Source of the DNA: Shinella zoogloeoides
Lineage (GTDB): Bacteria > Pseudomonadota > Alphaproteobacteria > Rhizobiales > Rhizobiaceae
Direction of reading: 5' to 3'
Length of the DNA: 64,000 nucleotides
NCBI RefSeq assembly: GCF_022682305.1
Contig: NZ_CP093528.1
Span: 248,001-312,000 of the forward strand
Positions 1 through 64,000 of the stretch are shown here, piece by piece. Within the stretch, counting starts at the first letter, position 1. Every line of letters begins with the position of its first letter. A program made the translations under genes and the position numbers. The notes beneath the pieces are model-generated. The model made no database searches. It saw nothing but the letters and a program-made list of their open reading frames with translations, and was not told the origin of the DNA.

Positions 1-102
1 CTCCACTTATCCCCGCTGTGCAGATTTCCCGAGCCAGCTCTAAGAGCGGAGCTCCCGAATTGCCAACCCCCTGACGGAATCCTTAGCGATGATTGCAATT
101 CC

Positions 103-747
103 GTGTTCGCCCGCCTCGGCCAAGTTGGCGATCTTTTCGGGCCGATCTCGTCCCTTTTCTCCGGGCTTGCCCTTCTTGCTGTCGCGGTGACAATTTGGAT
201 TGACGTCTCGAGCCGCCGGGTTAGCAGAAAGCCTTTGGTCATTTGTCAAATAAGCGAAGTAGAACGTATCGTATTTGATGAGCCCGTATCGACTAGGCCT
301 CGAGGCGTGCGATTTAAAGCCAGCTTCGATGTACGGGCGCTGAATGATGTCGCTATGAATGTGGTGGTTAGCGCGAAGTTGAAAGGTAAAGGATGGGCCA
401 AAACAATGGAACAGGTGCCTTTACCTGTCCCATTGACGCATGGAGGTGGGGCCGAAACCATAACCGTTGCAGTCCGGTTGGATGCGTCTGGTATCGGCGA
501 TCTAATACGGTCGTATGACCAGCGCGAGGAAATTGCGCTCGAGGTGAGCGCAGCGTGTCAAAGCCTCGAAGGAATTAGGTGGACCACCAGCGTTGATTAC
601 GTGCTCAGTTTTCGAGACTCGGATGGTGAGAAAATAAAAGCGTTAGATGCGACAGATCAGGCTGTATGCGAGGCGCAATGGGCCAATCAAGTGATGGTGC
701 AGCCCGAGTATCGTGTGCGTGTTGGTAGTTGGAATCATCTACGGTGA
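103..747 (+). CDS. Hypothetical membrane-anchored protein, start uncertain
   Basis: Function not recognised. From the GTG used here the protein is 214 residues. One hydrophobic helix lies at about residues 13-34 (core LFSGLALLAVAVTIWI), followed by a soluble domain of mixed beta character. The frame has no stop back to the left edge of the window, so the real start may lie upstream and the gene may be cut by the window. A helix of the LFSGLA type at the N-terminus is also seen in some putative abortive-infection membrane proteins, but nothing else supports that role. Codon use is AT-richer than in the genes from 1.6 kb onward, which suggests acquired DNA. Confidence 0.6.
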   Translation: MFARLGQVGDLFGPISSLFSGLALLAVAVTIWIDVSSRRVSRKPLVICQISEVERIVFDEPVSTRPRGVRFKASFDVRALNDVAMNVVVSAKLKGKGWAKTMEQVPLPVPLTHGGGAETITVAVRLDASGIGDLIRSYDQREEIALEVSAACQSLEGIRWTTSVDYVLSFRDSDGEKIKALDATDQAVCEAQWANQVMVQPEYRVRVGSWNHLR

Positions 748-1085
748 GTTTTCTCACGATGTGTGGCTCGTGAGCGGTTACGCGCCGCACGGGTTAAATG
801 AGAGTTCTCTGAGCTAACTTGGATTCGAGCTTGAGGGCGGGGAGCCCTATGAGCGTTACTTCTGTGGCCAAAAGACTCAGTTGTCCTCGGACTGCACGCA
901 TAACCATACTCATGTACACGCCCCTAGACAATTCCTCCGGAAAGCCCTACAAAACCAGCATTCCAATGGTCTCCGGGTCGGGTTCAAATCTCTCTAGCAG
1001 CACCATTTTTCCCCATTGGAAATGCTGGTTACTCAGGCGCTTATGGTGCTGAGGCGCGGTGCGAGCACCGTTCCCTTCGCCCTCA
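748..1085. other. Gene-free stretch, AT-richer
   Basis: No convincing coding frame on either strand. The only structure seen is the inverted repeat at 955-1028 with a tRNA-like 3' end in its loop, listed separately. Base composition is lower in GC than the core genes to the right. Confidence 0.5.
955..1028. repeat. Inverted repeat enclosing a tRNA-like 3' end
   Basis: The left arm CCAGCATTCCAATGG (955-969) and right arm CCATTGGAAATGCTGG (1013-1028) are reverse complements apart from one extra base. The 43-base loop contains GGTTCAAATC (981-990) and ends in CAGCACCATTTTT, which resembles a tRNA T-loop, CCA end and following T-run. No D arm, anticodon arm or matching 5' acceptor strand precedes it, so it is not an intact tRNA. 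Confidence 0.55.
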
Positions 1086-1193
1086 TCATTGGATGATGCA
1101 CGTCCCCGGCCAATCGCTGCACTGGCGGCCCGCGCAGTTCGATAAAGCCAGAGTGACGAGCAGGATGCAGGTGATGGTGGCAATTTTCCTCAA
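1086..1193 (-). CDS. Putative 35-residue lipoprotein
   Basis: A very small reading frame opening with TTG at 1193. AAGGAA lies about seven bases upstream on the minus strand and makes a good ribosome binding site. The peptide starts MRKIATITCILLVTLALSNC, a typical lipoprotein signal with a lipobox-like LSNC. It leaves a mature peptide of only 16 residues with two further cysteines (GRQCSDWPGTCIIQ). Codon use is GC-rich and regular. It would be exported and lipid-anchored; function is unknown. Its short length is the main reason for doubt. Confidence 0.5.
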   Translation of the reverse strand: MRKIATITCILLVTLALSNCAGRQCSDWPGTCIIQ

Positions 1194-1594
1194 TGCGTCG
1201 TTCCTTTGCGTCCGACAATATACTCGGCATTCGACAAATCGACCGGGCCGCCGGCCAACTCGATACCGGCCGCCCAGCGATGCGCCGTTCATGCCGGCGG
1301 TCAATCCCGCCAGAGGGGGCAGTACCCCATGCCGAAACACATGGACGGGAGCTGTGTCAACCGGACCGTAGGATTATCCGCCGGGCCTGTCGTCGGCCAA
1401 GGGGCACGTCGCCGACCGAATCTCGAGCGGTGTCGCGCCAGGAGAAACGGTCGGCCTCACTTTTTCCCTTCGGAGCAGCACGGCTCGGCCCTTGGCTTTG
1501 TGTGCCTTGCCCATCGCAAGCCCCTGCTCCGGCGCTACTTCTCGCAGGCGCGGAAACCCGATATTGCGGAAGGGTCGCGTTACGGGGATCGCTC
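1194..1594. other. Non-coding stretch upstream of the membrane-protein gene
   Basis: Frames are open here because of high GC, but codon quality is poor and no start has a ribosome binding site before 1595. GCCGACCG and CGGTCGGC lie about 33 bases apart near 1410-1460 with CACTTTTTCCC behind the second, a possible weak terminator hairpin. Nothing else is seen. Confidence 0.4.
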
Positions 1595-2275
1595 ATGGAT
1601 TTCATGCGTCTGCTACAGTCGCTGGAGGAACTGCTCTACGAGCTGGCGTCCTGGCTCGTCTTCTATCCGGTGACGCTCTGGCGCACGCTTACCCGCCCGC
1701 GCGAGATGATGCGCTATGCCGACAGCGAGCTCGGCGATACGCTTGAAAAACGCTATACGGATACGCTAAGTCCACCGCTCTTCCTGCTTCTCACGCTCCT
1801 CCTTGCCCATGGACTGGAACTGGCGCTGATCGCGCGCCGGGATGACAGCCTGTTGCCTGCCGTCATGCGGGACGATGCGAACCTGCTCATCTTCCGCGCC
1901 TTCCTGTTCAGCATCTTCCCTCTGCTCATGGCGGTGCGGCTTTTGAAACGGGCCGGTCTTCCGCTCGATCGTGAAACGCTGAAGGCGCCGTTCTATAGCC
2001 AGTGCTATGTCGCGGCGCCCTTCGCCTTCGGCCTCAGTGCTGGCGTGAACCTCCTGCGGACGGGCCGTCACGAGATGATTCTGACGGGCAGCGCCGTCGC
2101 GCTGCTTTCCCTCCTTTGGTATCTTGTGGTGGAGGTCCGCTGGTTCCGCCATGATCTTGGTGTGGGACGCTCCCTGGCCCTCTGGCTCGTGGTGCGTACG
2201 GTGCTGGGAGCGGCGGCGCTGGTGATCCTGGCGAGCGTGGCTCTCTCCTTCGGCCTGGAAAGCGGTCAGCGCTGA
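1595..2275 (+). CDS. Yip1-like multi-pass membrane protein
   Basis: Encodes 226 residues with about five hydrophobic segments (for example LFLLLTLLLAHGLELALI and ALLSLLWYLVVEV). The start MDFMRLLQSLEEL is chosen because GGGG lies about nine bases before the ATG and the protein then begins with the amphipathic helix usual for this group. Conserved-looking features are FYPVTLWRTLTRP near residue 22 and YSQCYVAAPFAFG in the middle. Families of this layout (Yip1/DUF1282-like) are inner-membrane proteins of unknown biochemical role. A much longer in-frame extension to 1193 is rejected for its poor codon use. Confidence 0.7.
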   Translation: MDFMRLLQSLEELLYELASWLVFYPVTLWRTLTRPREMMRYADSELGDTLEKRYTDTLSPPLFLLLTLLLAHGLELALIARRDDSLLPAVMRDDANLLIFRAFLFSIFPLLMAVRLLKRAGLPLDRETLKAPFYSQCYVAAPFAFGLSAGVNLLRTGRHEMILTGSAVALLSLLWYLVVEVRWFRHDLGVGRSLALWLVVRTVLGAAALVILASVALSFGLESGQR

Positions 2276-2341
2276 TTACACGTTTGCCCTCCGGCCGTTT
2301 CGGTCTAGAACTCCTGACGAGAAATCGGGGAGGAATGGCGC

Positions 2342-3499
2342 GTGACGATGACGGCGGGAAATTTTTCGCGGGGGACCTTTGTCGGACGGGTCTGGCGGCC
2401 GGATGTGCAGGGACCTGCTGTGGTCGTTTTGCGCGATGGCAAGCTTTGCGATATCACCTCCCGGGACATCCCGACCGTTCGCGATCTCCTGGAGAAGGAC
2501 GATCCGGCGGCGGCCGCCCGTGCGGCGTCCTGCGAGCCCCTTGCAATGCTCGATGTGGTGCTGGAAGCCTCCGTCGAAGGCGCGGGCAATTTCTCGCGGC
2601 TGCATCTGCTCGCGCCCTGCGATCTCCAGGCGGTGAAGGCCTGCGGCGTCACCTTCGCCCGCTCGATGATCGAGCGGGTGATCGAGGAGAAGGCGGCGGG
2701 CGATCCGGCGCGGGCGGAAAAGGTGCGCGGGCGTGTCACCGCCATCATCGGTGATAGCCTGCGCGACCTGAAAGCCGGCTCGGAAGCGGCGACGAAGGTG
2801 AAGGCGGCGCTGATCGATGAGGGCATCTGGTCGCAATATCTTGAGGTCGGCATCGGGCCGGATGCGGAGGTGTTCACCAAGGCGCCGGTGCTTGCCGCAG
2901 TCGGCTGGGGCGCTTCCGTCGGGCTGCATCCGGTTTCCAGGTGGAACAATCCGGAGCCGGAAATTGTGCTCGCGGTCGACAGCGCCGGACGCATCAAGGG
3001 TGCGACGCTGGGCAACGACGTGAACCTGCGCGACGTGGAGGGCCGTTCGGCGCTGCTGCTCGGCAAGGCGAAGGACAACAATGCTTCTGCCGCTATCGGC
3101 CCCTTCATCCGCCTCTTCGACGAGACCTATTCCATCGACGATGTGCGCAGGGCCGATCTCGATCTTCTCATCGAAGGCGAGGACGGGTTCGTGCTCAAGG
3201 GACGCAGCACGATGCGCGAGATCAGCCGTGATCCGCTCGACCTCGTCGCCCAGACCGTCGGCCGGCATCATCAATATCCCGATGGCTTCATGCTGTTCAT
3301 GGGAACGCTGTTTGCGCCCGTCGAGGACCGCGATGCGCCGGGGCAGGGCTTTACTCACAAGGCGGGCGACAGGGTGACGATCTCGAATGCGGAGCTGGGC
3401 GCGCTGGTCAACACGGTGCGACTTTCCACCGAATGCCCGCCCTGGACCTTCGGCATGGCGGCGCTGATGCGCAACCTTTCCTCCCGCGGGCTGCTCTAG
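2342..3499 (+). CDS. Fumarylacetoacetate hydrolase family protein
   Basis: A 385-residue enzyme with the FAH fold in its C-terminal half. EPEIVLAVD (about residues 202-210) carries the E-x-E metal ligands, and GATLGNDVNLRDVEGRSALL is the FAH signature region. Members hydrolyse or hydrate acylpyruvates or 2-keto-3-deoxy-sugar acids with Mg2+ or Ca2+; the substrate cannot be read from sequence. GGGGAGGA at 2327-2334 fits the GTG at 2342 (7-base spacing) better than the ATG at 2348. The gene ends two bases before an Lrp-type regulator, so the two are probably co-transcribed. A sugar-acid dehydratase role is possible. Confidence 0.85.
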   Translation: MTMTAGNFSRGTFVGRVWRPDVQGPAVVVLRDGKLCDITSRDIPTVRDLLEKDDPAAAARAASCEPLAMLDVVLEASVEGAGNFSRLHLLAPCDLQAVKACGVTFARSMIERVIEEKAAGDPARAEKVRGRVTAIIGDSLRDLKAGSEAATKVKAALIDEGIWSQYLEVGIGPDAEVFTKAPVLAAVGWGASVGLHPVSRWNNPEPEIVLAVDSAGRIKGATLGNDVNLRDVEGRSALLLGKAKDNNASAAIGPFIRLFDETYSIDDVRRADLDLLIEGEDGFVLKGRSTMREISRDPLDLVAQTVGRHHQYPDGFMLFMGTLFAPVEDRDAPGQGFTHKAGDRVTISNAELGALVNTVRLSTECPPWTFGMAALMRNLSSRGLL

Positions 3500-3500
3500 G

Positions 3501-3968
3501 ATGGGCGAGGGCGTGCTGGACGAGACGAGCCGCAAGATCCTGCGGCTCCTGCAGACGGAACCGGAACTAACGGTCGCGGAGATCGGCGAGCGCGTCGGTC
3601 TCAGTCATACGCCGTGCTGGCGGCGCATCAAGGAGATGGAGCGGCTCGGCATCATCCGCGGCCGTATCGTCGCCATCGACCCGAAGCTTGTCGGCTTCGA
3701 GGTCTCGGTCTTCTGCTTCGTGCGTCTGAAGCAGCATGACGAGGAGACCTTGCTGGAGTTCGAAAGGGCGGTGAAGGACATGCCCGAGGTCGTGCAGTGC
3801 TATTCGATGACCGGCGACCACGACTATGTGCTGCGTGTCCTGACCAGCAGCGTGCGCCAGTACGAGGAGATTCTGAAGAAGGCGCTGCTGAAACTGCCGG
3901 GTGTCGGCTTCGTCAATTCCAGCTTCGCGCTCGACGAGTTGAAGAACACGCACCGCGTGCCGCTTTGA
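3501..3968 (+). CDS. Lrp/AsnC family transcriptional regulator
   Basis: A 155-residue protein. An N-terminal helix-turn-helix at residues 20-50 (VAEIGERVGLSHTPCWRRI) is followed by an AsnC/RAM ligand-binding domain (FEVSVFCFVRLKQH, VVQCYSMTGDHDYVLRV). Lrp proteins sense amino acids and control their transport or breakdown. The ATG lies one base after the stop of the FAH-family gene. The oxidoreductase and leucine-degradation genes start 160 bp downstream on the same strand, which makes that block the obvious target, by inference from position only. Confidence 0.92.
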   Translation: MGEGVLDETSRKILRLLQTEPELTVAEIGERVGLSHTPCWRRIKEMERLGIIRGRIVAIDPKLVGFEVSVFCFVRLKQHDEETLLEFERAVKDMPEVVQCYSMTGDHDYVLRVLTSSVRQYEEILKKALLKLPGVGFVNSSFALDELKNTHRVPL

Positions 3969-4130
3969 GCGGAATAGGATGCGATTGCGTGAGGAGGCGT
4001 CCTTTGCGGATGCCATCCTCAGGATGTGAATTTCCGCTGCGAAAATAGGGACGCGCTCCTCCCAATCTCTGCGTAAGCTCCTACATCAGGAGGATGGCTT
4101 TCGTGGAGGAGGGCCATCGAGGAGGAAGTC

Positions 4131-7100
4131 ATGCTGAAGCAGAGCTTTTCTCTCGAGGACAAGTATACGGCGGAAGAAGGAAGGATATTCCTTTCCGGCA
4201 TCCAGGCGCTCGTGCGCCTGCCGATCGTTCAGATGCGGCGCGACCATGCCGCGGGGCTGAACACCGCCGCATTCATCTCGGGTTATCGCGGATCGCCGCT
4301 CGGCGGCTACGACCAGCAGCTTGCCAAGGCCGGCAAGCATCTGGCGGCGAACGGCATCGTGTTTCGGCCGGGCGTCAACGAGGATCTGGCGGCCACCGCC
4401 GTCTGGGGAACCCAGCAGCTGCACCTGTCGCCGGGCGCGCGTTATGACGGCGTTGCCGGCTACTGGTACGGCAAGGGTCCGGGCGTCGACCGCTGCGGCG
4501 ACGTGCTGAAACACGCCAACGCCGCCGGCACATCGAAACACGGCGGCGTGCTCTGTCTTGCCGGTGACGACCATTCGGCCAAGTCGTCCTCCATTCCGCA
4601 CCAGTCCGACCATGCCTTCATGTCGGCGTTGATCCCGGTGCTCTATCCCTCGTCCATCCATGAATTCGTCGAATACGGCCTGCTCGGCACGGCCATGTCG
4701 CGCTATTCCGGCTGCTGGGTCGGCATGAAGTTCATTGCCGACACGGTAGAGACGACGGCCTCCGTCGACCTTGCGGGCGAGCGCCGCCAGTTCGTGACCC
4801 CCGAGAATTTCGAGCTGCCGCCGGGCGGACTCAATCTTCGCTGGCCCGATCCGCCGCTGCCGCAGGACGAGCGGCTTCAGACCTACAAGGGCTATGCCGC
4901 CATCGCCTTTGCCCGCGCCAACCGGGTGGACGAGGTGACGCATGACGTGCCCCGCGCCCGTTTCGGCATCATCGCCTCGGGCAAGGCCTATGAGGATGTG
5001 CTGCAGGCGCTGAAGGAGTTGTCGCTCGGGCCGGCGGAAATGGCCGAGATCGGCATGCGGGTTTACAAGGTCCGCATGCCCTGGCCGCTGGAGCCGGAGG
5101 GTGTGCGCGAATTCTCGCAGGGGCTGGAAGAGGTGCTTGTCGTCGAGGAGCGGCGCGAGATCATCGAGAACCAGATCAAGCAGCAGCTCTTCAACTGGCA
5201 TCCCGGCGAGCGGCCGCGCATCATCGGCAAGTTCGACCATCAGGATCACCCGTTCCTGCCGCTCTCGCAGGCACTGACGGTCGGCATGGTGGCGCGGGCC
5301 ATCGCCTCGCGGCTCCTGCATTTCGAGTTCGATGACGGGCTGAAGAAGGTGATTTCCGACGAACTCGCCTATCTCCTGGAGCGTGAGAAGATCCGCAAGA
5401 CGCATACGGCTCCGGTCGAGCGCGTGCCCTATTTCTGCTCCGGCTGTCCGCACAACACCTCCACCAAGGTGCCGGAAGGCAGCCGCGCGGCGGCAGGCAT
5501 CGGCTGCCACTACATGGTGCAGTGGATGGACCGCGACACGACGACCTTCACCCATATGGGGGCCGAGGGCGTGCCGTGGTCGGGCATCGCGCCCTTCACC
5601 GACGAAAAGCACATGTTCGTCAATCTCGGCGACGGCACCTATTACCATTCCGGCATTCTGGCGGTGCGCCAGTCGGTCGCCGCCGGCGTCAACATCACCT
5701 ACAAGCTGCTCTACAACGACGCGGTGGCGATGACCGGCGGTCAGGCCGTTGACGGGCCGATCAGCCCCGAGGCGGTGACGCGCCAGCTCTATGACGAGGG
5801 CGTCGAGCCGATCTATCTCGTTTCCGATCACCCGGAAGCCTATTCGCCTTCCACGCTCGCCCCCGGCGTCATCGTGCGCCATCGCGACGAGATGGACCGG
5901 GTGATGCGGGATATCCGCGAGGCGCCCGGCTGCTCGGCCATCGTCTATGTGCAGACCTGCGCGGCGGAAAAACGCCGTCGCCGCTCGCGCGGCCTGATGG
6001 AGGATCCGCCGGTCCGGCTGATGATCAATCCGGCGGTCTGCGAGGGCTGCGGCGACTGTTCCACCCAGTCGAACTGCGTTTCCGTCGAGCCGCTGGACAC
6101 GGCTTTCGGCCGCAAGCGCAAGATCAACCAGTCGACCTGCAACAAGGACTATTCCTGCCTCAAGGGCTTCTGCCCCTCCTTCGTCACGGTGGAGGGTGGA
6201 CGGTTGCGCAGGGCGGCACGCTCGAACCCGGACATGTCAGGTGTCCCTGACCCCGATATCGTGCGGATCGGCGACCGTTCCTACAACATCGCCATTGCCG
6301 GCATCGGCGGCACGGGCATCCTGACGATCAGCGCCATCCTCGGCATGGCCGCCCATCTCGACGGCAAGTCGCCGATGATCCTCGACATGGCGGGACTTGC
6401 CCAGAAGGGCGGGGCCGTGATGAGCCATCTGCGCATCGGCCTGCACGACCAGGACGTTTCCTCGCCGCGCATCATCACCGGCGGTGCGGACCTGCTGATC
6501 GCCGCCGATGACGTGGTGGCTGCCTCCAAGGATGCCGCGACGCTGTGCGATCCGCACCGCACGACGGGCGTGGTCAACACCAAGCTGACGCCGGTCGCCG
6601 ATTTCGTGCGCAAGCGCGACTTCGACTTCCGCCGCCGCGACGTGGAGGGCACGGTGCGCGCTGCGCTGCGCGAGGCCTCGTATCTTCTCGATTTCACGAC
6701 GGTGGCGGAAAAGGTCGCCGGCAATGCCATGGCGACGAACATCCTGATGACGGGCTATGCCTGGCAGAAGGGGCTGATCCCGCTCACCCGCCAGTCGATC
6801 GAGCAGGCGATCGCGCTCAACGGCGTCGCCGTCGATGCCACGCTCTCGGCCTTCGGCTGGGGCCGGCTGATTGCGGCCGATCCCGCCCGCGCCGAGCGCC
6901 TGCTGCATCCCGGCAAGCCGGTGCCGACGCTGGAGACCATGGCGACGGAAGAGTTGATCGCCCATCGCATGAAGCACCTGGTGGCCTATCAGAACGCCGC
7001 ACTGGCGAACCGCTACAAGGCGCTGGTGGACCGGGTGCAGGCGGCGGAAAAGGCGCTGGGGCCGGACGACCGGCTGACGCGCATCGTCGCCCATGTCCAT

Positions 7101-7592
7101 GCGCAGCTCCTTGCCTACAAGGACGAATACGAGGTGGCGCGGCTCTTCTCCGATCCGGCTTTCAAAGCCGGGCTGGCCGAGCAGTTCGAGGGCAAATACA
7201 GCATCGCCTTCAACCTCGCGCCGCCCTTCCTCAAGGGCGAGGACGCCAACGGCCGGCCGCGCAAGCGCCGCTTCGGCCGGTGGATGCTGCCGGCCTTCGG
7301 CCTGCTCGCCAGCCTCAAGGGCCTGCGCGGCACCGCTTTCGACCCGTTCGGCCGCACGGCCGAGCGTCGCATGGAGCGCCAGTTGATCGCTGACTACGAG
7401 GCGCTGGTGGACCATGTGCTGAAGACCCTTCGCCGCGAGAACCTCGACGCTGCCGTTGCGCTTCTTTCGCTTTACGGCGAGATTCGCGGCTACGGCCCGG
7501 TCAAGGAGGAAGCGGCGAAGCGCGTGAAGGCGCGCGAGGCCGGCATGCGCACGGCTTTCGAGGCGGCAGGGCAGGAAAAGGCGGTCGCTTGA
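4131..7592 (+). CDS. Indolepyruvate ferredoxin oxidoreductase family protein (fused subunits)
   Basis: A 1153-residue fusion. The pyrimidine-binding 2-oxoacid oxidoreductase domain is N-terminal. The thiamine-diphosphate-binding region is around residues 495-540 ([22 protein letters not shown]). An iron-sulphur segment follows at about 636-685 ([13 protein letters not shown], then [12 protein letters not shown]). The C-terminal gamma domain has [15 protein letters not shown] near residue 725. The family oxidises aryl- or branched-chain 2-oxo acids to acyl-CoA and CO2, reducing ferredoxin. GAGGAGGA lies just before the ATG. It sits directly ahead of isovaleryl-CoA dehydrogenase, so supply of acyl-CoA to the leucine route is a plausible inference. 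Confidence 0.92.
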
Positions 7593-7614
7593 GAACCGCG
7601 AGGGGAGGACGGAC

Positions 7615-8778
7615 ATGTATGACGCCGGCATGAGCTTCGGGCTTGGCGAGGACATAGAGGCGCTGCGCGAGAGCGTGCGGCGCTTTGCGACGGACCGGAT
7701 CGCGCCGCAGGCGGCGGAGATCGACCGCAGCAACAATTTCCCGATGCCGCTCTGGCGGGAGATGGGCGATCTCGGCCTGCTCGGCATCACCGTGCCGGAA
7801 AGCCTCGGCGGGACGGGCATGGGCTATCTCGCCCATTGCGTGGCGATGGAGGAGATCAGCCGCGCCTCCGCCTCGGTGGCCCTCAGCTACGGCGCCCATT
7901 CCAATCTCTGCATCAACCAGATCGTCCGCAATGCATCGCCGGCGCAGCGGGAGAAATACCTGCCGAAGCTGATTTCCGGCGAGCATGTCGGCGCGCTCGC
8001 CATGTCCGAGCCGGGCGCGGGGTCCGATGTCGTGTCCATGAAGCTGCGCGCGGAAAAACGTGGCGACCGCTATGTGCTGAACGGCAACAAGATGTGGATC
8101 ACCAACGGGCCTGACGCGGATGTGCTGGTGGTCTATGCCAAGACCGATCCCGACGCCGGCTCGCGCGGCATCACCGCCTTCTTCATCGAGAAGGGCTTCA
8201 AGGGTTTTTCCACCGCGCAGAAGCTCGACAAGCTCGGCATGCGCGGCTCCAACACCTGCGAACTCGTCTTCACCGATTGCGAGGTGCCGGAGGAGAACGT
8301 GATGGGCACGGTGGGGCGTGGCGTCAACGTGCTGATGTCCGGTCTCGACTATGAGCGTGTCGTGCTGTCGGGCGGCCCGCTCGGTATCATGGCCGCCTGC
8401 CTCGACGTGGTGGTGCCCTATATCCACGAGCGAAAGCAGTTCGACCGTCCCATCGGCGAATTCCAGCTCATGCAGGGCAAGGTGGCCGACATGTATGTCA
8501 CGCTCAATGCCTGCCGCGCCTATGTCTATGCCGTGGCGAGCGCCTGCGACCGGGGCGAGACGACCCGCAAGGATGCCGCCGGCTGCATCCTCTATTCCGC
8601 CGAGATGGCGACCAAGCTGGCGCTGGAGGCCATCCAGTCGCTCGGCGGCAACGGCTATATCAACGACTATCCGACGGGCCGCCTGCTGCGCGACGCCAAG
8701 CTCTACGAGATCGGCGCCGGCACTTCCGAAATCCGCCGCATGCTGATCGGCCGCGAAATCTTCCAGGAGACGCTGTGA
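7615..8778 (+). CDS. ivd: Isovaleryl-CoA dehydrogenase
   Basis: A 387-residue FAD acyl-CoA dehydrogenase. Visible signatures are [46 protein letters not shown] and [28 protein letters not shown] split along the C-terminal half. The sequence [16 protein letters not shown] places a glutamate where human isovaleryl-CoA dehydrogenase has its catalytic base, unlike short- and medium-chain relatives. It converts isovaleryl-CoA to 3-methylcrotonyl-CoA and passes electrons to ETF. GAGGGGAGG lies upstream of the ATG. The stop TGA overlaps the ATG of mccB by one base, indicating translational coupling. Confidence 0.95.
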
Positions 8779-10385
8779 TGCCGGTCCTTCCCTCCACGGT
8801 AAACACGCGCAGCGAGACCTTCGCGGCAAACCGCAAGGCGATGCTCGATGCGCTGGCGCTGGTGGAGGAGGCGGCGACCCTTGCCATGGATGGCGGCGGG
8901 GCGAAGGCGCGCGAGCGCCATGTCTCCCGCGGCAAGCTTCTGCCGCGCGACCGCGTGGCGCAGCTCCTCGATCCCGGCTCGCCCTTCCTCGAAATCGGCC
9001 TTACCGCCGGCCACGGCCTTTATGACGGGGCTTCTCCATCAGGCGGGATGATATCGGGCATCGGCCGCGTTTCCGGCCGCGAATGCATGATCGTCTGCAA
9101 CGATGCGACGGTGAAGGGTGGCACCTACTATCCGATCACCGTGAAGAAGCATCTGCGCGCGCAGGAGATCGCCGCGGAAAACCGGCTGCCCTGCATCTAT
9201 CTCGTCGATTCCGGCGGGGCGAACTTGCCGAACCAGGACGAGGTCTTCCCCGACCGCGATCATTTCGGCCGCATCTTCTACAATCAGGCGCAGATGTCCG
9301 CAGCGGGCATCCCGCAGGTCGCCGTCGTCATGGGAAGCTGCACGGCGGGCGGGGCCTATGTGCCGGCCATGAGCGACGAGACCGTGATCGTCGAGAATCA
9401 GGGCACCATCTTCCTCGCCGGCCCGCCGCTGGTGAAGGCCGCGACGGGCGAGGTGGTGACGGCGGAAGACCTCGGCGGCGGCGACGTGCATACCCGCCTT
9501 TCCGGCGTCGCCGATCACCTCGCGCGCGATGATCGCCATGCACTCGCCATCGCCCGCCAGATCGCCGCCAATCTCAATATGCGTAAGCAGGATATTACCA
9601 AATCCGGAGATGGCGACGCTCCGCTCTACGACCCCGAAGAACTGCTCGGCATTGTGCCGGCCGATACGCGCACGCCCTATGACGTGCGCGAGGTGATCGC
9701 CCGCGTGGTCGACGGCTCGCGCTTCGACGAGTTCAAGGCGCGCTTCGGCACCACGCTCGTCTGCGGTTTTGCCGCATTGCACGGCCTTCCCGTCGGCATC
9801 ATCGCCAACAATGGCGTGCTGTTTTCCGAGGCGGCGCTGAAGGGCGCGCATTTTATCGAGCTTTGCGCCCAGCGCGGCATTCCGCTGCTCTTCCTGCAGA
9901 ACATCACGGGCTTCATGGTCGGCCGCAAATACGAGGCGGAGGGTATCGCCAAGCACGGCGCCAAGCTCGTCACCGCCGTCGCCACGGCGAGGGTGCCGAA
10001 GCTTACCGTACTGATCGGCGGCTCCTACGGCGCGGGCAATTACGGCATGTGCGGACGGGCCTATTCGCCGCGCTTCCTCTGGACGTGGCCGAACAGCCGC
10101 ATCTCCGTCATGGGCGGCGAGCAGGCGGCGGGCGTGCTGGCGACAGTCAAGCGCGAGGGCATCGAGCGGGTCGGCGGAAGCTGGAGCGTGGAGGAGGAGG
10201 CCGCCTTCAAGCAGCCGACCATCGACATGTTCGCCCGCCAGAGCCATCCGCTCTATGCTTCGGCAAGGCTTTGGGACGACGGTATCGTCGATCCGCGCAA
10301 GACGCGCGACGTGCTGGCGCTCTCGCTTTCGGCGGCGCTCAACGCGCCCATCGAGCCTACCCGTTTCGGCGTCTTCAGGATGTAG
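8778..10385 (+). CDS. mccB: Methylcrotonyl-CoA carboxylase beta (carboxyltransferase) subunit
   Basis: A 535-residue carboxyltransferase with two crotonase-like halves. It shows [62 protein letters not shown] and [17 protein letters not shown], all diagnostic of the MCC/PCC beta family. [13 protein letters not shown] with [11 protein letters not shown] points to MCC rather than PCC. It transfers CO2 from carboxybiotin on the alpha subunit to 3-methylcrotonyl-CoA. The ATG at 8778 overlaps the ivd stop; a GTG one codon earlier is the alternative. The biotin subunit lies two genes downstream with a RidA gene between. Confidence 0.95.
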
Positions 10386-10397
10386 AGGAGGCAAGTC

Positions 10398-10781
10398 ATG
10401 AAACGCGAATCGATCAATGCCAAAAATGCACCCGCTCCGCGTGGCGGCTATTCGCAGGCCGTGAAGATCGAGGATTTCAAGACACTGGTCTTCATCAGCG
10501 GCCAGATCCCCGTTGCCGATGACGACAAGGTGCCGGAGACCTTCGAGGATCAGGCGCGGCTCGTCTGGCGCAATATCGACGCACAGTTGAAGGCCGCGGG
10601 CATGACGAAAGCCGATCTCGTGAAGGTCACGACCTTCCTTTCCGACCGGCACCACGCCACCGCCAACCGCGAGATTCGCAGCGATTATCTCGGCGGCATC
10701 GCCCCGGCGATGAGCGTCGTCATCTGCTCGATCTTCGACGAGAAATGGCTGCTCGAAGTCGAGGCCATCGCAGCGCAATGA
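10398..10781 (+). CDS. RidA family (YjgF/UK114) protein inside the leucine operon
   Basis: A 127-residue single-domain protein. RidA features include VFISGQIPVADD, the central TTFLSD and the C-terminal EVEAIAAQ. The canonical arginine of RidA active sites in the CRVEIEA-type ending region is not obvious, so deaminase activity is uncertain. Classical RidA hydrolyses reactive enamine/imine intermediates of amino-acid metabolism. It lies 12 bp after mccB and 14 bp before mccA, with AGGAGG upstream of its ATG, so it is co-expressed with the carboxylase subunits it separates. Confidence 0.88.
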   Translation: MKRESINAKNAPAPRGGYSQAVKIEDFKTLVFISGQIPVADDDKVPETFEDQARLVWRNIDAQLKAAGMTKADLVKVTTFLSDRHHATANREIRSDYLGGIAPAMSVVICSIFDEKWLLEVEAIAAQ

Positions 10782-10795
10782 GAACCGGAGTCGGG

Positions 10796-12781
10796 ATGTT
10801 CAGAAAGATCCTCATCGCCAACCGCGGCGAAATCGCCTGCCGGGTCATCCGCACCGCAAGGCGCATGGGTGTGGCGACGGTCGCCGTCTATTCCGATGCC
10901 GACCGCAATGCGCTGCATGTCGAGATGGCGGATGAAGCAATCCGCATCGGTCCAGCGGAAGCGGCGGGAAGCTACCTGAACATTGCCGCGATCATCGAGG
11001 CGGCGAGGGCGAGCGGCGCGGAGGCGGTGCATCCCGGCTACGGCTTTCTTTCTGAAAATCCTGATTTCGTCGAGGCGGTGGAGGCCGCCGGCCTCGTCTT
11101 CATCGGCCCCTCGGCAAGCGCTATCCGCGCCATGGGCCTGAAGGACGCCGCCAAGGCGCTGATGGAAAAGGCGGGCGTTCCCGTCGTGCCCGGCTATCAC
11201 GGTGAGCGGCAGGACGCCGCCTTCCTTGCCGGCGAGGCGACGGCCATCGGTTATCCGGTGCTGATCAAGGCGCGCGCCGGCGGCGGCGGCAAGGGCATGC
11301 GGCGGGTGGATGACCCCGCCGATTTTTCCGCCGCGCTGGAAAGCGCGCGCCGCGAGGGCGAAAGCGCATTCGGCGACGGCCGCGTGCTGGTCGAGAAATA
11401 CATGGCCAAGCCTCGCCATATCGAGGTGCAGGTCTTCGGTGATGGGCATGGCAATGTCGTGCATCTCTTCGAGCGCGACTGCTCGCTTCAGCGCCGTCAC
11501 CAGAAGGTCATCGAGGAAGCGCCGGCGTCCGGCATGACGGCGCAGATGCGCGAGGCGATGGGAGCGGCGGCGGTGCGGGCCGCGGCGGCCATCGGCTATA
11601 GCGGCGCGGGCACGGTGGAATTCATCGCCGACGTTTCCGAAGGCCTGAGGCAGGACCGTTTCTATTTCATGGAAATGAACACGCGCCTGCAGGTGGAGCA
11701 TCCGGTGACGGAGGCGATCACCGGTCTCGACCTCGTCGAATGGCAGCTCCGCGTTGCGGCGGGCGAGCCTCTGCCGAAGCGACAGGAGGAGCTTTCCATC
11801 GACGGCTGGGCCTTCGAGGCGCGGCTTTATGCGGAGAATCCGGCGCGCGACTTCCTGCCCGCGACCGGCCGTCTTTCCGTTTTCGACCTGCCGGATAGCG
11901 CGCGCATCGATTCCGGCGTGCGCGCGGGCGATATCGTCACGCCCTATTACGACCCGATGATCGCCAAGGTCATCACCCATGGGGCGACGCGGGCGGAGGC
12001 GCTGGCGCGGCTGGAGGCGGCGCTGGAAAAGAGCCGTGTCGGCGGGGTGACGACGAATGCCGGTTTCCTCGTCCGGCTCTGCCGCCTGCCGGCCTTTGCT
12101 GCCGGCGATGTCGATACCGGCCTGATCGGTCGGGCAGGCGAGGGGCTGCTGGTCGAACCTGACGCGTCTGAAGAGGCTTTTGCCCTCGCCGCCCTCTCGG
12201 CGCTCGGCCTTCTCGAAACGCCGGCCGGTTCGGACCCCTGGACCCATATCCGCGGTTTCCGCCTGTGGGGGGAAGCGGCACGGACGGTGTTCCTCGATCA
12301 TGGCGGGGCGGAACATGCGCTGCGTGTCGTCATGCTCGGCGGCAGGCGCTTCCGTCTCGATCATAACGACCTCTCGACGGAAGTCGGCCTCCTCTCGGTG
12401 GATGATGATTCCATCCGGCTGGACTGTGACGGCCATGTGTTTTCCGCAACCGTGCATCGCGATGCGACCGGTATCGCGGTCTTCTTCGGCGGGCATGCCC
12501 ATGCCTTTGCGATCGCGGAGGAAGCCGGTCATCACGGCGAGGCGGCGGCGGGCGGGGACCGGCTTTCGGCCCCGATGCCGGGCCTGGTGCGCATCGTCTC
12601 GGCGGTGCCGGGCGCACGGGTCGCCAGGGGCGAGGCGCTCGTCACCATGGAAGCGATGAAGATGGAGCTGGTGCTGGCCGCGCCCCGCGACGGGGTGGTG
12701 GCGGCGGTGCCGGTGGCGGTGGGTGACCAGGTGGCGGAGGGCGCGCTCCTCCTGTCGCTGGAGCCCGAGGAGGCGGCATGA
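10796..12781 (+). CDS. mccA: Methylcrotonyl-CoA carboxylase alpha (biotin) subunit
   Basis: A 661-residue protein. The biotin carboxylase domain spans about residues 1-450: FRKILIANRGEIACRVIRTA at the start, GGGGKGMRRV ATP-grasp loop, ERDCSLQRRHQKVIEEAP, FYFMEMNTRLQVEHPVTE. A central BT domain follows, then a C-terminal biotinyl domain with TMEAMKMELVL, the lysine at about residue 622 being the biotin site. The start at 10796 is chosen because the conserved N-terminus begins there; the longer open frame runs into ridA. It makes carboxybiotin with ATP and bicarbonate for MccB. The stop overlaps the mvaB ATG by four bases. Confidence 0.95.
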   Translation: MFRKILIANRGEIACRVIRTARRMGVATVAVYSDADRNALHVEMADEAIRIGPAEAAGSYLNIAAIIEAARASGAEAVHPGYGFLSENPDFVEAVEAAGLVFIGPSASAIRAMGLKDAAKALMEKAGVPVVPGYHGERQDAAFLAGEATAIGYPVLIKARAGGGGKGMRRVDDPADFSAALESARREGESAFGDGRVLVEKYMAKPRHIEVQVFGDGHGNVVHLFERDCSLQRRHQKVIEEAPASGMTAQMREAMGAAAVRAAAAIGYSGAGTVEFIADVSEGLRQDRFYFMEMNTRLQVEHPVTEAITGLDLVEWQLRVAAGEPLPKRQEELSIDGWAFEARLYAENPARDFLPATGRLSVFDLPDSARIDSGVRAGDIVTPYYDPMIAKVITHGATRAEALARLEAALEKSRVGGVTTNAGFLVRLCRLPAFAAGDVDTGLIGRAGEGLLVEPDASEEAFALAALSALGLLETPAGSDPWTHIRGFRLWGEAARTVFLDHGGAEHALRVVMLGGRRFRLDHNDLSTEVGLLSVDDDSIRLDCDGHVFSATVHRDATGIAVFFGGHAHAFAIAEEAGHHGEAAAGGDRLSAPMPGLVRIVSAVPGARVARGEALVTMEAMKMELVLAAPRDGVVAAVPVAVGDQVAEGALLLSLEPEEAA

Positions 12782-13653
12782 GCCGGCGCGTCGAAATCGT
12801 CGAGATGGCGGCCCGCGACGGGCTGCAGAACGAGAAGAAGATCATCCCTTCCGCCGACAAGATCGCGCTGATCGACCTTCTGTCCGGCTGCGGTTTCGAG
12901 CGTATCGAGGCGACGAGTTTCGTCAGTCCCAAATGGGTGCCGCAACTGGCCGACGGGGCCGCCGTGATGGCGGGCATTACGCGCCGCCCGGGCGTTTCCT
13001 ATGCGGCGCTGGTGCCGAACATGAAGGGCTACGAGGCGGCGAAGGCGGCCGGTGTCAACGAGGTCGCCGTCTTCCTTTCGGCGTCCGAGGGGTTTTCCCG
13101 CGCCAATCTCAACTGCTCCATTGCCGAAAGCATCGAGCGCGCCCGTCCGGTCGCGGAGGCGGCGAAGGCGGACGGTCTCTTGCTGCGGGGTTATGTGAGT
13201 TGCGTCGTGCAGTGCCCCTATGACGGGCCGGTCGAACCCTGTGCCGTGGCGCGGGTGACGGGCCAGCTTCTGCGCCTCGGCTGCCATGAGGTGAGCCTTG
13301 GCGACACCATCGGCCGGGCGCGGCCCGCCGAGGTCGCGGCCATGCTGGATGTCGTGCTCGCCGTCGCCTTCCCGGAAAACCTGGCAGGTCATTTCCACGA
13401 TACGAACGGGCTGGCGCTCGACAATATCCGCGTGGCGCTGGATCATGGTCTCACCGTCTTCGACGCTTCGGTCGGCGGTCTCGGCGGCTGCCCCTATGCG
13501 CCGGGTGCGCGCGGCAATGTCGATACGCTTGCCGTCGCCGACATGCTGGCATCGGAAGGCTACGAGACGGGGCTGGACCGGCAGAAGCTGACGGCGGCGG
13601 CTGCCTTCGCGCGGCGGATCACCGGCAAGGACGATACAAGGAAGAGCGCGTAG
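12778..13653 (+). CDS. mvaB: Hydroxymethylglutaryl-CoA lyase
   Basis: A 291-residue TIM-barrel lyase of the HMGL family. It begins VEIVEMAARDGLQNEKK, whose D-x-L-Q region binds substrate and metal. It has EVSLGDTIGRA and GHFHDTNGLAL (metal-binding histidines), and ends with the signature GGLGGCPYAPGARGN carrying the catalytic-loop cysteine. It splits HMG-CoA to acetyl-CoA and acetoacetate, the last step of leucine breakdown. It overlaps mccA by ATGA, so translation is coupled. Confidence 0.95.
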   Translation: MSRRVEIVEMAARDGLQNEKKIIPSADKIALIDLLSGCGFERIEATSFVSPKWVPQLADGAAVMAGITRRPGVSYAALVPNMKGYEAAKAAGVNEVAVFLSASEGFSRANLNCSIAESIERARPVAEAAKADGLLLRGYVSCVVQCPYDGPVEPCAVARVTGQLLRLGCHEVSLGDTIGRARPAEVAAMLDVVLAVAFPENLAGHFHDTNGLALDNIRVALDHGLTVFDASVGGLGGCPYAPGARGNVDTLAVADMLASEGYETGLDRQKLTAAAAFARRITGKDDTRKSA

Positions 13654-13683
13654 CGGGCCGCGAGTGCGCAGGAGATTCAAGGC

Positions 13684-14481
13684 ATGACTTTTGAGACCCT
13701 TTCGGTTGCCGTCGACCGGCGCGGCGTGGCGACCCTCATGCTGTGCCGTCCCGCCCAGCACAACGCGCTCTCCGGCCTGATGATCCGCGAACTGACCGCC
13801 GCTGCCGGCATGCTGGGAGAAGACAAGGCGGTGCGCCTCGTCGTGTTGACGGGCGAGGGCGAGAGTTTTTGCGCGGGTGGCGATCTCAACTGGATGAAGG
13901 CGCAGATCGCGGCGACGCGCGGGGAGCGCATTGCCGAGGCCCGCCACCTTGCCTTGATGCTGAAGGCGCTGCGCGACCTGCCGAAGCCGCTGATCGCCCG
14001 CGTCAACGGCCCGGCCTATGGCGGCGGCGTCGGGCTGATCAGCGTCTGCGATGCCGCAATCGCCGTGGAGGGCGCGCGTTTCGGCCTGACGGAAACCCGC
14101 CTCGGCCTCATCCCGGCAACGATCAGCCCCTATGTCGCCGCCCGCATCGGCCCGGCCGCCTTCCTGCGTTTGGCTACCTCCGCCCGGCTCTTCGATAGCG
14201 GAGCCGCCGAGCGGATCGGCCTCCTGAGCGGTATCGTCGTGCCGGAGGCGTTGGATAAGGCGGTGGAGGCGGAGATCGCGCCTTATTTCTCGGCCTCGCC
14301 GGAGGCCGTGGCGGCATCGAAGGCTTTGGCGCATGCGCTGGCCCCGCCGATTGATGACACGCTCATAGAGATGACGCTGACGCGGCTTGCCGATACCTGG
14401 GAGACGCCCGAGGCGGCGGAAGGGATCGCGGCCTTTCTGGAGAAGCGCAAGGCGAAATGGGTGGTCGACGCGAAGGCGTGA
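13684..14481 (+). CDS. liuC: Enoyl-CoA hydratase, probable methylglutaconyl-CoA hydratase
   Basis: A 265-residue crotonase-fold protein. The oxyanion-hole segments are SFCAGGDLNWMK (residues about 61-72) and NGPAYGGGVGLISVCD (about 108-123). RFGLTETRLGLIPATISPYV follows, which is typical of methylglutaconyl-CoA hydratases. The specific substrate is inferred from the operon: it supplies HMG-CoA to the lyase just upstream. The ATG is preceded by AGGAG, 31 bp after mvaB. It is the last gene of the leucine block; an interspersed repeat follows. Confidence 0.9.
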   Translation: MTFETLSVAVDRRGVATLMLCRPAQHNALSGLMIRELTAAAGMLGEDKAVRLVVLTGEGESFCAGGDLNWMKAQIAATRGERIAEARHLALMLKALRDLPKPLIARVNGPAYGGGVGLISVCDAAIAVEGARFGLTETRLGLIPATISPYVAARIGPAAFLRLATSARLFDSGAAERIGLLSGIVVPEALDKAVEAEIAPYFSASPEAVAASKALAHALAPPIDDTLIEMTLTRLADTWETPEAAEGIAAFLEKRKAKWVVDAKA

Positions 14482-14504
14482 TTGGAAAGGTTCCTCAGCC
14501 TAAC

Positions 14505-14625
14505 TCTCTCCCCACAAGCGAGGAGAGGGGACTTGCCCCACGAACCGTTATTGTCTGGCAAGCCGGCGCGGCATATCGCTTCTCGCCGCAGCCAAGGAGA
14601 ACGTGCCGGCAGGCGGATGAAGGGC
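14505..14625. repeat. Interspersed palindromic repeat of rhizobial type
   Basis: Between two convergent genes. CTCTCC...GGAGAG forms a small hairpin at 14506-14526. The right part (14593-14624) reads AAGGAGAACGTGCCGGCAGG then CGGATGAAGGG, the complement of a sequence repeated between genes in many rhizobial chromosomes. Recognised from memory; copy number cannot be counted here. Confidence 0.55.
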
Positions 14626-14636
14626 AACACCCACTG

Positions 14637-16721
14637 CTACTCGATGAATACCCGCACGCTCGCCGCCCGCCCGGCGGCATCGATCACCGTCAGCGTCGAG
14701 AAGCCTGCGCCCTCCGGCATCCACTGCGTCGTGCGCCGGCGCGAGGCGTCGGGCAGCACCTTGCCGTTGGCGAGCCAGCGGAAGGGCGCGCGGCCGCCCT
14801 GGAGCTTCAGGATGAGCGGTGAGAGGTCTGCGCCCGCAGTCGCGCCGAGTTCCACATGCGCGCCTTCCGGCGGATAGACGATCTCGGGGGCGGGTTCGCG
14901 TGCGACGGTCGCGACGAGGCCGCTTGCCGTCGTCGAGAAGCGGCGAAGGCTTGCCGGGAGTTCGGACTGGGCGATACGCACCGCGCCGGCCGGCGCGCGG
15001 GGGAGCGCGGTGATGGCAACGCCCGAGCGCGCGAAGGCCTCGAAGAGGATGGGCGCGGCGGAGCCGTAGCCCGTCAGGCCCGGCACGGCGCCGTTATCGG
15101 CGCGGCCGACCCAGACGCCGAGCACATGCCGGCCGTCGTAGCCGACGGACCAGGCGTCGCGGTAGCCATAGCTCGTTCCCGTCTTGTAGGCGATGCCGAG
15201 GCGGCGGCTGCCGGCGGGCGGCGTGACGCCGGAAAGAACGTCCGAGACCTGCCAGACGGCGACGGGATCGAGCAGCGGATCGCCGCCGATGACCTTCGCA
15301 TCGCCCGTGATACCGTCGCCGAGCTGCACCGGCATGCCGCGATTGGCAAGCGCGGCATAGAGCTGGGTGAGGTCACGCAATGTGATGCCGAGACCGCCGA
15401 GGCCGATGGCAAGGCCGGGCGTCTCGCCCAGCGGCAGTTCGGGCCGCACCTCGGCGCGGCGGAAGCGCACCATCATGCGCGTCGGCCCGACGGCTTCGAG
15501 CAGGCGCACGGCGGGCACGTTGAGCGAAAGCTGCAGGGCTTTGCGCACGCTGACATCACCCTGATAGGTCATGTCGAAATTGCGCGGGCGGTAGCCGGAA
15601 AAGTCGGAGGGGCGGTCCTCGACGATGGTTTCCTGCGCGACAAGGCCCTCCTCGAAGGCAAGGCCGTAGATGAAGGGTTTCAGCGCCGAGCCGGGCGAAC
15701 GGCGGATGCGCGTCATGTCGATCCAGCCGGCACGGCTGCCGTCGAAATAGTCCGCCGAGCCGACCTCGCCGAGGATTTCGCCGGTGCGGGCGTCGGCCAT
15801 CACCATGGCGATGGAGATTTTCGGCCCGAGCCGTTCGGCCGCCTCGCGGGCGACGGTTTCCAGCCCGTCCTGCACCGTGCGGTCGAGCGATGTCTTGTGC
15901 TCGGTTGCCTTCGGGTCCTTGCGTAGTGCCAGTTCGGAAAGGTGCGCGGCATAGGAGGGGAGCTGGCGGCGGCGGTCGGGCACGGCTTCGGCGCTCGCGC
16001 GCTCGGCCTCGCCCTCGCCGATGACCTCGGAGACGGCCATGCGGGTCAGGACGCGCTCGCGGGCCTTTTCCGCAACGTCGCGATGCCGGTCGGGGCGGCG
16101 CTTTTCGGGAAGCTGCGGCAGGGCGACGAGCAGGGCGGCCTCGGCAACGGAAAGGCGCTTCGGCTCCTTGCCGAACCAGGCAAGGCTTGCCGCGCGCACG
16201 CCCTCCAGATTGCCGCCATAGGGCGCGAGGGTCAGGTAGAGGTCGAGGATTTCCGCCTTGGAAAGCCGCCGTTCGAGCTGGATGGCGCGGGCCATCTGGC
16301 GCAGCTTCGCCAGCATTGAACGGTTCTCGCGCGGCTCGATCAGCCGGGCGACCTGCATGGAGAGCGTGGATGCACCGGAAACGATGCGGCCATTGGTGAC
16401 GAACTGGCCGGCGGCGCGCAGCAGCGCCAGGGGGTCGATGCCGGAATGCTCTTCAAAACGCCTGTCCTCATAGGCGACGAGCATGCGCAGGAACTGCGGA
16501 TCGACATCGGCGGCCGTGGTCTTCAGCCGCCAATGGCCCTCCGGCGTCGCGAAGGCGCGCAGCAGGCGGCCGTCGCGGTCGAGCACTTCCTTCGAGACGG
16601 TCTCCGCCACCGCGACGGGCGGCGGATAGGCGCGGTCCGCATAATCCAGCCCGAAGGCGAGGGCGGCGATGGCCGCCGCCCCGCTTGCGGAACCGATGAG
16701 GAGCTTGCGCCAGAGCGCCAT
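14637..16721 (-). CDS. pbpC: Penicillin-binding protein 1C
   Basis: A 694-residue bifunctional peptidoglycan synthase. An N-terminal membrane anchor (residues 7-25) is followed by the GT51 glycosyltransferase domain: AYEDRRFEEHSGIDP, GASTLSMQVARL, LDLYLTLAPYGGNLEGVRAA. The transpeptidase domain has the active-site motif S-x-x-K in SPGSALKPF (near residue 345), SLN near 405 and KTGTS near 514. The last ~90 residues match the PBP1C C-terminal (BiPBP_C) domain. It lies 12 bp downstream of the alpha-2-macroglobulin gene on the same strand, the pairing known from many Gram-negatives. Confidence 0.95.
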   Translation of the reverse strand: MALWRKLLIGSASGAAAIAALAFGLDYADRAYPPPVAVAETVSKEVLDRDGRLLRAFATPEGHWRLKTTAADVDPQFLRMLVAYEDRRFEEHSGIDPLALLRAAGQFVTNGRIVSGASTLSMQVARLIEPRENRSMLAKLRQMARAIQLERRLSKAEILDLYLTLAPYGGNLEGVRAASLAWFGKEPKRLSVAEAALLVALPQLPEKRRPDRHRDVAEKARERVLTRMAVSEVIGEGEAERASAEAVPDRRRQLPSYAAHLSELALRKDPKATEHKTSLDRTVQDGLETVAREAAERLGPKISIAMVMADARTGEILGEVGSADYFDGSRAGWIDMTRIRRSPGSALKPFIYGLAFEEGLVAQETIVEDRPSDFSGYRPRNFDMTYQGDVSVRKALQLSLNVPAVRLLEAVGPTRMMVRFRRAEVRPELPLGETPGLAIGLGGLGITLRDLTQLYAALANRGMPVQLGDGITGDAKVIGGDPLLDPVAVWQVSDVLSGVTPPAGSRRLGIAYKTGTSYGYRDAWSVGYDGRHVLGVWVGRADNGAVPGLTGYGSAAPILFEAFARSGVAITALPRAPAGAVRIAQSELPASLRRFSTTASGLVATVAREPAPEIVYPPEGAHVELGATAGADLSPLILKLQGGRAPFRWLANGKVLPDASRRRTTQWMPEGAGFSTLTVIDAAGRAASVRVFIE

Positions 16722-16733
16722 CGCCGTTTCCCC

Positions 16734-19700
16734 TTACTCGGCCTTGACGACCTGCATGCGGCCGGTCGCGGTGCGGGCGGAGAACTGCGGACGATACATG
16801 TCCTCCACCTGCGCGGCCGGCAGGTCATAGGTGCCGGGGGTGACGGCGCGCACGACATAGGCGAGCGTCACGTCGCGGTTGTCGCCCTCGCTGCGGTTGA
16901 AGGCGGCGACGAAGCGGTCGTAGCGGAACTCCGTATGCGCCGCTTCCGTCTCGCCGAGCCAGTCGAAGTTCGAAAGCTTCGCGCTGTCGACAAGGCTCGG
17001 ATTGTCGATCTCGAACCCGGCGGGCAGGAGGTCGGTGATGATGATGCGCGAGGCCCAGTCATTGTGCTCCGTCGCCTTCAGCACCACGACGTAACGCTCG
17101 TTCTGTGTCGCCTCGGTGATGTTCGCCTCCTCGCCGTCGAGCGTGTAGTAGGTGCGTTCGATGGAGAAGCCGTCGCCGCCCGCGGGCAGGGGATCGGCAG
17201 GGGCGGCCACCGTCGTCAGCACGGCGGAGACGGGCTCGTTCGTGCGGTTGGCGACGGTCAGCGGATTTTCCAGCAGCGACTTGCCCGTCATCTGTGCGGC
17301 ATAGCCGCCGGCGTGTTCGGCGCCGTTGATTTCGAGCTTCAGGTCCTTGTCGGCATCCCGCACGGAGCGCGCGGCAAGCAGCATCCAGGTCTGTTCCTGC
17401 GTACTGGTCCAGCGCTTGTCCTCCCATTGCTTGGCAACCTGCTTGGAAAGGTCCGGAATGATGGTCGGGACCGGCCGGGCTTCCGCCGCAAGCGCCAGGA
17501 TCGCGGCGCCGTCGCGCAGCGACGAGCCGTAGTCGGTGCGCGAGAGGCTGGCGTTCATGGCGGTTTCGCGGGAAAGGCCGAGCGCGTTGGAGAAGATCGT
17601 CATCGAGCGCTGGGCATCGCCATAGAGGCCGAGCGCGCCGCCGATCTGCGCGCGGGCGAGCGGCGAGGAGAATTCCGAGAGCTTCGTGTCGGCATAGTAG
17701 CGCAGATCGCTGATCGCGGCCTTGCGGTTGCGGGCGAGCACATAGAGGGCATAGGCGATCTCGTTGCCCTGAGTGGAGACGTTCACGTCATAGGAGATGG
17801 AATTCTGCAGGTTGGAAAGGGCCTGCAGCATCGCCTGCTCCGGCACGTCGAACTTCTGTTCGCGGGCGCGGGTCAGGAAGTCCGTGACGAAGGCGTCGAG
17901 CCAGAGGTCGCCGTAGCCCGGAGACCAGAGGCCGAAGCTGCCGGAGGAGGACTGGTTGGCGAGCACGCGATAGATCGCATCCTGCACTCGCTTCTGTGTC
18001 TCCGGGTCCTCCGGCAGGCCGGACTGCTTGGAGAGTTCGCTGAGATAGAGCAGCGGCAGCGCGCGGCTGGTCGTCTGCTCCGTGCAGCCATAGGGGTAGC
18101 GGTCGAGCGCCATCAGCAGGGCCGGGATGACGAAGGCCGCGGCGCGCGAGACGCTGAGGCTGACGGACGCGTCGGCAAGCTGGCTGTCTGCCAGAAGCTG
18201 GTCGTCGATGGTGAGGCTGCCATTGGCGGCGATCTCGATCGGCCGGCGCGTGGTGATCGGCATGGCGGCCGGGCGGACCGGCACGTTGAGCGCCTGTTCC
18301 AGCGACATGCCGGAACCGTTGGTGAGCTTGACCGTCACGAGGCCGTCGCCCGCCTCGCCGCCGATGAGCGGCAGGGTGAGCGCGGTCTTGCCGCCGGGCG
18401 TGAGCTGGATCGTCTGGCCCGCGCCTGATTGTTCGACCATCACGGAGGCGTTGTGGGTGATCTCGACCGTGTAGTCGCCGGCAGGTGCATCCGTGTTGGC
18501 GATATCGAGGCGCAGGTCCGAACGGTCCCCGGGGGCGAGGAACTTCGGCAGGCTCGCGGTCACGACGACAGGATCGCGGATCACGACGTCCTTGGATGCG
18601 CTGCCGACGCCGGTCTTCGTCCAGGCGACGGCCATAACGCGGGCGGTGCCGTTGAACTGCGGGATGTCGAAGCTGACCTTGGCATTTCCGTCAGCATCGA
18701 GCTTCACGGGACCGGCGAAGAAGGCGACGAGCTTTTCCTTCGGCGGATCGCCCTGGAGCGCGCCTTCGCCGCCGTCGCCGCCGGTGCGCAGCCGCCCGGT
18801 GGCGCCGAGCGAGCCGTCGATCAGGCGGCCGTAGAGGTCGCGGATTTCCATGCCGAGGCGGCGCTGGCCGAAGTACCAGCCGGCCGGATCAGGCGCTTCA
18901 TAGCGGGTGAGGTTGAGGATGCCGACGTCGACCGCGGCCACCGTGACATAGGCCTCCTCGTTCGCGCCAGCACCGGCGACCTTCAGCGAAATGTCGAGCG
19001 GCTGGCGCGGCAGGGTCTTTTCCGGCACGTCGAGCGCGATATCGAGCTTGCGATCGGCCGGGTCGACCTTCAGCCAGGTGATGCCGATGGCGCGCATCGG
19101 CATGCGGCTTTCCTGGTCCGAGCCGGGGCGGAAGAGTGTCGCCGTGACATAGGAGCCGGAGCCCCACGCTTCGGTCACGGGGATTTCCACCTCGCCGCCT
19201 TCCGCGCCGATGCTGGCGGTCTGGGTGGAGACGAGGCTTTCGGCGCCGACCGTGATGAGAAGCTGGCCGGCATGGCGCGGCGAGACCTTCAGCTTCGCCG
19301 TGTCGCCGATCGCATAGCTTTCCTTGTCTAGCGAGATTTCCAGTGCGTCGGGTGTTTCCGTCGAGCTTGCCGCGACATACCAGCCGGCATCGAATTCCAC
19401 GCTGGTCGCCGGTCCATCGGGCTCGGCGCTTTCGACTTCGAGGCGGTAGCGGCCCCAGGTGACGGGTGCGGAGATACGACCGCCGTCTGCGGTGACGTCG
19501 AGCGTGCCGTTGGCGATCTGCTTCGTCGTCATGACAGGCTCGTAACGCCAGGAGCTCCCCTCGCGATACCATTGGTAATTGCGCTCGATCTCCAGCAGCT
19601 TCCAGGGCATGCCCTGCATCGCCTCGCGCTTGCCATCGGGATCGACGGCGACGACGTGGAAGTTGGCGACACTGTTTTCCGAAAGGTCGCCGCCAAATTC

Positions 19701-22187
19701 CGGCTTCACGCCGATCATCGCGCCGGTCGCCTTGACGGGCAGGGTGAGGTTGCGTTCGACGGCGCGGCCGCCCGCCTCCATCATGCGCAGGGTCACGAGC
19801 GCTTCGAGACGCTGGGTCGTGGAGGGCAGGTCGTTGACGGTCACGTCGAAGGTCGTCTTGCCCTCGTCATCGAGCACGTCGAGACCGTCGAGCGGGATGC
19901 GGCTCTCCTCGATGGCCTCTTCGTCGGCAAGGCCGAAGACGTAGCCCGGATAGGCGGCGTCCTGGCGCGTCGGCTTCAGCGCGACGTCGCCCTCGATCTC
20001 GAGGCCAGCGCCGGGGGCGCCGTAGAGGTAGCGACCCTCGACCGAAACGGGGACAGGCACGCCGGTCTCGATGGCCTTGGCCTCGCTCGTCATGTCGAAT
20101 TCGATGCGGTCGGGTACGAAGTCGTCGACGAGGAAGGTCTTTTCGGCAATCGCGGTGCCCTTCGGGTCGGTATAGACCTGCATGGTCCAGGTGCCGCGCA
20201 TGCTGTTTTCCATCAGCAGCAGGTCGATGGCGTAGCCGCCGAGCGTGGCTTCGGCCACCATGCGGCGGTCTTCCACGCCGTCAGGACGGTTGAAGATGAA
20301 GGTGAGCGGCAGCTTCTCGACGGCGTTCGATTCGATGTCTCGGGCGAGCGCCGAGGCATGCACCGTCTCGCCGGCGCGGTAGATGCCGCGCTCGGTCCAG
20401 GTCAGCACGTCGATGGCGCCCGGCGCGGGGCGGCCGGTGACGCCGCGGTCGGAAAGGTCGAAGCCGGCGCGCGTCATGTCGAGGAAGACGAAGTCGCCTT
20501 CGCCCTTGCGGGCAAGGATCACGGCGGGCGTGTTGGCGGCGGTGCCGCGCATCAGGCCGGCGGTGAAGGTCGCGCGGCCGTCCGCATTGGTCGTCGCCGT
20601 GCCGAGGATCTCGTTGTTCTTGGCGATGAGCTGCAGTTCGACGCCTTCCAGCGGACCGGCGCTGTCGAGCGAGCGGGCGAAGACGTTGAGCCCGTCCGTA
20701 CCGGCATAGGTGGTGAGACCGACATCCGAGACGACGAACCATTGCGTCGCCTTGCTGTCCCATTCGTTGCTGCGGCCGTTCGTGGCGGCGGCGGTCAGCA
20801 CATAGACGCCGGGCTTGCGCTCCGGCAGGGCCTCGTCGACCGGGAAGCTGGTGACGACGTCCTTGTTCAGCTCCGGCGAGATCTCGATCTTGCCCTGCCA
20901 GACCAATTCGCCGTTCTGGTTCTCGATATTGCTGGCGGAATAACCGTCGAGCTGGGTGAGGAAGCGGCTTTCGGCGAGCAGGCCCGCAATGGCGCGGTCG
21001 CCGACGCGGTAGAGCTTCAGATCGGCGCTATCGGTGTTGACCGAGACGATCGGGATGCCGCGGCGAACGCTGCCCGGCAGCACGAAGCCGTCGCCGGTGA
21101 AGCGCACCGTGGCGGCACGGTCCTGCACATAGATATCGAGATCGACCGGCGCGGCCAGCGGCTCATCGACGGCGGACGGCAGGCCGGTGCGGAAGGCGAT
21201 CTTGTAGTGCTGGCCGTGAGACAGGCCCTCCACGCAGATTTGCCGGTCCTTCGCCTCCACCGCCTTGGGCGCCGCGCCGTCGAGCGTGACGAAGGAGGCA
21301 TAGTCGGCGCCCGACTTGACGAGCGGTTCGGAGAACTCGACGCAGGCGCGCGGATTGGCGCTGTCGGAATCGATCGTGTGGTTGACGATGCGGAAGCCCT
21401 GTCGCGTGCGAAGGCTGACATAGGCCGAGCGCACGGCGACGTCTTCCTCCTGCTCCAGGCTTGCCTTGTAGGCGTTGATGCCGGCGCGGTAGCTGCCCGA
21501 AACGTCGAGCGTATCGCCGAGCACGGCGAGCGCTCGGGCGCGCGTTTCCGTCGTGCGGGAAAGCTGGTAGGCGTTGATCGCCGCAAGGGCGCCCTGGCCG
21601 GCCAGATAGCTGTTGTTGGTGGCACGGGCCATGGATTCGGCGGTCTCGAGCCAGAGATAGTAGTCGTCCGGGGCAATCGAGAGCGCGCCCTTGTAGGCGG
21701 CGAGCGCCTCGTCGAAGCGGCTGGAAGCCGTCTCGATACGGCCGAGCGAGGCAAGGCTTTCCGCACCTTGTCCTTCCTGGCCGGAGGGAATGGCGAGATT
21801 ATCGCGGAAGGCGCGGGCATCGTTCGTCATATATTCGGTGATGAAGGCAAGGGCCGGCGCCGCACCGATGTCGGCGGCATTGTCGGCCTTTATGATCTTG
21901 CCGGCGACGGCGCCCTGGAAATGGTTGAGCTGGTTGAAGTCGCTCTTCAGGAAGCACCACTTCACCTTGGGATTATAGGTGAAGGCGCGGCAGGACATGT
22001 CGTCGATGCAATCGGTCTTGCACTGGTCGAGCGTCACATCCTGCACGGTGCGCAGGTCGAAACCGAAATAGTCGCCATTGTCCGTGGTCACGACGGTGCG
22101 TGTCTCTTCGGCATGGGCGATATGGAGTGGAGAGGCGACGGCAGACAGAAGAAGTGCCGAGAAACCGAAGATTGCGCGCATAGACAT
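16734..22187 (-). CDS. Bacterial alpha-2-macroglobulin with thioester
   Basis: An 1817-residue periplasmic protein. A signal peptide (about 1-26, ending AHA) precedes a cysteine-bearing PAN/Apple-like module (CKTDCIDDMSCRAFTYNP near residues 53-70, then CFLKSDFN). A series of macroglobulin domains follows, then a thioester motif GCTEQ near residue 1365 and a C-terminal receptor-like domain. Bacterial A2Ms trap proteases; the intact C-x-E-Q means this one can bind covalently. No lipobox cysteine follows the signal, so it is probably soluble or otherwise anchored. AGGAGGA lies before the ATG. It heads an operon with pbpC; a CtrA-type site lies about 190 bp upstream. Confidence 0.93.
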   Translation of the reverse strand: MSMRAIFGFSALLLSAVASPLHIAHAEETRTVVTTDNGDYFGFDLRTVQDVTLDQCKTDCIDDMSCRAFTYNPKVKWCFLKSDFNQLNHFQGAVAGKIIKADNAADIGAAPALAFITEYMTNDARAFRDNLAIPSGQEGQGAESLASLGRIETASSRFDEALAAYKGALSIAPDDYYLWLETAESMARATNNSYLAGQGALAAINAYQLSRTTETRARALAVLGDTLDVSGSYRAGINAYKASLEQEEDVAVRSAYVSLRTRQGFRIVNHTIDSDSANPRACVEFSEPLVKSGADYASFVTLDGAAPKAVEAKDRQICVEGLSHGQHYKIAFRTGLPSAVDEPLAAPVDLDIYVQDRAATVRFTGDGFVLPGSVRRGIPIVSVNTDSADLKLYRVGDRAIAGLLAESRFLTQLDGYSASNIENQNGELVWQGKIEISPELNKDVVTSFPVDEALPERKPGVYVLTAAATNGRSNEWDSKATQWFVVSDVGLTTYAGTDGLNVFARSLDSAGPLEGVELQLIAKNNEILGTATTNADGRATFTAGLMRGTAANTPAVILARKGEGDFVFLDMTRAGFDLSDRGVTGRPAPGAIDVLTWTERGIYRAGETVHASALARDIESNAVEKLPLTFIFNRPDGVEDRRMVAEATLGGYAIDLLLMENSMRGTWTMQVYTDPKGTAIAEKTFLVDDFVPDRIEFDMTSEAKAIETGVPVPVSVEGRYLYGAPGAGLEIEGDVALKPTRQDAAYPGYVFGLADEEAIEESRIPLDGLDVLDDEGKTTFDVTVNDLPSTTQRLEALVTLRMMEAGGRAVERNLTLPVKATGAMIGVKPEFGGDLSENSVANFHVVAVDPDGKREAMQGMPWKLLEIERNYQWYREGSSWRYEPVMTTKQIANGTLDVTADGGRISAPVTWGRYRLEVESAEPDGPATSVEFDAGWYVAASSTETPDALEISLDKESYAIGDTAKLKVSPRHAGQLLITVGAESLVSTQTASIGAEGGEVEIPVTEAWGSGSYVTATLFRPGSDQESRMPMRAIGITWLKVDPADRKLDIALDVPEKTLPRQPLDISLKVAGAGANEEAYVTVAAVDVGILNLTRYEAPDPAGWYFGQRRLGMEIRDLYGRLIDGSLGATGRLRTGGDGGEGALQGDPPKEKLVAFFAGPVKLDADGNAKVSFDIPQFNGTARVMAVAWTKTGVGSASKDVVIRDPVVVTASLPKFLAPGDRSDLRLDIANTDAPAGDYTVEITHNASVMVEQSGAGQTIQLTPGGKTALTLPLIGGEAGDGLVTVKLTNGSGMSLEQALNVPVRPAAMPITTRRPIEIAANGSLTIDDQLLADSQLADASVSLSVSRAAAFVIPALLMALDRYPYGCTEQTTSRALPLLYLSELSKQSGLPEDPETQKRVQDAIYRVLANQSSSGSFGLWSPGYGDLWLDAFVTDFLTRAREQKFDVPEQAMLQALSNLQNSISYDVNVSTQGNEIAYALYVLARNRKAAISDLRYYADTKLSEFSSPLARAQIGGALGLYGDAQRSMTIFSNALGLSRETAMNASLSRTDYGSSLRDGAAILALAAEARPVPTIIPDLSKQVAKQWEDKRWTSTQEQTWMLLAARSVRDADKDLKLEINGAEHAGGYAAQMTGKSLLENPLTVANRTNEPVSAVLTTVAAPADPLPAGGDGFSIERTYYTLDGEEANITEATQNERYVVVLKATEHNDWASRIIITDLLPAGFEIDNPSLVDSAKLSNFDWLGETEAAHTEFRYDRFVAAFNRSEGDNRDVTLAYVVRAVTPGTYDLPAAQVEDMYRPQFSARTATGRMQVVKAE

Positions 22188-22672
22188 GAAGTCCTCCTAC
22201 CGCTGCCCGTCTCGTTGTCGCCGTCACTGTTCCGACCCCGCCGGGGCTTGTCAATCGAAAGACGAAGCCCGCTGTGGATGCCGGAAAGGGGATGGCGCAT
22301 GGAACCAGGGGGAAGACGTTTGGATCGGCCGGTTCAATCGCTGGAAATGCGAAAAATTTTCACGGATCGCTGCGTTAACCTTTTGTTAACCATATCGGCG
22401 CAGACTCCAAATCATCGACGGGCGCTTCTCTGTCATGCCGCTGTAACAGGCGGCCGGTAGAAACCTCGTCAGACACGAAAGTCGTGTTTCGCAAACGCAG
22501 TGACCACGGATGTACTGGCACCGCGCGAAACACTTCCCCGGCAAGGCCGGGATGAGGAAGCGGGGGGATAACCCTCGCTTTTTTCATGTCTTCTTCCCGC
22601 CGCGAAGGCTGGACCCATCCCCGCGATTGCCCTACCCATGACACCGCCTTTCCTCCTTTGCCGGACGGTTTC
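22188..22672. other. Divergent intergenic region, A2M / AEC transporter
   Basis: Holds the promoters of two divergent genes. The clearest element is the CtrA-type site at 22375-22390, listed separately. An open frame leading into the AEC gene from 22586 lacks coding character before 22673. No other repeat or RNA gene is seen. Confidence 0.6.
22375..22390. promoter_or_regulatory. CtrA-type binding site (TTAA-N7-TTAAC)
   Basis: TTAACC-TTTTG-TTAACC gives TTAA, seven bases, TTAAC, the full consensus bound by the alphaproteobacterial cell-cycle regulator CtrA. It lies 187 bp upstream of the A2M start (minus strand) and 283 bp upstream of the AEC gene. Binding is inferred from the motif only. Confidence 0.55.
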
Positions 22673-23617
22673 ATGTCTGACGTCGCCCTCAATGTCCTTC
22701 CTATCTTCGCGCTGATCCTGATCGGCTGGCTGCTCGTGCGCACCGGCTATCTCCGGGAAGAGCTGGGGGAAGGGCTGGGCGAATTCGTCTTCCGGGTCGC
22801 CGTGCCGGTGCTGCTCTTCCGCACCATCGCGGAGGCCGATTTCGCCGGGGAAGCCCCCTGGCGCATCTGGGTCGGCTATTTCGCGGGCGTGGCGGCGACA
22901 TGGACGGTGGCGCATCTCGTCGCCACGCTCGGCTTTGCACGCGACCGGCGGATCGGCGTTCTCGCCGGTGTCTCCTCCGCTTTCGCCAATACCGTCTTCA
23001 TCGGCCTGCCGCTCGTCTCGCGGGTCGTCGGCGACGAGGGCCTTGTGGCGATCTCGGTGCTTCTGTCCGTGCATCTGCCGGTCATGATGATCGCCGGCAC
23101 GATCCTGATGGAGCGGGCGGAGCGCAAGGAGGGCACACGCCCGCCGCAGAGCTTTGCCGCGCTTCTCCTCGGTATCGGGAAGAGCCTCGTGCACAATCCT
23201 CTCGTCATCGGCCTCGTCGTCGGTGCGCTCTTCCATGTCGGTGGCGTGCCGCTCGGTGGACCGGTGAAAGCGGTCGTCGACCAGATCGCGGCGACGGCTG
23301 CGCCCGCCGCGCTCATCTCCATCGGCATGGCGCTCAACAAGTACAAGCTCGGCGGCAATGCCGGCATCGCGCTGGCGATGACCGCGCTCAAGCTCCTGTT
23401 GCTGCCGGGGTCGGTCTATGTCGCCTGCCGGCTGCTCGGCCTCAGCCCCGAATGGACCGCCGCGATGGTGCTGACATCCTCGGTGCCGACGGGTGTCAAT
23501 GCCTGGCTGCTCGCCAACCATTTCGGCGTCGGCCACGCGCTCGCCTCCTCCACCATCACCATGACCACGGCTCTCGGTGTCTTCACGGTTTCCTTTTGGG
23601 CCTGGCTGTTGGCCTGA
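22673..23617 (+). CDS. AEC (auxin efflux carrier) family transporter
   Basis: A 314-residue inner-membrane carrier with about ten hydrophobic segments. It begins MSDVALNVLPIFALILIGW, and the two pseudo-symmetric halves join near residue 155. IGVLAGVSSAFANTVFIGLP in the first half and the C-terminal TSSVPTGVNAWLLANHFG are typical of the family, which moves organic acids such as malate or malonate. The ATG at 22673 is chosen because the conserved N-terminus starts there. Converges on the cytochrome c gene through a shared terminator. Confidence 0.9.
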   Translation: MSDVALNVLPIFALILIGWLLVRTGYLREELGEGLGEFVFRVAVPVLLFRTIAEADFAGEAPWRIWVGYFAGVAATWTVAHLVATLGFARDRRIGVLAGVSSAFANTVFIGLPLVSRVVGDEGLVAISVLLSVHLPVMMIAGTILMERAERKEGTRPPQSFAALLLGIGKSLVHNPLVIGLVVGALFHVGGVPLGGPVKAVVDQIAATAAPAALISIGMALNKYKLGGNAGIALAMTALKLLLLPGSVYVACRLLGLSPEWTAAMVLTSSVPTGVNAWLLANHFGVGHALASSTITMTTALGVFTVSFWAWLLA

Positions 23618-23660
23618 CGGCGCGCCACGAGAGCATCGGCGCGGTCAACTTCCAACAAAA

Positions 23661-23688
23661 AACCCGGCACGAAGGCCGGGTTTTCTTC
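23661..23688. terminator. Bidirectional Rho-independent terminator
   Basis: AACCCGGC (23661-23668) pairs with GCCGGGTT (23675-23682). T-rich tracts follow on the plus strand and, through the A-run at 23657-23662, on the minus strand. It can end both convergent genes. Confidence 0.85.
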
Positions 23689-23710
23689 ATTCTCTCTATT
23701 TGGCTGACAC

Positions 23711-24523
23711 TTACTGAGCCGCCGGCTGTTCCGTCGTGGTGCCCTGCGTCGCGCCTTCGGCCGGGGCAGCACCCTCGGTCGTCGTTGCAGCGCCACCCTC
23801 GGTCGTGGTCGCCGCAGCGCCGCCTTCGGCAGGAGCCGTCGCGCCTTCGGTCGTCGTGGCGGCGGCGCCGCCTTCCGTCGTGGTCGCGCCCTCTGCGGGA
23901 GCAGCGGCTTCCGTCGCGGCAGCGCCGCCCTCGGTCGTTGCGGCAGCGCCGGCATCCGCGCCTTCGCTCGAAGCGGTCGGCAGGGCGGCGGGATTGTCGG
24001 AGAGCGTGCGCAGGTAGGCGATCAGGTTGGCGCGCTCGTCTTCCTTCTTGAGGCCCGCGAAGCCCATGGCGGTGCCCGGGACGTGCTTCTTCGGCGCTTC
24101 GAGGAAGAAATTCAGGTGATCGAAGTCCCAGACGATCTTGTGGCCTTCGGAGAAGGTGGTCATGCCGGCGGAGTAGCTGAAGCCTTCATGCGCGGCGATC
24201 GGGCGGTTCACGATATCCCAGAGATTGGGGCCGACCTTGTTCGGTCCGCCCTTCTCCGAGGTGTGACAGCTCGCACACTTCTTGAAGACGGTTTCGCCGG
24301 CTGCCGCATCGGCGCTGGCGAGCAGGGTCGCGATCGGCGTGCCCTTGGCCTCTTCGCCGCCGCCTGCCGCTTCACCGCCGGCCGCTTCCTCGGCGACGAT
24401 CGTGAAACCTTCCTTCTCGGGAGCTTCCGAATGGAAAATGCCTTCAGAAGCGATCGACACGGACATCAGCACGAAGACGGTGCCCAAAAGGGCACCCACG
24501 CCCATGTTCACATAAGAGTTCAT
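23711..24523 (-). CDS. Membrane-anchored cytochrome c with low-complexity tail
   Basis: A 270-residue class I cytochrome c. An uncleaved N-terminal helix (residues 7-26) anchors it in the inner membrane. The haem motif is CASCH at residues 83-87, and the likely distal ligand is Met153 in [10 protein letters not shown]. The body resembles CycM/c552-type cytochromes carrying electrons from the bc1 complex to terminal oxidases. Residues 184-270 form a Thr/Glu/Gly/Ala/Pro-rich tail of repeated TTTEGGAA and APAEGA units, absent from standard family members, which are about 180-190 residues long. The repeats are imperfect in DNA but periodic. Confidence 0.92.
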
Positions 24524-24675
24524 CCAAACGCTCCCCTAGCAACCGGCGGACAGACTACCGGCCAGTCTTGAAATCGCGCGGAACCTATGTCTTTTGCTGC
24601 TTCGTTGCAACAGTGATTGTAGCCCCCGCACTGAGACCTTTTGACACTTTTCCCGGGGGTTTTGAAGGGCCTGCG

Positions 24676-25431
24676 ATGATTCCCGGCAATTTTGACAAGA
24701 CCCTCGTGCTCATTCCCGCGCGCATGGCCTCCACGCGCCTTCCCGGCAAGCCGCTCGCCGATATTGCGGGCCTGCCGATGATCGTGCAGGTTGCGCGCCG
24801 GGCGGCGGCGGCCGATGTCGGCCGGATCGTCGTCGCGGTCGACCACCAGGACATTTTCGATGCGGTCGTGGCGGCGGGTTTCACGGCGGTGATGACGCGG
24901 GTGGATCATCAGTCCGGCTCCGACCGCATCCACGAGGCGCTGACGAAGAGCGACCCGGAAGGCCGGGCCGAGATCGTCATCAACGTGCAGGGCGACCTGC
25001 CGACCATCGACCCCGACACGATCCGCGCCGCCCTTCGCCCGCTGGAAAACGCCTCGACCGACATCGCGACGCTCACGACCGAAATCCGCGACGAACACGA
25101 GAAGACCAATCCCAACGTGGTGAAGATCGTCGGCTCGCCGCTGAGCGAGAGCCGTCTGCGCGCACTCTACTTCACGCGCGCGACCGCGCCGCATGGCGAG
25201 GGGCCGCTCTATCACCACATCGGCCTCTACGCCTATCGCCGCAAGGCGCTGGAAACCTTCGTCACGCTGAAGCCCTCGACGCTGGAAAAGCGGGAATCGC
25301 TGGAGCAGCTCCGGGCGCTGGAGGCAGGCATGCGCATCGATGCGGAGATCGTTGACACGGTTCCGCTCGGTGTCGATACTCCGGCCGATCTCGAAAAGGC
25401 CCGCGCGATGCTTGCGGCCCACCCCATCTGA
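24676..25431 (+). CDS. kdsB: 3-deoxy-manno-octulosonate cytidylyltransferase
   Basis: A 251-residue cytosolic enzyme activating Kdo with CTP for lipopolysaccharide synthesis. Signatures are [20 protein letters not shown] at the N-terminus, [25 protein letters not shown], and the C-terminal [14 protein letters not shown]. The start MIPGNFDKT gives the usual family length; the open frame extends upstream into poor sequence. One residue is atypical: the common GDEP of the nucleotide loop is GDLP here. Starts divergently from cytochrome c and is followed by pheA after 14 bp. Confidence 0.95.
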
Positions 25432-25445
25432 CACGGATAGCTGCC

Positions 25446-26297
25446 ATGATCATGAAGACCAACAAGATCGCCTTCCAGGGCGAATTCGGCGCGAATTCCG
25501 ACATGGCGAGCCGCGACATGTTCCCCAGCATGGAGCCGCTGCCCTGCCAGACCTTCGAGGATGCCTTCCTTGCCGTCGAGAATGGCGATGCCGATCTCGG
25601 CATGATCCCGATCGAGAACACGATTGCCGGCCGCGTCGCCGATATCCATCATCTCCTGCCGGAATCCCGCCTGCATATCGTCGGCGAATATTTCATGCCG
25701 ATCCGCTTCCAGCTCATGGTGCTGCCGGGCGTGACGAAGGACGAGGTGCGCACGGTCCACAGCCATATCCATGCGCTCGGCCAGTGCCGCAAGATCGTCC
25801 GCCTCAACGGCTGGAAGCCGGTGATCGCCGGTGATACGGCGGGCGCGGCCAAGCTCGTCTCGGAAACCGGCGACCGCTCCATGGCGGCGCTCGCTCCGCG
25901 CCTTGCCGCCGATCTCTACGGCCTGTCGATCATCGCGGAGAATGTCGAGGACACGGAAAGCAACGTCACGCGTTTCGTCGTGCTCTCGCGCGATCCCGCG
26001 CCGATCGAGCGTGACGGCGACGAGATCATCGTCACCACCTTCGTCTTCAATGTCCGCAACATCCCGGCCGCGCTTTACAAGGCGATGGGCGGCTTTGCGA
26101 CCAACGGCATCAACATGACGAAGCTGGAAAGCTACCAGATCGGCGGCAAGTTCTACGCCACGCAGTTCTATGCCGATATCGAAGGCCATCCGGACGACCT
26201 GCCGGTGCGCCGCGCGCTGGAGGAACTGCGCTTCTTCTCGGAAAAGGTCCGTATCCTCGGCACCTACCGGGCGCACCCGATGCGCAGCGCCTTCTAG
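25446..26297 (+). CDS. pheA: Prephenate dehydratase
   Basis: A 283-residue protein. An N-terminal periplasmic-binding-like catalytic domain begins KIAFQGEFGANSDMASRDMF and includes GMIPIENTIAGRV. The catalytic threonine lies in the SNVTRFVVLSRD segment (near residue 177). A C-terminal ACT regulatory domain (residues ~195-275) has GINMTKLESYQIGG, the ESRP-like phenylalanine-binding region in its alphaproteobacterial form. It converts prephenate to phenylpyruvate with feedback inhibition by phenylalanine. Its stop overlaps the convergent nudC stop through the palindrome CTAG. Confidence 0.95.
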   Translation: MIMKTNKIAFQGEFGANSDMASRDMFPSMEPLPCQTFEDAFLAVENGDADLGMIPIENTIAGRVADIHHLLPESRLHIVGEYFMPIRFQLMVLPGVTKDEVRTVHSHIHALGQCRKIVRLNGWKPVIAGDTAGAAKLVSETGDRSMAALAPRLAADLYGLSIIAENVEDTESNVTRFVVLSRDPAPIERDGDEIIVTTFVFNVRNIPAALYKAMGGFATNGINMTKLESYQIGGKFYATQFYADIEGHPDDLPVRRALEELRFFSEKVRILGTYRAHPMRSAF

Positions 26298-27265
26298 CTT
26301 TTCCAGTCGAGCCAGTCGCGCATCAGCCGGTGCGCGATGGCCCCCTTGGGCGGGGTCGCCATGCCGGGCGCGGCGCCGGACGTCGCGCTGTGCTCGATCA
26401 TAGCCGCGGTCTCCTCGCGGGTGAACCAGCGGCAATCCTCCAGTTCCGTCTCGTCGCGGCGGATGTCGAAGGAGATCGCCTCGCCATAGCAGCCGATCAT
26501 CAGCGAATGCGGCATCGGCCAGGGCTGCGAGGCATGGTAGCGCACGCGGCCGACCCTGATGCCGGATTCCTCCAGCGTCTCGCGGCGCACGGTATGCTCT
26601 ATGGTCTCGCCCGGTTCAAGGAAACCGGCAAGGCAGGAATAGACGCCCGGCTGGAAATGCGGCGAGCGGCCGAGCAGGCACAGGTCCCGCTCGATATCGA
26701 TGACCAGCATGATCGCCACCGGATCGGTGCGTGGGAAGATCGTGTGGCTGCACGCCTCGCAGACGCGGCGGTAGCCGCCGATTTCCGAGCGCGTCGGGGA
26801 GCCGCATTTGCCGCAGAAGCGGTTGTTGCCGTTCCATGTCATCAGGCTGGAGGCCTGCGCGAACTGGCCAAGCAGATCGTCGTCGAGCATCTGCTGGCGA
26901 TAGAGCGTGCGCCCGTCGGCGGCCTTCAGCGGCTCCTGTAAGGTGTCGGGATCGGCGCTGACGGGGATGGCGAGGCGCGGCTCGCCGTTCCTCAGATAGC
27001 CGAGCAGGATGGATTCGTCCGGCATCGGGCCAAGTTCGGCCAGTTCATAGGGCGCGAAGAGCGGATCGATGATCTTCTCGTCGTGCTTGACGACGAGCTT
27101 GCCGCCGGCCAGCGCGAAGGCATGCACATTCTCGGCCTTGAAGGCCTGCTCCAGGCAGTCCGGCGCGCGGTGCTCCGACTGGCGGTCGAGGCTGTTTTCC
27201 GCAAAGGCCACCATGGTGCTGGGTTCCGGATGCGGGCGGTATTGATCGAAAAGCGATGGCTTCAT
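26294..27265 (-). CDS. nudC: NAD(+)/NADH diphosphatase (Nudix)
   Basis: A 323-residue protein. A zinc-ribbon CGKCGSPTRSEIGGYRRVC precedes the Nudix box GFLEPGETIEHTV-RRETLEESGI, with all consensus residues present. SQPWPMPHSLM follows, where most NudC proteins have SQPWPFP; the Phe-to-Met change is the only departure seen. NudC hydrolyses NADH and can remove NAD caps from RNA. The start MKPSLFDQY overlaps the stop of the HIT gene by ATGA, so the two are translationally coupled. Confidence 0.93.
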   Translation of the reverse strand: MKPSLFDQYRPHPEPSTMVAFAENSLDRQSEHRAPDCLEQAFKAENVHAFALAGGKLVVKHDEKIIDPLFAPYELAELGPMPDESILLGYLRNGEPRLAIPVSADPDTLQEPLKAADGRTLYRQQMLDDDLLGQFAQASSLMTWNGNNRFCGKCGSPTRSEIGGYRRVCEACSHTIFPRTDPVAIMLVIDIERDLCLLGRSPHFQPGVYSCLAGFLEPGETIEHTVRRETLEESGIRVGRVRYHASQPWPMPHSLMIGCYGEAISFDIRRDETELEDCRWFTREETAAMIEHSATSGAAPGMATPPKGAIAHRLMRDWLDWKS

Positions 27266-27705
27266 GGAGTGAGCGCGTCCAGCAGTTTGGCGGAAAAGGC
27301 CTTGGTTTCCTCGGCCGAGCGCGGCTCGGCGGCGCCGAAGCCCCAGACGGGGCCGGGCCAGTTCGGATCGCCCTCGCTGCGCGCGATGACATGCACATGA
27401 AGCTGTCGGACGATGTTGCCGAGCGCGCCGGTATTGATCTTGGCCGCGCCCGTTACCTTCTTCAGGGCTTCCGCCACCAGCGTCGTCTCGAAGGTCAGCA
27501 TCGTCTGGTCGAGCGGCGTCAGGTCGAAGACCTCGCTGGCGCCGGGACGCTGCGGCACGAGCACCAGCCAGGGCCAGCGCGCATCCTTCATCAGCCGAAG
27601 TTCGCACAGGCCGATCTTCGTCACGAGATCGCTGTCGCGGACCAGCCGTTCGTCGGGTCGAAAATCGCTCAAGGGTCCCTCCCGAAATGCTTTTGCCTGA
27701 TTCAT
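27262..27705 (-). CDS. HIT-domain protein, third histidine replaced
   Basis: A 147-residue HIT-superfamily protein starting MNQAKAFREGPL. WPWLVLVPQRPG and NIVRQLHVHVIAR show the fold; the usual H-x-H-x-H triad reads HVHVI, so the third histidine is isoleucine. As far as I recall, rhizobial relatives share this form and the tail PNWPGPVWGFG. The remaining HxH could still act as a nucleotide hydrolase, but substrate and activity are unknown. Upstream gene of the nudC pair; divergent from ffs. Confidence 0.88.
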   Translation of the reverse strand: MNQAKAFREGPLSDFRPDERLVRDSDLVTKIGLCELRLMKDARWPWLVLVPQRPGASEVFDLTPLDQTMLTFETTLVAEALKKVTGAAKINTGALGNIVRQLHVHVIARSEGDPNWPGPVWGFGAAEPRSAEETKAFSAKLLDALTP

Positions 27706-27749
27706 GACACGCACCCGATCTTGCTCCAACAGTTTTTTATCGGCTCGGC

Positions 27750-27778
27750 TTGCATTCGGATGGAATATTGCCGATATG
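27750..27778 (+). promoter_or_regulatory. Sigma-70-type promoter of the SRP RNA gene
   Basis: TTGCAT (27750-27755) and GATATG (27773-27778) are separated by exactly 17 bases. The SRP RNA begins about seven bases after the -10 element. Confidence 0.6.
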
Positions 27779-27784
27779 GGGGAC

Positions 27785-27884
27785 GGGAGGTTGGTGGTGG
27801 ACGAGCCACTCGCCAACCGGGTCAGGTCCGGAAGGAAGCAGCCCTAACGAGCCCCGGCACGGGTCATCGTGCCAGCCTCCCACC
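27785..27884 (+). ncRNA. ffs: Signal recognition particle RNA (4.5S type)
   Basis: The apical hairpin GGTCAGGTCCGGAAGGAAGC plus AGCC at about 27820-27845 is the universally conserved Ffh-binding helix 8, with its GGAA tetraloop and internal loop. GGGAGGTTGGTGG at the 5' end can pair with CGTGCCAGCCTCCCACC at the 3' end, giving the rod-like ~100-nt bacterial form. It pairs with Ffh to target membrane proteins. Its place just ahead of dnaX is usual in alphaproteobacteria. Exact ends are estimated from the pairing. Confidence 0.93.
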
Positions 27885-27943
27885 TACCGTCCTGATCCTG
27901 GCCGTCCTGTCGGGACTCTTGAGTTCGATTAGCGGCAGGGTCG

Positions 27944-29818
27944 ATGAGCGACGTAACCTCAAATCCGTCCAGCGAAAAACCGGCCGCCTATCGCGTTCTT
28001 GCGCGAAAATACCGGCCGAAGGACTTCTCCGACCTGATGGTCGGCCAGGAGCCGATGGTCCGAACGCTGACCAATGCGTTCGAGACCGGCCGCATCGCCC
28101 AGGCCTATATGCTGACCGGCGTGCGCGGCGTCGGCAAGACGACGACCGCCCGCATCCTCGCCCGCGCGCTGAACTACAAGACACCGGAGATCGACCGACC
28201 GACCATCGACCTTCGCGTGCCCGGCGAACATTGCCAGGCCATCATGGAAGGTCGGCATGTCGATGTCATCGAGATGGACGCTGCCTCCCATACCGGCATC
28301 GACGACATCAGAGAGATCATCGAGCAGGTGCGCTACCGCCCGGTTTCGGCGCGTTATAAAGTCTACATCATCGACGAAGTGCACATGCTCTCCACGCAGG
28401 CCTTCAACGGCCTCTTGAAGACGTTGGAAGAGCCGCCGGAGCACGTGAAGTTCATCTTCGCGACGACGGAAATCCGTAAAGTCCCGATCACCGTCCTGTC
28501 GCGCTGCCAGCGCTTCGACCTGCGCCGCATCGGCGCGTCGGACCTCGTCGGCCTCTTCACCACCATCCTCGGCAAGGAAGGCGTCGAGTTCGAGCCGGAT
28601 GCGCTCGCCATGGTCGCTCGCGCGGCCGAAGGCTCGGCGCGTGACGGCCTGTCGCTGCTCGACCAGGCGATCGCCCATGGCGCGGGCCGCGTCGAGGTCG
28701 ATGCCGTGCGCTCCATGCTCGGCCTTGCCGACCGCGCCCGCATCGTCGATCTCTTCGAGCATATCGTGAAGGGCGATGCGGCGGCGGCGCTTGCCGAATT
28801 CGGCGCGCAATACGAGGCCGGCGCAAGCCCCTCCGTCGTGCTGACCGATCTTGCTGATTTCACCCATCTCGTCACCCGCATGAAATACGTGCCCGACGCT
28901 GCCGGCGACCAGTCGCTGAGCGAGATCGAGCGCACGCGCGGCGTCGAATTCGCCAATTCCATCGCGGTCACCGCGCTTTCGCGCATGTGGCAGATGCTGC
29001 TGAAGGGCATTCCGGAAACCGAAGCCTCCAGTCGCCCGGCGGGCGCCGCCGAGATGGTCATCATCCGCCTCGCCCATGCCGCCAACCTTCCCTCGCCGGA
29101 AGAGGCCGCGCGCCGCCTTGCCGAGCTTTCGAGCGGCGAGGGTGGCGGCAATGGCGGGCGTGCGCCGCAATCCGGCGGCTATTCGGGCCAGCCCTCGGCT
29201 CAGGCATCCGTCGCCGCCGTCGCGCGCCAGCCCGATGCGCCGGTGCGTGCCCAGTCGAACGGCGCGACCATGCTGCGTGCGGTGCCGCAGGCCGATCCCG
29301 CGCCCCAGCCCGTCGGCCGCACCGAGGCCGCACCTGCCGAACAGCCGGCGGCTACGCCGAAAGTGCCGGTCAAGTCGATCTCCGACATCGCCGACCTCTG
29401 CACGAAGAACCGTGACATCCGCTTGCGCGCGCTCGTGCGCGCCTTTGTCCGCCCGGTGAGCGTGGAGGCTGGCAAGCTGGAAATCGGCCTTGCCAACGAT
29501 GCCCCCAAGTCGCTTATCGCCGACCTCCAGAACCGGCTTCTGGAATGGACCGGCATCCGCTGGCTGGTGATCCTCTCGCGGGAAGCCGGCGGGCCGACCC
29601 TGTCGGAAGCCGAAACCATGGCGCAGGAAGCGCGCGTCGCCGATGCGCGCCAGGATCCTGATGTTGCTGCTATCCTGCAGCGTTTCCCCGGCGCCAAGAT
29701 CACCGACGTGCGCATCAAGGTGCAGGAAACGGAAGACGAGGCCGAGACCGTCGAGGTTGCGGCCGCCGCTGAATCCGCCGAGGGCGACATCCTGCCCGGC
29801 GACGACATCGAACACTGA
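27944..29818 (+). CDS. dnaX: DNA polymerase III subunits gamma/tau
   Basis: A 624-residue clamp-loader ATPase. It has Walker A GVRGVGKTTTARIL near residue 60, Walker B VYIIDEVHML and the SRC arginine-finger motif in TVLSRCQRFDL. An Ala/Pro/Gln-rich linker (about 395-475) precedes a C-terminal tau-like domain contacting the polymerase. E. coli DnaX binds zinc with four cysteines after the Walker A; here only one (GEHCQAI) remains, so the zinc module is lost or metal-free. No slippery heptamer was recognised. Starts 60 bp after ffs; ebfC and recR are near neighbours. Confidence 0.95.
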   Translation: MSDVTSNPSSEKPAAYRVLARKYRPKDFSDLMVGQEPMVRTLTNAFETGRIAQAYMLTGVRGVGKTTTARILARALNYKTPEIDRPTIDLRVPGEHCQAIMEGRHVDVIEMDAASHTGIDDIREIIEQVRYRPVSARYKVYIIDEVHMLSTQAFNGLLKTLEEPPEHVKFIFATTEIRKVPITVLSRCQRFDLRRIGASDLVGLFTTILGKEGVEFEPDALAMVARAAEGSARDGLSLLDQAIAHGAGRVEVDAVRSMLGLADRARIVDLFEHIVKGDAAAALAEFGAQYEAGASPSVVLTDLADFTHLVTRMKYVPDAAGDQSLSEIERTRGVEFANSIAVTALSRMWQMLLKGIPETEASSRPAGAAEMVIIRLAHAANLPSPEEAARRLAELSSGEGGGNGGRAPQSGGYSGQPSAQASVAAVARQPDAPVRAQSNGATMLRAVPQADPAPQPVGRTEAAPAEQPAATPKVPVKSISDIADLCTKNRDIRLRALVRAFVRPVSVEAGKLEIGLANDAPKSLIADLQNRLLEWTGIRWLVILSREAGGPTLSEAETMAQEARVADARQDPDVAAILQRFPGAKITDVRIKVQETEDEAETVEVAAAAESAEGDILPGDDIEH

Positions 29819-29844
29819 CGTAACAGGACGAAGAGGAGAGACCG

Positions 29845-30168
29845 ATGCGCGACATCATGGGCATGATGGGCAAGGTCAAGGAAATGCAGGCCAAGATGGA
29901 GAAGATGCAGGAGGAGATCGCTGCGCTCGAAGTGAGCGGCACCTCCGGCGGCGGCCTCGTCTCCGTCACGCTCGACGGCAAGGGTAACCTCAAGGGCCTG
30001 AAGATCGATCCCTCGCTCTTCAAGGAAGACGATGTCGAAATCCTCGAGGACCTGATCGTCGCAGCCCACAAGGATGCCAAGGACAAGGCCGAGGCCGAGA
30101 CCGCCGAAAAGACCAAGGCGCTGACCGCCGGCCTGCCGATCCCGCCCGGCTTCAAACTGCCGTTCTGA
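29845..30168 (+). CDS. YbaB/EbfC family nucleoid-associated protein
   Basis: A 107-residue protein starting [20 protein letters not shown], the long N-terminal helix of the family. [20 protein letters not shown] forms the beta core, and the C-terminal part ends [12 protein letters not shown]. Homologues dimerise and bind DNA. dnaX-ybaB-recR order is common in bacteria. AAGAGGAGAG lies before the ATG. Confidence 0.93.
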
Positions 30169-30203
30169 TCCTGTAGGGTCGTGGCTCCCGAGGAGGAATT
30201 CCC

Positions 30204-30815
30204 ATGAGCCTGACGACCCTGCTGATCTTTGCCGGTGCGCTGATGATGGCGGCCGGCTCTCCCGGCCCGAGCATCGCCGCTCTGGTCGCCCGCGTCCTGT
30301 CCCGCGGGCCGAAGGATGTGCTGCCCTTCCTCGCCGCCATGTGGATCGGCGAGGGTGTCTGGCTCACCTGCGCCGTGCTCGGCCTTGCCGCCATCGCGGA
30401 AACCTTCCACGCCGCCTTCGTCGCCATTAAGTGGCTCGGCGTTGCCTATCTGCTCTATCTCGCCTGGAAGATGTGGTTCGCCCCTACCGATACGGGCGAC
30501 GAGGCATTGCCCGAGGCGCGCTCCGGCCTGAAGCTGTTCTTCGCCGGGCTGACCGTGACGCTCGGCAATCCCAAGATCATGATGTTCTACGTCGCGCTGC
30601 TGCCGGCGATCATCGATCTCGGCGCCGTCACGCTGGTCGGCTGGGCGGAACTGGTGGCGACCATGTTCGTCGTTCTCGTCGCGATCGATCTTGCCTGGGT
30701 GTTCCTCGCCTCGCGCGCCCGGCTCTTCCTGAAAAGCCCGCGCGCCGTGCGCATCGCCAACCGGCTCAGTGCCGGCACGATGGCCGGCGCGGCTGCGGCG
30801 ATTGCCGCCCGCTGA
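30204..30815 (+). CDS. LysE family exporter
   Basis: A 203-residue protein with about six membrane helices. AAGSPGPSIAALVARVLSRG at residues 16-35 carries the family SPGP motif, and LGNPKIMMFYVALLPA is the second conserved block (G-N-P-K). Family members export amino acids or related metabolites; the substrate is unknown. AGGAGGAA precedes the ATG. It is inserted between ebfC and recR, which are often adjacent elsewhere. Its stop abuts that of the MOSC gene across the palindrome TGATCA. Confidence 0.9.
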   Translation: MSLTTLLIFAGALMMAAGSPGPSIAALVARVLSRGPKDVLPFLAAMWIGEGVWLTCAVLGLAAIAETFHAAFVAIKWLGVAYLLYLAWKMWFAPTDTGDEALPEARSGLKLFFAGLTVTLGNPKIMMFYVALLPAIIDLGAVTLVGWAELVATMFVVLVAIDLAWVFLASRARLFLKSPRAVRIANRLSAGTMAGAAAAIAAR

Positions 30816-31430
30816 TCAGCCGGTGAGGGCCGCACGCAGCTTGTCGTTGATGGGCGCGGCGAGGTAGCGGAGGCGATCTTCCTCGGAAAGGTTCCGGCCG
30901 TAGGTGCGCAGCAGCTCCGGCATGGTGACAGGGTCGCCGTCGAAGGGCGTATAGGTCACGGTATCGCCGGTCTGGATGACGCCGTCGCGCAGCACCCGGC
31001 AGTAAAAGCCGGGTCGCCCGGCCTGCATGAAGCGTCTTGCGAAGGCGGGATCGCCCATGCGGGCGGTCAGCGTGTTGCAGGGAATGCGCGTCGAGGTCAC
31101 TTCCAGCAGCACGCTCTCCGTCTCGAAGCGGTCGCCGACGGAAACGTTCCGGCTGTCGACGCCCTCGACGACGAGGTTCTCGCCGAAGGTGCTGGGCGCG
31201 ACGGTGCGGCCGAGTTCCTTCGACCACCAGTCGAGATCGATGGAGCCGAGGCCGTACACGGCCTGTTCCGGCCCGCCGTGATGTTTGCGGTTGCAGATGG
31301 CGTCGCCCAGCAGGCCTTCCCGGTCGACGACCACGGCCGCATCGGTCGGCGTCTTGAAAATGCCGGTCTTGTAGCTTTTGCCGGGAACCGGTCGGGCAAG
31401 GCCCGTGCATACGGCGAGAATTCTGATCAA
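30816..31430 (-). CDS. MOSC domain protein (YiiM-like)
   Basis: A 204-residue MOSC protein. HHGGPEQAVYGLG, FGENLVVEGVD and GDRF, then PCNTLTARMGDP (a possible sulphur-binding cysteine) and the C-terminal helix region, match the YiiM group, which handles molybdenum-cofactor-bound N-hydroxylated substrates. The start is TTG at 31430, supported by GGGAGG six to seven bases upstream on the minus strand; the open frame extends further into recR antisense sequence. Divergent from recR. Confidence 0.85.
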   Translation of the reverse strand: MIRILAVCTGLARPVPGKSYKTGIFKTPTDAAVVVDREGLLGDAICNRKHHGGPEQAVYGLGSIDLDWWSKELGRTVAPSTFGENLVVEGVDSRNVSVGDRFETESVLLEVTSTRIPCNTLTARMGDPAFARRFMQAGRPGFYCRVLRDGVIQTGDTVTYTPFDGDPVTMPELLRTYGRNLSEEDRLRYLAAPINDKLRAALTG

Positions 31431-31487
31431 GCGCTGCCTCCCGAGAGGTGGATTCCGTTTCCCCTGGATATGGGCTAGATAGCGGCA

Positions 31488-32093
31488 ATGGCAAAACGAG
31501 TCACCGGTCCCGAAATCGAAAAACTCATCCAGCTTCTGGCAAAGGTGCCGGGTCTCGGCCCGCGCTCGGCGCGCCGCGCGGCGCTGCACCTCGTCAAGAA
31601 GAAGGACCAGCTTCTCGGCCCCCTCGCCGAGGCGATGGGCGAGGCGCATCGCAAGGTGCGCATCTGCTCGTGTTGCGGCAATGTCGATACCAGCGATCCC
31701 TGCACGGTCTGCACGGATGTGCGGCGCGACCAGACGGTCATCATCGTCGTCGAGGATGTCTCCGACCTCTGGGCGCTGGAACGCGCGGGCGCGATGAACG
31801 CGGCCTATCATGTGCTCGGCGGCACGCTCTCGCCGCTCGATGGTGTCGGGCCTGATGATCTCAACATCCGCGGCCTCGTCGACCGCGTGGCGAAGGGCGG
31901 CGTGCGTGAGCTGATCATCGCGGTCAACGCGACCGTCGAGGGCCAGACCACCGCCCACTACATCACCGACCAGCTTGCCGGCCTCGAGGTGAAGATCACG
32001 CGGCTCGCCCATGGCGTGCCCGTCGGCGGCGAACTGGACTATCTCGACGAAGGCACCCTGACGGCGGCGCTCCGGGCGCGCACGGCGATCTGA
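31488..32093 (+). CDS. recR: Recombination protein RecR
   Basis: A 201-residue protein. An N-terminal helix-hairpin-helix has [22 protein letters not shown]4 zinc finger follows ([16 protein letters not shown], residues about 57-72), then a Toprim domain ([33 protein letters not shown]). RecR loads RecA with RecF/RecO at gaps. It is nine bases from the transglycosylase gene downstream, which probably shares its transcript. Confidence 0.95.
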
Positions 32094-32101
32094 GGAGACC
32101 C

Positions 32102-33352
32102 ATGCAGATCATTCGCAACATCCTGAAGGCCTCGGCAGCGCTGCTTGTTCTCGGCCTTGCCGTTCCTGCACAGGCCGCCTCGAAGGCCGAGGTGGAAACC
32201 CTGTTCCGCGCCTGGATCGACAACGATCTCTGGCCGGAGGCACAGAAGACCGGCGTCAGCGAGAAGACGTTTCGCGCGGCGATGCGGGGCGTGAGCCTCA
32301 ACTGGGACCTGCCCGATCTCGTGCCGCCCGGCTCCAAGCCGCAGAAAGAGCAGGCGCAGAGCCAGGCGGAATTCTCCTCGCCGGGCGCCTATTTTTCCGA
32401 AAAGCGTCTTCAGGGGCTGGCCGGCAAGGGCGGCAGCCTTGCGAAGACCCATGCGGGAACGCTGCGCAAGATCGAGCAGCGCTTCGGCGTGCCGGGCGAG
32501 ATCGTCGTCGCCATCTGGGGCCGCGAGTCGGGCTTCGGCAGCGCGAAGATCCCCTATTCGGCGGTGGAGGTGCTCGCCACCAAGGCCTTCATGTCGACGC
32601 GCAAGGACATGTTCCGCAACGAGCTGATCGCCGCGCTGCACATCGTCGACGGCGGCGACCGGACCGTGGAGCAACTGAAGGGCTCGTGGGCCGGCGCGCT
32701 CGGCCAGCCGCAGTTCATGCCGACCAGCTACCTGCAATATGCCGTCGATTTCGACGGCGACGGCGTGCGCGATATCTGGAATTCGGTGCCGGACAGCCTT
32801 GCTTCCATCGCCAACTACCTCGCGCAGAAGGGCTGGCAGGCGGGCCGCGGCTGGGGTTACGAGGTGACGATCCCTGATGGCGTTTCCTGCGCGCAGGAAG
32901 GGCCGGACCTTGCCAAGCCGATCTCTGCCTGGGCGTCGAGCGGCATCACGCGCATTTCCGGCAAGGCTTTTTCCGCCGGCGAGGGCAAGGCCTCGGGCAT
33001 GATGCTGGTGCCCGCCGGCACGCACGGGCCGGAATTCATCGTCACGCCGAATTTCTACGTGATCAAGGAATACAACAATTCCGATCTCTATGCTCTTTAT
33101 ATCGGCAATCTCGCCGACCGCATCGCCTATGGCAGCGGTCCGTTCCGGGGCGCGTGGGGCGATGTCGGCAAGATGCTGCGTTCCGATGTGCTCGCCATGC
33201 AGAAGGCGCTCGTCGCCAAGGGCTACGATGTCGGCAAGGTGGATGGCCTGCCGGGCTACAAGACCCGCCGCTCCCTCGGCGACTGGCAGGCGAAGAGCGG
33301 CCTTGCGCCGACCTGCTATCCCGATGCCTCGCTGAAGACGAAACTCCGCTAG
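32102..33352 (+). CDS. Lytic murein transglycosylase (MltB family)
   Basis: A 416-residue periplasmic enzyme. A signal peptide (MQIIRNILKASAALLVLGLA to AQAAS) is followed by the SLT_2/MltB catalytic domain. The catalytic glutamate is in WGRESGFGS near residue 143; GALGQPQFMPTSYLQYAVDF follows. A C-terminal peptidoglycan-binding domain (LRSDVLAMQKALVAKGYDVG, about residues 355-405) completes it. There is no lipobox, so it is soluble. It cleaves glycan strands to anhydro-muropeptides. Confidence 0.93.
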   Translation: MQIIRNILKASAALLVLGLAVPAQAASKAEVETLFRAWIDNDLWPEAQKTGVSEKTFRAAMRGVSLNWDLPDLVPPGSKPQKEQAQSQAEFSSPGAYFSEKRLQGLAGKGGSLAKTHAGTLRKIEQRFGVPGEIVVAIWGRESGFGSAKIPYSAVEVLATKAFMSTRKDMFRNELIAALHIVDGGDRTVEQLKGSWAGALGQPQFMPTSYLQYAVDFDGDGVRDIWNSVPDSLASIANYLAQKGWQAGRGWGYEVTIPDGVSCAQEGPDLAKPISAWASSGITRISGKAFSAGEGKASGMMLVPAGTHGPEFIVTPNFYVIKEYNNSDLYALYIGNLADRIAYGSGPFRGAWGDVGKMLRSDVLAMQKALVAKGYDVGKVDGLPGYKTRRSLGDWQAKSGLAPTCYPDASLKTKLR

Positions 33353-33398
33353 AGCATTTCCAGCCGAAGCGGTCCCGCTTCGGCGTCGGATAATGCTC
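33352..33398. repeat. Palindromic repeat / possible terminator
   Basis: GCCGAAGCGG (33363-33372) and CCGCTTCGGC (33375-33384) form a perfect 10-bp stem, enclosed by GAGCAT and ATGCTC. The same hairpin recurs between genes in rhizobial chromosomes, as I recall. It follows the transglycosylase stop directly. No U-tract follows. Confidence 0.6.
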
Positions 33399-33420
33399 CT
33401 AGGGACGCCCGCGAAACTGG

Positions 33421-35049
33421 CTAGTGGATTTCCACCTGCCGCTTGAAGCGCTCGTATTCATGCGGAACGATCGTCTGGCGTTCGATCATGCGGTGAACGC
33501 GGGGCGCTTCCGCGCCGCGATGGAGCTGGCGCAGCTTCTCGCCGTTGGCGGCGTCGGCATGGGTGCGGCGCTGGTTGTGACGCACATATTCAACCCAGGT
33601 CGGCACATGGTAGGTCTCGGTCCAGACGGTCGGGTTTTCCAGGTCCCGCATCAGCGCCCATTGGCCCGCGCCGTCGCGGATGCGGATGCGCCGCCGCTCG
33701 GTCATCGTCTCCAGGAAATCGGGAATGTCGTCTTCGGCGATCTCATAATCGATGAGGACGACGATAGGGCCGCTGCGGGGTTTAAGGTCGAGCGGCAGGT
33801 CCGGTTCGCTGAAGCGGCCCAGCGGATCGACATTGAGGCTCTCGAGTTCCGGCAGTCCGAAGCGCAGGCCGAGCGCCGCGCCGGCGAGCATCGCGACGGC
33901 GGAGGCAAGCAGGGCCGCTTCAGCGCCGTGCGTATCCGCCGTCGTGCCCCAGATCCAGCTTCCGGCGGCGATGCCGCCGAAGGTGGTGGTCTGGTAGAGT
34001 GAGAGTGCGCGGGCGACGACCCAGCGCGGCGTTGAAAGCTGCACCGTCGTGTTGAAGAGCGACAGAGCCATCACCCAGGAGGCGCCGGCGATCAGCAGCA
34101 CCGCGCCGGTGAAGATTGCGGAGGCGCTGACGGCGCAGACGCTTGCGCTCACGGCAAAGCCGGCGAAGGAGAAGCGGGCGATGGTCTCGCTGGTGAATTT
34201 CTCGCGCACCCGCTCGTTCATCAGCGCGCCGCCGATGGCGCCGAGGCCGAAGCAGCCGAGCAGGATGCCGTAGGTCAGCGGCCCGCCCTTGATGAGGTCG
34301 CGCGCGATCAGCGGCAGGAGCGAGAGGATGGAGCTGGTGGTAAGGCCGAAGGCGAAGCCGCGCAGCAGCACCTTGCCGATATTCGGCGACATGGAGACGT
34401 AGCGCAGGCCCGCCGAGATGGCGCGGGCGAAATCCTCGCGCGGCAGGGCGTTCGGCGAAACGGCCGGCTTCCAGCGGAAGAGGGCGTAGAGCAGGGCGAA
34501 ATAGCTGAGCGCATTGGCAGCAAAGGCCGCTGCCGCGCCGGCCGCCGCGACGATGGCGCCGCCGATGGCCGGGCCGACCGAGCGGGTGAGATTGAAGCCC
34601 ATGCTGTTAAGCGAGACGGCGGCGGGCAGGTCCTCGCGCGGCACCATGTCGCCAACGGAAGCCTGCCAGGCGGGGTTGTTGAGCGCCGTGCCGCAGCCGA
34701 GCAGGAAGGTGAAGGTCAGCAGCAGCCAGGGCGTGATGACGCCGTACCACGTACAGAGCGTGAGGCCGACGGCGACCGCCAGCATGAAACACTGGGCCGT
34801 CAGCATCAGCCTGCGCCGGTCGAAATTGTCGGCGAGCGCCCCGGCGGCGACGGAAAACAGCATGATCGGCAGCGAGGTGGAGGCCTGGACCAGCGCCACC
34901 ATGTTGGCGGAAGGGGAGATGGACGCCATCATCCACGCCGCGCCGACGGACTGGATCAGCCCGCCGAAATTGGAAATCAGGCTTGCCGCCCAGATCACCC
35001 GAAAGGTTTGGTTTCGGAAAGGAGCGAGGGTGGATTTCCGGTCCGGCAC
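33421..35049 (-). CDS. MFS exporter with C-terminal soluble domain (MFS_3 type)
   Basis: A 542-residue transporter from the GTG at 35049. Twelve helices fill residues ~15-405, starting NQTFRVIWAASLISNFGGLI. A soluble C-terminal ~120-residue domain (GPIVVLIDYEIAEDDIPDFL ... RQTIVPHEYERFKRQV) resembles an antibiotic-biosynthesis-monooxygenase-like fold. This arrangement is that of the MFS_3 (enterobactin-exporter-like) family; substrate unknown. The start is uncertain: no good ribosome binding site was seen for the GTG, and TTG at 35112 in the same frame is the alternative. Divergent from the rimP leader. Confidence 0.85.
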   Translation of the reverse strand: MPDRKSTLAPFRNQTFRVIWAASLISNFGGLIQSVGAAWMMASISPSANMVALVQASTSLPIMLFSVAAGALADNFDRRRLMLTAQCFMLAVAVGLTLCTWYGVITPWLLLTFTFLLGCGTALNNPAWQASVGDMVPREDLPAAVSLNSMGFNLTRSVGPAIGGAIVAAAGAAAAFAANALSYFALLYALFRWKPAVSPNALPREDFARAISAGLRYVSMSPNIGKVLLRGFAFGLTTSSILSLLPLIARDLIKGGPLTYGILLGCFGLGAIGGALMNERVREKFTSETIARFSFAGFAVSASVCAVSASAIFTGAVLLIAGASWVMALSLFNTTVQLSTPRWVVARALSLYQTTTFGGIAAGSWIWGTTADTHGAEAALLASAVAMLAGAALGLRFGLPELESLNVDPLGRFSEPDLPLDLKPRSGPIVVLIDYEIAEDDIPDFLETMTERRRIRIRDGAGQWALMRDLENPTVWTETYHVPTWVEYVRHNQRRTHADAANGEKLRQLHRGAEAPRVHRMIERQTIVPHEYERFKRQVEIH

Positions 35050-35199
35050 GTTGGGGCACTCATTCTCGACGCAGCGTTGGTGACAATCTAGTCCAAAGGA
35101 CGAAAGCGGCAACCCGGTGGCGGCGACGAGGGATTAATTTGGCCGCCCACAGGCGCGCCTTGCTGCCGAACTTGCAATTCCGGCGAACCCGGTCTATAT

Positions 35200-35262
35200 C
35201 AGCCTCAAATTCTTGATCGTCAGATGAAGAGTGGGTCCGCGAGGACCCGCTCTTTTTTATTG
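35200..35262 (+). promoter_or_regulatory. rimP leader with intrinsic terminator (putative attenuator)
   Basis: GAGTGGGTCC (35229-35238), loop GCGA, GGACCCGCTC (35243-35252), then six T residues make a strong terminator 50 bp before the rimP ATG and in the same direction, with no gene in front for it to end. A rimP leader family of this design is described from alphaproteobacteria. The 5' boundary here is a guess. Confidence 0.75.
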
Positions 35263-35307
35263 CCCCGATCAAGCGCATGATAACGACACTCCCGGGGAGG
35301 GCATGTC

Positions 35308-35922
35308 ATGACCGACACGACCCAGACACAAATTGCCGTCGAGCCGCGGCTGATCGTCGAGACCGGCCTCGACCGCCGCGTAGCCGACATCATCGAGCCG
35401 ACCATCGAGCAGATCGGCTACCAGCTCGTGCGCGTGCGCCTTTCGGCGCAGAACGGCGCGACCCTGCAGATCATGTGCGAGCGCCCGGACGGCACCATGA
35501 CCGTCGAGGATTGCGAGCAGGTCTCCATGGCCGTCTCGCCGGTGCTCGACGTTGAGGATCCGATCGACAAGGCGTATCATCTCGAAGTGTCGTCGCCCGG
35601 CATCGACCGGCCGATGGTGCGCAAGTCGGACTTCACGCGCTGGCTCGGCCATCTGCTGAAGTGCGAGACGTCGGTCCTCGTCGAAAGCCGCAAGCGCTTC
35701 CGCGGTAAGATCGTTGCCGCCGACGAGAACGGTTTCACGCTGGAACGCGACCAGCCCGCCGCCGGTGAGGAGCCGACGGTCGTCATTCCCTTCACGGCGC
35801 TCGCCGAGGGCCGGCTGATCCTGACGGACGAGCTGATCCGCGACGCGCTGGCCGCCGACAAGAAGGCGAAGGCCGCGCAGGCCGCCAACCAGAACGACGA
35901 AGACGGCGACGACGAAGAATAA
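35308..35922 (+). CDS. rimP: Ribosome maturation factor RimP
   Basis: A 204-residue protein. Its N-terminal domain has [18 protein letters not shown] and [20 protein letters not shown] followed by DRP, the family hallmark. The C-terminal SH3-like domain is followed by an acidic, low-complexity tail ([11 protein letters not shown]). RimP helps mature the 30S subunit. First gene of the rimP-nusA-ylxR-infB-rbfA-truB-rpsO-pnp block; preceded by a leader terminator. Confidence 0.95.
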
Positions 35923-36037
35923 GTTGTGAGTGCGCTCCGCCCGTTGCGGTGGAGCGGAGAGGACGGAACCGGAGCGGCGAGCCGCTCCAGATATTGCCGG
36001 CGGCGATGCCCCGGCCTGAGACCATGGAGACCTGAAA

Positions 36038-37636
36038 ATGGCAGTCAGTGCGAACCGGCTTGAGCTTCTGCAGATCGCGGATGCCGTGGCCCGCGAAAAG
36101 GTCATCGACCGCGAGATCGTGCTTGCCGCGATGGCCGACGCCATCCAGAAGGCGGCCCGCTCGCGTTACGGCACGGAATCGAACATCCGCGCCGACATCA
36201 ATTCCAAGACCGGCGAAATCCGCCTCCAGCGTCTGCTTGAGGTCGTCGAGCACGCCGAGGACTATTCCACCCAGATCCCGCTGGAACTGGCGCGCGACCG
36301 CAACCCGGACGCCAAGCTCGGCGACTTCATCGCCGACCCGCTGCCGCCGATGGATTTCGGCCGCATCGCCGCCCAGTCGGCCAAGCAGGTCATCGTGCAG
36401 AAGGTGCGCGAAGCCGAGCGTGACCGCCAGTACGACGAATACAAGGATCGCATCGGCGAGATCGTCAACGGCACGGTCAAGCGCGTCGAATACGGCAACG
36501 TTATCGTCGACCTCGGCCGTGGCGAAGGCATCATCCGCCGCGACGAGATGATCCCGCGCGAGAATATGCGCTACGGCGACCGCGTCCGCGCCTTCGTCTA
36601 CGACGTGCGCCGCGAGCAGCGCGGTCCGCAGATCTTCCTGTCGCGTACCCATCCGCAGTTCATGGTGAAGCTCTTCACCATGGAAGTGCCGGAAATCTAC
36701 GACGGCATCATCCAGATCAAGTCGGTCGCCCGCGATCCCGGCTCGCGTGCAAAGATCGCCGTTATCTCCAATGATAGCTCGATCGATCCGGTCGGCGCCT
36801 GCGTCGGTATGCGCGGTTCGCGCGTCCAGGCCGTCGTCGGCGAGCTTCAGGGCGAGAAGATCGATATCATTCCGTGGTCGCAGGACCCGGCTTCCTTCAT
36901 CGTCAACGCCCTGCAGCCGGCAGAAGTCGCCAAGGTCGTTCTGGATGAGGATGCAGAGCGCATCGAAGTCGTCGTTCCGGATGAGCAGCTCTCGCTCGCC
37001 ATCGGCCGCCGCGGCCAGAACGTGCGCCTCGCCTCGCAGCTTACCGGCTGGGATATCGATATCCTGACGGAAGCCGAAGAGTCCGAGCGCCGCCAGAAGG
37101 AATTCAACGAGCGCACCAACCTCTTCATGGAATCGCTCGACGTCGACGAGATGGTCGGTCAGGTTCTGGCTTCGGAAGGCTTTGCCGCCGTTGAAGAGCT
37201 TGCCTATGTCGATCTCGACGAAATCGCCTCCATCGACGGTTTCGACGAAGACACGGCCCAGGAAATCCAGACCCGCGCCCGCGAATATCTCGAGCGCATC
37301 GAGGCCGAGATGGACGCAAAGCGCAAGGAACTGGGCGTTTCCGACGACCTGCGCCAGATCGACGGCATGACGGCTCAGATGCTCGTCGCGCTCGGCGAAG
37401 ACGGCATCAAGACGATGGAAGACTTCGCAGGCTGCGCCGCCGACGACCTCGTCGGCTGGTCGGAGCGCAAGGACGGCGAGACGAAGAAGTTCGAGGGCCT
37501 GTTCTCGAAGTTCGAGGTTTCCCGCGCCGAGGCCGAAGCCATGGTCGTGCAGGCCCGTCTTGCGGCCGGCTGGATCACGGAAGAGGACCTTGCCGTTGAA
37601 GAACCGGCCGTCGAGGGCGGTGAAGAGGACGCCTGA
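36038..37636 (+). CDS. nusA: Transcription elongation factor NusA
   Basis: A 532-residue protein. The N-terminal RNA-polymerase-binding domain is followed by S1 ([20 protein letters not shown], near 140-160), KH1 ([19 protein letters not shown]) and KH2 ([20 protein letters not shown]) domains, then two C-terminal helix-hairpin-helix acidic repeats (from ~370) and a long acidic end. It controls pausing, termination and antitermination. It lies 115 bp after rimP and is co-directional with it. Confidence 0.96.
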
Positions 37637-37755
37637 TCGGGCGTTCTTCAACAAGGAATAGCAGCCGGGGCGCTTTCACAGCGAAGGCGCTTCGGAGTTT
37701 GACATGCCGTCGGCCTTTTGTGCTGCGGTTTGCGTCGGCAACAACGGAAACCTAT

Positions 37756-38409
37756 ATGGGCAAGAAGGACGATGGCGTGAACGACCGCATGTGCATCGTG
37801 ACGCGCGAAAGCGGCGATGCGGATGATCTCATCCGTTTCGTCGCGGGACTGGACGGCAGCGTCGTGCCGGACCTCAAGCGTCAGCTTCCCGGACGTGGAT
37901 GCTGGGTGAAGGCGGAAAGGGCGATTGTCGACAAGGCGGTCGCCAGGAAGCTGTTTGCGCGTGCGCTGAGAGCGGATGCGAAGGCGGGCCCGGAACTGGG
38001 CGCGGAACTGGATCGGCTTCTGGCGGCCCAGCTCGGCGGCATGATGAACATGGCACGCAAGGCAGGCCAGTTCATCACGGGCTCTGCGAAAGTGGACCTC
38101 GCGGTGCGCTCTCTGGCGGCCCTTGCGGTCTTCCACGCGACGGACGCGGCGGCGGACGGGGTGCGAAAGATAGATCAGGCGAGGAAGGCTGCAAGCTTCC
38201 TCACCGAGGACGAGACGGAAATACCCTCCTTCAAGCTCTTCTCGGAGAGCGAATTGGAGGGCCTTTTGGGCCAGAATGCTTTTATCCATGCCGCAGCGCT
38301 TGCAGGGCAGGCGGGTGAGGGTGTAGTGAAGCGCGCAATCATGCTCGAAAAATACCGGGGCGACGCCCGGTCGGGGGCACATGGCGGCGCTGGCCAGCCA
38401 AACCAATGA
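37756..38409 (+). CDS. YlxR/DUF448 RNA-binding protein fused to L7Ae-like domain
   Basis: A 217-residue protein. The YlxR domain (residues ~10-80) has MCIVTRESGD, LDGSVVPDLKRQLPGRGCWV; canonical RGxWV appears as RGCWV. A second domain (about 95-190) with GMMNMARKAGQFITGSAKVD resembles L7Ae/YlxQ-type RNA-binding proteins, which are separate genes in Firmicutes. The ATG at 37756 (MGKKDDGVNDR) is chosen; a TTG 57 bases upstream is possible. Between nusA and infB, as in most bacteria. Confidence 0.9.
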   Translation: MGKKDDGVNDRMCIVTRESGDADDLIRFVAGLDGSVVPDLKRQLPGRGCWVKAERAIVDKAVARKLFARALRADAKAGPELGAELDRLLAAQLGGMMNMARKAGQFITGSAKVDLAVRSLAALAVFHATDAAADGVRKIDQARKAASFLTEDETEIPSFKLFSESELEGLLGQNAFIHAAALAGQAGEGVVKRAIMLEKYRGDARSGAHGGAGQPNQ

Positions 38410-38510
38410 TGCGGGTTACCGGCTTTCAGCCGGCCCGAATGCATTGGATGTACACATTTGAACGACAGGGTCCGATCCGTATCTGGCCCTGATCTTAGGA
38501 ACGGAACGGA

Positions 38511-41162
38511 ATGACCGACAACGAAGACGACAAGACGATCAGTGTGGCTGGCAAGAAGACCCTGAGCCTGAAGCCCTCGGGGGTTCACCAGGGAACCGTG
38601 CGCCAGGACATGGGTCGTGGCCGCACCAAGGCCGTCGTGGTCGAGACCCGCACGAAGCGCCACTTCAGCCGTCCCGGCGAAGAGCGCCAGGCGGCAGCCC
38701 CCGTCACCCCGGTCCAGCGCCAGCCGGAACCGCAGCAGCAGAAGCGCCCCGCGCCGCAGCCTTCCCGTCCTGCCCCGCAGGCCGAGCAGAGCCGCCCGCG
38801 CGTCGGCGTTGTGCTGAACCAGCTTTCGCCCGATGAGGTCGAGGCCCGCCGTCGCGCGCTTGCAGAAGCGCAGATCCGCGACGCCGAGGAAGCGCGCCAG
38901 CGCGCCGAGGACGAGGCCCGCCGCAAGGTGGAAGAAGAAGCCCGCCGCAAGGCCGAGGAAGAAGCCCGCATCGTCCGCGAGAAGGAAGAGGCCGAGCGCC
39001 GCGCCGCCGAGGCCGCCGCACCGGCTCCGGCCGTCCAGGAAGAGGCTGCTTCGCAGCCGGTCGCGCGCCCTGCCGCGGACGCCCGTCCGCAGCCGACCCG
39101 CACGCCGGCTCCCGCTCCGGCTTCCACGCCGGTCGCCGGTCGCGGCCGCCGCGAAACCGAAGAAGAAGACGACAAGCGTCCGCGTGGCGGTGCGCCCGCC
39201 AATCGCGGCGCCGTCAAGCGTCCGGAACCGGCGAAGGTCCCGGCGCGTCCGAAGGCCGACGACGGCCGCCGTCAGGGCAAGCTGACGCTGACCACCGCTT
39301 CGAGCGACGAGGACGGCGCGCAGCGCGGCCGTTCGCTGTCGGCCATGCGCCGCCGTCAGGAGAAGTTCAAGCGCAGCCAGATGCAGGAGACCCGCGAAAA
39401 GGTCATGCGCGAAGTCATTCTTCCGGAAACCATCACCATTCAGGAACTGTCGCAGCGCATGTCCGAACGCGCCGTCGACGTCATCAAGTACCTGATGAAG
39501 GAAGGGCAGATGATGAAGCCCGGCGATCTGATCGACGCCGACCTGGCTGAACTCATCGCCGGCGAATTCGGCCACACCGTCAAGCGCGTCTCGGAATCCG
39601 ACGTCGAAGAAGGCATCTTCAACGTTGCCGACGAAGAAGGCGATCTGGAATCTCGTCCGCCGATCGTGACCATCATGGGCCACGTCGACCACGGCAAGAC
39701 CTCGCTGCTCGACGCCATCCGTCATGCAAACGTGGTCGCTGGCGAAGCCGGCGGCATTACGCAGCATATCGGCGCGTACCAGGTCGAGCAGAACGGCCAC
39801 AAGATCACCTTCATCGACACTCCCGGCCACGCCGCGTTCACCGCTATGCGTGCCCGTGGTGCGCAGGCGACCGACATCGCGATCCTCGTGGTGGCGGCCG
39901 ACGACAGCGTGATGCCGCAGACGATCGAGTCCATCAACCACGCCAAGGCGGCGGGTGTTCCGATCATCGTGGCGATCAACAAGATCGACAAGCCGACGGC
40001 GGACGCCCAGCGCGTTCGCACGCAGCTCCTCCAGCACGAAGTCTTCGTCGAATCCATGGGCGGTGAAACGCTCGACGTGGAAGTGTCCGCCAAGAACGGC
40101 ACGAACCTCGACAAGCTCCTGGAAGCAATCCTGCTGCAGGCCGAAATCCTCGACCTCAAGGCGAACCCGAACCGCACGGCGGAGGGCGTCGTCGTCGAAG
40201 CCCAGCTCGACCGCGGTCGCGGCGCCGTCGCGACGGTTCTCGTGCAGACGGGTACGCTGAAGCCCGGCCAGATCCTGGTCGCCGGCGATCAGTGGGGCCG
40301 TGTGCGCGCGCTCGTCAACGACAAGGGTGAGCACGTCAAGGAAGCTGGCCCGTCCATGCCGGTCGAGGTCCTCGGCCTTTCCGGCACCCCGGCCGCTGGC
40401 GACAAGTTCGCCGTCGTCGAGAACGAAGGCCGCGCCCGCGAAATCTCCGAATACCGCCAGCGCCTCGCCCGCGAAAAGCAGGTGGCGCGTCAGTCGGGTT
40501 CGCGCGGTTCGCTCGAGCAGATGATGAACCAGCTCCAGAATTCCGGTCTCAAGGAATTCCCGCTGCTCATCAAGGGCGACGTGCAGGGCTCGATCGAAGC
40601 CATTGCCGGCGCGCTCGAAAAGCTCGGCACGGACGAAGTGCGGGTGCGCATCGTGCATTCCGGCGCAGGCGCCATCACCGAGTCGGACATTTCGCTCGCC
40701 GAAGCGTCCAACGCCGCCATCATCGGCTTCAACGTCCGTGCGAACGCACAGGCCCGCTCGCTCTCCGAGCGCCAGGGCATCGAAATCCGCTACTACAACA
40801 TCATCTACGATCTGGTGGATGACGTGAAGGCGGCGATGTCCGGCCTGCTCTCGCCCGAGCGCCGCGAAACCTTCCTCGGCTACGCCGAGATCCTCGAGGT
40901 GTTCAACATCACGAAGATCGGCAAGGTCGCGGGTTGCCGCGTCACCGAGGGCAAGGTCGAGCGTGGCGTCGGCGTCCGCCTGGTTCGCGACAACGTCGTT
41001 ATCCACGAAGGCAAGCTCAAGACGCTCAAGCGCTTCAAGGACGAAGTCTCGGAAGTCAATGTCGGCCAGGAATGCGGCATGGCCTTCGAGAACTACGAAG
41101 ACATCCGCGCCGGCGACCAGATCGAGTGCTTCCGCGTGGAGCATGTCACGCGCACGCTGTAA
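38511..41162 (+). CDS. infB: Translation initiation factor IF-2
   Basis: An 883-residue GTPase. A long N-terminal charged and Pro/Ala-rich segment (about 60-270, with [20 protein letters not shown] helical repeats) precedes an IF2_N domain, then the G domain: G1 [12 protein letters not shown] near residue 390, G3 DTPGH, G4 NKID. Domains II-IV with RVEHVTRTL at the end follow. It delivers initiator tRNA to the 30S subunit. A strong terminator follows the stop. Confidence 0.96.
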
Positions 41163-41186
41163 GCGTTTCGCCAATAGAGTATCGTG

Positions 41187-41221
41187 CGAGCGCCGGACCT
41201 TTTCGGCGCTCGCATTTTTTT
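41187..41221 (+). terminator. Rho-independent terminator between infB and rbfA
   Basis: GCGAGCGCCG (41187-41196) and CGGCGCTCGC (41205-41214) form a perfect 10-bp stem with an 8-base loop, followed by ATTTTTT. It lies inside the expression block, so rbfA-truB either depend on read-through or have their own promoter. Confidence 0.85.
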
Positions 41222-41234
41222 GAAGGTGACGACC

Positions 41235-41639
41235 ATGACCAGAGCAACATCCTCGGCGCCGTCGCAACGCATGCTGCGCGTGGGCGAGCAGGTGCGCGCG
41301 GCGATCACCCAGGTTCTCCAGCGCGGCGAAGTACGCGACCCGCTTCTCGAAAAGACGGTGATCTCCATCTCGGAAGTTCGCATGTCTCCCGACCTGAAGC
41401 ATGCCACGGCCTATGTGACGCCGCTCGGCGTCAAGGACCATGAGGTGGTGATCGATGCGCTGAACCGCAATTCGAAATTCATCCGCGGCCGCCTCGGCCC
41501 GCATCTGCGCCAGATGAAATACATGCCGGACGTGCGCTTCCGCGACGATACCAGCTTCGACAACTACAAGAAGATCGACGAACTCCTGCGCTCGCCGGAA
41601 GTCGCCCGCGATCTCGACGCCGAAGACGGCGACGAATAA
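41235..41639 (+). CDS. rbfA: Ribosome-binding factor A
   Basis: A 134-residue protein with the KH-like fold. [20 protein letters not shown] at the N-terminus and [20 protein letters not shown] are conserved, as is [20 protein letters not shown]. RbfA acts in late 30S assembly. The ATG at 41235 with GAAGG upstream is chosen; an earlier in-frame start would lie within the terminator hairpin. 13 bp before truB. Confidence 0.94.
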
Positions 41640-41652
41640 TTTCAGGTAAAAG

Positions 41653-42585
41653 ATGTCCAGACCCCGCAAACCCAAGGGCCGGCCGGTTTCCGGCTGGCTG
41701 ATCCTCGACAAGCCGTTCGATTTCGGATCGACCGAGGCCGTCTCCAAGATCAAGTGGCTGTTCAAGGCGCAGAAGGCCGGCCATGCCGGCACGCTCGACC
41801 CGCTTGCCTCCGGCATGCTGCCGATTGCGCTGGGCGACGCCACCAAGACCGTTCCCTATGTCATGGATGGCCGCAAGGTCTACGAATTCACCGTGACCTG
41901 GGGCGAGGAGCGCACGACCGACGACCTCGAGGGCGAGGTGACGCAAAGCTCGGACAAGCGTCCGACCGCCGATGAGATCAATGCGATCCTCGGCGAATAT
42001 ACCGGCACAATCCAGCAGATTCCGCCGCAGTTCTCCGCGATCAAGATCGATGGCGAACGCGCCTATGACCTTGCCCGCGAAGGCGAGACGGTCGAAATCC
42101 CCTCGCGCGAGGTGGAAATCCACCGCCTGACGCTGATCGGCTCGGACGAGAACACGGCGGCCTTCGAAGTGGAATGCGGCAAGGGCACCTATGTGCGCGC
42201 GCTCGCCCGCGACTTCGGCCGGCAGCTTGGCTGCTACGGCCATATCTCGGCGCTCCGCCGCACCTTCGTCGCGCCCTTCGGCGAGGACGACATGGTGCCG
42301 CTCGCGGACCTGACGGCGCTCGAAAAGATCGAGGACGAAGCGGAGCGGCTTGCCGCCCTCGACGCCTTCCTGATCGATACCGGCGAAGCGCTTTCCAGCC
42401 TGCCGCAGATCGTCATCAACGACGATCAGGCGCACCGCCTGCGCATGGGCAATCCCATTATCCTGCGCGGCCGCGACGCGCCGGTTTCCGCGGACGAGGC
42501 CTATGCCACGGCGCGCGGCAAGCTGGTTGCGATCGGCGAGATCGGCGGCGGCGAGTTCCGCCCGAAGCGGGTTTTCGCAGGCTAA
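41653..42585 (+). CDS. truB: tRNA pseudouridine(55) synthase
   Basis: A 310-residue protein. The N-terminal motif [17 protein letters not shown] and the catalytic [20 protein letters not shown] (aspartate at about residue 47) mark TruB, which makes the T-loop pseudouridine. [19 protein letters not shown] and the [20 protein letters not shown] block complete the fold, with a C-terminal domain to ~300. Follows rbfA at 13 bp. Confidence 0.95.
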
Positions 42586-42726
42586 ATATCGGGGGGCGCA
42601 GCCCTCCGCCTCCGACTTGATTTCACCACAAGCTGCAGGCTTTATGAAGCGGCGCGGTTCGCCCACAAGCGGGCCGGGCGGCGCTTGGCCGCCCCGCGCG
42701 AAGGGTAAGGGGCTTGGCTGTTGACG

Positions 42727-44454
42727 ATGGCGCCGACTGACAGGACGGTGCCCGCGGAGGAGGCGGGCAAGGGCACTGCCGCCGGCCGCGTCCGTCGGCG
42801 TATGCACCATCCCGTCGCCTTCTATCTCGTCTGCCTCATCTTCGTCGTCGTCATCCCGGCTTTCCTCTTTTCCCTCGTCGTGCTGAAACGCACCAATGAG
42901 GCGCAGGACCGGATATTCGAGTCGCTGCTGCGCACCTCCACCGGAGCCGTGAACCGCGCCGTCGAGCGCGAGATCTCCGGCATGTTCTCGACCCTGAACT
43001 TCCTGTCGACCTCCGATAGCCTGCTGAAGGGCGACTATGCGCTGCTGCACGGCCAGGCGACGAAGGCGCTGGAAGGCACGGATATCTACTTCCTCGTCAT
43101 CGACCAGACGATGCGCCAACTCCTCAACACGCGCGTGCCCTACGGCACGCCGCTGAACCCGGCCTCCGAGCCGGTTTCCGCCGGACTAGCGCTGGTACGG
43201 GGCGAGCGCATGGTCTCGGATATCTTCTTCGGCAAGACGGCGCAGCAATGGGTCTTCAACGTCTACCAGCCGATGCGTCTGCCGGACGGCCGGCATGTGC
43301 TGCTGACGCTGACGAAGAACGCCGGGGCGCTGCGGCGCGCGGTCAACCCGGATATCCTCTCCCCCGGCTGGAACGCGGCGGTGCTCGATACGCAGGGCAG
43401 GGTGATCGTCTCGACCGACGAGACCCAGAAGACGGGCGCGCCCTTCTTCCTGCGCGTCGTGCCGTCGCTCCGCCTTGGCGTCAGCACCATGGAGCAGGAC
43501 GGCACCAGCTACCAGCTCGTCACGGAATTCTCCGCGCTTGCCGGCTGGCGCATGATCGCCTGGGCGAAATCCTCCGACGTGCAGGCCCCCGCGGTCTCCT
43601 CCTTCCTCTGGCTGACGATCGGCGGCTCGGTCTTCGCTGTACTTGCCGCCGTGGGCGCGGCCGGCATTGCCCGCGTGCTCTCGCGCGATGTCCGTCTTCT
43701 GGCGCAGGATGCGCGCCGTCTCGGCGAGGGCGAGCGCGTGGCCCCGCGCCCCTATGCCATTTCCGAGCTGGAGACCGTGTCCCATGCGCTGGCGGAGGCG
43801 GCCGATGCCCGGATGAAGGCGGAAAACGACGTGCGCTTCCTGATGCGTGAGGTGGCGCACCGTTCCAAGAATCAGCTCACCGTCATCCAGGCCATGCTGA
43901 ACCAGTCGGCGGCCGGCGCGGAAAGCGCCGGCGATTTCGCAGAGGCCTTTCGCCGGCGCGTCGCGGGTCTCGCCCGCTCGACGGACCTGATGATCGCCAA
44001 CGCGACGCAGGGTGTGAACCTTGCGGAACTTGCCAGGAACCAGCTCAAGCCCTTCACACCGGACGATGCCGCGCGCGTGCGCATCGCCGGTCCCGCCGTC
44101 CGGCTTGGCCCGCAGGCCTCCCAGACGCTCGGCATGGCGCTGCATGAGCTTGCGACCAACGCCACCAAATACGGCGCGCTCGCCAACGAGGCCGGCATCG
44201 TCTCCCTGAACTGGACCGTGTCGGGCGACGATCTGAACCTCATCTGGCGCGAGAGCCGTGCGGTGATCGACAGGCAGGCCATTGCCGCCAGCCGCAAGGG
44301 CTTCGGCAGCGTGGTGCTGGAGCGCATGCTGGGCATGGCGCTCGATGCCCGGCTCGACTTCCTTGTACATGACGATGGCATCGAATGGCGGGTGACGCTC
44401 CCGCTCGCAAGGTTGCGCGACGAGGGCGTCGGCAGGCCGGAGGAGGGGCAATGA
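42727..44454 (+). CDS. HWE-family sensor histidine kinase
   Basis: A 575-residue membrane kinase. Two helices (about 34-54 and 297-320) bracket a periplasmic sensor region of ~240 residues, and a HAMP-like segment follows. The phospho-acceptor is in REVAHRSKNQLTVIQAM (His near residue 377), the N box is MALHELATNATKYGAL, and the HWE signature appears as LIWRES. HWE kinases often signal in general stress or light responses in rhizobia. No response regulator is adjacent. The ATG at 42727 follows a TTG two codons earlier. Its stop overlaps the SH3 gene. Confidence 0.92.
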   Translation: MAPTDRTVPAEEAGKGTAAGRVRRRMHHPVAFYLVCLIFVVVIPAFLFSLVVLKRTNEAQDRIFESLLRTSTGAVNRAVEREISGMFSTLNFLSTSDSLLKGDYALLHGQATKALEGTDIYFLVIDQTMRQLLNTRVPYGTPLNPASEPVSAGLALVRGERMVSDIFFGKTAQQWVFNVYQPMRLPDGRHVLLTLTKNAGALRRAVNPDILSPGWNAAVLDTQGRVIVSTDETQKTGAPFFLRVVPSLRLGVSTMEQDGTSYQLVTEFSALAGWRMIAWAKSSDVQAPAVSSFLWLTIGGSVFAVLAAVGAAGIARVLSRDVRLLAQDARRLGEGERVAPRPYAISELETVSHALAEAADARMKAENDVRFLMREVAHRSKNQLTVIQAMLNQSAAGAESAGDFAEAFRRRVAGLARSTDLMIANATQGVNLAELARNQLKPFTPDDAARVRIAGPAVRLGPQASQTLGMALHELATNATKYGALANEAGIVSLNWTVSGDDLNLIWRESRAVIDRQAIAASRKGFGSVVLERMLGMALDARLDFLVHDDGIEWRVTLPLARLRDEGVGRPEEGQ

Positions 44455-44774
44455 GAGCATTCGTCTTGCGGGCTTGCCTGATGGCGGCCACCCTTGCCGC
44501 TTCGCCGGCGCTCGCGGCCAGCGAATGCCTCGTCGACGACCCGACCGGAACGCCGCTCAACGTGCGCTCCGCGCCGAGCGGCCCGATCCTGACGACCTTG
44601 CCGAACGGCGCGCGCGTGGAGGTGCTGGAAGAAACGAAACGCGGCGGCAAGCGCTGGCTCTTCGTGTCGCTGGCGGGTGAACGGCTCGGCTGGATCTTCG
44701 GCGCCTATGTGGTCTGCCCGAAGGGCGGGAATACGCGCGAGGCGGCGCCCGGCCAGCCGACCAGCCAGCGCTGA
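44451..44774 (+). CDS. Secreted SH3-domain protein
   Basis: A 107-residue protein with a signal peptide (MRAFVLRACLMAATLAASPA to LAA) and one bacterial SH3 domain (PLNVRSAPSGPILTTLPNGA, then WLFVSLAGERLGWIFGAYV). Two cysteines, in ECLVDD and YVVCPK, could form a disulphide. Such domains bind peptidoglycan or protein ligands in the periplasm. Its ATG overlaps the kinase stop (ATGA), suggesting a functional link; perhaps it supplies an envelope signal to the kinase, which is inference only. Confidence 0.88.
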   Translation: MRAFVLRACLMAATLAASPALAASECLVDDPTGTPLNVRSAPSGPILTTLPNGARVEVLEETKRGGKRWLFVSLAGERLGWIFGAYVVCPKGGNTREAAPGQPTSQR

Positions 44775-44936
44775 TGGCTCGAATCGGCGGTTGATGACGG
44801 CCCCTTCCATTTCGCCCGCTAATGGTTTATAGGCACCGCCAGCAATGCGGGCCTGCCCGCTTGCCTTCACGGCCATTGCTGGACGACATCCCGGCTTTTG
44901 GCGACTTTGGTTCTCCATTCATGAAAGGACATCTCG

Positions 44937-45206
44937 ATGTCGATCACTGCTGAGCGCAAGGCTGCGCTGATCAAGGAATACGCCACCAAGGAAGGCGACA
45001 CCGGTTCTCCGGAAGTACAGGTCGCGATCCTGACCGAGCGTATCAACAACCTGACCGGCCACTTCAAGGACCACAAGAAGGACAACCACTCCCGTCGTGG
45101 CCTTCTGACGCTGGTTTCCAGCCGCCGCTCGCTTCTTGACTACCTCAAGAAGAAGGACGAATCCCGTTACAGCAAGCTGATTGCTGCTCTCGGCATTCGC
45201 CGCTAA
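44937..45206 (+). CDS. rpsO: 30S ribosomal protein S15
   Basis: An 89-residue protein matching S15 throughout: [36 protein letters not shown] and the C-terminal [13 protein letters not shown]. It binds the central domain of 16S rRNA early in 30S assembly. AAAGGACA lies before the ATG. A terminator hairpin follows, with pnp behind it, the standard order. Confidence 0.97.
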
Positions 45207-45510
45207 GCCTTTCGGCGGGCGTTCCTTGCGAACGCCCGCCGCTTTCTTTTGCGGAAGAAAATTCCGCCGTACCGTTCTGTCTGTGCCGGCTGCGGCCGCC
45301 TCGCGGAACGGGATTCTCCAGCAGGCCGGATGGGCCGGTCCTGCGGAACCAACCGATGGCCTGTCATGGGGCAGGATTGCAGGATGCTTCGGGCGCAGAA
45401 CGCCACCACGGAAGCCTCCCGCTGTCTTGCCCATGATGCGTCACGAACACGGATAGACCACCTGCGCCTTTTCGGGCGGCGGTGCGCGTATCCGTCAAGA
45501 AGGACAAGAC
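45207..45510. other. rpsO-pnp intergenic region
   Basis: Begins with the terminator at 45214-45251. The remaining ~260 bases up to pnp contain no gene. They are likely the pnp 5' leader, where PNPase commonly autoregulates its mRNA, but no specific hairpin could be assigned with confidence. Confidence 0.5.
45214..45251 (+). terminator. Terminator after rpsO
   Basis: GGCGGGCGTT (45214-45223) pairs with AACGCCCGCC (45231-45240), followed by GCTTTCTTTTG. It ends the rpsO message before pnp. Confidence 0.85.
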
Positions 45511-47652
<2,142 letters not shown>

Positions 47653-47672
47653 TCGGACACCAATGCATGAAG

Positions 47673-47712
47673 GGGGCGCGGAGCGGCACGTTCCGCGCCC
47701 CTTTTCTTTTTT
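47673..47712 (+). terminator. Terminator after pnp
   Basis: GGGGCGCGGA (47673-47682) pairs with TCCGCGCCCC (47692-47701), followed by TTTTCTTTTTT. It ends the expression block before the methyltransferase. Confidence 0.88.
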
Positions 47713-47741
47713 AGAGACCAATCATCCGCCGAAAGCCGACC

Positions 47742-48758
47742 ATGACCCGCGACGCCCTGAAAACCCTGTTCCATCCCTTCGCCTCCGGCACGCTCGGCCT
47801 GCCGGGTGAGGGGGAACGCTACCTCTTCCTCGGCGCGGAAGCCGGCCAGCGCCCGCCGGAAGGCTTTGGCGCGTCCCTGGAGGCGGTGCAGCCGCTGCGC
47901 TCGCTCTATCGCGGGCTGGAAGCCGTGCGCGCACCGGTCAAGCCCGTCATCGAGGGCGAGGATTTCGACGGCGCACTCATCCTGATGACCAAGCACAAGG
48001 GTGAGAACGAAAACCGCATCGCCGAAGCCCTGCGCCGCGTGCGTACGGGCGGCCTGATCGTCGTTGCCGGCGGCAAGGAAGACGGCGTGCAGTCCATGCG
48101 CAAGCGCCTCGACCAGCTTGGCCTGACGGGCGATTCCATGCCGAAGTACCATGGCCTCGCCATCTGGTTCGCCCGCCCGGAAGACCCGGCGGAAGCGATC
48201 TCCAAGCTCGCGGCCAAGCCGGTGCGCATCGCCGGCCGCTTCACGGCGGCGCCCGGCATGTTCTCGCATGACCGCATCGACGACGGCTCCGAACTGCTCG
48301 CCACCCGCATCCCGGAGGATTTCAACGGCCACGCCGCCGATTTCGGCGCGGGCTGGGGCTATCTCTCCGTCATGCTCGGCGGCCGCGCGCCGTACGCGAA
48401 GGGCATCGACGTCTTCGAAGCGCATTACGAAGCGCTGGAAGCCGCCAAGGAGAACATGGCGGAGAACTGCCCGAACATCCCGGCGCGCTTCTACTGGTTC
48501 GATCTGACGACGGAAACGCCGCGCGACCACTACGACCTCATCGTCATGAACCCGCCCTTCCATGAGGGCCATGCCGCCGACCACTCGCTCGGTGCTGGCA
48601 TGATCCGCATGGCGGCGAAGTCGCTGAAGATCGGCGGCCGCCTGCTGATGGTCGCCAATCGCGGCCTGCCCTACGAGCCGGTGCTGAAGGAGGCTTTCAA
48701 GGAAAGCGGCGAGCTTTGCCGCAACGCCCGCTTCAAGGTGCTGTGGGGCAAGCGCTGA
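47742..48758 (+). CDS. Class I methyltransferase, RsmC/RlmG-like
   Basis: A 338-residue protein in two similar halves, as in RsmC/RlmG rRNA guanine-N2 methyltransferases. The C-terminal half binds S-adenosylmethionine (DFGAGWGYLSVML near residue 203) and carries the amino-methyltransferase motif VMNPPFHEG near residue 267. The N-terminal half is degenerate. The target is probably 16S or 23S rRNA by family, not shown by sequence. Stands alone between the pnp terminator and a convergent Lrp gene. Confidence 0.88.
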   Translation: MTRDALKTLFHPFASGTLGLPGEGERYLFLGAEAGQRPPEGFGASLEAVQPLRSLYRGLEAVRAPVKPVIEGEDFDGALILMTKHKGENENRIAEALRRVRTGGLIVVAGGKEDGVQSMRKRLDQLGLTGDSMPKYHGLAIWFARPEDPAEAISKLAAKPVRIAGRFTAAPGMFSHDRIDDGSELLATRIPEDFNGHAADFGAGWGYLSVMLGGRAPYAKGIDVFEAHYEALEAAKENMAENCPNIPARFYWFDLTTETPRDHYDLIVMNPPFHEGHAADHSLGAGMIRMAAKSLKIGGRLLMVANRGLPYEPVLKEAFKESGELCRNARFKVLWGKR

Positions 48759-48761
48759 GCC

Positions 48762-49220
48762 TCATAAAGGCAGCGCGAAGCTTTGCTTGACCGTTTCGCT
48801 CGGCACATCCGTCTTGACGGTCTGGATGCCGTTCCTGCGGGTGAGATGCGTCGACTGGAAGCGGCGATAGTCTTCCAGATCCGAGACGACGACGCGCAGC
48901 AGCGCGTCGCTCTCGCCGAGCATGATATAGCACTCCACCACCTCCGGTAGCCGCTTCATGGCGGCGATGAAATGGTCGATGGTCTCGGCATCCTGCGCCG
49001 TCAGGGAGATGCGCGCGAACATGGAAAGCTGCAGCCCCACCTTCGCCTGATCCACGACCGCGACATAGCGGTCGATGATACCGGCCTCCTCCAATAGCTT
49101 CACTCTTCGAAGGCAAGGGGAGGGCGACAGACCGACCCGCCTTGCAAGCTCGACATTCTGCAGGCGGCCATCCTGTTGCAGCTCGCGCAGGATACGGCGG
49201 TCGATATCGTCAAGCTGCAT
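48762..49220 (-). CDS. Lrp/AsnC family regulator, divergent to a LysE exporter
   Basis: A 152-residue regulator. The HTH lies at residues ~20-45 (NVELARRVGLSPSPCLRRVK), followed by an RAM domain (SMFARISLTAQDAETIDHFI, VVECYIMLGESDALLRVV). The ATG at 49220 (MQLDDIDRRIL) is preferred; a GTG four codons earlier is possible. A LysE-family gene starts 130 bp away on the other strand, the usual layout for an Lrp protein controlling an amino-acid exporter, as in ArgP/LysG-LysE and AzlB-type pairs. Confidence 0.92.
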   Translation of the reverse strand: MQLDDIDRRILRELQQDGRLQNVELARRVGLSPSPCLRRVKLLEEAGIIDRYVAVVDQAKVGLQLSMFARISLTAQDAETIDHFIAAMKRLPEVVECYIMLGESDALLRVVVSDLEDYRRFQSTHLTRRNGIQTVKTDVPSETVKQSFALPL

Positions 49221-49350
49221 TGAAATCCTCACAAACGTTCAAGCCATTCAGCGGCATGGAATGCCAAATTCTTGTCCATTGCTGGCATTTTCGCAACCCC
49301 GTTGCGCATGGGACGGCATAGGGTGCCGATGTCTGGGTGAGGAGGGCAGG

Positions 49351-49950
49351 ATGGACTGGGCTTGGATAATGGCGGCATCGGGCTTTGCCTTCGCCATGGC
49401 GGGCACGCCGGGGCCGAACAATACGATGGTGATGGCATCAGGCGCCAACTACGGCTTCCGTCGCACCCTCCCGGTCGCAATAGGCATGGGCATCGGCGTG
49501 GCGGTCATCATCTTCACTGTGGCTGCGGCAGGCGGCGCGGTCTTCTCGGAGCCGCGCGTGCATCTGGTGCTGAAATGGATCGGCATCGCCTATCTGCTCT
49601 GGCTCGCCTGGCGTATCGCGACGGCTCCGGTCGGCCACTCGTCCGAGAGCAGCCGGCAGCGGCCGTTCACCTTCGTCGAAGGCGCGTTGCTGCAGCTCGT
49701 CAATCCGAAGCTCTGGGTGATGGTCGCGGGCGCTGTGGTGACTTATGGCGGGGGCGTTGCCGGGGACTTTGCGATCCCATCCGCTTTCGCCGTCATCTTC
49801 GGCGGCGCGACGCTGGTGAGCACGCTGGCCTGGGCCGGCATTGGTGTTGGGGCAGGGCGCTTCATGACAGGGGAGCACAGCCTGAAGCTGTTCAACAGAG
49901 CCATGGCGCTGCTGCTGGTGCTGTCGCTTGTGCCGGTCGTATTCGACTGA
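49351..49950 (+). CDS. LysE family exporter
   Basis: A 199-residue, six-helix protein. FAMAGTPGPNNTMVMASGAN near the N-terminus has the family PGPNN motif, and LQLVNPKLWVMVAGAVV is the second conserved block. Amino-acid or homoserine-lactone-type efflux is likely by family; substrate unknown. GAGGAGGGCAGG precedes the ATG. Likely regulated by the divergent Lrp gene. Confidence 0.9.
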   Translation: MDWAWIMAASGFAFAMAGTPGPNNTMVMASGANYGFRRTLPVAIGMGIGVAVIIFTVAAAGGAVFSEPRVHLVLKWIGIAYLLWLAWRIATAPVGHSSESSRQRPFTFVEGALLQLVNPKLWVMVAGAVVTYGGGVAGDFAIPSAFAVIFGGATLVSTLAWAGIGVGAGRFMTGEHSLKLFNRAMALLLVLSLVPVVFD

Positions 49951-49956
49951 GCACAA

Positions 49957-49989
49957 AGAAAAACGGCGCGAAGGAGAACTTCGCGCCGT
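49957..49989 (-). terminator. Terminator of the fab operon
   Basis: On the minus strand ACGGCGCGAAG and CTTCGCGCCGT (49963-49989) form an 11-bp stem followed by TTTTTCTTT. It ends fabI just downstream of its stop at 49999. The plus-strand side has no T-run. Confidence 0.85.
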
Positions 49990-49998
49990 GTGTGTGTC

Positions 49999-50814
49999 TT
50001 ACTCGCTGTCCGCTTTCGCCAGCCGCTCCAGCGTCGGCATGGAGGTGATATTGTAGCCGGCATCCACATAGTGGATTTCGCCGGTAACGCCGCTCGACAT
50101 GTCAGAGAGCAGATAGAGCGCCGAATTGCCGACATCCTCGATGGTGACGGTGCGGCGGAGCGGGGCGTTCTTCTGCTGCCAGGAGAGCATGGCGCGGGCA
50201 TCGGAAATGCCGGCGCCGGCCAGCGTGCGGATCGGCCCGGCCGAGATTGCGTTGACGCGAATGCCCTGCGGACCGTAGTCGCCGGCGAGGTAGCGCACGG
50301 AGGCTTCCAGCGCGGCCTTGGCGACGCCCATGACGTTGTAGTTCGGCATGATGCGCACCGAGCCGCCATAGGTCAGCGTCAGCATCGAGCCGCCGTCCGT
50401 CATCAGGTCCGCCGCGCGCTTGGCGATCTCCGTGAAGGAGAAGCAGGAGATGACCATGGTGCGCGAGAAGTTGTCGCGCGAAGTGTCGGCGTAAAGGCCC
50501 TTCAGCTCGTTCTTGTCGGAGAAGCCGATGGCGTGCACGACGAAGTCGAGCTTGCCCCACTTTTCCCTGATCGCGTCGATCGTCGCATCCACCGAGGCGA
50601 TGTCTTCGACGTCGCAGGGGATGACGAAGTCCGAGCCGAGTTCGGCGGCGAGCGGCTTAACGCGCTTGCCGAGCGCTTCACCCTGGTAGGTGAAGGCCAG
50701 TTCCGCGCCGACGCCGGCGAGCTTCTGGGCAATGCCCCAGGCGATGGAGTGGTTGTTCGCGACCCCCATGATGAGGCCGCGCTTGCCGTTCATGATCCCG
50801 GTCATCGGTGTCAT
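49999..50814 (-). CDS. fabI: Enoyl-[acyl-carrier-protein] reductase
   Basis: A 271-residue SDR protein of the FabI type. The cofactor loop is [20 protein letters not shown], and the catalytic tyrosine and lysine are in [19 protein letters not shown] (Y-x6-K). [18 protein letters not shown] is the substrate-binding loop. It performs the last reduction of each elongation cycle with NAD(P)H and is the triclosan target. Its ATG overlaps the fabB stop (ATGA). Confidence 0.95.
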
Positions 50815-52034
50815 CCGTTGTGGCGCTGGAAGACCAGCGTGGCGTTCGTGCCGCCGAAGCCGAAGGAGTTGGAAAGAACCGTGTCGATCTTCGCATTGTC
50901 GATGCGCTTGCGCACGATCGGAACGCCGTCGAATTCCGGGTCCAGCTCGGTGATATGCGCGCTTTCGCCGATAAAGCCGGCCTGCATCATCAGGAGGCCG
51001 TAGATCGATTCCTGCACGCCGGCAGCGCCGAGCGAGTGGCCGGTCAGCGACTTGGTCGACTGGATATGCGGGATCTTGTCGCCGAAGACTTCGCGGATCG
51101 CGCCGATTTCCTTGCTGTCGCCGACGGGCGTCGAGGTGCCGTGCGTGTTGATGTAGTCGACATCGCCCTTCACCGTGGCGAGCGCCTGGCGCATGCAGCG
51201 GATCGCGCCTTCACCCGACGGTGCCACCATGTCGTAGCCGTCGGAGGTCGCACCGTAGCCGACGATCTCGGCATAGATCTTCGCGCCGCGGGCCTTGGCA
51301 TGCTCCAGCTCCTCGAGGACGAGGACGCCAGCGCCGCCGGCGATGACGAAGCCGTCGCGGCTGACGTCATAGGCGCGTGAGGCGGTGGACGGCGTGTCGT
51401 TGTACTTTGAGGACATGGCGCCCATGGCGTCGAAGAGGTTCGACATGGTCCAGTCGAGGTCTTCGTGGCCGCCGGCGAACATGATGTCCTGCTTGCCCCA
51501 CTGGATCATCTCCGCGGCATTGCCGATGCAGTGCGCGGAGGTCGAGCAGGCCGACGAGATGGAATAGTTGACGCCGTGAATCTTGAACCAGGTGGCGAGC
51601 GTCGCCGATGCCGTCGAGGACATCGCCTTCGGCACGGCGAACGGGCCGATGCGCTTGGGCGAGTTGTTCTTGATGGTGATGTCGGCCGCCTCGATCAGCG
51701 TGCGGGTGGACGGACCGCCCGAACCCATGATGATGCCGGCGCGCGGATTGGCCGAGTATTCGGACTCTTCGAGGCCGGAATCGGCGATCGCCTGCTTCAT
51801 GGCGACGTGGTTCCACGCACCGCCCTGCGAGAGGAAGCGGGCCGCGCGGCGATCGACGAGGTCGGTCGTGTCGATGCTCGGCGAACCCCAGACCTGGCAC
51901 TTGAAGCCGTGGTCAGCGAAGTCCTGGCTGAAGCTGATACCCGAGCGTGCATCGCGCAGCGATGCCGTCACTTCGTCAGCATTGTTCCCGATGGAGGATA
52001 CGATCCCCAGACCCGTGACAACTACCCGTCTCAT
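50811..52034 (-). CDS. fabB: 3-oxoacyl-ACP synthase I
   Basis: A 407-residue condensing enzyme. The active-site cysteine is in [18 protein letters not shown] (near residue 163), and the two histidines lie in [12 protein letters not shown] (~298) and [15 protein letters not shown] (~333). [12 protein letters not shown] closes the fold. With FabA it forms the anaerobic unsaturated fatty acid route. Middle gene of fabA-fabB-fabI. Confidence 0.95.
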
Positions 52035-52100
52035 ATTCCTGACCTTTTCTTGAACGTCTCGTGGCGGGGGCGGCGCACCGCCCCCAAAAGGCTGTCCGCC

Positions 52101-52616
52101 TTAGGCTTCCTTGTCCTTCGACAGGCCGACGCGCAGGTCGGTCGCCTGATAGATGGTCTCGCCATCGGCCTTCAGCCAGCCGTCCGCCGTGCCGAGCACG
52201 AGGCGGCCGCGCATGACGCGCTTGAAGTCGATGCCGTATTCCAGAAGCTTGGTGTCCGGGCGGACCATGCCCTTGAACTTCACTTCGCCGGTGGAGAGCG
52301 CCATGCCGCGGCCCGGCTCGCCGAGCCAGCCGAGGAAGAAGCCCGTGAGCTGCCACATGCCGTCGAGGCCGAGGCAGCCCGGCATGATCGGGTTGCCCTG
52401 GAAATGACAGGGGAAGTACCAGTCATCCGGCTTCACGTCGTATGCGGCGCGGATATAGCCCTTGTCGAAGGCGCCGCCCGTTTCGGAAATGTCGGTGATG
52501 CGGTGGACCATCAGCATGGGCGGCAGGGGAAGCTGCGCGTTGCCGGGGCCGAAAAGCTCGCCGCGGCCGCAGGACAGGATTTCCTCGTAGTTGTAGCTGG
52601 ATTGCCTGGTCGTCAT
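52101..52616 (-). CDS. fabA: 3-hydroxydecanoyl-ACP dehydratase/isomerase
   Basis: A 171-residue hot-dog protein. The catalytic histidine is in [19 protein letters not shown] (near residue 71), with aspartate in [15 protein letters not shown] (~85). It dehydrates and isomerises the C10 intermediate, committing it to unsaturated fatty acids. The ATG at 52616 gives the family length; MRHS four codons earlier is possible. First gene of the fab operon, divergent from irr. Confidence 0.95.
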
Positions 52617-52931
52617 CGAATGTCTCATCCCCGGTCTATGCAACGCCTTTCCGGCGTCCGATCTCTTGGAGGCGCGGGGCGAATGGAAGCACCCGCATCT
52701 CCGTTCTTTTCCCGCCGCGCCCGGCCCGGGCAAGACGTTATTTCTGCTGTCCGCATACATGATGCTCGGCTTCACAGCCAGCGCAAATTGCCGTGACAGG
52801 GGCAAAGGCCCCGGTTTTTCCGCATGTTGCGTGGCTTTCGGCCGCCGCAATCCTATTGAATCCCGGCGGCGCTAAAGTTATATCGAAAGCTCAAGATTGT
52901 TGTTCAAGGCCTGACGAACGGATCCGTGCCC
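52617..52931. other. Divergent fabA / irr intergenic region
   Basis: Must hold the promoters of fabA and irr. GGGGC-AAAG-GCCCC-GGTTTTT at 52799-52819 is a small hairpin with a T-run on the plus strand, about 110 bases before irr. A clear Irr box (ICE) or Fur box was not recognised. Confidence 0.45.
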
Positions 52932-53351
52932 ATGACGCATGCACACGAGACGCCCATCGAAGAGCGCCTGCGCCATAGCGGCCTGCGCCCCACGCGCCAG
53001 CGCGTGGCCCTGGGCGATCTGCTGTTTGCCAAGGGCGACCGTCACCTGACGGTGGAGGAATTGCACGAGGAGGCCGTCACGGCCGGCGTGCCGGTGTCAC
53101 TGGCGACCGTCTACAACACGTTGCACCAGTTCACCGAGGCAGGCCTGATCCGCGTTCTGGCCGTCGAAGGCTCGAAGACCTATTTCGACACCAACATTTC
53201 CGACCACCACCACTTCTTCGTGGAAGGCGAGAACCACGTTCTCGACATTCCCGTCAGCAATCTCGAGATCGGCAACCTGCCGGAGCCGCCGGAAGGCATG
53301 GAGATCTCGCATGTGGACGTGGTCATCCGCCTGCGCCCCCGCAAGGCCTGA
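52932..53351 (+). CDS. irr: Iron response regulator Irr (Fur family)
   Basis: A 139-residue Fur-family protein. The winged helix is RHSGLRPTRQRVALGDLLFA and VPVSLATVYNTLHQFTEAGL. The histidine cluster SDHHHFFVEGE (residues ~90-100) is the haem/metal site of rhizobial Irr. The N-terminal GCPWH haem motif of Bradyrhizobium Irr is absent, as in Rhizobium leguminosarum. It represses iron-costly genes under iron limitation. ATG at 52932; a GTG two codons earlier is possible. fabA is divergent, an arrangement typical of Rhizobiaceae. Confidence 0.92.
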   Translation: MTHAHETPIEERLRHSGLRPTRQRVALGDLLFAKGDRHLTVEELHEEAVTAGVPVSLATVYNTLHQFTEAGLIRVLAVEGSKTYFDTNISDHHHFFVEGENHVLDIPVSNLEIGNLPEPPEGMEISHVDVVIRLRPRKA

Positions 53352-53360
53352 AATCGTCCG

Positions 53361-53996
53361 TCACATCACATCGTCGGGATGCCGGCCCGGCCGCGGCCGG
53401 TAGACCGGGAAGCGCCAGCCGAAGCGCAGTGCCCCGCCGCGCACCAGGAAGGCCGCGCCCATGCCGAGCGCCGAAGCGAGCCACAGCGGCGCGCCGGCCA
53501 CCGTTGCCGCCGTGAAGGCCGCCGCGCCGATCAGCGCTGCCGTGACGTAGATTTCGGGCCTCAGCAGCACGGACGGCTCGTTGGCGAGAAGATCGCGGAT
53601 GATGCCGCCGAAGCTTGCCGTCAGCACGCCGGTGGTGATGGCCACGGTCGGCGATCCCGTCGCTGCAAAGCCCTTGGCCGCGCCCATGACGCAATAGGCC
53701 GAAACGCCCATGGCGTCGAGCCAGAGCAAAAGGCGGTAGCGCGACTCGATGCGGTGTGCGAGCACGAAGACGACGAGCGCGACCGCCACGCAGACGATGA
53801 GATAGGTCGGGTTCACCACCCAAAAGACGGGCGTCGCGCCGAGGATCACGTCGCGGAACGTGCCACCGCCGATGCCGGTGGCGGCAGCGAGGAACAGGAA
53901 GCCGATGATGTCGAGCTGCTTGCGCGAGGCCGAGAGCGCGCCCGTCGCGGCGAAGACGGCGACCCCCGTATAGTCCAGAAATTCCAGGATCGGCAC
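53361..53996 (-). CDS. TRIC-type (YadS/UPF0126) membrane protein
   Basis: A 211-residue protein with seven hydrophobic segments in two repeats. FLDYTGVAVFAATGALSASR opens the first repeat, and GIGGGTFRDVILG has the conserved GGG-x-x-RD; the second repeat reads SFGGIIRDLLANEPS. Prokaryotic TRIC homologues form trimeric cation channels; glycine transport has also been proposed. Convergent with irr. Confidence 0.88.
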   Translation of the reverse strand: MPILEFLDYTGVAVFAATGALSASRKQLDIIGFLFLAAATGIGGGTFRDVILGATPVFWVVNPTYLIVCVAVALVVFVLAHRIESRYRLLLWLDAMGVSAYCVMGAAKGFAATGSPTVAITTGVLTASFGGIIRDLLANEPSVLLRPEIYVTAALIGAAAFTAATVAGAPLWLASALGMGAAFLVRGGALRFGWRFPVYRPRPGRHPDDVM

Positions 53997-54125
53997 GGCT
54001 TCCCCCTCGCGACCTAAGCCTCGCGACAGCTTTGCTGCATTAGAATGCGCGCGCCGGCAGAATCATGCCGCACGGCGCTCCGGCCGCATAATGACCGAAT
54101 CGCCCGCCATGGAAAGGTTTGAGAT

Positions 54126-54599
54126 ATGGCCATCCGCATGCGTTTTCTCGCGTTTCTCTCCGCCGTGCTCGTTCTGGCCGCCGCGCCGGCCCGGGCCGCC
54201 GAGATCGTGCCGGATGCGCTGGCCGCCGTTCAGGCCGAGGTCGCCGAGCGTTGCAAGACGGCGGTCTATGGCGATGATTTCGCCGATACCGTCGATTTCA
54301 ACAACGACCGCCTGCCCGATGCGATCTTCAATCTCGGCGCGGTCAATTGCGACGGCGTGCCCGGCGGCCTGTGCGGCAATGTCGGCTGCCCGCATGAATT
54401 CTACATCCAGGTGGCCGAGGGCGGCTATTTCCTCGCCGCCAATGCGGATCTCTACGGCTATGACATGAAGAAGCGCTTTGGCAACATGGTGCTGGAACTG
54501 AAGGCCGACGCGGCGAGCTGCGGCCGCGACGACGACGAATATTGCACCATGACCATCCGTGTGCGGAACGCCCGCTTCGAGACGATCTCCAAGAAATAG
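54126..54599 (+). CDS. Secreted protein with calcium-binding-like motif
   Basis: A 157-residue protein with a clear signal peptide (MAIRMRFLAFLSAVLVLAAA to ARAAE). The mature part has DFNNDRLPDAIFNLG near residue 57, an Asp/Asn-rich loop like those of FG-GAP/calcium-binding repeats. Six cysteines (NCDGV, LCGNVGC, SCGRDDDEYC and CKTAV) suggest disulphides. It is periplasmic or secreted; function unknown. Stop lies two bases before that of the YdcF gene on the other strand. Confidence 0.75.
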   Translation: MAIRMRFLAFLSAVLVLAAAPARAAEIVPDALAAVQAEVAERCKTAVYGDDFADTVDFNNDRLPDAIFNLGAVNCDGVPGGLCGNVGCPHEFYIQVAEGGYFLAANADLYGYDMKKRFGNMVLELKADAASCGRDDDEYCTMTIRVRNARFETISKK

Positions 54600-54601
54600 G
54601 C

Positions 54602-55393
54602 CTATTGCGGCAGGAAGGCGTCCGTCCGGCCCGCCAGGCGGTAGAAGGCAAGGCCTGTCCATTCGCGCATCGCCGTCGTCATCAGTTGCGCGTTGATGGA
54701 AGGCTGGGTGAGATCCAGCCCGAGGCGCGCCGTTCCGGTCGTGCGGTAGTCCGTCGGCCAGGGCAGGACCGTAAGCCCCAGCTTGCGGAAGAGGCCGACC
54801 GAGCGCGGCATGTGGAAGGCGGAGGTTACCAGCAGGCAGTTTTCGAGGCCGTTCCGTTTCAGGAGATCCTGCGTGTTGCCCGCATTCTCGAACGTATCGC
54901 GCGATTCCGTCTCCCGGATCACCCGCGTCGCAGGCACGCCGAACGCCTCGAGGAAGCGCGGCCCGACGATGGCGTCCCCTTCATAGGCCCCGCTCAGCGA
55001 TCCATCGCCGCCGGAGATCAGGATGCGCGCCTGCGGGAATTCCAGCGCGAGCCGCAGCGTCTCGACGAAGCGGTCGCCGGCCTGGGTCATCTCGAAGCCG
55101 CCACGCGCCGTGACGACCTCGGATTCGAAGCCGCCGCCGAGCGTGATGATGCAGATCGGCCCGCCGGCGGGCAGCGCGGCGCGGGGAATGCGGTCCTCCA
55201 GCTTCTGCAGCAGGACGGCGCCGCTCGAGGTGAAGAGCGTTGCGAACAGCAGGAGCGCCGCCGCCGCGCTCGCCCAGGTGCGGGTACGGTTCCACTTGAG
55301 GAACCCCGCACCGAGGCCGGCGAGAATGAGGAACAGGGCAAGCGAAAGCGGCTGGGCCAGAAGCCAGAAGATCTTGGAAATATAGAACGTCAC
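54602..55393 (-). CDS. YdcF/ElyC-like DUF218 membrane protein
   Basis: A 263-residue protein. Two N-terminal helices (about 8-30 and 36-60) are followed by a DUF218 domain: ICIITLGGGFESEVV, ARILISGGDGSL, ETESRDTFENAGNTQDLLKR and LVTSAFHMPRSVGLFRKLG. E. coli ElyC of this type influences envelope biogenesis under stress. It lies 24 bp downstream of the TMEM43-family gene and probably shares its transcript. Confidence 0.9.
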   Translation of the reverse strand: MTFYISKIFWLLAQPLSLALFLILAGLGAGFLKWNRTRTWASAAAALLLFATLFTSSGAVLLQKLEDRIPRAALPAGGPICIITLGGGFESEVVTARGGFEMTQAGDRFVETLRLALEFPQARILISGGDGSLSGAYEGDAIVGPRFLEAFGVPATRVIRETESRDTFENAGNTQDLLKRNGLENCLLVTSAFHMPRSVGLFRKLGLTVLPWPTDYRTTGTARLGLDLTQPSINAQLMTTAMREWTGLAFYRLAGRTDAFLPQ

Positions 55394-55417
55394 GCCTTGC
55401 CCATCCTGCTCTTGTCG

Positions 55418-56587
55418 CTATGCGGTCGCGGCGGTCGTGGCCGCCCCCTTGCCGCGCCGCAGATAGAGGATGCCCGCCGCCAGCGCAATGCCGGCGGCCA
55501 GGATCGCGATGGCGATGAACGGTCGATAGGCGATCCAGGCGATGGCAATGACGGCGGGGCCGAGCAGCAGCGTGAAGATGAGCGCGATGGCCGTGGTGCC
55601 GAAGCGCACGATGGAGCCGACGAAGGGCACCACATCGGCGATCACGCCGAGAATGGAGAGGATGAACGAAAAGCCGACGAAGAGGCCGATGAGGCCGCCC
55701 GCCCGCACCAGCCAGGTGATGGTGGTGTTCTCGCTCTGCGCCGCGTCGAACATGACGGCAGCGTCGGCGATGCCGGCCCGGCTGAGGAAGAGGTTGCGTC
55801 CGTTCGTGGTCTTGTAGGGGATGAGGCTGTTGCCGCGCTGCGCGCCGACGAAGCTCGCCTCGGCAATGTCTGACCGCTCGAAGCGGATGCGGATATCACC
55901 GACCTGCGGGTTCTGCGGGTCGGAGGAGAACACCGCCTGACCTGCAATGGCCGAGACCGGCCTGCCAATCGTCACCGCCTCGCCGATGCGGCCCGCCTCG
56001 ATGGCTGTCAGCGGCACGGGACGATCGTCGCCGAGGCCCGCAAGCGTGCGACCGTCCAGGCTGAAGGCGCCGATCGTTGCCGTGGGAACGGCGAAGCTCG
56101 CGCCGTCGATGGGCATCTGCGGATTGTCGTGCCCGGGCTGGCGGAAGCTGCTCGAGCTGATCTCCCGCTGGTTCCATTCCTTGCGATAGGAATAGGTGGT
56201 GACGGTCTCTTCGCTGCCGCCGAGCTGCTTGCGTGTCTCGGACGAGGAGCTTTCCACCCACTGGAACATCTCGACGATGCGCCGCAGTCCCACGGCCCCG
56301 TCCGCGGAAACGCCGAGCATGTCGTCCTCAGGCACGCCAACGGGTTTCACTGGCCCTGAAATATGCACGAGCCTGCCCTCGTTCGCCGGATCGACGCTGC
56401 CATTGTCGACCGAAACGACAAGGCCGGCGCCCTCGACGAGCGCCCTGTAGGTCTTCACCGAACGACCCTCGTTCCAGAAGAGAAGCCAGACGCAGGCGAT
56501 CACCAGGAGGAATCCGACCAGAATCCTGATCAGCGCTCCCTTCAGCCTGGCGAACCAGGACGTGGTCGTCGTTTCCGTAAAGCTCAT
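55418..56587 (-). CDS. TMEM43 family membrane protein
   Basis: A 389-residue protein. One N-terminal helix (~20-40), a large soluble region, and three or four helices near the C-terminus (~275-380, for example LIGLFVGFSFILSILGVIAD). SSSETRKQLGGSEETVTTYS followed by YRKEW, and the FRQPGHDNPQMPI region, match the TMEM43/LUMA family, known in animals from the nuclear envelope and in bacteria without known role. The ATG at 56587 gives the conserved start; upstream frame is antisense noise. Confidence 0.85.
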   Translation of the reverse strand: MSFTETTTTSWFARLKGALIRILVGFLLVIACVWLLFWNEGRSVKTYRALVEGAGLVVSVDNGSVDPANEGRLVHISGPVKPVGVPEDDMLGVSADGAVGLRRIVEMFQWVESSSSETRKQLGGSEETVTTYSYRKEWNQREISSSSFRQPGHDNPQMPIDGASFAVPTATIGAFSLDGRTLAGLGDDRPVPLTAIEAGRIGEAVTIGRPVSAIAGQAVFSSDPQNPQVGDIRIRFERSDIAEASFVGAQRGNSLIPYKTTNGRNLFLSRAGIADAAVMFDAAQSENTTITWLVRAGGLIGLFVGFSFILSILGVIADVVPFVGSIVRFGTTAIALIFTLLLGPAVIAIAWIAYRPFIAIAILAAGIALAAGILYLRRGKGAATTAATA

Positions 56588-56707
56588 GGTATCCCCCGCA
56601 AAGCGTGCGCTCCCGCCTGGAGCGCCTGAAAGACCATGCTTATTCACGGTTCCTGAACCGCGCAAGCGGGGAACTTTCCCGGCCTCCCGCCCGTTTATCC
56701 TGTTTGT

Positions 56708-56995
56708 ATGGAAGGGAGCACGTCCATGGCACAGGACCGCGAAGACCGCATCCGCAAACGCGCCTACCAGCTCTGGCAGCAGGAAGGCTCGCCGGAAGGC
56801 CGGCCGGACGACCACTGGCTTCAGGCCGAACGGGAAATCGACCACGGCGATGGCGAGATCGAGGGCGACGACCAGCCAAACCTCGCAGCCCTCCGCGAAG
56901 CCGCCCGCCAGCACAACGACACCTTCCTCGTGAAGACCGACCTGGAAGATGCGGAGCAGCGCGAGGCGACGCCGGGGATGCGCGAACAGCCGTAA
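56708..56995 (+). CDS. DUF2934 family small protein
   Basis: A 95-residue soluble protein. RIRKRAYQLWQQEGSPEGRP and HWLQAEREI are the DUF2934 motif (residues ~13-45), common in rhizobia and of unknown function. The rest is acidic. The first ATG is used; MAQDRED six codons later is equally likely. It is the last core-type gene before the integrated element. Confidence 0.85.
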   Translation: MEGSTSMAQDREDRIRKRAYQLWQQEGSPEGRPDDHWLQAEREIDHGDGEIEGDDQPNLAALREAARQHNDTFLVKTDLEDAEQREATPGMREQP

Positions 56996-57035
56996 TGGCT
57001 TGCTGTGGATCGGGTATCTGGTTCAGGGAGAAATT

Positions 57036-57053
57036 TGGTGGAGCTAAGCGGGG
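57036..57053 (-). other. tRNA 3'-end fragment, candidate attachment site
   Basis: On the minus strand the sequence reads CCCCGCTTAGCTCCACCA, as at the 3' end of tRNA-Ala-like genes including CCA. Upstream bases do not complete a tRNA. It lies 110 bp before the integrase, where an att core would be. tmRNA acceptor ends are an alternative source. Confidence 0.6.
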
Positions 57054-57146
57054 TACGAAAACCGAGGGGTATTGCGCTTTTCGTTTCAAATAGTTAAATG
57101 TAACCAATGAGTTCCAAGGATCACCTTGGGTACGTAATTGGGTACG
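57051..57146 (+). repeat. GGGTACG direct repeats ahead of the integrase
   Basis: GGGTACG occurs at 57051-57057, 57128-57134 and 57140-57146. The last two extend to TTGGGTACG with a 12-bp period. They may be recombinase arm-binding sites. Confidence 0.5.
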
Positions 57147-57162
57147 CACCGGACGATTTGAA

Positions 57163-58527
57163 GTGGCAAGACCAGCAAAAAGTGACAAGCGATACCTTGA
57201 GCAACACGGCGCGAAATGGCGCGTTGTCGTGGCGGTCCCCAGAGACCTAAGGGCAACTTTGGGGGCCTCTAAGCTCAAGTACACTCTGGAAACCGACAGT
57301 TTATCAGAGGCCAATCGGCAGAAGTGGGCTGTGGTGGCGGAGTTGCAGGGCCGGATAGAGTCCGCGAGAAATCCCCAAGGGAACCCGGACGACCTCCGCA
57401 AAGAGGCCGCTAAGCTGGCAGCGCTTCGCCGGTCCACGACGACCGAAGATGAAGAAGAAGGCTTGGATGCCTACATCTTACATCGTGTCGAAGAGATTGT
57501 TGGCAAGGCCATCGGCACCGACCGGCAAGGTGACGCCATCTATGAGGCGGCGCGTGAAAGCGAGGGCAAGCTCTTCGCCGGGATCGCAACGGGCCAGCGG
57601 ACGCCGATAGATGCACACCGGCAACGCTATCAGGCGAGCTTGCGTGTGAAGGCTCGAACGCTGGCGGATGACAACAGGGCGATGAAGTACCTGCTAGACT
57701 GGTGCAAGGCGGAGAACGTGCCGCCGTTTCTTGAGAGCTTCGGGCGGCGTGATGCCATTCGGTTTGCAGATGCCTTCCCTGCCTTGATTGGCACCGAGCA
57801 GCCCCGCACCCTGAACAAGTACATTCGCCGTCTTGGTTCCTATTGGAAGTGGATGGAGAGCCGCGACGAGGTGTCCGCGAACGTTTGGCAGGGGCGCACC
57901 TATACCATTCCGATTGAGACTGACGCTCAGAAGGAGCGCCCCTTCACGACTGCCGAGTTGGTGGCCTTGCTCAATGGTCCCGCCTCGCCGGAAATGCACG
58001 ACCTCATGCGTATCGCTGCCCTGACAGGGGCGCGGCTGGACGCTATCGTTTGCCTCAGGGCGAAGGACTGCAAGGATGGAAACTTCATCTTCAAGCCGCA
58101 GAAGAAGGAAACATCGTCCCGGCTTGTCCCGATCCACTCGGCCCTCAAGGAAATCGTAGAGCGCCGCACGGCCAACCTTGGGGAGGACGACAGCATATTC
58201 CCCGAGTGGCCCCCGGCGAAGTCCAGCAAGTCCTTGCGTGAACATTCGTTCAAGGCGTCGAACAATTTCACCGACTACCGCCGCAGCTTAAAGGTCGAAG
58301 ACACGCGAGAGGGCAACAGGCGGTCCCGCGTCAACTTCCATTCCTTCCGTCGCTGGTTCATCACCGCTGCCGAACGGGCAGACCAGCCGGAGGGCATCAT
58401 CGCGGCAGTCGTGGGCCACAAGCGGAACGGGATGACCCTTGGGGTTTACTCGGCGGGACCAGCGCTGGAGCAAGCAAGGCGATGTGTTGAGGCGGTCAAG
58501 CTCCCGAGTGGGAAGCAATCCTCATGA
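57163..58527 (+). CDS. Tyrosine recombinase / phage integrase
   Basis: A 454-residue integrase. The N-terminal ~70 residues (GAKWRVVVAVPRDLRATLG) resemble the DUF6538 arm-binding head. A SAM-like core-binding domain spans ~155-235. The catalytic domain has Arg291 (LTGARLDAI), His393-x-x-Arg396 (FHSFRRWF), His419 (VVGHKRNG) and Tyr429 (LGVYSAG), so all key residues are present. The start is GTG, with no strong ribosome binding site. Codon use is less GC-biased than in the core genes. The next gene overlaps its stop by ATGA. Confidence 0.93.
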   Translation: MARPAKSDKRYLEQHGAKWRVVVAVPRDLRATLGASKLKYTLETDSLSEANRQKWAVVAELQGRIESARNPQGNPDDLRKEAAKLAALRRSTTTEDEEEGLDAYILHRVEEIVGKAIGTDRQGDAIYEAARESEGKLFAGIATGQRTPIDAHRQRYQASLRVKARTLADDNRAMKYLLDWCKAENVPPFLESFGRRDAIRFADAFPALIGTEQPRTLNKYIRRLGSYWKWMESRDEVSANVWQGRTYTIPIETDAQKERPFTTAELVALLNGPASPEMHDLMRIAALTGARLDAIVCLRAKDCKDGNFIFKPQKKETSSRLVPIHSALKEIVERRTANLGEDDSIFPEWPPAKSSKSLREHSFKASNNFTDYRRSLKVEDTREGNRRSRVNFHSFRRWFITAAERADQPEGIIAAVVGHKRNGMTLGVYSAGPALEQARRCVEAVKLPSGKQSS

Positions 58528-59240
58528 ATGAACGGATGTCTCTCTCCGAAATCAAAGCCGCAATCCTGAAAAAGCGACGGCAACGGATACGGCGTCACAC
58601 CTATGCCTACGTGGCCGATGCCATCATTGCAGACGCGACAACCGACCAGCCCTTCCGGCACCGGCTGATTTTCGACTGGTGGAACCGTGTGGTGGACCCG
58701 CTGGAAGCCGAGAAATTTGACGTCGAGCGGCTACGCTATTTCCGCTCGCGATTGAAAGAGCATCGCAATTCCGCCGCCCACAATGCCGCCGTTCGGCAGG
58801 GTAAGGAGAGCGGGGCGACCCTTCGAAGGCTGAATACTGCAAATCTCGCATACGTTCAGCATCAGGTGCAGCGCCTATCGGATCGCAGTCTAAACTACGC
58901 GGCGGCGGAGCGAGCCGTGGCCGAGAGCGACCGCGCCTTTGAACACCTAGCGTTGGGGCTGGTGGCGCTTCCTGAGCTTCGCACCCGACAGTTCGGCCGT
59001 CTGGAGCGGATAGCCTTTACGTGCTCTTGCGATCCACGTTTCCCCGCGCTTGCGGAACGCCTTCGGTCTGACCCGGCTGGCATTCTCCCCGATATCGCCC
59101 CGAGGTGGATCGAAAGACGGCTCACAGAAATCACCGATCCCGTCGATCCGATCTGGCTGTTTGGCGATGACTACATCGAGACAAAACGTCGGGAAGGTCT
59201 TATACGGAAGTTAGAAGAAGAATATATGAATGAAATCTGA
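58524..59240 (+). CDS. Hypothetical protein coupled to the integrase
   Basis: A 238-residue soluble, helix-rich, basic protein, not recognised. The N-terminal part (SLSEIKAAILKKRRQRIRRH) is strongly basic and could bind nucleic acid. The middle contains HRNSAAHNAAVRQGKESGAT, and the C-terminal part CSCDPRFPALAERLRSDPAG. Its ATG overlaps the integrase stop, so they are translated together. A recombination directionality or regulatory role is possible but unsupported. Confidence 0.7.
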   Translation: MNERMSLSEIKAAILKKRRQRIRRHTYAYVADAIIADATTDQPFRHRLIFDWWNRVVDPLEAEKFDVERLRYFRSRLKEHRNSAAHNAAVRQGKESGATLRRLNTANLAYVQHQVQRLSDRSLNYAAAERAVAESDRAFEHLALGLVALPELRTRQFGRLERIAFTCSCDPRFPALAERLRSDPAGILPDIAPRWIERRLTEITDPVDPIWLFGDDYIETKRREGLIRKLEEEYMNEI

Positions 59241-59294
59241 TAGTTATTATGGATGCACTATGAGGACACCCCAAGCCCTCGAAAGGAGCTACCC

Positions 59295-59612
59295 ATGAAC
59301 TACGAAACCTTCTTCTGCACCGCCCTTCCGGCCGCCAAGCAAGCCACGCGCCACGTCTTTGAAGGCCTGAAAGGCGACAAGACGATGCGGTCGCGAGGGC
59401 CGCTCGCAGAGGATCATGTCATTCTGTTGGGGATGGCCGTTCGCTGGCTGGATGCTTGCGACGAAATCCTCACCCGAGAGTCATCTCCCAGCCCCGCTCA
59501 GCTTTTGCAGGTCGGGAAGACGATGGTCGATGCGAACAAGATTTTGTTTGATGCCGTGGCGTGGTACGCCAACGCGGACAAGCTGAGCAACGCCGCGTGC
59601 TCTTGGGTCTAG
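59295..59612 (+). CDS. Hypothetical small protein of the element
   Basis: A 105-residue protein beginning MNYETFFCTALPAAKQATRH, largely helical, with no recognised domain. AAGGAG seven bases before the ATG supports the start. No signal or membrane segment. It stands 55 bp after the previous gene, and gene-free repeated DNA follows. Confidence 0.65.
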   Translation: MNYETFFCTALPAAKQATRHVFEGLKGDKTMRSRGPLAEDHVILLGMAVRWLDACDEILTRESSPSPAQLLQVGKTMVDANKILFDAVAWYANADKLSNAACSWV

Positions 59613-59660
59613 CGAGCAATTCGCTGCCCGGAGGCTCTGCCCATTCCTTCGCGGGACCTC

Positions 59661-59880
59661 CTTCCATCTCCTTCTTCACCGTCTCCGCCCACTTGTCTAC
59701 CTATCCCGCATGTCGTCGCCCTCCCGCGACGTGCGGTCCCCGTTGGCCGCAGCCGACAATTACCTCCCACTATAGAGAACCCCGAGCCGCCTTATCGCCT
59801 CTGCCGGTTCACCCACGGGCCTCCTTCCGTCTCCACCAGACCCGCGTTCTTTCTGTTGCGGTAAAGGCGTTTCAGCGCGT
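59661..59880. repeat. Repeat copy A (~220 bp)
   Basis: 59661-59739 matches 60270-60348 over 79 bases with about ten differences (shared core GCCCTCCCGCGACGTGCGGT), and 59836-59880 matches 60452-60497 (shared TTTCTGTTGCGGTA). The sequence between the two blocks differs: here it contains the T7-type promoter. Confidence 0.75.
59758..59780 (+). promoter_or_regulatory. T7-family phage RNA polymerase promoter
   Basis: AATTA at 59758-59762 and CACTATA-G at 59768-59775 occupy exactly -17 to -13 and -7 to +1, followed by AGAAC. Phage K11, T3 and SP6 promoters have AATTA or ATTTA at the same distance from CACTA(T/A)AG. Host sigma factors do not use this design. No phage RNA polymerase gene is in the window. 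Confidence 0.7.
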
Positions 59881-60269
59881 TTCGGCGGGTGGCCGGTAGG
59901 TTGCCCTCCGGGGCCAGCGATGACGCTCAGTGTGCGTGTGGAAAGCCGGGATAATTAACGCCACATACTGAGAAGAGCGTGACTCTGGGATCGCAGGCAA
60001 TTATCCGCCCATACTGTACATACGAACAAAATCTTTCGAGCAACCGACGCGGCTTGGATTGCAGGAAAGACAAGAACGTTGCTTTGCCGAAGACAAAATC
60101 CGCTGGCGAAGAAAAAATCTAACCCGCCCTTGAATTCACATTTGCCTAACATTATTCGCGTGTGCGCGTCTTTAAGTTACCTATAGTTATATAAGGTTTC
60201 TTTCTAGGTTTAAGAAGAAGTATTCCACCTAAGATAACCTTCAGCTTCTCCCGGTCTCCTCGGGTAAAC

Positions 60270-60497
60270 CTTCCATCTCCTCCTTCATCGTCTCCATCCC
60301 CTTGTCTTTTTATCCCGCATGTCTTCGCCCTCCCGCGACGTGCGGTCCAAGGATGCTGCCTTGTAGATCGCTTACGCCTCCCGGCGGTGTGCTTTGCTTG
60401 ATCTCGGCGGCATCCTTGGTGTTCTTCCTAATCCCGCATCCTCCATCGCCGCCAGACCCACGCCCTTTCTGTTGCGGTAGGAGCGATTTAGCGCGTT
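60270..60497. repeat. Repeat copy B (~230 bp)
   Basis: Second copy of the repeat at 59661-59880, shifted by about 610 bp. In place of the promoter segment it carries a 73-bp segment bounded by inverted repeats (60347-60419). Confidence 0.75.
60347..60419. repeat. 73-bp segment with 14-bp terminal inverted repeats
   Basis: CCAAGGATGCTGCC (60347-60360) and GGCGGCATCCTTGG (60406-60419) match at 13 of 14 positions as inverted repeats, enclosing 45 bases. It could form a long hairpin or be a miniature mobile insertion within repeat copy B. Confidence 0.6.
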
Positions 60498-60636
60498 CGT
60501 CGTCTTCCGTGACCGATGACACCCGAGAGTCCCTCGCGGCTCTCCACGGCTGACATTTCCAGCCGCTCCATCCACCGCCACCTCATCACCCCATCCGCCC
60601 CGGCTTCACCACCGGGCGTCTCAGCGCGTCCTCAAG

Positions 60637-61116
60637 ATGCGCACTTTCTCCGGGCAACCGCCCGTCCACTGGCAAAGGTATCCAGATTTGAACACCGCCA
60701 CCACCATCACCATTGAACTCTTCGGCTCCTTCGGCGCTCGCCACGTTGAAGGCGGCACCAGCGTTGATCGCGCCAAGTGCACCCGCAAGGACACAGCGAA
60801 AAGCCCGATACCGGTTCTCTGCCGACTTCTGCTCAAACAGGGTCATGACCCGCAGGAGCGCGTCCATGTCATCCGCAAGGCGTTGGACCGGGAAGGCTTC
60901 ATCCCAGTCTTCCGTCGCGACCGCACTCTGGCGGCATGGGCCGGGACCGATATGGTCGAAAGCGATACGCGCTCCCTCCACCCCGTCCGATACCGTGCAT
61001 TTCCTGACTCCGTAGGCGTCAAGGACGCGCAAGACGGGGGCGAGGTAGGCAAGGGTAGCTCCGAACCCAAACGCCTCTCCACGGCTTCCACCGCAACACT
61101 GGGAGTCGCCGCATGA
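60637..61116 (+). CDS. Possible hypothetical protein upstream of the virion genes
   Basis: A 159-residue frame whose third codon positions are GC-rich from about residue 19 on. Its stop TGA overlaps the ATG of the gp13-like gene (ATGA), which favours it over the antisense frame at 60586-61032. No family recognised; the first residues have weak codons, so the true start may be later or the gene may be a decayed 3' part of a longer phage gene. Confidence 0.35.
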   Translation: MRTFSGQPPVHWQRYPDLNTATTITIELFGSFGARHVEGGTSVDRAKCTRKDTAKSPIPVLCRLLLKQGHDPQERVHVIRKALDREGFIPVFRRDRTLAAWAGTDMVESDTRSLHPVRYRAFPDSVGVKDAQDGGEVGKGSSEPKRLSTASTATLGVAA

Positions 61117-61613
61117 CTCTGGCCTCCGCTTACCTCATCCGCGAACTCCAGCCGGACGACCTCGACTACATCGCCGCCAATCTCCGCGCCGCCGACGCGA
61201 GGGAACTCCGGGCGGCTTCCGGCCACTCGAACTACCGCGACCGCCTCACCATGGCTGTTGCCGAGTCCTCAGAGGTCCGCATCGTGGAGCACGACGGGCG
61301 ACCTATACTTGTCTTCGGCTTCGCGCCGCTGGACGAGACCACGGCAGGAGTATGGGCCGTGGGAACCTCTACGGTCTCCCGGTTCCGCGCTCCGCTGGTG
61401 CGAGAGACCCGCAATGTCATCCGCCGATGGTTCGAGGAGCATTCCAAGCTGCGATACCTCGTCAACTTCACCCATGCCAGCAACCGCCTCTATCTTCGCT
61501 GGCTCCGGTCAATCGGTGCGACGGTATTCCCAAGGAAACCCATAGGATTTCAGGGGGAACTCTTCCGCCCGTTCGTGATCGAAAGGAGCGCAGCGTGTGC
61601 GACCCCGGTATGA
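61113..61613 (+). CDS. T7 gp13-like internal virion protein (GNAT fold)
   Basis: A 166-residue protein resembling gp13/DUF2833 of T7-type podophages. The order IVEHDGRPILVFGFAPL, VWAVGTSTVSRFRAPLVRE and VNFTHASNRLYLRWLRSIG matches T7 gp13 (compare its WVGNTSHIRFLKTIGAVF) in spacing and in the NxxHxxxLRxLxxIGA pattern, a GNAT-like core. In T7, gp13 is needed for assembly of the ejected core proteins. It overlaps the gp14-like gene by 19 bp, in the phage gene order. Confidence 0.8.
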   Translation: MTLASAYLIRELQPDDLDYIAANLRAADARELRAASGHSNYRDRLTMAVAESSEVRIVEHDGRPILVFGFAPLDETTAGVWAVGTSTVSRFRAPLVRETRNVIRRWFEEHSKLRYLVNFTHASNRLYLRWLRSIGATVFPRKPIGFQGELFRPFVIERSAACATPV

Positions 61614-62104
61614 TCCTTGGGCTTGCCTCCGGTGCCGCCTCCGCCATTGGTGAGGCCCAAGCCGCCGATGCCAACATGGACCAATCCATTCGGCAAGCGA
61701 AGCTGGAGCACGCTACCCAAGAGCAGGAGCGGTTGATCCAGGTCGATGGCGCAAACAAGGAAGGCTATCAGGCTCAGCTTGAGGGCGACCGCGCCGCATC
61801 GGCCGTCCGCGCCATGGGCGAGGGAATGGGCGGGGCCACGGCGGGACAACAGGTTGCCGAGCAACGCCGCCAGACTGCCTTGTCCATAGAGAACGCGAAG
61901 GACCGGAAGTCAGCCGCCAATGCAAACTATGCAATGGCCGGGAAGCATTCCCAGATCAACGCTCAGAACGATATCAACCGCCAAGCCATCAGCCCCATGA
62001 CTTCGTTCTTCAACATCGCCTCGTCCGGTGCTTCTGGCTACGGCACGTTGGGCGACTTCCCGTCCGGTAAATCCGCCACGACACCGGCAGGGCGCTTCAA
62101 GTGA
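61595..62104 (+). CDS. T7 gp14-like internal virion protein
   Basis: A 169-residue protein beginning MCDPGMILGLASGAASAIGE, as gp14-type proteins begin with MCxP/MCW and a small-residue helix. A long helical middle (QAKLEHATQEQERLIQVDGA, AAIRAMGEG-like AVRAMGEGMGGATAGQQVAE) follows, then a Gly/Ser-rich end. T7 gp14 forms the outer-membrane channel during DNA ejection. Start GTG at 61595 with AAAGGAG six bases upstream. Genes gp15/16-like (core proteins), expected next in a whole phage, are absent: a terminator follows. Confidence 0.78.
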   Translation: MCDPGMILGLASGAASAIGEAQAADANMDQSIRQAKLEHATQEQERLIQVDGANKEGYQAQLEGDRAASAVRAMGEGMGGATAGQQVAEQRRQTALSIENAKDRKSAANANYAMAGKHSQINAQNDINRQAISPMTSFFNIASSGASGYGTLGDFPSGKSATTPAGRFK

Positions 62105-62113
62105 TCTCTCAGG

Positions 62114-62142
62114 AGGGTGGGCCTTCGGGCCTACCCCTTTTT
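62114..62142 (+). terminator. Terminator with UUCG tetraloop after the virion genes
   Basis: GGGTGGGCC (62115-62123), loop TTCG, GGCCTACCC (62128-62136), then CTTTTT. One G-T pair; the C(UUCG)G loop is extra-stable. Confidence 0.88.
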
Positions 62143-62207
62143 GTCACTGCCAACTACGAGTATTAGTTTGCCCGAATTCAAAGCAAACTCGGACTGGCGA
62201 AGCGCCG

Positions 62208-62696
62208 TTACGTGGCGGTGCAGAGGCTAATGCCCTTCTTCACGAACATTTCCCATTTCGGCCCCAAGGTCTCCTTCGCGGAAATCGCCTGAGACGCGCC
62301 GGGTTCTCCTTCGCGGAACATGCGGATGGCGTAAGACTGATCGTAGGAGCCGGTAACGATTGTCGGTCCCGGCTGGTAAACCGTCGTTGCGTTGTAAGTT
62401 CCGTAGCCGCCGTACACGTTCGCAGTGCCGTAGGTGTTGTAGTGGCCGGGAAGCTGCGTGACGCTGACGCTATCCGATGCACCAGCGCCTGTTATGATGT
62501 AGCGATCATAACCAGCTTTGATGGTCTCGATAGCGGCTTGCTTCTCGGCCACCCGAGCGGCCCCGATGCTTCCACACATGGGTTCCGCGCTGGTCTTGAT
62601 AATAGCGGTGTTCTGCGACGTCCTGACGGCGGTCGAGCTTGTGCAACCCGATATGGCGATACCGCCGAGCAGGACGACTACAGCAATCTTCTTCAA
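62208..62696 (-). CDS. Putative lipoprotein
   Basis: A 162-residue protein starting at a TTG (62696) with AGGGGG nearby: MKKIAVVVLLGGIAISGCTS is a lipoprotein signal with lipobox AISGC (cysteine 18). The mature part contains a Tyr/Gly/Thr-rich section (YGTANVYGGYGTYNATTVYQ) and a helical end WEMFVKKGISLC. Such small lipoproteins occur widely and are uncharacterised. It faces the virion genes from the opposite strand and could be an accessory (moron-type) gene of the element. Confidence 0.75.
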   Translation of the reverse strand: MKKIAVVVLLGGIAISGCTSSTAVRTSQNTAIIKTSAEPMCGSIGAARVAEKQAAIETIKAGYDRYIITGAGASDSVSVTQLPGHYNTYGTANVYGGYGTYNATTVYQPGPTIVTGSYDQSYAIRMFREGEPGASQAISAKETLGPKWEMFVKKGISLCTAT

Positions 62697-62800
62697 CTTC
62701 TGCCCCCTAGATATTCTCCTTTCGGCACAATGCATAATTGAAGAGCGGAGACAAGCGGTGGTTTTAGGTTGCTAACACCGCAAGGTCCCGTAGTTCCCCG

Positions 62801-63004
62801 TCAGCGCCCTCTGGCCGCGTTGTCGGTGACTTCATACGTCACCGCGCCGGGAGGCATCGCGCGTTCCGCCCGTTCGTTGGCGTTCTCGATGCTGTATGCC
62901 TTGAGGGTCTCCGCGAGGATGAAGCGGTTCCCGGTGCCGTAATAGGCGACCGTGAAGAACCCGAGGCGATCCCCGGCGCGTCTTGTTCTGTCTCTCCTCG
63001 CCAT
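62801..63004 (-). CDS. Small hypothetical protein (67 residues)
   Basis: Begins MARRDRTRRAGDRLGFFTVA and has no recognised domain. ATG at 63004; a GTG at 63010 overlapping the upstream gene stop is the alternative. It shares F-x-V-x-YY with the protein encoded just upstream and may be a distant tandem paralogue. Confidence 0.55.
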   Translation of the reverse strand: MARRDRTRRAGDRLGFFTVAYYGTGNRFILAETLKAYSIENANERAERAMPPGAVTYEVTDNAARGR

Positions 63005-63006
63005 CG

Positions 63007-63285
63007 TCACGCCGCCGCGTTCCGGCTGACTTCGCGGTTTGCCATGATCATCATGACAGCCGCCGCCCGGATATGCTGAGGACCGACAGCGATTGCCGCT
63101 TGGTCTTCGACAATCTGGAAGTCGGCAATGCTTCTCTTGTCGCGGCTCTTATGCACCTCGTCCCATGCTGCCTCGCAAGCCTCCCAGTAGCCGGTTGCCA
63201 TAATCGTTCCGGTGCGAAGCGCTGCTCCGCATTCCGTGTAGTAGACAACGCCGAAGGTGCGCGGTGCGGGTCTTGTCTTTGCCAT
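63007..63285 (-). CDS. Small hypothetical protein (92 residues)
   Basis: Begins MAKTRPAPRTFGVVYYTECG, followed by a helical region (TGYWEACEAAWDEVHKSRDK) and IVEDQAAIAVGPQHIRAAAV. No family recognised; soluble. It is read in tandem with the 67-residue gene, stop and next start overlapping or nearly so. Possible operator palindromes lie about 100 bp upstream at 63379-63415. Confidence 0.6.
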   Translation of the reverse strand: MAKTRPAPRTFGVVYYTECGAALRTGTIMATGYWEACEAAWDEVHKSRDKRSIADFQIVEDQAAIAVGPQHIRAAAVMMIMANREVSRNAAA

Positions 63286-63539
63286 GGTCCCGAAATCTCC
63301 TCTGAGTGAACCGCGAGTGTCGCGGCGGGACCTCCTATTGCTCACATCAAAGCGCCGAATAAAAGCACTAAATTTGGAGATATTCTCAGGAATATCAAAG
63401 GCTTCGTTATCGAAGATAATGGCGAAACGGCTCTGCCATGGATATCCGGGCGGTGTCCGCGAGAGAACCCGGAGGTCTCTTCGGTTGCGGAGGAAATGAA
63501 AAAGTTCGCGTGGCGAGCGCCGGTCGGGGGGGGGGCACC
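63286..63539. other. Intergenic region with operator-like palindromes
   Basis: No gene seen. Holds the two palindromes at 63379-63415 and a run of ten G (63526-63535) just past the stop of the 34-residue frame. Confidence 0.5.
63379..63415. promoter_or_regulatory. Two adjacent palindromes, candidate operator
   Basis: GATATTC-TCAG-GAATATC (63379-63396) is a perfect 7-bp palindrome with a 4-base centre, and CTTCG-TTAT-CGAAG (63402-63415) a perfect 5-bp one, six bases away. They lie upstream of the minus-strand small genes, where a phage repressor could bind. Confidence 0.45.
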
Positions 63540-63644
63540 TCAGATGAACTTAATCAACAGAGGCAACATCAAGAGAAATGCGAGAACACTGGACGCAATC
63601 GCGGCGGCAATCCCGGCGGCTTTTTCTGCTTTCGTTTTGTGCAT
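63540..63644 (-). CDS. Putative 34-residue single-helix membrane peptide
   Basis: Reads MHKTKAEKAAGIAAAIASSV followed by LAFLLMLPLLIKFI. A basic, helical N-terminus is joined to one strongly hydrophobic helix (about residues 17-33). GGGGAG lies about four bases before the ATG on the minus strand. It resembles small phage membrane proteins such as holin-like peptides in layout only. Short length limits certainty. Confidence 0.5.
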   Translation of the reverse strand: MHKTKAEKAAGIAAAIASSVLAFLLMLPLLIKFI

Positions 63645-64000
63645 GGCTGCTCCCCATTTTTTGCATTCCAAGCTTCAGGCCTATGCAAGCCGCGTATGGA
63701 TGCGGAGTCAATACCGATGATCCCTATATCCTCGATAGGAACCTTGAAGGGGTGCTGGGGATGAGAAAACACCCAAACGCCGCAGCGGTCGGATTGCCGA
63801 GAACATGGGTGAGTTGAATCAGTAGGCCTATACGGACGGACGCAACACCTGCGAAAATGGCCGATGCGGTGAACCCGTTGCCACCCGCCATCTTGGCAAA
63901 TGACAAAAAAGACCCCCGGCTTGGCTCTTCCGGGGGCCTTGAGTTCTTCTTGAGGAGGGACAAGATGCTGCCATCATTCTGCACGGGGACGTATACAGAG
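63645..64000. other. Right-edge stretch without a supported gene
   Basis: No coding frame with a convincing start or codon use. A minus-strand terminator lies at 63905-63936, so a minus-strand gene probably ends there or enters from beyond the right edge. Confidence 0.5.
63905..63936 (-). terminator. Minus-strand Rho-independent terminator
   Basis: CCCCCGG (63913-63919) and CCGGGGG (63930-63936) form the stem; on the minus strand TC and six T follow (63910-63905). It would end a transcript entering from the right. Confidence 0.82.

Follow-up and report, generated by a model that had tools for sequence, protein, structure and literature searches.

The window that we analyzed, 64,000 nucleotides from Shinella zoogloeoides, includes the left part of a 10,211-bp (10.2 kb) island integrated at tRNA-Ala(GGC) (Table 1). 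The 18-bp repeats that flank it, starting at 57035 and at 67228 in numbering continued past the window, define this unit, and the intact copy of the tRNA gene marks its right end. GC content is 0.579 in the island and 0.653 in the remaining window. A tyrosine integrase comes first, followed by two ORFs without a recognized family, a leader of ~0.9 kb, orf142, genes for gp13- and gp14-like proteins and small ORFs; beyond the window lie a BRO-N antirepressor-like gene and a serine resolvase, and then an EPSP-synthase gene.

Table 1 Features of the tRNA-Ala(GGC) island, in window positions
Feature	Position	Strand	Evidence or remark
attL, 18-bp repeat TTGGTGGAGCTAAGCGGG	57035..57052		Repeat comparison
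Tyrosine integrase, DUF6538 N-terminal domain	57163..58527	+	Family profile scans
ORF, 238 aa	58524..59240	+	No family match in scans
ORF, 119 aa	59253..59612	+	No family match in scans
Promoter-like site 1 (phage-RNAP)	59758..59778	+	AATTA CCTCC CAC TATAG AGA; phage-only matrix 18.4; start predicted at G59775
Leader without convincing gene	59776..60687	+	60351–60650 has 82–98% identity per 50 bp to PQ7
Promoter-like site 2 (phage-RNAP)	59953..59973	+	AATTA ACGCC ACA TACTG AGA; matrix 19.9, best in 104 kb
Promoter-like site 3 (phage-RNAP)	59999..60019	+	AATTA TCCGC CCA TACTG TAC; matrix 15.0, third in 104 kb
orf142	60688..61116	+	TTG start inferred from homologues; gene common to island family
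Internal virion protein, T7 gp13-like	61113..61613	+	phrog_308, 1.2e-26
Internal virion (core) protein, T7 gp14-like	61595..62104	+	T7_gp14 PF24072, 35 bits, cut-off 27
attR, second 18-bp copy	67228–67245, continued numbering (L001:3228–3245), beyond window		Overlaps tRNA-Ala(GGC) 3' end

The two genes that a preliminary description of this DNA had likened to T7 internal virion genes are indeed of this kind, and lie on the same strand as site 1, 1.35 and 1.8 kb downstream. The gp13-like protein is 41–47% identical to those of four phage loci (L378, L379, L380 and L381), and scores 20.1 bits against the Pfam T7 Gp13 profile, under the cut-off of 25. The gp14-like protein, whose profile match was obtained with the ORF scanned as 61352–62104, is 71% identical over 152 aa to that of phage G784. 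Family scans found no capsid, portal, tail or terminase gene in the island, in contrast to what defines a prophage; as in phage satellites, there is no full virion or replication set, and a site-specific integrase and att repeats are present. Among island ORFs of at least 60 aa, only gp13, gp14 and BRO matched the T7-like phages compared; the sole match to the resolvase in the compared phages was a G420 stretch outside the gp genes. None of eight window-island proteins matched in a PADLOC defence scan, and nothing in 57000–64000 exceeded an Rfam gathering score.

On the plus strand, positions 59758–59780 read AATTACCTCCCACTATAGAGAAC, confirming the motif reported there, and this sequence fits the T7-type promoter family, with an AT-rich block at −17 to −13 and a TATA-like block at −4 to +1 at the fixed spacing. 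The motif is not scattered through the genome at chance frequency: AATTACCTCCCACTATAG at 59758–59775 is the sole match with at most one mismatch in the 5.14-Mb genome (5,141,032 bases), and a reversed-pattern control gave no match at the same tolerance over the same bases. The preliminary description had advised a search for further copies in the element; none exists as a near-identical sequence, but sites 2 and 3 are additional promoter-like copies. With up to two mismatches, AATTA-N5-CACTATAG matches the 64-kb window once, and exactly (shuffles: mean 0.11, at least one in 11/100). No phage was found to carry several copies of the window core; AATTA-N5-CACTATAGAG occurs once each in 66 IMG/VR stretches, approximately the chance expectation by a rough estimate. 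Pattern scans of IMG/VR returned 66, at least 120 and 9 stretches, with single copies except for one stretch with two.

By an E. coli-type consensus, there is no sigma-70-like promoter in 59600–60700, and a host sigma-70 promoter in the leader was rejected on this ground. A leader segment is duplicated (59647–59881 and 60256–60497, diverged copies at 80–84%, ~610 bp apart). The first copy begins upstream of the leader, and site 59758 sits between its repeat blocks and is absent from the second. A hairpin with a 14-bp stem is predicted near 60346–60420, in a block about as conserved in the related island of Shinella zoogloeoides PQ7 as the coding genes, and could serve as a signal for RNA processing or packaging.

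T7-like phages use a private RNA polymerase (RNAP), and it had been suggested that one belonging to this element might lie beyond the window. This idea fails, as the island ends at 67245 in continued numbering and a PF00940 (T7-type polymerase) search of this genome and that of PQ7 (G020) found none, while the T7 positive control matched; the island is therefore without a T7-type polymerase of its own. PF00940 occurs in 8 of 394 family genomes, with neither this genome nor the listed Shinella genomes among them. Relatives of gp13 occur in 14/394 family genomes and, at E ≤ 1e-8, in 21/397 genomes of the order, this genome being included in both counts. Of the 14 gp13-bearing genomes tested, three (G309, G454 and G089) contain PF00940, and 92 stretches around gp13 relatives and others, many of them short, gave no RNAP match. 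Because 11 of these genomes and all of these stretches are without it, the gp13 family alone does not imply an RNAP.

Which phages might supply the polymerase? Six loci were retrieved when IMG/VR was scanned with a gp14 alignment. In tblastn with the window's gp14 as query, identity is 71% for L378/G784, 62% for L379/G785, 57% for both L380 and L381, 51% for L382 (the same record as G309) and 50% for L383/G786; nearer gp14 proteins exist (72–94%), and this ranking is one of relatives with readable DNA outside PQ7. The nearest of these (G784, G785, G309 and G786) are phage records encoding a T7-type RNAP. PF00940 is found in all three of G784, G785 and G786, and in G309 the RNAP gene lies in the same prophage as the gp13 relative. 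Compared with the G309 enzyme, the polymerases of G784 and G785 show 65% identity. The preliminary description likened the motif to K11-, T3- and SP6-type promoters; the match is not to these three in particular, but to the promoters of a T7-like phage clade (G309, G784 and G785) that is related to Rhizobiaceae prophages. CAC at −7 to −5 is the core of K11, T3 and SP6 promoters, and it is not conserved in the relatives of site 59758: the phages have TCA or CCA, and only the G198 island described below has CAC among related sites. At the orthologous PQ7 site GCA occupies this position, so that CACTATAG is not conserved in its exact form. K11, T3 and SP6 phages were set aside as the promoter source because the gp14 relatives that are readable resemble G309, which is a Rhizobiaceae prophage.

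The closest likeness is to the promoters of G309, G784 and G785 (Autographiviridae), which are approximately of the form AATT[TA]-N6-CATA[TC]AG, lie on the same strand as the genes near those for RNAP, portal and capsid, and number six in G309, three in G785 and one in G784. Like the island sites, they have AATT[TA] at −17 to −13 and CATA[TC]AG or CATATTG, or similar, running to +1. By contrast, the island clusters copies with differing −12 to −8 blocks and encodes no polymerase. In G309, AATTTCCCCCTCATAT[A/T]G is found six times on the same strand: before the RNAP gene, right after it (two copies), before the portal gene, which was assigned by size and order, before the capsid genes, and after terminase; three of the six overlap small predicted ORFs, and a degenerate seventh lies inside gp13. 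AATTAGGGCTTCATACAG occurs three times in G785, 43 bp ahead of the RNAP ORF, past that ORF and before portal, two of these copies having one base changed; AATTACCCCTCCATATAG occurs once in G784, before portal. No such motif was found in G786 and G768 (RNAP 52% to G309), and other RNAP-bearing phages examined have different motifs or none that is recognizable. The lytic Rhizobiaceae T7-like phages TM33, X3_9 and Atu_ph02 were rejected as the helper type, as their de novo repeated motifs differ; Alfirin has no repeated motif and was omitted from the motif comparison. AF/Ab31-type temperate podoviruses (half of the record covered) were the first candidate and were dropped when G309, and then G784 and G785, proved closer. 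Temperate Rhizobium T7-like phages (Paadamvirus RHEph01, vTRX32-1) combine an integrase, BRO beside RNAP, and gp13/gp14; RHEph01 (43,444 bp) is a complete phage that encodes an RNAP itself, and its gp14 is only 24% identical.

A 13-base pattern picked for its T7 likeness is weak evidence alone, and a more independent test is provided by a weight matrix built from ten phage sites only (six from G309, three from G785 and one from G784, each phage weighted once). Across both strands of 104 kb, its three best matches are sites 2, 1 and 3, all on the plus strand of the leader and within 262 bp; the next match scores 13.5. Among 500 column-permuted matrices run over the same 104 kb, three or more matches of at least 15 occurred in 1/500, any such match in 102/500 and a maximum of at least 18.4 in 4/500. 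Among 150 Markov-1 randomized islands, two or more matches of at least 15 occurred in 1/150, any in 11/150 and a maximum of at least 18.4 in 2/150. The single-hit controls are less strict than the clustering controls. In 1,066,361 bases from 49 sources, a chosen subset that includes the window and PQ7 and omits G309, G784, G785 and G786 (L217/L218, which duplicate L011, were removed), 14 matches scored at least 15: three in the window, two in PQ7, one in G321, three in RHEph01 and five singles elsewhere. Scored by positions −12 to −5 and +2 to +4 alone, 59758 and 59999 are modest (top 4–4.5% of island positions), 59953 is in the top 0.3%, and the PQ7 sites 8704 and 8744 are in the top 2% and 0.2%, with 59953 and 59999 being sites that the matrix itself chose. 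The window site has weak likeness to the motifs of G255 (P 0.02) and TM33 (P 0.047), as does PQ7 site 8744 to that of RHEph01 (P 0.027). To say that only G309 matches would be too strong, because RHEph01 also has sites that match the matrix. These three RHEph01 matches (L207:4889, 7789 and 8347) adjoin the RNAP and BRO genes, and its early promoters may, from their sequence, be in the same family.

More broadly, orf142 has matches in 6 of 247 family genomes, this one included, and with PQ7 there are seven loci. Promoter-like sites precede orf142 at four of the seven, the window included, and thus at three of six related loci (PQ7, G321 and G198); none was found at G264, G280 and G153. The PQ7 island (L011) carries a large serine recombinase, leader, orf142, gp13, gp14 and an N-terminal piece of gp16, and an OLD/Gabija-like ATPase lies near it. 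Its borders were not found, and a repeat acting as a serine-integrase att site is not supported, with no convincing flanking repeat of at least 13 bp. The blastn match between the window and PQ7 starts exactly at the motif's AATTA; the orthologous place reads AATTACCCCTGCATATAG, and 40 bp upstream of it stands a second AATTA-N8-TATAG; these two sites (8744 and 8704) are the two best matrix matches of 20 kb, in the same place as the window sites. The counterpart of site 59999, at L011:8938, is weaker (10.5) and one base longer. Between the window and PQ7, dN/dS is 0.15 for gp13, 0.12 for gp14 and 0.35 for the ORF at 60637–61113. The two Shinella islands also have in common a 97-bp stretch from the resolvase gene's end (L011:11681–11777 and 66850–66946 in continued numbering), PQ7 having no other match to the resolvase gene of the window island; this stretch is perhaps a common ancestral right end.

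In G321, an integrase with a DUF6538 match lies beside tRNA-Leu, and orf142, a gp16 piece and an AbiJ-type gene are present, the last adjoining a resolvase that has 70% identity to that of the window island; a flanking repeat and borders were not found. Four promoter-like copies, 75–80 bp apart, precede its orf142 (4310, 4389, 4469 and 4544) and score 4.7, 15.5, 13.3 and 10.7 with the phage-only matrix, the first and fourth being low. G198 has a tRNA-Leu with a 19-bp repeat (5329/14984), an integrase with a weak Pfam match and, inside the repeats, an MmeI-type restriction gene. Before its orf142, at 10720, stands AATTACCCCCCACAATAG, which agrees with the window site at 16/20 positions and whose matrix score of 11.1 is low, yet the best of its 19.9 kb. 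The same island (L396:11905–13014) encodes a phage Rha domain fused to a serine resolvase. G264 has a tRNA-Leu with a 25-bp repeat (12254/19489), orf142, BRO matches and a 47-aa piece matching terminase, and the orf142 of G280 contains two stops.

The −12 to −8 region sets specificity in T7 and T3 promoters. The mean difference in this region is 0 within G309 and within G785, whereas it is 0.53 in the window, 1.0 in PQ7 (counted with two sites) and 0.57 in G321; at −17 to −13, these three arrays differ internally by 0 to 0.1. Positions −7 to +1 also vary in the window array (0.42); divergent specificity and decay would each be consistent with this. CCCCT at −12 to −8 is common to PQ7 8744, the second G321 site and phage G784, and CCCCC to the G198 site and G309. 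Copies that keep AATTA and a TATAG-like start and differ at −12 to −8 fit a sensor that responds to more than a single phage polymerase. Tentatively, and with somewhat less than even confidence, we suggest that this Rhizobiaceae island family senses T7-like phages via promoter arrays, such that any of several polymerases would turn on one operon of orf142 and borrowed virion genes. Such an array could, on this same tentative footing, act through its promoters as a sensor of multiple phages, carried by either a phage satellite or a defence island.

We propose, with a probability of roughly 0.6, that the locus is a satellite-like island inducible by phage and that the phage-RNAP promoters in its leader differ in specificity; the satellite behavior raised in the preliminary description is now what the sequences best suggest. 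Support comes from the island borders, the absence of PF00940, the likeness of the sites to those of RNAP-bearing phages, their clustering, their presence at three of six related loci and the low dN/dS of gp13 and gp14. Several findings count against it: capsid-remodelling, terminase and replication genes were not recognized in the island, sites 59953 and 59999 end in TACTG, G784 has a single promoter copy, and G786 and G768 yielded none. The changed core in PQ7, the failure to find a phage with repeated copies of the window core, the many gp13 relatives without an RNAP, the three orf142 loci without sites, the weaker single-hit controls and the low scores in G321 and G198 also weigh against it. 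The parts that we infer, namely transcription by a phage RNAP, silence without one, induction, mobilization and interference, could fit together as follows. Host RNA polymerase should not use the T7-type array upstream of the orf142–gp13–gp14 operon. Infection by a T7-like phage, whether of the G309/G784/G785 clade or related to it, would bring in a single-subunit RNAP that reads the array and turns the operon on. The operon could then let the island travel with that phage as a satellite, probably while interfering with it, and island gp13 and gp14 would enter, or compete in, the phage ejection core.

Site-specific integration, an integrase and few virion genes are features that the window island shares with the phage satellites PICI, P4-like, PLE and PICMI. 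As in satellites, tRNA repeats occur in the window, G198 and G264 islands (7.2–10.2 kb), and the family has BRO/Rha-type antirepressor-like genes and some defence-type genes. PICMI115 is switched on through alpA (PMC10803314). The switch proposed here would differ in being read directly by the phage polymerase; no AlpA match was found among the proteins scanned, which partly cover the small ORFs, and a BRO-N antirepressor-like gene is present.

Alternatively, the island could be the remnant of a T7-like prophage (Autographiviridae), with the promoters and gp13/gp14 as relics without a present role. We regard this as unlikely, although it would explain why gp13, gp14 and the gp16 pieces of PQ7 and G321 are virion genes out of a full set, and why G264 retains a piece of terminase; the −7 to +1 variation would also fit decay. 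However, gp13 and gp14 are open and have low dN/dS between the two Shinella islands, part of which may date from phage life, and the leader–orf142–gp13–gp14 block is the same in these islands despite their different integrases. Moreover, tblastn with orf142 gave no match to the phages compared, and the leader has little likeness to G309 (nothing better than E 0.42 for the window and one 48-bp match at 0.003 for PQ7). Promoter-like sites before orf142 are kept in four islands with different phage genes, their −12 to −8 blocks differ within one array, unlike those of G309 or G785, and the single-subunit RNAP that a T7-like prophage should own is missing in the PF00940 search.

Still less probable, in our view, is an infection-triggered defence island that is not packaged, in which a phage RNAP would activate orf142 together with virion proteins that act as decoys and spoil the phage core. 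The internal virion genes in the operon do stand isolated, with no virion set around them, and defence-type genes lie inside the G198 repeats (MmeI-type) and in or beside the PQ7 and G321 islands, whose borders are not located (OLD/Gabija-like and AbiJ-type, respectively). The PADLOC scan of the window island speaks against it, as do the tRNA repeats, integrase and resolvase of a mobile element, although the two roles are compatible and not exclusive. Finally, chance resemblance of AT-rich leader words to T7-type promoters is very improbable: the 13-base pattern is short, 15/20 agreement with a G309 promoter was reached in 10/200 Markov-1 randomized islands and permuted matrices often give a single match of at least 15, but the three best matches of 104 kb are clustered, sites recur in the same place in PQ7, G321 and G198, and the background in the 49 chosen sources is low.

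In the open full-text PMC literature, the scope of our search, we found no paper on such an island, which would be an integrated parasite or defence island that senses T7-like phages directly. No infection switch would be simpler than a promoter that only a phage polymerase can use, and several different promoters in an array would broaden the range of phages sensed. If the satellite-like reading is true, a mobile island of a soil bacterium would stay silent until a T7-like virus enters, and would then hitch-hike with it or fight it.
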